In this document: positions 1 through 22,542 of the stretch, piece by piece
How positions within the stretch are numbered: position 1 is the first letter of the stretch
How the letters are laid out: each line of letters opens with the position of its first letter
Source: a virus
Length of the DNA: 22,542 bases
IMG/VR virus record: IMGVR_UViG_3300023179_000550
Coordinates: 1-22,542 of that record
Strand: one strand, 5' to 3'
Position numbers and translations under genes: made by a program
The notes under the pieces: generated by a model
The model's input: only the letters and a program-made list of their open reading frames with translations
Database searches by the model: none
Told to the model about the DNA's origin: nothing

Positions 1-1603
1 GTTCTACTCGGTAATTAGCCATTTTAAAGAGAGAGAGCATAGGGTCATCATTACCAAAGCGAATTGCTCGCAAGAAATATTCTCCACCTGGAGTCCAGTG
101 AACTCCTGGAGATTCACCAGAGAGAATAGACACAGTTCCAGAAGGCTTAATTGTAGTTGTTTTTATGGATTCCCTAATTCCTAGCCACTCGGAATATGCT
201 TTATCGTAATTTATAACAGTGGAATAGCCCGTATCCATCCATTCGCGCAGCACAGGAAGCCCGTGGATATCAGCGAAGTTAGCCACACCAGACATAGAAG
301 TTCCAATGCGTCTGTTCCTCTGCATGATAGCGTTGGTTTCTTCCCAGTGAGTAGGCAAGAGCGTGACTGTCTTGGCATAGAGATAAGCGAATTTGAGAGT
401 ACGCTTGTAGTCCTCAAGAGATTCGTGTCTATTCAGATATGTTTCTACGAGAGTACAGCACTCAAAGGATTCTAGCGACTGTTCAGCACAGGGGTTATAG
501 CCAGCAGCCCGCCAGTCTTTATTGTTAGGTTGGTCAGCCAAGCGACCGTATTTACGAGTTACATCCATCCAGATAACTCCAGGCTCACCGTTGAGAGCAA
601 TGCCATCAACGATAGGCGAGAGGTCTGTACCCACAGAGGTTTCCACAGAGTTATTGGACATCCAAGCCCAGCCTGGATTCTCTGGGTCATAAGAGTTACG
701 CTCTGGGAAACGGTCAGCGTTCTTGAGATTCAAGAAGTCCTCATCATTTATGCGCCCAAGCAAGAGTTCAGCAGAACGGCGGACATTACCGGATACTACA
801 CAGACCCCAATGAGATTACCTATATCAGCAATATCTACACGAGTTAATTTATTTCCTGCCCTACCAGAAAACATTTTTTGTATTTTAGTATGTAGTTGTA
901 CGAGAGGCTCAGGGCCCGCAGCTGTGCCTCCGAAGGTTGCGATGGGCGCGCCAAAAGGTCTGATTAAAGAATAGTCAAATACGTAATTTGGCTGGTCAGG
1001 TTTTAGGAAAGAATTAATTAAAAGTGATGTGCTTTCCATCCAGCCTTCCCGTGTGTCAGGGATTACGAACACTTGTTCGCCTTTTGGTTCGTAAATATCA
1101 AAGCCTTTGTCAGCACCTTTATCGTCAAAGCCCACACCAACGCCCAGCATTGAGGCTTCCATCAGGAACGCAAATGGCTTAGCAGGGTTGTTTTTAGACA
1201 TTTCATTAGTAGAAACAAATGCGCAATTCTGTAAAGCAGCCGAGTTTTTTTGCTCATTTACCAAAGGCGTACCCATTACCCACAGCCCGCGGCCAGGCGG
1301 AGTCCACTTTAGATTAAATAAACGGTCAAATGCTTCTTTAGCCGAAGCCTGTGCCTTAGCATCGTTCCAAGGTAGGCGATTCGTCTTGCAGTGGTCTTTC
1401 TGAAGCGAGTACATACCATTAATAACTCGTTCGCAAACATCTACCCAAGTTTCTTTAGTGCCATCTGGCTTCATACGGGAGTAGGTTCTTAAAAATGTAA
1501 TTTCGCCAACGGAGTTGCCAGCAACATCGGTATACCCCCAAGGGACTTTTTTACCTTTGTATCCTTCTACAAATTCGGCTGTTAATTTAAATGATAATGA
1601 CAT
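1..1603 (-). CDS. Class II (adenosylcobalamin-dependent) ribonucleoside-triphosphate reductase, 3' end outside window
   Basis: Makes deoxyribonucleotides from ribonucleotides by cobalamin radical chemistry, supplying phage DNA synthesis. The frame is open for 534 codons from ATG at 1603 to the window edge, so the C-terminus is missing. Visible active-site features are Cys127 in LQNCAF, the NPCAE motif with Cys372 and Glu374, a second cysteine pair in ESFECCTL about 11 residues later, and the KPSGTVS...SPGVHW barrel motif. These match the monomeric RTPR type typified by the Lactobacillus leichmannii enzyme; no NrdA/NrdB-type radical-generating subunit is seen. An AAAGGA Shine-Dalgarno sequence lies upstream of the ATG. 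It is the last gene seen in the minus-strand series and has its own 133-bp upstream gap. Identity is very secure; the exact subfamily rests on recalled motifs. Confidence 0.95.
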   Translation of the reverse strand, partial: MSLSFKLTAEFVEGYKGKKVPWGYTDVAGNSVGEITFLRTYSRMKPDGTKETWVDVCERVINGMYSLQKDHCKTNRLPWNDAKAQASAKEAFDRLFNLKWTPPGRGLWVMGTPLVNEQKNSAALQNCAFVSTNEMSKNNPAKPFAFLMEASMLGVGVGFDDKGADKGFDIYEPKGEQVFVIPDTREGWMESTSLLINSFLKPDQPNYVFDYSLIRPFGAPIATFGGTAAGPEPLVQLHTKIQKMFSGRAGNKLTRVDIADIGNLIGVCVVSGNVRRSAELLLGRINDEDFLNLKNADRFPERNSYDPENPGWAWMSNNSVETSVGTDLSPIVDGIALNGEPGVIWMDVTRKYGRLADQPNNKDWRAAGYNPCAEQSLESFECCTLVETYLNRHESLEDYKRTLKFAYLYAKTVTLLPTHWEETNAIMQRNRRIGTSMSGVANFADIHGLPVLREWMDTGYSTVINYDKAYSEWLGIRESIKTTTIKPSGTVSILSGESPGVHWTPGGEYFLRAIRFGNDDPMLSLFKMANYRVE

Positions 1604-1643
1604 AGTGCATCCTTTATTCGGTTTTGGGGGGATTAGATTCTCT

Positions 1644-1649
1644 AGTATA
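1644..1649 (-). promoter_or_regulatory. Possible -10 box for the ribonucleotide reductase gene
   Basis: On the minus strand the 133-bp gap 1604-1736 contains GGTTATACTAGAG, with TATACT as a candidate -10 about 40 nt before the reductase start. No convincing -35 is present 16-18 nt upstream, so this is weak. The rest of the gap shows nothing else recognisable. Confidence 0.3.
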
Positions 1650-1736
1650 ACCTAATCTCCTCGGTTGTTTCGTTTTAATATTTCGGTTGGTGTGTTATTT
1701 TCTAGACTATGCTGTTCCGTGTCTAAAAAGGCTTAG

Positions 1737-3203
1737 TTAGTTACTAACGTCAGGGGGGTTAATCTTGGCAATTATCTCGTTAGTCTGCTGTTCGTTGTAC
1801 CCATTATTAGGTAATTCGTTCAACTTTTGAGCCCTGTCACCGAACAAACTGGACAGCACTCCAGCAGCGCCGTTGCGCTCTACGGTGACTCTCATCATCT
1901 CTTTTGACTCGTCTAATTCCTTAATTGTTTTAAGCATTTTAAAGAATCTATCCATCTCCAGGCCTGTATTTGGGTCAGGATATCCGCCATTTAAATCCTC
2001 GGCAAACTTGGCAAATGCCACCCGTTGCCCTTGTATTTCAAGGAGGGAATTGATTAGACCCTTAAGTTGTTCCTTAGTCTTAACCTCAACAGGTAGGTTA
2101 AAGGCACAAGCATTATCAGGTTTAAACGCAGGGCAATTATCTTTAACGAAACAAGTATTACACTGCCTTAGACTAGTGCTGTTAGAACGCAACACTGGCA
2201 CATCTTTAAGGACATCACGACCCGTTTCGTCTGTTTCTAATACCCTAGAAATCTCAACGCCGAGTACAGGTAAAGTGCGAATTTCATCGGGCTTTCGTAA
2301 CTGAAGTTTCCCTAATTCACCACCCCCATTGGTAACATCAACGGGGGGTGTTTCCGATGTTTCACGGGGTGATAATTCACCCTCGTTAGTTACTAACTCA
2401 TTTCCCAATTTATCTGTCCAATTCTCTAATTGCTGGTAAGACCACACAGCGAGTTTAGAGACCTCCACAGCATCATCCGCTAGTATTTTATCAAAATCCA
2501 GATTTGCGGCCTCGTACGAGGCTTTATAGCGCGAACGGGCTTGTTCCTTCATGCGCTTAGGATATCTGTGTAACTGATTACCGAACCATACGATAGTTTC
2601 GCCCCTCATCATTGGAGATAGCCAAGATAAGGTACTTGTAGTCGCATATGGGGAATTACGCAATAAATCTGGTTTTGCCAAACCCATCACGTGGAACTGT
2701 GTACCGTGCTGCTGGCTCAGCTTACGGCAGATTGGGGATAATACCTCCGCCATTTCTCCTGGAATAAAAACATTTAAATACCGTATAGCGAGGTCTTCTA
2801 AATCCCCATCTGTGTAAACAACACCAAACTTTGTTTCATCCACGTCATTCCATGCAGTAAGACGCTGCGTTAAAATCGCTTCTTTATTTAAAGATGGATG
2901 CTGTATTTCAGCAAATAAAGCAATTCTTTTTAGGTTATTGCTAATAAAATCTTCATAATCAGCCGCAAAATTGTCCATCTCCTCATCGCTCAGCTCTGTT
3001 GCTGCGGGAATGCCTGGGTAGACATAAATATCTACATCATCATTGAATCTGTCGGATAAAAGGAAAGTTTTTGTAGTAGGTAATCCTCGCTTCATAGCGC
3101 CCCAGAAACTAAACCCCACCCTTTCAGCGTTCATAGAACCTAGGATGTTCTTATGGCTAGGCACTTCTGCGCCCAAAAATACTATTTTACTCAAGGCGTT
3201 CAT
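1737..3203 (-). CDS. Large conserved phage protein: TGT/DpdA-like N-terminal region, four-Cys cluster, helical C-terminus
   Basis: The 488-residue product has three visible parts. Residues 1-260 begin with an FLGAEVPSHK segment and contain HVMGLAKPDLLR (171-182) followed by STLSWLSP. This order resembles the barrel of queuine tRNA-ribosyltransferase/DpdA-like proteins, which exchange 7-deazaguanine bases in tRNA or DNA. Residues 261-340 are a low-complexity linker rich in Ser, Thr, Glu and Gly. A cysteine cluster C348-x2-C351-x5-C357-x8-C366 could hold zinc or an Fe-S centre, and 376-470 is charged and helical. The start overlaps the upstream gene by 17 nt. No 7-deazaguanine synthesis gene (queC/D/E, folE) is in the window. 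The base-exchange role is a tentative inference; the gene itself is certain. Confidence 0.85.
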   Translation of the reverse strand: MNALSKIVFLGAEVPSHKNILGSMNAERVGFSFWGAMKRGLPTTKTFLLSDRFNDDVDIYVYPGIPAATELSDEEMDNFAADYEDFISNNLKRIALFAEIQHPSLNKEAILTQRLTAWNDVDETKFGVVYTDGDLEDLAIRYLNVFIPGEMAEVLSPICRKLSQQHGTQFHVMGLAKPDLLRNSPYATTSTLSWLSPMMRGETIVWFGNQLHRYPKRMKEQARSRYKASYEAANLDFDKILADDAVEVSKLAVWSYQQLENWTDKLGNELVTNEGELSPRETSETPPVDVTNGGGELGKLQLRKPDEIRTLPVLGVEISRVLETDETGRDVLKDVPVLRSNSTSLRQCNTCFVKDNCPAFKPDNACAFNLPVEVKTKEQLKGLINSLLEIQGQRVAFAKFAEDLNGGYPDPNTGLEMDRFFKMLKTIKELDESKEMMRVTVERNGAAGVLSSLFGDRAQKLNELPNNGYNEQQTNEIIAKINPPDVSN

Positions 3204-3645
3204 CTTTCATTTTTAGGTCTATTTGGTGGTCAAGTTCTTTAACAAGGTCATCCCAACTCTTCCGACCAGTTCTTCCGTCTGGACGGAATTTAGCACTTAA
3301 GTATTTAGGATGTAGCCAAACTAATGTTTTAATACCGTTTTCTAAGCATTTTTTAGCCAATTCTAAATCTGCCAGGACTACCAGGTGTAAGGGCCCGGAA
3401 GATTGCTGGTGTTGAATCTTTAAAAAATCCTTATTTTCATATTCTCCAACGGTTTTATTAGAAATAAACCCGTCAATGTCCTCTAACTTATGCTCCTTGC
3501 ACCAGCGCGCAGCTTCCTCCGCATCCTCGCAAACAAGCATTACTAACCCATTAGCATTTAAGGATTTATATAGGGAAATACCCTCAAAGATAGGGGTTTT
3601 ATTTTCAGAACGCATAACTCCGTCTAAGAATACAATAATTGCCAC
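3187..3645 (-). CDS. HAD-like protein with an incomplete catalytic motif
   Basis: The 152-residue product starts with a hydrophobic strand then LDGVM, and has LVMLVCEDAEEAARW near residues 35-50 and LVVLADLELAKKC near 88-100. This resembles a HAD-superfamily Rossmannoid domain (motif I, then helix-strand units). The usual DxD of motif I is not intact: only one aspartate is present in the VFLDGV stretch. It could be a degenerate HAD fold or a different small Rossmann protein. The start is GTG at 3645 with only a weak AGAAAG purine stretch upstream; an ATG eleven codons in (MRSEN) is an alternative but would remove the first strand. The 3' end overlaps the next gene by 17 nt, suggesting co-translation. 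Function unknown. Confidence 0.75.
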   Translation of the reverse strand: MAIIVFLDGVMRSENKTPIFEGISLYKSLNANGLVMLVCEDAEEAARWCKEHKLEDIDGFISNKTVGEYENKDFLKIQHQQSSGPLHLVVLADLELAKKCLENGIKTLVWLHPKYLSAKFRPDGRTGRKSWDDLVKELDHQIDLKMKDERLE

Positions 3646-3658
3646 GATTTAATACTTT

Positions 3659-4552
3659 CTATGGTCTACGGTAAGTAGCTGCTCGTCTCACAAGCGTGTT
3701 TGCATCGGGCAACTCTACACCATAGGTTTTTTGATTAAATATCTTATCTTCGGCATCCATCTCATCCTTAAGGCTTCTTAAAGACTGTATTACGCCAAAA
3801 CTTTTACCTGCTTGCCAACGATAATTATTAAAATCAGAATATCCTTCGCCTGATTCACTAAATGCAGCTGACCGAGCGGTATGTATACCCTCATATAAAT
3901 TTAAACCTTGTGAAACAGCGGCTCGCATATCTGACCTAGCATTGGCCTTAACTGCATCGTTAGCGGCTTGCTCATAGCGGGTTTTAGCGGAAATATAGCG
4001 TGTCAGAATATCTATTGCAGTTAATCTGTCGCGTTCTACTGCGTCTGTCCACGCCTTGTTTACTTCTAATGCCATAACTTGCGGAACAACAGTCCAGTCG
4101 TCATCAGTAAGCGAATACGCAGCATACGGTTTAATATCCACAATATTGCTTTTAATATTTACGTAAAAGGTAAGTTCAAATGAATCCATGAATTCTTTTG
4201 TAGCTGGGTGTAGGTCTTCACGGAATCCTTCATTTAACATTTCAGCAATTTCTTTATCGCTTAGGCCAAGGAATCTATTATTTGAACGCCTAAATCCTAC
4301 ATAATCTACTCCGATTAAACAGTCCAGGTCACCCGGGTCTCGGTGCGCTGCCCATTGGTAAGATACGCCTGACCCGGCTAACCAAACGTGACACCAGGAC
4401 TGTGCGCCCATGTACTGTTCTCCTAAATGGTTAAACAGTAATTGCAAAACTGCTGAACGAACAGTTGAATTTAATTTTCCATCACGAAACAAGCGTGGGT
4501 CTAGGATAGACGAAGGCTTACTAAAGTAAGACGTGTCTGATTTTTTTAACAT
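3659..4552 (-). CDS. Nucleotidyltransferase-fold protein
   Basis: The 297-residue product has the polymerase-beta-type nucleotidyltransferase signature: a strand then GSG (60-62), followed by GDLDCLIGVD with a D75-x-D77 metal pair, and a third candidate carboxylate D139 in NIVDIKPY. Proteins of this superfamily transfer an NMP to a nucleic acid, protein or small molecule; the substrate cannot be read from the sequence. The C-terminal half (about 160-297) is helical and charged, as in many NTases with a helical companion domain. The start directly follows the stop of the upstream gene (TAA then ATG with no gap). It is adjacent to the HAD-like and TGT-like genes, so a nucleic-acid modification role is possible but unproven. 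Confidence 0.8.
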   Translation of the reverse strand: MLKKSDTSYFSKPSSILDPRLFRDGKLNSTVRSAVLQLLFNHLGEQYMGAQSWCHVWLAGSGVSYQWAAHRDPGDLDCLIGVDYVGFRRSNNRFLGLSDKEIAEMLNEGFREDLHPATKEFMDSFELTFYVNIKSNIVDIKPYAAYSLTDDDWTVVPQVMALEVNKAWTDAVERDRLTAIDILTRYISAKTRYEQAANDAVKANARSDMRAAVSQGLNLYEGIHTARSAAFSESGEGYSDFNNYRWQAGKSFGVIQSLRSLKDEMDAEDKIFNQKTYGVELPDANTLVRRAATYRRP

Positions 4553-4777
4553 TTATTCCTCGTCATCGTCGTCATCGCCTACGACTGTCCAGTTAGGTTG
4601 TCTAATTTCAAACTCTCTACGAGTAATTTTTTCCGGAGTGTCGTGATTTAATGGTGTGACTAGTCCACAACCTATATGTGCTTCCAGAAACCTTACAACA
4701 GTCATTTCAGTTAAACTGTCGTTAATTCCATCAAGTTGTAAGGCTGAACCGCACTTACAAGACATTTCGGCAAACAT
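4553..4777 (-). CDS. Small Cys-containing acidic-tailed protein, unknown function
   Basis: A 74-residue product with CKCGSALQ near the N-terminus and a further Cys in HIGCG, which could form a small metal-binding knuckle. It ends in a run of Asp and Glu. It starts with ATG at 4777 after an AGGAG Shine-Dalgarno that lies inside the short palindrome CCTAGACTAGG (4785-4795). Its stop abuts the start of the NTase gene, so the two are likely translated together. I do not recognise a family. Confidence 0.7.
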   Translation of the reverse strand: MFAEMSCKCGSALQLDGINDSLTEMTVVRFLEAHIGCGLVTPLNHDTPEKITRREFEIRQPNWTVVGDDDDDEE

Positions 4778-4797
4778 GAGTACTCCTAGACTAGGGT

Positions 4798-5094
4798 TTA
4801 CTCTTTAATTGTACTCCCAGTTTCTTCTTCCGGGGCCGGAACTGGTACTTGGGTCATAAGTGCCTGCAATAAGCTAGCGGCTATTTGCTGATTACTGATG
4901 CCATATACAACCTCTGATGCACCCTGGCGTACCTCATTAATATCAGGTTCACGGGCAATATCTACCTTTTCGTTAAGGTCTGTCAGTACATGCCAGCTAC
5001 CAGATTCGGTCTTAAGTACGATAAAGCCGGTAAGGAACTTGGGCAGTTCTGGTGCAGGTACAGTAGTTTCTTCTTGTGTTTCTTTTTCGGTCAT
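4798..5094 (-). CDS. Hypothetical phage protein, about 98 residues
   Basis: The product is acidic with proline-rich ends (VPAPELP near the N-terminus, VPVPAPEEE near the C-terminus) and a central beta-rich segment beginning GFIVLKTESGSW. No catalytic motif or transmembrane segment is visible. The ATG overlaps the upstream stop by the ATGA arrangement at 5091-5094, a strong sign of translational coupling. Function unknown. Confidence 0.75.
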   Translation of the reverse strand: MTEKETQEETTVPAPELPKFLTGFIVLKTESGSWHVLTDLNEKVDIAREPDINEVRQGASEVVYGISNQQIAASLLQALMTQVPVPAPEEETGSTIKE

Positions 5095-5588
5095 TTTGAA
5101 ATGCCTTTCTCGTCGTGGAATTTAACCATATTAAAGGATTTAACTGGGCAAAAGTCGCATAGGTAAATGGTAGGGCCTGCGTATGCGTCCAGCCTTTCTG
5201 CTTTACGCATCTTTTCGGTGCCAGCCGAAAGTTTCTTTTTATCTGACTTATAATCAGGGCACTGACCTTTTGGTCTGTTATGGACACTATAACAGGTCAT
5301 TGCATCTTCTGCAAATTGCATGCGGGTATTATAAAAAGGCAGACCTAAACCCTGACCTTCGCCTTCAGAAAGTTTTTCAATTACTTCCTGCTTTAATTGT
5401 GGGGTCATCCAAATTGCTTTTGGAACGTTCCATAAACGACCAAAATGCATTTCTCCGTGACGGTCTGCAGTAATGGTTAAAAGTGTATCATTAGGGTCTT
5501 CTTCGGCTGGCGGAAGCTCATCAATAGTACGGCAAGTTTTACACACCAAAAGGCGAAAATAGGGTTCTTGTTCTTCTTTATTACTCAT
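5091..5588 (-). CDS. Zinc-finger-like conserved phage protein
   Basis: The 165-residue product contains CKTC (16-19), an isolated Cys in TCYSVHNR, another in GQCPDY and CDFC near residue 144, so one or two metal sites are plausible. The middle holds HFGRLWNVP and a glycine-rich GEGQGLGLPF segment. It starts at ATG 5588 with a good CAGGAG Shine-Dalgarno, and a 7+7 palindrome (5606-5620) sits just upstream. It is the first gene of a short coupled set (5588 to 3659). Function unknown; a DNA- or protein-binding adaptor is a guess. Confidence 0.8.
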   Translation of the reverse strand: MSNKEEQEPYFRLLVCKTCRTIDELPPAEEDPNDTLLTITADRHGEMHFGRLWNVPKAIWMTPQLKQEVIEKLSEGEGQGLGLPFYNTRMQFAEDAMTCYSVHNRPKGQCPDYKSDKKKLSAGTEKMRKAERLDAYAGPTIYLCDFCPVKSFNMVKFHDEKGISK

Positions 5589-5605
5589 ATAGTGCTCCTG
5601 TTAGG

Positions 5606-5620
5606 TAGGCTAATAGCCTA
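5606..5620 (-). promoter_or_regulatory. Palindrome beside a possible -10 box, upstream of the zinc-finger-like gene
   Basis: TAGGCTA-A-TAGCCTA is a perfect 7+7 inverted repeat between the stop at 5626 and the start at 5588. On the minus strand a TATGAT box immediately precedes it, giving a promoter/operator-like arrangement. No -35 is evident. It could also fold as a 5-bp hairpin with a 5-nt loop, but there is no U-tract, so it is not a terminator. Confidence 0.35.
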
Positions 5621-5625
5621 TCATA

Positions 5626-6543
5626 CTATTTTACTTTAGCGGTTTTTTTAGTCCCTGTTCCTACAACTTTTCCGCGTTGTTTTTCATTGTTCTTTGATTC
5701 TTCTTCACCTTGCATATCCCAAAGGTCTGGTACTTCTGGCTTTGATTCATGCACGGAACATCTATAAGTTCCAGTTTTATTAGCATCTGCATACATTGTA
5801 TCGGCAATTTTAGCGCCGCCCCTTAAATCGCCACCGACGCCTTTCCATTCCGCCCCGCCAACTGTTGGGTGAATAGTCACATCTCTACTGTTGCAATTAG
5901 GAACCGCACAGGGAATTCTTGTAGCCTCAGCTACGCTAGGCAAACCTGCACGACGTAAGGACGTATGTATCCTTTTTCTAGCTGCTTCTCTTCTTTCTCC
6001 GGTAGAATTGTGAAATTCTTTATTGTCATTTAAAAAATCCGCGGTATCGGCGGGGCTCATCTCTTTACTGGAGCCAAAAGCGATAAATCTTTTTTGTCCC
6101 CTTGCGCCTGCGCCTTCTACCGTACCTACTCTTTTACCTCTAGAATCACGTTTAACCACAACCGTAGGTTCGTTAGAGCCTTTAGATTCTTTCCAAGCAG
6201 CCTCTTCAAGTTCTTCATCAGATGATTTGACGCCAAAACCGCTAGCCCTCATATCGGCCATAGCTTCATCTCTTGCACTTCTACCGGTTACTGTGCTTCT
6301 CCCACGTCTACCTGCACGTTCAATACCCGTTAATTCGTTTGGACTAATCCCCTCAAGTCTATTTTCGCCTGCTTCTTTTTCAGCGGTTTTTTGAGCCCTA
6401 AGTTGTTTAGCGCTTTTAGGATTAACATAACCTTCTTCAGTTACGGGTAAACCAGCTCTACCAGATTTACGCTTTTTTGAAATTCTTTCTCTTTTTTGAG
6501 CCAGTTCTGCTGGGGTAGAAGGTCTTGATGATTTTTTTGCCAT
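5626..6543 (-). CDS. Basic, low-complexity phage protein with a Cys/His cluster
   Basis: The 305-residue product starts MAKKSSRPSTPAELAQKRER and is rich in Lys, Arg, Ala, Gly and Ser, with a lysine-rich tail. This is a composition expected of a nucleic-acid-binding or packaged protein. In the C-terminal third C-x4-C (PCAVPNC), several His and a late C-x2-H could form a zinc knuckle. The ATG shares a base with the upstream stop (TAATG at 6543). The antisense frame here is long only because of the repetitive composition. Function unknown. Confidence 0.75.
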   Translation of the reverse strand: MAKKSSRPSTPAELAQKRERISKKRKSGRAGLPVTEEGYVNPKSAKQLRAQKTAEKEAGENRLEGISPNELTGIERAGRRGRSTVTGRSARDEAMADMRASGFGVKSSDEELEEAAWKESKGSNEPTVVVKRDSRGKRVGTVEGAGARGQKRFIAFGSSKEMSPADTADFLNDNKEFHNSTGERREAARKRIHTSLRRAGLPSVAEATRIPCAVPNCNSRDVTIHPTVGGAEWKGVGGDLRGGAKIADTMYADANKTGTYRCSVHESKPEVPDLWDMQGEEESKNNEKQRGKVVGTGTKKTAKVK

Positions 6544-6773
6544 TATTTGTCCTTTGACTTCTTCTTACCCAAATCATGAACTGCTGCTATAGCCTTTAAT
6601 GTTGCTTTTGTCATGGCTTTTCTAATAGGCTTACCTTTATATTTTTCATCAAGTTGCCTAGTAGCCTCTGGACCATTAATCAAGTCTGTCATGCTAGGGT
6701 ACCTAACACCTTCAATACTTGGGCCTTTTACTTCGACGGTTTCACCGTTTCTACGGTCACGAATCTCTGCCAT
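6543..6773 (-). CDS. Small basic protein sharing its N-terminus with the next upstream gene
   Basis: The 76-residue product starts MAEIRDRRNG and ends in a lysine cluster. Its first nine codons resemble those of the neighbour at 6776-7144: 14 identical bases lie at the same distance from each ATG. The start has an AAGGAGAT Shine-Dalgarno. It shares one base with the downstream gene (TAATG). Function unknown; paralogy with the neighbour is inferred from the shared start. Confidence 0.7.
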   Translation of the reverse strand: MAEIRDRRNGETVEVKGPSIEGVRYPSMTDLINGPEATRQLDEKYKGKPIRKAMTKATLKAIAAVHDLGKKKSKDK

Positions 6774-6775
6774 GG

Positions 6776-7144
6776 TTATCTCCTTGGGTGGTCTTTTTCA
6801 AGCCTTTTAGCAGTGCTGGCGTTAAGTTTACGAGCGCTCTTGTCTGTGCTTTTGGCAGCAGCATCGCCTAATTTAGCGAGAATTGGGCCTACAACTTTGC
6901 GGGCAATTACTCCTTTGCCTCTTTGCTTAGCTTCGGATTGGACTCTTTTGTCTTTTACTCTTTCAGACTGTGAGTTAAACGTTTTTTCGGTGCCGTCATC
7001 AAATCTGTGTTTGACAGCAGTAGGGTTTTCACGCTCAGGATGGAATTGATACATCCCCTTGTCGCTAGCAAGTGTTCTGATACCTTCGCTGTCTGTACCT
7101 AAATCTAATATGCTATCGTTTCTACGGTCAAAAAAAGTTGCCAT
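6776..7144 (-). CDS. Basic protein, paralogue-like to the adjacent small gene
   Basis: A 122-residue hydrophilic product starting MATFFDRRND, with a middle section of alternating charged residues and a helical, Ala/Lys-rich C-terminal half. No enzyme motif is visible. Only 2 nt separate its stop from the next gene, which begins with a very similar MA(x)3DRRN start. It lies in a run of small basic genes (5626-8480) that look like accessory or DNA-associated phage proteins. Function unknown. Confidence 0.7.
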   Translation of the reverse strand: MATFFDRRNDSILDLGTDSEGIRTLASDKGMYQFHPERENPTAVKHRFDDGTEKTFNSQSERVKDKRVQSEAKQRGKGVIARKVVGPILAKLGDAAAKSTDKSARKLNASTAKRLEKDHPRR

Positions 7145-7154
7145 AATAGTTTTC

Positions 7155-7361
7155 CTACTTTCCCGGGTTTACCTTATTAGGGTCTTCGCTGTTAATAAAC
7201 CCATAATTAAAGTATGGGTGTAGACCTGCACGGTTCTGCACAATGGTCTGGTCACCCATTCCTGGCTGAACTTCTGTGTTTGGGCGACGCTTACGGTACT
7301 TGCCGTCAGTCGCGCCTTCCAATAGGCTCTTGTTCTCTGAGCGTGATTTATTTACTGCCAT
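7155..7361 (-). CDS. Small basic hypothetical protein
   Basis: A 68-residue product, Lys/Arg-rich at the N-terminus and Asn/Pro-rich at the C-terminus (GFINSEDPNKVNPGK). It starts at ATG 7361 after an AGGAGACC Shine-Dalgarno and ends 10 nt before the next start. No motif recognised. It is called as a gene because of its position in the co-directional run and its ribosome-binding site. Confidence 0.65.
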   Translation of the reverse strand: MAVNKSRSENKSLLEGATDGKYRKRRPNTEVQPGMGDQTIVQNRAGLHPYFNYGFINSEDPNKVNPGK

Positions 7362-7370
7362 TTTGGTCTC

Positions 7371-7577
7371 CTAAACCATTTTGTTAGAAACACGTTTTAC
7401 CGCATCGCGTCTATTGCATGATGGGCAAAGGTCTGAATTTAAAACCTGTACTGGATTTAAAATAAGTCCACAGCCTCTACAGCCTTTATCACCGACATAT
7501 ATGGTGCGGTCAGTTGATGGGTACGGAGTTGGTTGCTCTGTACCTTCGCCTTCTGGGTCTGTAAACTTTAAATCCAT
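7371..7577 (-). CDS. Zinc-ribbon mini-protein
   Basis: The 68-residue product has two CxxC knuckles, GCRGCGL near residue 34 and LCPSCNR near residue 53, spaced as in a zinc ribbon. It is otherwise acidic at the N-terminus and basic at the C-terminus. Such proteins in phages often bind nucleic acid or RNA polymerase; no specific partner can be read here. TAAAAT sits exactly 6 nt before the ATG, which could be the -10 of a leaderless transcript (see findings), although AGGTG further upstream could serve as a distant ribosome-binding site. Confidence 0.8.
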   Translation of the reverse strand: MDLKFTDPEGEGTEQPTPYPSTDRTIYVGDKGCRGCGLILNPVQVLNSDLCPSCNRRDAVKRVSNKMV

Positions 7578-7586
7578 TTATATATT

Positions 7587-7949
7587 TTACACCTGTCCTA
7601 GGCTGTTTCGACTGGTAGACTCTGTTGTATTTGGTTGCTGGCCATAATCAGTTCTAGTTATTGACCTGTCAGTCATCTCTACGATATCTTGAATTCCGTA
7701 CTCATTGGTCTCATACCCAAAGCGATTTGGAAATAGGTTTACCTGGGGCAACGGTGGACGTACATATTGCTGAATTTCCGGCCCACTCATATTATTTATT
7801 TGAATAGCTTGGGTAAGTAGACGTTCTTGATTGCTCGCAAATGGGCCAATATAGGCCTGTGGTGGCATCGCTGCTAAGTCGGAGGCAATATACGGCTTAT
7901 TGCTATTCCACGGCTTGTGACCATACACACCGTCTGGGGTATTAGGCAT
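7587..7949 (-). CDS. Hypothetical phage protein, Pro/Asn/Gln-rich
   Basis: A 120-residue product without charged clusters, rich in Pro, Asn, Gln and Tyr (PPQAYIGPF, RPPLPQVNLFPN). It has no transmembrane segment or catalytic motif. This composition is common among small virion-associated or flexible phage proteins, but that is only a suggestion. The start is ATG 7949 with GTGGAG upstream; its start lies 3 nt after the previous stop. Confidence 0.7.
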   Translation of the reverse strand: MPNTPDGVYGHKPWNSNKPYIASDLAAMPPQAYIGPFASNQERLLTQAIQINNMSGPEIQQYVRPPLPQVNLFPNRFGYETNEYGIQDIVEMTDRSITRTDYGQQPNTTESTSRNSLGQV

Positions 7950-7952
7950 TTA

Positions 7953-8480
7953 TTAGCTCCACTTTGGCTTTAGTCGTTGGAGCTGTGAAACTCTGCGTAC
8001 GTTTACTTCATACGGTTCATTGGATTTCACATTTGCTTTACCATCATTTGGAAGGTGAGGAGCAGGTGCTAAAGCAAATGCCGGTGCAAATCTGGGTACT
8101 GGTAATCCTTTTTTAGCGGCTGACATTTGTCTTTTAATACCGCGGTCCATAGCAAATTCGGTTGGTAAATAGTAATCACTCGGGTCAATGCGCTCGCCGC
8201 GATGAACGCCACGCTGATAACCACGTTGCGTTTGGCGTACTTTTAGTCTGTCTAGGACTTGCTCAGATACGCTATTAGGGCGGCCACGGTCATCGCGGCG
8301 AGTACGTATTGTTCCTAAATAACCGTCTGGGTATTCCGCAGATGGTTCACGACCCACGCCCATGCGCAGGTAATCAAGTTCAGAGCGGGCAACAGCAACG
8401 CCTCCACCACCATAGTTGGTGAAAGTTCCGTATAGACCACCAGCACCTAGGCTCTGTATATTTTGATGCGCACTTGCCAT
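7953..8480 (-). CDS. Hypothetical Gly/Arg-rich phage protein
   Basis: The 175-residue product has a glycine-rich N-terminus (GAGGLYGTF, YGGGGVAV), an Arg-rich middle (RTRRDDRGRPN, RQTQRGYQRGVHRGER) and an Ala/Pro-rich stretch FAPAFALAPAPHLP. No known domain is recognised. The ATG at 8480 lacks a Shine-Dalgarno; instead TATAAA ends 8 nt before it, compatible with leaderless transcription. It ends 3 nt before the next gene. Confidence 0.7.
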   Translation of the reverse strand: MASAHQNIQSLGAGGLYGTFTNYGGGGVAVARSELDYLRMGVGREPSAEYPDGYLGTIRTRRDDRGRPNSVSEQVLDRLKVRQTQRGYQRGVHRGERIDPSDYYLPTEFAMDRGIKRQMSAAKKGLPVPRFAPAFALAPAPHLPNDGKANVKSNEPYEVNVRRVSQLQRLKPKWS

Positions 8481-8500
8481 ACGACAAGTTTATACATTAA

Positions 8501-9508
8501 TTAAGCTAGTTTAGTTCTAAACTCTTGTCCCATAAAAACTGCCCAATCATCTAGGATTGGCACTGATAGCAAGGTAAATTCGCCTGTGTCTTTGTACCAA
8601 GCAAAACCTACGCCTTGTTGCCAGTTCTCCCAGTATTTGACGGGCTTTTCATTAGGGGTAATTCCGCCTTTAACGCTAGGTACCGAACCATCTACACGGC
8701 ATAAACATCCGGGGCTAAACGCAGCATTACGGCCTGGACCAGTGCTTGTGTGGTTCGTGTGATATAGCATTTCAATACGGTGGATGTGGCCATAAATTAC
8801 GGAAACATGGTGGTTTGAGTTAATGTACTTCATGGCTGTGCTACCGCTTGAATTAACTCGGTCACCGTGGATACAACGCAGATTCTCATTTAGCCAGTAC
8901 TCACCGGCCGGATATCCGCTAGCGTATGTAATGCCTAGTTCATCCATGCGTAATAGGTGTGGCAAACTGTTTACTGGCCAACTATCGGCTGAACCGGCCT
9001 GTCTCATATTTACAACTGCTGGCGCGTTTTCCGCTAAGTACTTATAAATACGGCAGTCGTGGTTACCCTCTAGGAATACAATTTCTGCGTCTGGCACGGT
9101 GGCACGTTGGGCAGCTAGGTATTCGTAACCACGCTGGATAGCTAGGTTAGTGGAGTTCTGGAACGCAATCTCCTGATGGTGACGGCTCTGGGCTGGTAGG
9201 TCTAGGGTATCTCCTAGGTTCACTACTGTGTCAACGCCGAACTGCTGATGGGCATAGTTTAGAATTTGTAGGGCGATGTCAATTGCTTTTTCAGAATGAA
9301 ACTCAATTACGGTACCATCTTCGTATACACGATAGCCAATCTGAGTATCTGGTAGTAGGGCGGCTAGTTTCCAGTCGTTTTTGCCTTTCTTTGGCTTGAT
9401 GATGGTAGATGGCTTAATCATCATCTTCTGTGCTTGAATTAACGGAAATGGTTTTTCTGGGTCTTGCCTCAATAATTCGGCTAATTCTTTGGCTAAGCTG
9501 TTTGACAC
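8501..9508 (-). CDS. Calcineurin-like metallophosphoesterase
   Basis: Two-metal phosphohydrolase of the MPE superfamily, which includes DNA-repair nucleases (SbcD/Mre11), phosphatases and nucleotide pyrophosphatases. Motifs in order (numbered from the TTG alternative start): PDTQIGY with D56 (DxQ rather than the usual DxH), NLGDTLD (99-105), EGNHDC (149-154), CIHGDRV (214-220) and YGHIHR (241-246). All metal-binding blocks are present in the correct order. The start is ambiguous: TTG at 9514 is too close to the AAGG Shine-Dalgarno, whereas GTG at 9508 is correctly spaced, so 9508 is chosen. It overlaps the upstream HTH-like gene. The substrate is unknown; DNA processing is the likeliest role. 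Confidence 0.92.
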   Translation of the reverse strand: MSNSLAKELAELLRQDPEKPFPLIQAQKMMIKPSTIIKPKKGKNDWKLAALLPDTQIGYRVYEDGTVIEFHSEKAIDIALQILNYAHQQFGVDTVVNLGDTLDLPAQSRHHQEIAFQNSTNLAIQRGYEYLAAQRATVPDAEIVFLEGNHDCRIYKYLAENAPAVVNMRQAGSADSWPVNSLPHLLRMDELGITYASGYPAGEYWLNENLRCIHGDRVNSSGSTAMKYINSNHHVSVIYGHIHRIEMLYHTNHTSTGPGRNAAFSPGCLCRVDGSVPSVKGGITPNEKPVKYWENWQQGVGFAWYKDTGEFTLLSVPILDDWAVFMGQEFRTKLA

Positions 9509-9735
9509 TGGCAATTACCTTTCAGGTGTTGTATAAACGACGTTCTCTTGAATGGAAGGTCGGTGTAATGTTTTTTAATAATGGTAAGGGCTTCAGAATA
9601 ATTAAGATTAGGCGATTGTTTTAACACGCCGAGTACTTCCTGAAACTCTTTATCTTGTTCGCGCTCCCATACACCAACTATGCACCCTTTAACGGCAGAC
9701 CTAGCAGCGAGGCTTTTCAATTCATCTATCAGCAT
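9493..9735 (-). CDS. Small helix-turn-helix-like protein
   Basis: The 80-residue product is mostly helical, with a DNA-binding-like C-terminus: a helix (NYSEALTIIKKHY), a turn, then FKRTSFIQHLKGNCQC. The pattern of a helix followed by a basic H-x2-G-x-C tail is familiar from small actinophage HTH proteins, some annotated as regulators or terminase-small-subunit-like. The role here cannot be fixed. It is the first gene after the strong promoter at 9777-9805, with a GGAGAAG Shine-Dalgarno, and overlaps the metallophosphoesterase start. Confidence 0.75.
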   Translation of the reverse strand: MLIDELKSLAARSAVKGCIVGVWEREQDKEFQEVLGVLKQSPNLNYSEALTIIKKHYTDLPFKRTSFIQHLKGNCQCQTA

Positions 9736-9776
9736 TTCTTCTCCAACTATACCGCATCTTGTTACGGCATACCACG

Positions 9777-9805
9777 ATTATTCACGATATTTTTTATTTT
9801 GTCAA
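9777..9805 (-). promoter_or_regulatory. Sigma70-type promoter for the HTH/metallophosphoesterase unit
   Basis: On the minus strand TTGACA (9800-9805) is followed by exactly 17 nt and AATAAT (9777-9782). This is a perfect -35 and a 5-of-6 -10, the best promoter match in the window. The predicted transcription start near 9770 gives a leader of about 35 nt before the ATG at 9735. It sits directly downstream of the terminator at 9811-9838, marking a transcription-unit boundary. Confidence 0.8.
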
Positions 9806-9810
9806 GTAGC

Positions 9811-9838
9811 AAAAAAGCCCGCCAATTGGCGGGCTTTT
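9811..9838 (-). terminator. Strong intrinsic terminator
   Basis: A perfect 26-bp palindrome (9813-9838) with stem AAAAGCCCGCC/GGCGGGCTTTT and central AATT. On the minus strand the stem is followed by six T residues, so it ends the transcript that carries the gene at 9851-10162. Four T residues on the other side could give weaker plus-strand termination. Confidence 0.88.
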
Positions 9839-9850
9839 AGCATGTACGAC

Positions 9851-10162
9851 TTAGTTGTGGTCTACAATACCGTCTCTAAAATTAGGGGCGGTGCGGTTAA
9901 CGCTAGACTTAAACAGTCTTCCGTTACCCTGAGTAGGACCAATTTGTGGGTCTACATAGGAAGGCATCTTAGTCTTAATTCCATAAGTAGCTTTAGAAGT
10001 TACTTGCTTCATAGGACGGTTTGCCTTTTTACCTGACAGGTCACCTGCAGCAGCGTTGCCTTTTTTTACCAGCTTTCCTTTTTCAGGCTTAGCTGAAGGA
10101 AAAGACGCGGTCTTTGCTGCGCTGGTTCCCATAGTAGGAAACTTGCTTTTTGATTCTTCCAT
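9851..10162 (-). CDS. Basic hypothetical protein ending the replication-core transcript
   Basis: A 103-residue Lys/Ser/Pro/Ala-rich product (GKLVKKGNAAAGDLSGKKANR) with no recognised domain, likely disordered and nucleic-acid-associated by composition. It starts at ATG 10162 with GAGGTAA upstream. The strong terminator lies 13 nt past its stop, so it is the last gene of the long unit from the polymerase onward. Function unknown. Confidence 0.7.
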   Translation of the reverse strand: MEESKSKFPTMGTSAAKTASFPSAKPEKGKLVKKGNAAAGDLSGKKANRPMKQVTSKATYGIKTKMPSYVDPQIGPTQGNGRLFKSSVNRTAPNFRDGIVDHN

Positions 10163-10216
10163 AATTTACCTCTTTGGCCTAAGATGGTTTACACTACAAC
10201 CATACCGTGTAAATGC

Positions 10217-10498
10217 TTAATTAACTGCACTTACTTTAAACACAATTGCACTGATATTTTCGCCATTAATCTCCACCGACTGGAAACCTGGTACGCAAAC
10301 CAGGCTAATTCCTCTAGGGGCAGTATATCCGCTAGCAATGGCAATAGCCTTTACAGCTTGGTTTACTGGTCCCGCACCTACGGCACGGATTTTACAGCTA
10401 CCTTTTTCATAGATAGCATGGGCAATAGCAGACGCGACTGACTGCGGGCTGCTTGAGGCGCTTACGCGCAGTACTGATTCGTCTTGTGATTCTGACAT
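10217..10498 (-). CDS. SpoVS-family protein
   Basis: The 93-residue product matches SpoVS over nearly its whole length. The diagnostic core is SSPQSVASAIAHAI, then AVGAGPVNQAVKAIAIA, then GISLVCVPGF and a final beta strand, corresponding to the Bacillus SpoVS pattern (SSPxSVAGAL...AIGAGALNQAVKAVAIA...LICIPAF). SpoVS is a small Alba-like alpha/beta protein affecting sporulation and septation in Bacillus and Deinococcus/Thermus relatives; its biochemistry is unsettled and nucleic-acid binding has been proposed. The length is normal for the family with a short acidic N-terminal extension. Its role in a phage is unknown. ATG 10498 has GAAGG upstream; a 62-bp gap separates it from the DUF1599 gene. 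Confidence 0.9.
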   Translation of the reverse strand: MSESQDESVLRVSASSSPQSVASAIAHAIYEKGSCKIRAVGAGPVNQAVKAIAIASGYTAPRGISLVCVPGFQSVEINGENISAIVFKVSAVN

Positions 10499-10560
10499 GT
10501 TATACCTTCATTTAGTTAGTACTCCCGTAATAACTACTATAAAGGTAAAATAACCTTAAT

Positions 10561-10992
10561 TTAGGCCCAATCCAATTTTTCTCTAATATCTGGAACAGAC
10601 CCAATTTCACGGTTATCCCAGTCTCCATCAAGTACCATAAGGGCAATAATGGCGTAATTGGCTAGGTCAATAAAGCTGTCACGCAGGCTTTCATTTTCTG
10701 GGGTAACGCCGCTGTCATACAAATGGTTAATTCTAGCCAGCTTATCGTGCATACGTACTCTAAGGCCATTCAATGGTCCGCCAGGGCTCTCGCTGATGTT
10801 CTTTGGTCCGTAATCATTGTGTTTCTTAACCAATAGTTCCTCAGCTTCTAGGAACTTAGCTGACAGGGCTGACTCAAATTTTTCGTCAATAATCTGCTGC
10901 TTCAACTCTTCTGTGGTGGGGCCAGCTCTACGGATAAACTCTTTTGCTGCTTCTGACAGGTTCTCAAATGAACCTGGGTCTCCTAGTGCCAT
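10561..10992 (-). CDS. DUF1599 / nucleotide-modification-associated domain protein
   Basis: The 143-residue product carries the signature of this phage family: VKKHNDYGPKNI (56-67), GLRVRMHDKLARINHL (75-90), then DSFIDLANYAIIAL. The helical acidic arrangement resembles MazG/all-alpha NTP pyrophosphohydrolases. The family is associated with phage nucleotide metabolism or modified-nucleotide clusters, so a role in shaping the dNTP pool alongside the encoded RNR is plausible. The ATG follows GGAGAA and lies 1 nt after the preceding mini-gene stop (TAATATG). Confidence 0.82.
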   Translation of the reverse strand: MALGDPGSFENLSEAAKEFIRRAGPTTEELKQQIIDEKFESALSAKFLEAEELLVKKHNDYGPKNISESPGGPLNGLRVRMHDKLARINHLYDSGVTPENESLRDSFIDLANYAIIALMVLDGDWDNREIGSVPDIREKLDWA

Positions 10993-10993
10993 A

Positions 10994-11149
10994 TTATTCT
11001 CCTTGTTCTTTGTGGCAGGGGCAGCCGCAGGTTTTTTCTGTGACTGTACCCATTGATAACTTTACTACTTTTGGGCAGGTAGTGTGGTGTCCGGTTATGC
11101 ACCAACCGGTGTAATCGGTATTTTTGAGGTCTTTACTTCTTACCATCAT
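10994..11149 (-). CDS. Cys/His-rich mini-protein (51 residues)
   Basis: A short gene: ATGATGGTAAGAAG at the start, TAA at 10994-10996. The product contains a Cys at WCITGHH, TTCP, and a C-terminal CGCPCH cluster, giving at least five Cys and three His in 51 residues. A zinc-binding fold is likely. It overlaps the upstream membrane peptide by 17 nt and its GGAGAA end supplies the Shine-Dalgarno of the DUF1599 gene, typical of a real coupled phage gene. The second ATG (11146) is an equally possible start. Function unknown. Confidence 0.65.
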   Translation of the reverse strand: MMVRSKDLKNTDYTGWCITGHHTTCPKVVKLSMGTVTEKTCGCPCHKEQGE

Positions 11150-11273
11150 CGTCCCAGTCGTCTAAGTCTACTCCTTTTATAGTTCCTAATAGAGTTAGTA
11201 CACCGGCAACAAGTACAGTTAAAGCAATAAAAATAGTTATTACTAAAACCACTAATGAAAATACTTCTATCAT
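11133..11273 (-). CDS. Single-pass membrane mini-protein (46 residues)
   Basis: The product begins MIEVFSLVVLVITIFIAL and continues hydrophobic to about residue 29, a single transmembrane helix, followed by a short acidic tail (GVDLDDWDDDGKK). An AAAGGA Shine-Dalgarno lies 6 nt before ATG 11273, and the gene fills the gap after the RuvC-like gene. The topology suggests a small inner-membrane phage protein. Holins and superinfection-exclusion peptides can look like this, but nothing here identifies one. Confidence 0.7.
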   Translation of the reverse strand: MIEVFSLVVLVITIFIALTVLVAGVLTLLGTIKGVDLDDWDDDGKK

Positions 11274-11282
11274 AGCTATCCT

Positions 11283-11864
11283 TTATTTTTCTCTAAAATT
11301 TGGCTCTTTTATTTTTTTAAGTATTTCTTTTTCATACTCTAGGGTACCTTTACCAGCTGCTAACATCGCTAATGCGAATGAATCTGCAGCATTATCATCA
11401 TTAAACTCTACACCCCACTTTTTGTACACGGCTAAAAGTATTTGGTTCTTTTGTACCCCAGTACCCTTGCCGGTTATGTACTTCTTTAAAGTAGTCGGTG
11501 GGATAATGTATGGGTATTTCCCATCAAATCCATCCAGCTCGTTGTAGCAAACTAGCTTTACGATGGCACCTAGCTCACCCAGCATATGCGCCATTGTAGT
11601 ACCAAAGGCGTAACCTTCCATAGCTACTGTGATTGAATCTCTATTAGCGACAAGTGGTTTAATAACTTTATTTAACTTATCTTGTATCCAAACCAATCGG
11701 TCTATGTGCATCTGTTCGGCTTTAAATACTAAAGTGCCATACTGACTTTTATCATCTACATTTAATATAGTTATGCCAAATCCTGAGTAAGACTGGTCTA
11801 TGCCAATGGCAATATTTTTTACGCCTAAGTCTAGCCCAGGACCGAACAGCTTATCCTTAGCCAT
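11283..11864 (-). CDS. RuvC-like Holliday-junction resolvase
   Basis: The 193-residue product has the RuvC RNase H-fold layout. The first catalytic Asp is D23 in IGIDQSYSGFG, followed by Glu83 in VAMEGYAFG, then the KKYITGKGTGVQK segment and acidic residues in NDDNAADSFALAML (D156/D157, D161). RuvC-type enzymes resolve four-way junctions formed during recombination and can debranch DNA before packaging. The ATG at 11864 shares a base with the upstream stop (TAATG). It sits in one operon with RecA, a Cas4-like nuclease and a second resolvase-like nuclease. Confidence 0.92.
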   Translation of the reverse strand: MAKDKLFGPGLDLGVKNIAIGIDQSYSGFGITILNVDDKSQYGTLVFKAEQMHIDRLVWIQDKLNKVIKPLVANRDSITVAMEGYAFGTTMAHMLGELGAIVKLVCYNELDGFDGKYPYIIPPTTLKKYITGKGTGVQKNQILLAVYKKWGVEFNDDNAADSFALAMLAAGKGTLEYEKEILKKIKEPNFREK

Positions 11865-12361
11865 TATGCGGTGAACTTACGACTTCTAGTCTTAAAGTTA
11901 TCGCCAGATGTTCTGCGGGTTAATTCACGGCTACATACGGCAGTACTACGCTCATAGTTGTTTACCATGGTCTCTAGCATCTTGCGATACGAATACTTAA
12001 CTAGGGCCTCTTGGCGCACATCTGCAAGTGTAGGGTCTCCATCAACTAGTGCTTTAATAACAGTAACTGTACTCTTAGGATTAGATGTCTGGTGACGTAA
12101 CATTGCTTCTGACTCAGCGTAGTCTTTGTTTCGCTCTGCATCTTTTTCATCGATAATTGCACAGGCTAGCTGTGTACCCAAGAAGTCACTGTACGCCGAC
12201 AAATGCGTGTACAAACGCATTAGGTCTTCATCATCCAGCTCTGTTATATCAGCTGGCAGCTGTGGCCTTGGCATAGTTGTGCCACGGTCTACAGTTAGGC
12301 CCTGCTCATCTAGCATGTCTAGGATGTACTTGCTGGTATCGTTTGTGATTAATCTTGTCAT
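11864..12361 (-). CDS. Conserved actinophage protein between Cas4-like and RuvC-like genes
   Basis: The 165-residue product is helical and charged. It has a recognisable ITELDDEDLMRLYTHLSAY segment (39-57), a following coiled-coil-like helix, and a C-terminal basic tail (RELTRRTSGDNFKTRSRKF). I recall similar proteins beside recombination nucleases in actinophages but no assigned function. The ATGA overlap with the Cas4-like gene and TAATG overlap with RuvC imply a common translation unit, so it may be a recombination accessory or junction-binding factor. That role is inferred from context only. Confidence 0.8.
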   Translation of the reverse strand: MTRLITNDTSKYILDMLDEQGLTVDRGTTMPRPQLPADITELDDEDLMRLYTHLSAYSDFLGTQLACAIIDEKDAERNKDYAESEAMLRHQTSNPKSTVTVIKALVDGDPTLADVRQEALVKYSYRKMLETMVNNYERSTAVCSRELTRRTSGDNFKTRSRKFTA

Positions 12362-13233
12362 TCGTTAAAGCCTCCACACTGCTTGCACTTAAGTGCGCCA
12401 CCAACATTACAGTCAGGCGCAACATTCTTAGATAATGAGTCTACCACAAGTTGTGCGCCATCAATGATATGTTGAATAGCCCAGTCATCTTTACGAACAA
12501 TAAACTCTTTAACTTCTTGGCTGGGTTTTGCCTCGTAAATTAATACCGCTTCTTTTGGAACATCTGCTCTACCTGATAGTTCTAATACTTTCATGTACAA
12601 CTGAACTTGAGCAATATGTGATGCAAATGGACTTTTTAAGTTCTTCCAAGCTTCGTCAAAGTTTTGGTCACCAGCAAACCAGGCAGACTTGTCGTACCAC
12701 ATGAACGTGCCGACTCCTACTGACTTAATTTCAAGCATTAGGTCATCGCCAAATCCCTTTAGCCAACCATCTGAGTGGCCGGTAATCATTAACGGCTCAT
12801 GTTCCACCGGTACTTCTTTGTACACAAGTGGTCCATTTGTTTGACACATATCGCAGTTAACGGGACTGACATCCCAGAACTTAGCATTGCAATTTAAGCA
12901 CTTCCAGACACCGTATAAGTTACCCATACCCGCAAACCAATTTTGCCAAGTGTTGTGAATCCCGTGACCTTGAGCAAAAATAAGTTCGCGTTTAAAGTTA
13001 CGGGGTTCCGGTGCGGGAATATTTCCTTTTAGATGAAAATACGATGCTCTGTGGCACCAATATTGGCTAACCATAGCGGATGGGTGTAACCCATTAAACG
13101 CTCTGGAATTATCTATGGGCTGTGATAGAACGAATCGTTCTACTTTACTTAATACTCTTGTAGTTGATTTACCTGCATCTACAAAACTCTTTAGAGCACC
13201 GGCTGGTATTTTTTTTAGTTTTTTATCTGGCAT
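12358..13233 (-). CDS. PD-(D/E)XK nuclease of the Cas4/RecB-like type with a zinc-ribbon insert
   Basis: The 291-residue product has the RecB-family nuclease core: GHSDGW with D155, LMLEIKS with E168 and K170, and QVQLYMKVL (Q209/Q211). A lone N-terminal Cys60 (YWCHRASYF) plus C275, C283 and C286 at the C-terminus resemble the four-Cys iron-sulfur clamp of Cas4/AddB nucleases, though the spacing C-x7-C-x2-C differs from the usual one. Between them C112-x2-C115 and C127-x2-C130 form an extra zinc ribbon. It is probably a DNA-end exonuclease feeding RecA. No CRISPR array or other Cas gene is present. ATG 13233 has a strong GGAGG. Confidence 0.9.
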   Translation of the reverse strand: MPDKKLKKIPAGALKSFVDAGKSTTRVLSKVERFVLSQPIDNSRAFNGLHPSAMVSQYWCHRASYFHLKGNIPAPEPRNFKRELIFAQGHGIHNTWQNWFAGMGNLYGVWKCLNCNAKFWDVSPVNCDMCQTNGPLVYKEVPVEHEPLMITGHSDGWLKGFGDDLMLEIKSVGVGTFMWYDKSAWFAGDQNFDEAWKNLKSPFASHIAQVQLYMKVLELSGRADVPKEAVLIYEAKPSQEVKEFIVRKDDWAIQHIIDGAQLVVDSLSKNVAPDCNVGGALKCKQCGGFNE

Positions 13234-13270
13234 GTTTTATTTCCTCCGATAAAAAACCTAGCACACTTTT

Positions 13271-13645
13271 CTAAGGTTGTCTACTCGCCTTTTTAGCAAG
13301 TTCCTCTAAAGTTGTTCCAGACTTTTTTGCTTTACGTTTTAAAGCATTACGTTCACGGTGGCTCATGCCGCCCCAGATGCCGTGTACCTCATCTTCAGCA
13401 TCTGCAAACATAAGACATTGCATTCTGACCGGGCATTCGCCCTTACCATCTTTGCCAAAACAAATTGCTTTAGCTTTATCAGCTATAGGTTTGTAAAGGG
13501 CTTTATCTCTGGGTGGAAACCAAAGGTCTGGGTCATAAACATTTTTATAGTTTTTATCTACTTCATCGTAGTATCTTTGACCGCATTTAGCTTGGTTAGT
13601 CCATGACTCGGGTTCAGGTAAAGGTAGGGAATAAGGATTAGACAA
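13271..13645 (-). CDS. WhiB-family iron-sulfur transcriptional regulator
   Basis: WhiB-like proteins are actinobacteria-specific regulators that carry a 4Fe-4S cluster and bind the principal sigma factor. Visible features are Cys21, Cys62, Cys71 and Cys77, the CPVRMQC motif, the HGIWGGMSHRER turn (88-98) and a basic C-terminal helix (LKRKAKKSG). The family normally has CxxC for the second and third cysteines; here they are separated by eight residues (FGKDGKGE). The start is TTG at 13645; it is accepted because GGAGG lies just upstream and no other start occurs before the first cysteine. It is strong evidence for an actinobacterial host and probably redirects host transcription. Confidence 0.95.
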   Translation of the reverse strand: MSNPYSLPLPEPESWTNQAKCGQRYYDEVDKNYKNVYDPDLWFPPRDKALYKPIADKAKAICFGKDGKGECPVRMQCLMFADAEDEVHGIWGGMSHRERNALKRKAKKSGTTLEELAKKASRQP

Positions 13646-13663
13646 GTAACCTCCGTATAGTAG

Positions 13664-14008
13664 CTACTTCTTCTCCGTGTGCTCTTCTATACATTGTAGC
13701 AGATATTCCCTAATAGTCAAAAAATCATTTTCATCCATGACTACATAGTTATTGCCATTTAAACTTATGCCCAAAACGGGTGTACGACCGTCTATGAGGG
13801 CTTCTGTTACGATTTTCTCAAGTACATCCGACTTTAAGGTAAAGGACTTTTTACCGGTCCATTTATGCTCAATTAGAAGGTCTTTAGACCGTACGTCACC
13901 CTTGCGAAACCAAAAAGCGCCGGAGGCCAAATTACGTTGACCTCCGACTTTTTTAGCTAAACGTTTTTCGTGCTTTAACGATTGCTTTTGACCCTCTGAC
14001 TTAGCCAA
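13664..14008 (-). CDS. Small PD-(D/E)XK nuclease, Holliday-junction-resolvase-like
   Basis: The 114-residue product has an N-terminal basic helix with a conserved-type Glu (KHEKRLAKK), then FRKGDVRSKDLLIEHKWT, where D43, E47 and K49 fit the D-x(n)-ExK metal site, and a following strand GISLNGNNYVVMD. This is the size and layout of Hjc-like or VRR-NUC-type phage junction nucleases. It starts with TTG 14008 inside the end of recA, with AGGA about 10 nt upstream; no ATG or GTG alternative lies before the motif. Together with RuvC, this gives the phage two candidate branched-DNA nucleases. Confidence 0.8.
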   Translation of the reverse strand: MAKSEGQKQSLKHEKRLAKKVGGQRNLASGAFWFRKGDVRSKDLLIEHKWTGKKSFTLKSDVLEKIVTEALIDGRTPVLGISLNGNNYVVMDENDFLTIREYLLQCIEEHTEKK

Positions 14009-15014
14009 GTTTCAAAGTTCCTAGTACATCTTTGGTTAACTGGTCTTGTAGGTCAACTTCTTCACGAATTGAGTTTAGTAGGGCATCCGCGCCTTGCCAC
14101 TGTCTATCGCTATAACGATAGTAGGCACCAGCTCTTGTAACTATCTTGTTTATAATGGCTAAAGATACAATTTCTTTGGCGAAGTCGTACTCACCTTTAT
14201 CAATTCCAGAACCGTCATCAAAGTAGAAGTCTACAAAAGCAGTTTGTCCCGGAGGGGCTGACTTGTTCTTTCTGGTCTGGAACTTAATTGTCTGCCCAAC
14301 TTTTTTCTTATCCTGGCCTGTTCCGAACTCAATCCACTCGTCACGCTTTACATCTACGCGTGTAAAGAAGAAATAATTTTTGGCCTCGCCACCTGGGGTG
14401 GTGCGAGGGTCGCCGTACATTACACCAATCTTCATACGGAACTGATTAATAATCAAACCAATGAACGGACGTTCCCCACCCAGTAGGTCGCGTTTACCAG
14501 CCTTCTCCATTTTGCGGAAAAACTTACCCATGAGCATGGCACCGCGACCTACTGTGAACTCTTCCATCTCCTTTTCATCCTCGGCTGATGGCACAAGGGC
14601 TGGGAGGGAATCTATGACTACGCAATCTACTTCTTTGGTTTCAACAAACTCTAGGACGGCTGTAAGTGCTGTTTCCATTACATTGCTAGTAAATACGTGA
14701 ACACGAGTAGGGTCTACACCACACATCTCTGCAAATTCTGGTACCCATTCTTCGGCAGCAATCCATACTGTAGTAAAATTAGGGTCTAGCTTTTGATTAG
14801 CAGCAATCGTTTTTAAAGCTAGTGCTGTTTTACCATTACTTGCTTCGCCAATAATTTCATGCCATTGATTTGTGGGCCAACCTCCGCCTAGAATCATATC
14901 TAGTGAAAGTGAGCCTGACGTAAATCTTGTAGGGGGAGCAACCTCAGATGCAAGTACTACAGTGTTTTCTCCGTATTTTTTATTGATTTGTGCTAGAACT
15001 TTTTGCAGTGACAT
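14001..15014 (-). CDS. recA: RecA-family recombinase
   Basis: ATP-dependent strand-exchange protein. The 337-residue product has an N-terminal SGSLSLDMILGGG segment, Walker A GEASNGKT (56-63), AAEEW near residue 88, Walker B VDCVVIDSLPAL (129-140), and a loop-2/GGEA region (INQFRMKIG, TTPGGEAKNYF). The order and length match RecA/UvsX-like phage recombinases. The ATG shares a base with the upstream stop (TAATG), and the 3' end overlaps the resolvase gene. It is central to the recombination module with Cas4-like and RuvC-like nucleases. Confidence 0.93.
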   Translation of the reverse strand: MSLQKVLAQINKKYGENTVVLASEVAPPTRFTSGSLSLDMILGGGWPTNQWHEIIGEASNGKTALALKTIAANQKLDPNFTTVWIAAEEWVPEFAEMCGVDPTRVHVFTSNVMETALTAVLEFVETKEVDCVVIDSLPALVPSAEDEKEMEEFTVGRGAMLMGKFFRKMEKAGKRDLLGGERPFIGLIINQFRMKIGVMYGDPRTTPGGEAKNYFFFTRVDVKRDEWIEFGTGQDKKKVGQTIKFQTRKNKSAPPGQTAFVDFYFDDGSGIDKGEYDFAKEIVSLAIINKIVTRAGAYYRYSDRQWQGADALLNSIREEVDLQDQLTKDVLGTLKLG

Positions 15015-15439
15015 TAACCAATCCTGTCAATAATCGTATTAGGGTTGAAATTGTTTGAGGTGTTTATTTGCTTTGTGGCCTGAGTATTACCGTTATTTGG
15101 TAATCTAACGCCTGGCATACCTGAACCAGACTGTTGTAGTGGATAACCGCAGTCATAGCAGCGTGGTTTAGCTTCAGGCACACCAACCATACTTCCATAA
15201 TTACCGCTGGAGCAGTTAGGACAACGGCTTGCACTTACCGCGCTTGTCGGTAGTGTGCGACCTGCAAGTTCTGGGTTATAAGCAGGTTGCTGGGTTACCG
15301 GAGGATAACCCTGATTGGGAGTGTACCCCGGGTATTGCGGTGTTATTCCCGGCTGTACTACTGGCACCTGTTGCTCAGGTAATCTAGGCTGTGCGGGTCT
15401 GGGAGTACCTAGTTTGTCGGCCCACCATGAACTACTCAT
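15014..15439 (-). CDS. Pro/Gln-rich protein with a C-terminal-side zinc ribbon
   Basis: The 141-residue product has a disordered, Pro/Gln/Tyr-rich first half (YPGYTPNQGYPPVTQQP) followed by RCPNCSSGNYG and, about 20 residues on, PRCYDCGYPL. These make a two-knuckle zinc ribbon. A flexible tail plus ribbon suggests a nucleic-acid or polymerase-clamp adaptor. It lies directly between the polymerase-linked gene and recA, overlapping the first by 8 nt and the second by 1 nt. Function not known. Confidence 0.8.
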   Translation of the reverse strand: MSSSWWADKLGTPRPAQPRLPEQQVPVVQPGITPQYPGYTPNQGYPPVTQQPAYNPELAGRTLPTSAVSASRCPNCSSGNYGSMVGVPEAKPRCYDCGYPLQQSGSGMPGVRLPNNGNTQATKQINTSNNFNPNTIIDRIG

Positions 15440-15887
15440 CTTTTTTTACCTCTTTAATCTTTGCTTCTACATGCTTAACTTTAATTATACCCAATTCATT
15501 TAAAGAAGCAAATGAGCTTAGTAATGCTGAAAATGCCATGTTGGTATAGAAACTAGTTAGCGCCTCTTCTGAATCATTTAGCATTTCTTCGCTGATTCCT
15601 GGTATGGATTTAAAACTATCTTTGTGCATAGCAAATGCATATTCAGCGGTTTTTATCGAGTAAAAGGTTAATAAAGGCAATAAGTCTTCAATTTTATCTA
15701 TTCTTTTTTCAGACTCTTCTAGCTCTTTTTGATGACCCTCTTTGCTTACTGGTGATAATCCAAATATTTTTTCTCGGTTAATCGCATCATCACCAGCTAC
15801 GTCATATAAATACCATCTTAAAAGCGTATGCAATGGAATAGATTGCTCTTGTCCATCGTCATTATTTGGAATAATTGGCCAGCTCAT
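15432..15887 (-). CDS. Helical protein translationally coupled to DNA polymerase
   Basis: The 151-residue product from ATG 15887 is predicted helical, with a charged coiled-coil-like stretch (KELEESEKRIDKIEDLL) and a Lys/Glu tail. ATG 15887 is preferred over the in-frame GTG 15902 because it forms an ATGA overlap with the polymerase stop. No family is recognised. Its coupling to the polymerase suggests a replication accessory role, by context only. Confidence 0.78.
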   Translation of the reverse strand: MSWPIIPNNDDGQEQSIPLHTLLRWYLYDVAGDDAINREKIFGLSPVSKEGHQKELEESEKRIDKIEDLLPLLTFYSIKTAEYAFAMHKDSFKSIPGISEEMLNDSEEALTSFYTNMAFSALLSSFASLNELGIIKVKHVEAKIKEVKKDE

Positions 15888-17866
15888 TTTGCTTCGCCCC
15901 ACCTATCTACTATCTTAATATCTGCAATCAAAGGCACTTTTAGAACCTCAATTTCTTCCATGGCTTGGCGCAGCTTTTCAGCTGTTTCTTCGGCAAGTTC
16001 TGAAGGAGTTGTTAATACTAGTTCATCATGAACGGTAAGAATTATCTGTGCTTGCTCAGGAATCATTTTCCAGGCTCTAACCATAGCAATCTTGATGATA
16101 TCCGCAGCACTTCCTTGAATCTTAGTATTAAACGCCTGACGTTCAGCACCTGCTCTAGCCGAATTATCCCTAGACATAATCTCTGGAAGATAGCGTCTAC
16201 GGCCTGTAATAGTGCGCACAAACGGGGTAGGCTTTCCTGCCTTAGTAGCAGAAATAACCTTTGAACGATACGCAGATATCGCTGGAAATTCTTTTGCAAA
16301 TCGGTCTAATAGGTCTTTAGCCTCAGTTTTGCTACAACCAATTTGGTTAGCAATTTTATCTGGACCTACGCCATACGCCATGGCAAGAACAAGTACCTTG
16401 CCGGCTTTTCTATCTACTCCCATAGTGTCACCGATAGTAGTGTAGATGTCTTTGGCATTTAAATAGTTGTCCATCATAATTGGGTCTTCTGAGAAAGACG
16501 CAATTACTCTTGGCTCAATCTGCGAATAGTCTGCTACAACCATTTTGTGGCCTGGAGGTGCTGTAAACAAGTTACGGATAGCCTTGCCGTGTGGCGTATG
16601 TGGGGCCGGCACGTTTTGCAGATTAGGATTACGGCTTGAAAAACGTCCAGTTTCGGCACCGTGCTGTACGAAGTCACCGTGTAATTTGCCATCAATTAGC
16701 AAACTCTCTTTGGTTTCTGTCCGGGTCTTTCCTGACGTAGTGCGTTCAATCTCACCGCCTAAATACGGAATTACATAAGTAGAAAGTAATTTATTGTAGT
16801 CTGCGTACTCAAGTAGCGCAGTTACTAGCGGGTCCTTATCGCGATAGGGTTCCAGTGCATCGGCAGAAACAGAGTAGTCTGATTGAGATAGGTCTTGACC
16901 ATCTTTATCTTTTTGACTGCCTTTGGTGGTAAGGACTTTGGCTTTAAGACCACGACCACCTTGGTCTTTAGGGCCATAAAGCAATACTTGCTTTTCTTGA
17001 TTAGAGTTAATGTTAAACTCACGTCCAGCAATCTTATAGATGCTAGCCTTGGTCTCTTCAACTTTATTTTCTAGGTCAATTTTTAACTGCTCCAGTGAGT
17101 CAGTGTCAATTGTTGCGCCTGTAAGTTTCATATCGCAAAGGACCCTTAGTACATCCATCTCTAATGCCATGACTCTATTTAGGTCAGCCTCTTCTAATTT
17201 AGAAACTAATGATTTCCACAGAAGAAAGGTGTACTTTGAGTCTAGATAGGCATACTTAGCAACTACGCTGAATGCGTAGACTTCTACTTCTTTACCTACG
17301 CCTTTTTCCATTTCATAACCAAATTCGCGTTTTAGGCAATCTGCCAAACTGCATTTATTCTTGTTTCTATTGTCTGAAATAAATGAGGCAATCATAGTGT
17401 CAAAGTATGGACCGGCAGGTACTCTACCTCCGTAATACTTGGCTACTGAAGTTAAGTCAAATACTAGATTGTGCCCAATGGTGAGAATGTTCTCATTAAA
17501 CATCAATGGCTCTAGGGCTTTGAATACTTCGCCGGGAAATAGCTGTTCTGGAGCGGGACCAAATACCTTAGTGGCTTTTTTAGCATCACGACTATAGTCG
17601 CTTGGTCTAAGCGTAAGACCCTTTTGCTTACGAACTTCTCCTTGTCCGGTCAAAGGATAAATCTCTTCAATAAATTCTCCGTGTGGGTGTCCCATGGGGA
17701 TAACGTCACATCGGCCATTAGTTGCGAATGTAATCCATAGGACTTCATTTACTGGGGTCATACCGCGGCGTGGGCCTACGGTTTCAACGTCAAAGGCAAA
17801 GGCATCTTGAGTAAGGTAGAAATCTACCATCTCGGCAAGTTGTTCGGCAGTAGTAATAATATTCAT
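15884..17866 (-). CDS. polA: Family A DNA polymerase with 3'-5' exonuclease
   Basis: Replicative polymerase. Numbered from ATG 17866 (660 residues): exonuclease motifs FDVETV (D26, E28), NLVFD (D137) and YLDSKY (D209); polymerase motif A ADYSQIEPR (D446); O-helix R486-x3-K490-x3-L494-x3-Y498-G; motif C VHDELV (H613, D614, E615). There is no 5'-3' exonuclease domain, as usual for phage PolA. Leu occupies the position equivalent to E. coli Phe762. An in-frame GTG at 17875 is the longer start, but it lies inside a possible -10 box, and neither start has a clear Shine-Dalgarno. The gene follows a terminator and is ATGA-coupled to the next gene. Confidence 0.97.
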   Translation of the reverse strand: MNIITTAEQLAEMVDFYLTQDAFAFDVETVGPRRGMTPVNEVLWITFATNGRCDVIPMGHPHGEFIEEIYPLTGQGEVRKQKGLTLRPSDYSRDAKKATKVFGPAPEQLFPGEVFKALEPLMFNENILTIGHNLVFDLTSVAKYYGGRVPAGPYFDTMIASFISDNRNKNKCSLADCLKREFGYEMEKGVGKEVEVYAFSVVAKYAYLDSKYTFLLWKSLVSKLEEADLNRVMALEMDVLRVLCDMKLTGATIDTDSLEQLKIDLENKVEETKASIYKIAGREFNINSNQEKQVLLYGPKDQGGRGLKAKVLTTKGSQKDKDGQDLSQSDYSVSADALEPYRDKDPLVTALLEYADYNKLLSTYVIPYLGGEIERTTSGKTRTETKESLLIDGKLHGDFVQHGAETGRFSSRNPNLQNVPAPHTPHGKAIRNLFTAPPGHKMVVADYSQIEPRVIASFSEDPIMMDNYLNAKDIYTTIGDTMGVDRKAGKVLVLAMAYGVGPDKIANQIGCSKTEAKDLLDRFAKEFPAISAYRSKVISATKAGKPTPFVRTITGRRRYLPEIMSRDNSARAGAERQAFNTKIQGSAADIIKIAMVRAWKMIPEQAQIILTVHDELVLTTPSELAEETAEKLRQAMEEIEVLKVPLIADIKIVDRWGEAK

Positions 17867-17873
17867 AGTATCC

Positions 17874-17901
17874 ACAATAGCGCAAAAGGCGGGGATGTCA
17901 A
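17874..17901 (-). promoter_or_regulatory. Possible promoter of the polymerase gene, with its -35 in a terminator loop
   Basis: On the minus strand TTGACA (17896-17901) falls in the loop and stem edge of the terminator hairpin, followed by 16 nt and TATTGT (17874-17879). The predicted transcription start is within 1-2 nt of ATG 17866, which would give a leaderless mRNA and fits the lack of a Shine-Dalgarno. The -35 is perfect; the -10 matches 4 of 6. Confidence 0.45.
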
Positions 17902-17910
17902 ATCCCCGCC
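17884..17910 (-). terminator. Intrinsic terminator after the ssDNA-binding-like gene
   Basis: Minus-strand hairpin with a perfect 9-bp stem GGCGGGGAT/ATCCCCGCC, 5-nt loop TTGAC and a TTTT tail, 13 nt after the stop of the upstream gene. The U-tract is short, so partial read-through into the polymerase gene is likely. Confidence 0.75.
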
Positions 17911-17923
17911 CTTGCTAATGTTC

Positions 17924-18580
17924 TTAGAGTAATGACTCCGCGATTTCGTTGAGCTCCTCGTATGAGTGCTCCTTGATAAGACCGCGAGTGTAGACTTCAG
18001 AAGCCTCTACTACGGCAGCTGCTGCCGCTGGGTCTAGGTTCCAGTCTTCCTGCAAGTCGCGCTCCTTGATAGGAGTGACCGTGTAGTTGGTCTGTGGACC
18101 TTTACCGATTCTTACAACAGCCCAGTATCCCTTAGTTAGCGGACCCTGTGGTGAGTAGTGAGCGGCGTGTAGAGCCTGATATAGGCGAGCACCTGAAATA
18201 AGCATCTGACGCTGCATTCCCAATTCTGAGTTTAGGGATACAACAGTAAACGCTCTCTTGTTTTCAGGGCGGTCCTCAAGCTTTACACAAAGTGGGCAGT
18301 TTGCACCGATACATACGTATGAGCGCTTACCGCTTGTCTTCTGCTTTAGGAAGTGTTGCTTGTAAATAGCAAAAGGTCCGTTCTCGTCTAAGAACTTAAA
18401 GACCTGGTGTTTACCGTCTTCAAACTTAACTTCGGTTGGGAAATCAGTTGAGACAGTTAGGCTTTCAGCCGCATCCCAGCCCGACTGGACTGAAGAAGTT
18501 GCTGTAGCCTGCGATGGACGTGCGTCAATGTCGTCGGCAAGGTAGCTGGCGGCATTTGGGGCATCTTGGTTGATTGGCAT
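17924..18580 (-). CDS. Probable phage ssDNA-binding protein
   Basis: The 218-residue product from ATG 18580 has a low-complexity N-terminus, a core HQVFKFLDENGPFAIYKQH with a Cys group YVCIGANCPLC (C90, C95, C98), and beta-rich segments, ending in an Ala/Glu-rich helical tail. I associate this pattern with single-stranded-DNA-binding proteins encoded next to polymerases in actinophages, comparable to zinc-containing gp32-type proteins. That assignment is by context and recalled pattern, not a definite motif. A longer in-frame start (18643) would add 21 basic residues but overlaps the upstream gene; AAGGA precedes ATG 18580. A terminator follows, so it can be made at a higher level than the polymerase. 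Confidence 0.8.
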   Translation of the reverse strand: MPINQDAPNAASYLADDIDARPSQATATSSVQSGWDAAESLTVSTDFPTEVKFEDGKHQVFKFLDENGPFAIYKQHFLKQKTSGKRSYVCIGANCPLCVKLEDRPENKRAFTVVSLNSELGMQRQMLISGARLYQALHAAHYSPQGPLTKGYWAVVRIGKGPQTNYTVTPIKERDLQEDWNLDPAAAAAVVEASEVYTRGLIKEHSYEELNEIAESLL

Positions 18581-18609
18581 AATTGCATTTTCCTTAATTG
18601 ATTGATTAT

Positions 18610-19071
18610 TTATTTTGTTTCTTCTGCGCGGATAGTTTCCCACGCCTCGGATATCTTATCACTAAGATTCCGGTGTAAAGACCAGTCTATAGGATTTTGT
18701 TCTAAAAGTCCAGTCATGGTGAAAATTTCTACAGCTTTTTCTACCATAGCTTTACTATACAACCTACGTCCGACATACTCTTTACCATTCTTACCCACTT
18801 TCGAGGGAAGTCTATAAGGCGACGTTGGCAAAATTCCATGTTCAGTCCAGTAACGAACTGTTTTAACTGGTCTGTTTAGGGCCTTTGCCAATGTTCCGAG
18901 AAGATACATTTTGACTACATTACCATTAGGCAATGTCTTTTCATAATAATCATCTTCCCAAGCTGTGTCAAGTTTTTCTTTTACCGCTGGTTCTCTGCGT
19001 TTACGCTTGCTACCTGGATAATAAGCATCCAGTTCGCCAAACATTTCCTCAATTAAATCTTTTTCTGTCAT
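18610..19071 (-). CDS. MerR-like helix-turn-helix protein
   Basis: The 153-residue product has a basic N-terminal region (SKRKRREP) and a winged-HTH of the MerR/excisionase type: YLLGTLAKALNRPVKTVRYW (56-75), EHGILPTSPYRLP and a GRRLYSKAMVEKAVEIF wing-plus-helix (101-117). MerR-type proteins bind spaced promoters as dimers; no effector domain is present, so it may be a simple phage regulator. ATG 19071 makes an ATGA overlap with the upstream membrane-peptide stop, preferred over the in-frame TTG at 19086. It sits just before the ssDNA-binding-like gene and could control the replication block. Confidence 0.82.
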   Translation of the reverse strand: MTEKDLIEEMFGELDAYYPGSKRKRREPAVKEKLDTAWEDDYYEKTLPNGNVVKMYLLGTLAKALNRPVKTVRYWTEHGILPTSPYRLPSKVGKNGKEYVGRRLYSKAMVEKAVEIFTMTGLLEQNPIDWSLHRNLSDKISEAWETIRAEETK

Positions 19072-19238
19072 TGTCCTGGAGCGCAATCAAAGGACTGGGC
19101 ATAATGAGGAGTGTTATTGGCATCCCAGTACTCTACTGGACGGCATATATTTTTGCCCGATATGTAAACAGCAATCAAACCTACTATGGTTAAAATAATA
19201 GAAAGAAGCAAAAGAAACAACTTCTTATTCACGGTCAT
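19068..19238 (-). CDS. Small membrane protein, N-in single helix with a Cys-containing exterior
   Basis: The 56-residue product begins MTVNKKLFLLLLSIILTIVG and stays hydrophobic through residue 27, a single helix with a positively charged N-terminus. A short outside segment with two cysteines (KNICRPVEYW, SFDCAPGQ) follows and could make a disulfide. ATG 19238 is chosen because it has GGGA upstream and removes an N-terminal segment lying in the neighbouring gene. Small membrane proteins like this can be holin-, spanin- or exclusion-related; no evidence chooses between them. Confidence 0.65.
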   Translation of the reverse strand: MTVNKKLFLLLLSIILTIVGLIAVYISGKNICRPVEYWDANNTPHYAQSFDCAPGQ

Positions 19239-19422
19239 CGGGTTCCCAGCTATAATCTGGCTCGTCTGGTTCGCAATTACCTTCGCAAACTCCTTGGCCA
19301 TCGCAGTCCTGACAGAATACTCCGTCTATTGAGCCTTCGCCGCAGCACTCGATGCACTCATGCTCGCAGGCTTCTGGAACATCGGTATAAGGGCTTTCTA
19401 ACCAGCTGTCGTAATCAAACAT
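19225..19422 (-). CDS. Mini-protein with two DnaJ-type CxxCxGxG motifs
   Basis: The 65-residue acidic product contains CIECCGEG (23-30) and CQDCDGQG (38-45). Both are exact CxxCxGxG repeats as in the zinc domain of DnaJ/Hsp40, flanked by CEHEC and CEGNC. Two such repeats suffice for one zinc site. There is no J domain. It overlaps its neighbours by about 1 and 14 nt. It could be a zinc-binding adaptor or redox protein. A link to the Hsp20 gene about 2 kb upstream is speculative. Confidence 0.75.
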   Translation of the reverse strand: MFDYDSWLESPYTDVPEACEHECIECCGEGSIDGVFCQDCDGQGVCEGNCEPDEPDYSWEPDDRE

Positions 19423-19913
19423 TATTTATTCTCCTTTGTGATTATGTGTGTAACCCAATAATAACTGCAAGTAGGGCAGCAAGGTGAGTTATTCTCATCT
19501 GTAGTTGATGATACAAAATTTGAATAGTATGTGGGGTCTTTTTTATAAAGATTTGCTTTGTGAGTAGTTAGTACTTTCGCCAAAATAAATGGGTCTCTAT
19601 ACCAATTAGGTAAAGACCAACCCCAGTTTTTAGCTGTAGCAGCTTTTAAAACTTTAAGGTTGTCCATATTTTTATCGGTTTTAATACCACGCTTATTGGC
19701 TTCATCTACCATGTTCATAATATATAACCATAACTGTCCTTCGTGACCACGCCACATTTTAACTGCAGGGTGGTTACGCCAAGCTGCTTTAGGGTCATTA
19801 TTATTAAGTACCTTAAGAATCTGGTATCCTTCAAGAATCTGCTTGTTCAGGCGCTTGTTGTCAAGCGCCTGAGCAGACTCAAAGAAGTCTTTGAATGGTA
19901 GAAAGGTTTGCAC
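19422..19913 (-). CDS. MSMEG_6728-type / pyrimidine-dimer-glycosylase-like (Pyr_excise) protein
   Basis: The 163-residue product opens MQTFLPFKDFFESAQALDN, followed by KRLNKQILEGYQIL and WRNHPAVKMWRGHEGQLWLY. This is the conserved N-terminal core of a family found in actinobacteria and phages and related to T4 endonuclease V-like pyrimidine-dimer glycosylases. Such an enzyme would remove UV photoproducts, useful to a sunlit-water phage. The C-terminal part carries CCPTC, a possible metal site. Catalytic activity cannot be confirmed from sequence. It shares one base with the upstream gene stop. Confidence 0.8.
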   Translation of the reverse strand: MQTFLPFKDFFESAQALDNKRLNKQILEGYQILKVLNNNDPKAAWRNHPAVKMWRGHEGQLWLYIMNMVDEANKRGIKTDKNMDNLKVLKAATAKNWGWSLPNWYRDPFILAKVLTTHKANLYKKDPTYYSNFVSSTTDENNSPCCPTCSYYWVTHIITKENK

Positions 19914-20137
19914 TAGTTCTCTCCTTTGATAAGAGCAATAGCGTCATCCATTCCAGCAGCGTCTGCCCAATCGTCAGCACCTAAATACTCTGCTCGTTTA
20001 TTCTCTAGCAGTTTGATGATGCGTTCACGCTCAAACTCAACGCCTTCTTCGCGACCACGATAAAAACCCTGCATGTAGCCCTTAGCTTCATCAGGTAGTT
20101 CAGTTAGTTCTGCGTGTAGCGATGCCATTTTAGCCAT
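19913..20137 (-). CDS. Small charged helical protein
   Basis: The 74-residue product (MAKMASLHAELTELPDEAKG...) has a YMQGFYRGREEGVEFERERI core, a pattern seen in many short phage proteins of unknown function. It is predicted to be one long amphipathic helix and a C-terminal helix. ATG 20137 shares its last base with the upstream stop (TAATG), preferred over the non-ATG in-frame start at 20164. Function unknown. Confidence 0.7.
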   Translation of the reverse strand: MAKMASLHAELTELPDEAKGYMQGFYRGREEGVEFERERIIKLLENKRAEYLGADDWADAAGMDDAIALIKGEN

Positions 20138-20571
20138 TATTTCTTCTCCACAATCAGAGCCCATGAAACCTTTTCAGGAAACATAGTCTCAATGTCTTCA
20201 TCGGTTAGTTTACCATCATAGTATGCAGCCATGACAGCATCTTGGTCAAGTACTGTGATTGTTTTTGTGCAGGTTTCAAATAAACCTTTTTCTTGAAGCA
20301 AAGCATCGGCCTTATCCTCGTCAAACATCTTAGAAACTCTACGCTGCTTTACAACTTGCATAGGACCATTGTTTGAATCACTTGCGTCAAGAATAATGCT
20401 ACCCTTGTCGTTTACTTCTCCGCGCTCTTCAATTACAGCCATGATGCGCTTGCGCAAAGTAGAAATTCGTCCATCAATTGCAGTGGCTTCGTCTTTAAGG
20501 GCGTTATATTGTCTGACTTCTTGTTTAAACGAACTTAGGTCGTCGTCAGGTGTTTCATTGATAATTGGCAT
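20137..20571 (-). CDS. Coiled-coil hypothetical protein
   Basis: The 144-residue product has an N-terminal heptad-like helix (SSFKQEVRQYNALKDEATAI...ISTLRKRIMAVIEER), then a beta-rich segment and a helical C-terminus with an acidic DEDIETMFPEK stretch. This architecture of coiled-coil followed by a small domain is common in phage proteins encoded beside recombination genes, but I cannot name a family. ATG 20571 has GGAG 6 nt upstream. It heads a tightly packed series running to 18610. Confidence 0.75.
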   Translation of the reverse strand: MPIINETPDDDLSSFKQEVRQYNALKDEATAIDGRISTLRKRIMAVIEERGEVNDKGSIILDASDSNNGPMQVVKQRRVSKMFDEDKADALLQEKGLFETCTKTITVLDQDAVMAAYYDGKLTDEDIETMFPEKVSWALIVEKK

Positions 20572-20633
20572 TTGTACTCCATTAGTCTAACCCCCGTGGG
20601 GGATGCTATGTTTTAGCAGTACAAACTTAAACC

Positions 20634-20798
20634 CTATTCAACGTCTTTGTCAAGTCCGTTTTCAACAAATTTTTCTAGGGCTTCAATTACTACACTAGTA
20701 ACGGTAATTTCTTGCTTTGCGGCCTCTTTTTGGGCGGCAAGCCAGAGCTCATCAGATACACGGATTGTGCGTGTCGGTGTTTTAGGTGCGTTTGGCAT
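20634..20798 (-). CDS. Ribbon-helix-helix transcriptional regulator (54 residues)
   Basis: The product contains TRTIRVSDELWLAAQKEAA followed by ITVTSVVIEALEKFVENG. This is the beta strand plus two helices of an Arc/MetJ/CopG-type RHH DNA-binding domain, with little beyond it. RHH proteins bind as dimers to short inverted repeats and often regulate their own promoters. There is no visible Shine-Dalgarno; an extended -10 (TGGTAAAAT) ends 6 nt before ATG 20798, which suggests a leaderless mRNA. The same TGGTAAAAT lies in the Hsp20 promoter, inside a perfect inverted repeat. It is a strong candidate for the repressor acting there, by inference only. Confidence 0.82.
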   Translation of the reverse strand: MPNAPKTPTRTIRVSDELWLAAQKEAAKQEITVTSVVIEALEKFVENGLDKDVE

Positions 20799-20804
20799 AC
20801 TTAT

Positions 20805-20813
20805 ATTTTACCA
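20805..20813 (-). promoter_or_regulatory. Extended -10 promoter of the RHH regulator
   Basis: On the minus strand TGGTAAAAT (TG-N-TAAAAT) sits 6 nt before the ATG, implying initiation at or next to the start codon. No -35 match is evident; extended -10 elements often lack one. A TAGTACTA palindrome about 28-35 nt upstream of the start could be an operator. Confidence 0.5.
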
Positions 20814-20817
20814 CAGA

Positions 20818-20929
20818 AGCTTATGGAAAACCTAGTACTAACCTTTTCAGGGGTTCCCACTCTTTCGAGTCGTCTCAAGCTTTCACTCTGCTGGTTGGTT
20901 TTGTGGACTCAGCAGTAAAGAGCCTTTTG
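20818..20929 (-). other. Structured noncoding segment downstream of the tRNA-like RNA
   Basis: In the minus-strand direction this segment has CTTT-A-CTGCTG pairing with CAGCAG-AGTG-AAAG across an AC-rich loop, then ACTC-GAAA-GAGT, a hairpin with a GNRA tetraloop, then a GAAAA/TTTTC pair around TAGTACTA. The decamer GTCCACAAAA at the tRNA-like 3' end recurs about 30 nt later in the first loop. No ORF of note is present. It may be the 3' part of the same RNA or the leader region of the RHH gene. Confidence 0.4.
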
Positions 20930-21009
20930 TGGACCTGCACAGAATTGAACTGTGGTCTTACACACTCCGACTTGCGGTTTTGCTGTGCAATCGACACCAT
21001 TTCAGGCCC
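20930..21009 (-). ncRNA. tRNA-like / tmRNA-like RNA lacking an anticodon arm
   Basis: Read on the minus strand, GGGCCTG (21003-21009) and CAGGTCC (20931-20937) form a complete 7-bp acceptor stem with G3:U70, the classic alanine-identity wobble, followed by A73. A canonical T-arm, CACAG-TTCAATT-CTGTG (20938-20954), precedes the 3' strand. The 5' end GGGCCTGAAATGGTGTCGA resembles the tmRNA start (GGGGCTGAAACGGTTTCGAC in actinobacteria). The 48-nt middle has no canonical anticodon arm but forms a GTC..TTGCACA / TGTGTAA..GAC helix, like a shortened tmRNA P2. No tag ORF ending in ALAA is seen. No CCA is encoded (ACA follows). It is either a tmRNA tRNA-like domain stripped of its mRNA part, a tRNA-like mimic, or a decayed tRNA/tmRNA gene. 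Confidence 0.6.
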
Positions 21010-21014
21010 TAACA

Positions 21015-21049
21015 ACCTGGGAACCGACGCTAAGTCTGCGTCCCCAGGT
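21015..21049 (-). terminator. Hairpin between hsp20 and the tRNA-like RNA
   Basis: Minus-strand ACCTGGG-GACGC-AGACTTA-GCGTC-GGTT-CCCAGGT forms 12 bp with a four-nucleotide GGTT bulge. It lies 27 nt after the Hsp20 stop. The tail is TGTTAG, a poor U-tract, so a terminator is possible but a processing or stability structure is equally plausible. Confidence 0.4.
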
Positions 21050-21075
21050 ATTTATGTATTTAGTTTACACCATTA

Positions 21076-21627
21076 TTACTTGATGTCAATGACCTTTGGT
21101 TTCTTTTCATCAGGTACATTCTTAAACAGCTTGACTGATAGAATGCCGTCTTTGACGGTAGCAGTTTCTACTTCGTAAAACTCAGCAAGAGCAAAAACGA
21201 GTTTAAAGTCGCGCCCTGCAATGCCGTTATGTACGACTGTTCCGCTGTCTTCTTTTTCTTCTTTTTTACCTTCAATGTTCAACGTCCTTTCCTCGACTGT
21301 GATTGTAAGGTCTTTTTTAGTAAACCCAGCCACAGCGACGTTGATGAGGGTGGAGTCATTTTTTTGGTCAATGATGTCATACGGAGGATAACTTGGCTTC
21401 GTTGCCGAAATCCTTTGAAGTTGCTCTAAGAGCGGGGACCAGCCGATAGACCAACGGTCTAAGCTGGGGAAAAGGTCATTAATAGTAATAACCTTTGGTG
21501 TGGCAGATTTTTGCCACTTTTCTTTTTGACCCCACGGGTCATGTGGATTTGGAACTGCTTTACCCCAAGGGTCGTAGGGGTTAGGGCGTTTGTTCCATTC
21601 ATCCGGACTGCCTGGTAATACATTCAT
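21076..21627 (-). CDS. Small heat-shock protein (Hsp20/alpha-crystallin)
   Basis: ATP-independent chaperone that holds unfolding proteins. The 183-residue product has an N-terminal region with two NPxDPWG repeats (residues 16-34) and an alpha-crystallin domain from about 80 to the end. This includes VAVAGFTKKDLTITVEER, a variable loop, and the ATVKDGILSVKL hallmark (A-x-x-x-DGIL), with a terminal VIDI resembling the IxI tail motif. Hsp20 genes are known in several aquatic phages, where they may protect virion assembly. Expression looks tightly controlled: a -35/-10 promoter inside a 10-bp inverted repeat, a leader of about 135 nt with nested hairpins, and a Shine-Dalgarno AAAGGA in a hairpin loop next to the ATG. 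Confidence 0.93.
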   Translation of the reverse strand: MNVLPGSPDEWNKRPNPYDPWGKAVPNPHDPWGQKEKWQKSATPKVITINDLFPSLDRWSIGWSPLLEQLQRISATKPSYPPYDIIDQKNDSTLINVAVAGFTKKDLTITVEERTLNIEGKKEEKEDSGTVVHNGIAGRDFKLVFALAEFYEVETATVKDGILSVKLFKNVPDEKKPKVIDIK

Positions 21628-21628
21628 T

Positions 21629-21732
21629 GTTGTCTCCTTTAGACGACAACTGTGCTACAATATAGTTAACAATACCTCCCTCGCCTCTCGTAGAAGCGCA
21701 CCTGGGAGGTTTTTTACTGCCCGTAGCACAGT
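21629..21732 (-). promoter_or_regulatory. Structured hsp20 leader: candidate cis-regulatory RNA
   Basis: Three nested or adjacent inverted repeats lie between the promoter and the ATG. A perfect 10-bp pair ACTGTGCTAC/GTAGCACAGT (21649-21658 with 21723-21732) encloses ACCTCCC/GGGAGGT (21674-21680 with 21704-21710), which itself encloses CGCTTCT-ACG-AGAGGCG. A 6-bp hairpin GTTGTC/GACAAC (21629-21634 with 21645-21650) carries the Shine-Dalgarno AAAGGA in its loop and overlaps the outer stem by 2 nt. This suggests control of translation, such as an RNA thermometer, but no known class (ROSE, fourU) is matched. Confidence 0.55.
21668..21716 (+). ncRNA. Possible short antisense RNA to the hsp20 leader
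   Basis: On the plus strand an extended -10, TGCTACAAT (21653-21661), precedes a stem ACCTCCC...GGGAGGT that is directly followed by six T residues (21710-21715). This is a terminator arrangement, giving a putative RNA of about 45-50 nt opposite the hsp20 leader. No -35 is seen. The same bases also form the minus-strand leader hairpin, so the U-tract may be incidental. Confidence 0.3.
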
Positions 21733-21758
21733 ATTTATTTACGGTACCCAATTGGCGT

Positions 21759-21797
21759 ACCTGTATAGATTTTACCAAAAACTATACAGGTTTGCAA
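21759..21797 (-). promoter_or_regulatory. hsp20 promoter with perfect 10-bp operator-like inverted repeat
   Basis: Minus strand: -35 TTGCAA (21792-21797), 17-nt spacer, extended -10 TGGTAAAAT (21769-21777). The inverted repeat ACCTGTATAG / CTATACAGGT (21782-21791 and 21759-21768, 13 nt apart) brackets the -10 exactly, with one arm in the spacer and one over the transcription start. This is the expected geometry of a repressor operator. It does not match CIRCE or HAIR heat-shock operators. Confidence 0.7.
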
Positions 21798-21800
21798 GAT

Positions 21801-21832
21801 ATATAAAGCCCCGCTAGCCGTGACTAGCGGGG
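21801..21832 (-). terminator. Terminator after the NlpC/P60 gene
   Basis: Minus-strand hairpin CCCCGCTAG-TCACGG-CTAGCGGGG (9-bp perfect stem, 6-nt loop) starting 7 nt after the stop, followed by CTTTATATAT. The U-tract is imperfect, but the position and GC-rich stem fit an intrinsic terminator. Confidence 0.65.
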
Positions 21833-21838
21833 ACTAAA

Positions 21839-22360
21839 TTACTTCGTATCTACTACCCTTACAAACCTTATCTGGCTATGTTTATAGTCAGTTAAAGGCT
21901 GAATAATTGTAGAATGTGCTCCATAATGTGCGTTAATGATTTTGCCGTTTCCGATATAAATAGCGGCATGATAGAAGTGAGTTGAACCAGGGTAAGCAAA
22001 AACCACAATGTCGCCAATTTTAGGTTTAGATACTCTAATACCTACATGGCCTTGTTTATCTGCTGAGTGTGGTAGTTCTATACCGAATCGTTCATAGGCC
22101 CAGCGTACTAGACCTGAGCAGTCCCATCCACGAGGACTGGCACCTGCAAACACATAGGATGTTTTTCCCACCCTAGTCTTTAGGTACTTTATTACTTTGT
22201 TCATTTGAATTGTATTACGAGTGACTTTAAAAGAATCGAGATGTTTTACTGTTGGCTGTACCTGTGTCTGGTACACATTTGATTCTTTAGCCACCGATAC
22301 TGATGCTGAACAGCCAGCTAACAATAACAGAATGCTGGCTATGAGTACGTACTTTTTCAT
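21839..22360 (-). CDS. NlpC/P60-family peptidoglycan hydrolase, lipoprotein
   Basis: The 173-residue product has an N-terminal signal: MKK, a hydrophobic run and the lipobox LLAGC with Cys17, so it is expected to be lipid-anchored outside the membrane. The catalytic domain (about 55-170) shows GWDCSGLVRWAY with nucleophile Cys81, FYHAAIYIGNG with His131 and INAH with His145, the NlpC/P60 triad order. Members cleave D-Glu-type peptide bonds of cell-wall stem peptides. As a secreted lipoprotein rather than a cytosolic endolysin it may modify the host wall during infection or block superinfection; lysis is the alternative. ATG 22360 follows AAGGAAAGG; a terminator follows the gene. Confidence 0.92.
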   Translation of the reverse strand: MKKYVLIASILLLLAGCSASVSVAKESNVYQTQVQPTVKHLDSFKVTRNTIQMNKVIKYLKTRVGKTSYVFAGASPRGWDCSGLVRWAYERFGIELPHSADKQGHVGIRVSKPKIGDIVVFAYPGSTHFYHAAIYIGNGKIINAHYGAHSTIIQPLTDYKHSQIRFVRVVDTK

Positions 22361-22542
22361 TTAGCGACCTACCTTTCCTTGCGTTAGTACTTGGTCGTTT
22401 ATTGTCGAAGTGACATTCACTATTAAGTTATGTATAAAACCCTAGCATAAAAACACAGTGGGGGGTAGTGTTTAGCCAAAAAAACACACCTGGATAAGGG
22501 ACAATGGTATTGACCCTATTTGTCAAATTAATCGCGCAGTTA
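22361..22542. other. Upstream region of the NlpC/P60 gene, no gene seen
   Basis: This 182-bp edge region has no convincing ORF. It contains a TTGAC-N7-GTCAA inverted repeat (22510-22526), which includes a minus-strand TTGACA lacking a partner -10 at normal spacing, a G-run, and TTTTATACAT as a weak -10 candidate about 70 nt before the start. AGTACTAAC, a nonamer also seen before the SpoVS gene, lies at 22383-22391. Confidence 0.4.

Follow-up and report, generated by a model that had tools for sequence, protein, structure and literature searches.

The inverted repeats ahead of the small heat-shock gene hsp20 in the window (the entire 22.5-kb viral record analysed here) are real and belong to two overlapping elements, one per strand. 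The minus-strand element, the hsp20 leader, is a well-conserved cis-acting RNA. The plus-strand element is likely an abiF-type RNA, inserted in the variable loop of the leader and antisense to it. Our best explanation of the locus, which we consider on balance to be the right one, is an orphan abiF-type decoy RNA nested in a remodelled ROSE-related hsp20 leader.

The recognisable genes of the window all lie on the minus strand and include a family A DNA polymerase, RecA/UvsX, WhiB, a pyrimidine dimer glycosylase, and Hsp20 (Table 1). WhiB and the polymerase, whose best listed relatives are from Streptomyces phages (~39% identity), suggest an actinobacterial host for this freshwater phage. A SpoVS-family protein is encoded in this phage as well (10217–10498, minus strand; PF04232, E 4e-29), and a terminator-like hairpin (21809–21832) lies 3′ of the NlpC/P60 lipoprotein gene. 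A tRNA is present 3′ of hsp20 in the relatives L002, L003, L004, and L009; none was found in the window itself. On another viral contig (L020), a permuted tmRNA (327–605; RF04321, 110.8 bits) is located near hsp20.

Table 1 Coordinates of the hsp20 leader, the plus-strand RNA, and the adjoining gene in the window.
Feature	Position	Strand	Description
hsp20	21076–21627	−	183 aa, HSP20 family, PF00011, E 6e-16
P4, Shine-Dalgarno (SD) hairpin	21629–21650	−	GUUGUC/GACAAC, bulged G at 21644, UC/GA, loop UAAAG
Shine-Dalgarno AAAGGAG	21640–21634	−	first half in P4 loop, second half in stem
P3, complement of P2	21649–21658	−	10 bp in the window
P2 strand and possible local hairpin P2a	21716–21732	−	UNCG-like loop, ACUGU-G-C-UACG-G-GCAGU
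P1 (hairpin I)	21743–21761	−	5-bp outer stem, bulged G at 21756, CC/GG, 4-nt loop
hsp20 promoter, predicted sigma-70-type	21769–21797	−	TTGCAA, 17 nt, TAAAAT; TG before −10; 9/12 matches
Extended −10, proposed for the plus-strand RNA	21653–21661	+	TGCTACAAT, read from the sequence; proposed start ~21668
abiF-type RNA	21674–21715	+	ACCUCCC stem, core CGCCUCUCGUAGAAGCGCACC, GGGAGGU, then U run

A first-pass annotation had described three stacked inverted repeats here and read them as a single structured hsp20 leader. The perfect 10-bp repeat (21649–21658/21723–21732) and the 6-bp repeat (21629–21634/21645–21650) are present as described, the 7-bp stem sits within a repeat of 90% identity over 10 nt (21671–21680/21704–21713), and the outer stem does overlap the SD hairpin by 2 nt (21649–21650). 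Both strands fold better than shuffled sequences, the minus strand with a z of −2.93 (1 of 200 shuffles equally good) and the plus strand with a z of −4.55 (0 of 200). Two corrections are necessary. The middle 7-bp stem had been counted as part of the leader; within the 43 leaders aligned below, only the window and L003 have it, and it is also found in L002 and L165, both incomplete leaders. This stem belongs to the opposite-strand element and not to the conserved hsp20 leader. The leader had also been drawn too short, as it reaches the predicted transcript start at ~21762 and gains a further hairpin (P1, 21743–21761). That start, upstream of all the stems, is predicted from a putative promoter. 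Sites of this kind are not enriched in the window (3 observed versus 4.1 in shuffles), and a TATAAT-like box was seen by eye at the same distance before P1 in many relatives. A 15-nt inverted repeat (21759–21791) overlaps the predicted promoter.

Leaders were collected in three ways. Viral loci with an hsp20 relative came from a protein search (55 loci). Scanning for the conserved P2 (P2a) sequence yielded 117 stretches, of which many are due to chance, and scanning for the SD hairpin alone yielded 47. Distinct leaders that passed a filter (43 in number, many originating from the P2a sequence scan) were aligned as A1. The filter required the P1 hairpin (CC N4 GG, with at least 4 of 5 outer pairs), a CTGTGC-like P2, and the SD hairpin core, and did not require P4 pairing. 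L010, L157/L167, and the incomplete L002 and L165 are members by the model R1 and stand outside A1. In these leaders the order of elements is P1, an A/U-rich linker, the P2 strand with its UNCG-like loop, a variable insert, P3, the SD hairpin P4, and the start codon.

Structural conservation was found across the 43 aligned leaders, which bears out the claim of a structured hsp20 leader. Overall, 98.9% of A1 cells are paired, with two-sided changes at 5 pairs (39 cells), as compared to 0–1 pairs (0–2 cells) in a slid-alignment control; these pair counts are not independent proof, because the sequences are related and were partly selected for P1 and P2. A search for compensatory changes, as had been proposed, gave a different answer for each stem: clear for P1, a few for P4, and none for P2/P3. 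P1 is paired in 301/301 cells (100%) with two-sided changes at 3 pairs, although both this figure and the invariance of P2 are partly by construction, since the filter and the scan selected for them. Fairer figures for P1 come from the SD-only places and from the SD-only and protein-search subsets. P1 lies upstream at 46 of the 47 places located by the SD hairpin alone, the remaining one being cut by a contig end, and this result is untouched by the selection of A1. The P1 geometry occurs 50 times in the 881,464 positions of those contigs, about 47 of these being the leaders themselves. Its three two-sided pairs persist in 27 rows from the SD-only scan, and in nine protein-search rows plus the window.

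P4 is paired in 214 of 215 cells (99.5%), with two-sided changes at 2 pairs (5 cells) that rest on four sequences (L162, L151, L099, and L063). For P2/P3, 97.3% of cells are paired, with five C-A mismatches and no two-sided change; P2 is conserved also among rows from the SD-only scan and the protein search. The P2/P3 pairing encloses the variable loop, which tolerates insertions of up to ~100 nt. An HSP20 match was found in the protein downstream of 42 of the 43 leaders, so that the family occupies the 5′ UTR of a small heat-shock gene, as ROSE thermometers do; the exception (L136) is a 58-aa piece at the end of its stretch. Beyond viral contigs, a bacterial pattern scan was run, and among the matches listed only L298 and L268 passed the leader filter; the protein was missing in both, and they were dropped as chance. 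R1 gave no match in 198 genomes of one order, a result that carries no weight because the scan had no positive control.

The leader probably shares descent with ROSE-type RNA thermometers. P1 has the hairpin I geometry of the ROSE_3 (RF02523) consensus, namely an outer stem, a bulged G, and CC/GG, a likeness that comes from our own comparison with that consensus and is not a published defining feature. The first-pass annotation had seen neither a fourU nor a ROSE pattern. The former holds, as the strand opposite the SD lacks UUUU. The latter is half right: the window's family has the hairpin I geometry and, in its SD hairpin, a bulged G, but U(U/C)GCU was not found near its SD, where that strand reads UCGUC. 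Searched at E up to 5, the window gave no match to an Rfam ROSE family. Because the defining motif and the Rfam test both failed, the window's family is called ROSE-related and not a ROSE member.

Distant viral hsp20 leaders retain more of the ROSE pattern. U(U/C)GCU precedes the SD in all 23 that were counted (ids below L386); S-TIM5 (L377), which is outside that list, lacks the motif and has ACGCU. A hairpin-I-like structure is present in 19 of the 23, with no match in L016, L022, L023, and L385. In the distant set hairpin I covaries strongly, 6 of its pairs showing two-sided changes; covariation of the SD hairpin is thin, at 1 or 2 such pairs (one count being on a model-fitted alignment). 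ROSE_3 itself appears below its cut-off of 43 bits at the hsp20 leader in 2 of 11 distant sources (30.2 and 27.6 bits) and in 3 of 10 more (Agrobacterium phage Atu_ph07, 28.0; phage C48C1, 26.8; Synechococcus phage S-SCSM1, 24.8 bits), and unrelated families score about as high in that Rfam list. The leaders with such scores are L020, L039, L378, L383, and L385 (5 of 21 sources, none above the cut-off), and matches to R2, the model described next, occur also in L386–L468. This viral ROSE-like group may deserve a model of its own.

R2 was built from 74 distant viral hsp20 leaders only. Left out of the 84 rows were L399, L416, and L425 (start misplaced), L407 (incomplete), and six that were divergent by eye (L016, L022, L023, L050, L376, and L379); R2 later matched 9 of the 10, L407 being outside the search. 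Across 45 freshwater-family sources, R2 gave 21 matches at E up to 10, of which 19 are at the hsp20 leader (best E 0.0035, 0.0049, and 0.0091), and it missed the leaders of 26 sources. Under default filters the window was not found; switching the filters off made the leader its best match (13.5 bits, E 0.2). R2 matches rest mainly on P1 and the linker, and the SD hairpin is unaligned in several. Of 41 distant loci, R1 matches two, each where the leader is expected (L028, E 0.013; L020, E 1.2). In printed alignments the ACUGUGCU of the window begins where the ROSE strand ACU(C/U)GCU begins, and derivation of P2 from that strand is speculation on our part. In L380 (Synechococcus phage S-T4), the annotated hsp20 start at 824 looks too late; an in-frame ATG at 749 (75 nt upstream) follows a ROSE-like leader and SD, where R2 matches 688–751.

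As for the proposed RNA thermometer, its ancestry is plausible through the ROSE-like first hairpin, but predicted SD exposure responds little to heat. Mean exposure over the 43 leaders, from nearest-neighbour folding, is 0.54 at 5 °C and 0.64 at 60 °C. The same method gives 0.22 to 0.46 for 78 distant leaders. A thermometer argued from folding alone was rejected given this nearly flat curve; the curve neither proves nor excludes a thermometer, since the method ignores the non-canonical pairs on which ROSE elements rely. We regard it as possible, if somewhat doubtful, that the leader is a working thermometer in which heat opens P4 (perhaps also P2/P3) and raises Hsp20 translation. Its place on a small heat-shock gene, the ROSE-like P1, and the bulged G of the SD hairpin, invariant in 43/43 leaders, are consistent with this. 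So is the published behavior of short ROSE elements, described as melting only in the heat-labile hairpin II that carries U(U/C)GCU while hairpin I stays closed (PMC3669281, PMC4166951). The weak modeled response, the location of half of the SD in the P4 loop, and the missing canonical U(U/C)GCU argue against it. The heat response of the leader is unproven.

The outer stem and the SD hairpin had been suggested to compete, and the predicted folds give no support to such competition as a temperature switch: P2/P3 is predicted at ~1 at every temperature, and P4 exceeds 0.5 at 25 °C in 30 of the 43 leaders. A second possible exchange, between P2a and P2/P3, was likewise rejected as an equilibrium switch, with P2/P3 dominating the predicted folds (P2a averages 1–3% at predicted equilibrium). 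Instead of temperature, the leader could respond to a protein or small molecule, as a switch or a binding site (e.g. for autoregulation). Conserved loop sequences (GCCAAU, the UNCG-like loop, and GUCUAAGGA) would suit such a role, as would the ability of the P2 strand to form either P2a or P2/P3, which exclude each other and are both also present in rows found without the P2 sequence. We nonetheless consider it unlikely: at 25 °C all 43 leaders are predicted to form P2/P3 at 0.86 or more and P2a at 0.14 at most, there is no candidate ligand, and R1 at E up to 0.01 matched only at the hsp20 leader among the loci searched.

Within the plus-strand insert, the best Rfam suggestion in the region is abiF RNA (RF03085) at 21675–21710 (26.0 bits, E 0.076 over all families). 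As this score is under the gathering cut-off of 37 bits, we name the element abiF-type and do not file it as a member. The same suggestion was obtained in L002, L003, and L165. abiF RNAs, reportedly described by Weinberg in 2017, have in bacterial genomes the core CGCCUCUY....A(A/U)GCGNACC, which is common to the window; the conserved core nucleotides and the closing stem are both present there. Above the cut-off, abiF RNA occurs in 6 of 394 genomes of the bacterial class of G014, and the pattern CGCCTCTCNNNNAAGCGNACC in 1 of the 394.

A scan of viral contigs for the abiF core gave at least 120 stretches. Among the matches listed, 84 of 110 distinct core matches have 6/6 flanking pairs and 101 have at least 5/6; with 3′ flanks shuffled, the means are 13.5 and 54.7 per 110 matches listed. 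Alignment left the 3′ parts of the shorter abiF rows shifted, and pairs were therefore counted sequence by sequence. The alignment A6 took in 37 of 42 listed loci. It could be argued that the resemblance is due to chance and the insert is an ordinary hairpin, given the score under the curated cut-off and a bacterial 25.9-bit match (G195) without a neighboring Abi_2 gene. We find this very improbable: the exact 21-nt core of the window recurs in six other flank contexts among the matches listed, each with at least 5 flank pairs and with other stems. Scores near 26 bits can also be genuine, since a bacterial match of 26.1 bits (G162) lies 117 nt before Abi_2.

How the abiF-type RNA would be expressed can be partly read from its flanks. 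Its proposed extended −10 overlaps P3 and is therefore partly fixed by the P2/P3 pairing; TGTGCTACAAT is present in 5 of 43 leaders, followed each time by a hairpin and a T-rich run. The promoter scan lists an alternative plus-strand site (TTTAGA-17-TATAGT, 21638–21666). The proposed −10 ends 7 nt before AACA, a motif found 5′ of the abiF RNA in 51 of 111 viral loci among the matches listed and in 269 of 6000 random 12-mers. At its other end, the abiF stem of the window runs into six T and may double as a terminator. The terminator scan does not list this stem, whose loop exceeds the length allowed by the scan. T-rich tails follow 54 of 102 viral abiF loci among the matches listed and 12/12 bacterial abiF RNAs, so that such a tail is not phage-specific. 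The stand-alone gene form of abiF RNA is not general among viral loci. At L530 and L539, the abiF RNA was seen by eye ~200 nt upstream of a major-capsid-like gene, a neighborhood that is likely a place of strong late expression.

The plus-strand hairpin might also act in cis, regulating hsp20 as an antisense RNA or a collision terminator. It lies antisense to the leader behind a proposed promoter of its own, and the same spot in L105, L127, and L139 carries unrelated hairpins with T-rich tails, none of which gave an abiF match. Against this, and in favor of a trans-acting partner, the abiF core recurs with changed stems in other phages, where by eye none of the translated neighbors is hsp20. 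We judge cis action to be quite unlikely. Action in trans, as a decoy, is to us the most likely role, because no AbiF gene was found in the window record or in the three relatives that share the insert.

In C. difficile, AbiF and its RNA make up a toxin-antitoxin pair, the complete pair is known in phages phi027, phiC2, and phiCD2301, and Cas13 is proposed to descend from AbiF, all as described in PMC12373285. Abi_2 is present in 14 of 17 bacterial genomes whose abiF RNA match has an E of up to 0.1 (9 above the cut-off), and in 12 it lies 117–138 nt downstream on the same strand. As that set was found with the Rfam model, a fairer figure comes from bacterial loci fitting the viral search pattern, where Abi_2 is so placed in 9 of 14 and missing at 5. 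This pattern-matched control still contrasts with the viral records. No Abi_2 gene was found in the four records of the window's group (G000, G001, G002, and G011), so that here the RNA is not situated just upstream of AbiF. The same search gave 0 of 40 among viral records with an abiF core, hand-picked and not random from the 111 loci with at least 5 flanking pairs among the matches listed, many of them fragments. By eye, genes 3′ of the viral abiF RNAs resemble ordinary phage genes, such as capsid-like ones. As far as these records show, the abiF-type RNA is likely an orphan antitoxin, and a decoy role against host AbiF is our working hypothesis.

Taken together, we propose the following model. 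The hsp20 mRNA would start at ~21762 and carry the structured leader, with the stable 5′ hairpin P1 probably protecting the mRNA and ordering its folding. P2/P3 would close a domain whose loop accepts insertions, while P4, whose bulged-G stem takes up the second half of the SD and whose loop takes up the first, would tune Hsp20 translation. The insertion in that loop would be an abiF-type RNA gene with its own extended −10, its transcript ended by the closing stem and U run. This RNA may then act in trans as an antitoxin decoy that binds host AbiF (a HEPN RNase) and blunts abortive infection.

A broader reading, which we advance tentatively and hold at slightly less than even, is that orphan abiF RNAs are widespread among phages and serve as an RNA-only counter-defence against AbiF, and that here one was packed antisense in the loop of a rewired viral ROSE thermometer, a single 140-bp stretch thereby serving both heat-shock control and anti-defence. 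If so, the control regions of phage heat-shock genes are ROSE-related and include a rebuilt version that lacks the canonical motif, and phages disarm AbiF with stand-alone abiF RNAs. Both ideas are open to test with small constructs. Phage RNA mimics of type III antitoxins (ToxI-like escape RNAs) and RNA anti-CRISPRs exist, and the proposed logic is theirs, in that the phage brings its own copy of the RNA partner and so neutralises a defence protein under RNA control. The target here would be AbiF, unlike in those systems.

Among the matches listed in the open-licence PubMed Central literature, no phage ROSE-related hsp20 leader or stand-alone anti-AbiF RNA was found beyond a report on cyanophage S-CREM1 (PMC9964418) and a review that restates its abiF sRNA (PMC12197685), and no abiF-type RNA nested in an hsp20 leader was found. 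Like the window, S-CREM1 has an abiF RNA in a phage genome, although its sRNA scores 51.6 bits versus 26 here. The report describes its role as not established, and its text contains neither ‘hsp20’ nor ‘abortive’. RCd22 of C. difficile phi027, as presented in PMC12373285, shares the RF03085 closing stem and core with the window's RNA. Unlike the two-copy RCd22, the window's RNA is a single copy of 36 nt with AAGCG (26 bits); moreover, it has no AbiF gene found with it and lies inside the leader of another gene, on the opposite strand.

For the leader, the closest comparison is with ROSE_3 (RF02523) and the short ROSE-like thermometers of Pseudomonas ibpA, as depicted in PMC3669281. The window leader differs in its SD partner strand, UCGUC in place of U(U/C)GCU and shifted by ~2 nt, in having half of its SD in a loop, in the lack of an Rfam call, and in the extra P2/P3 domain and variable insert between the two hairpins. 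Like them, it belongs to a small heat-shock gene, places a 5′ hairpin with the hairpin I features noted above ahead of the SD hairpin, carries a bulged G in the latter, and leaves the start codon free.
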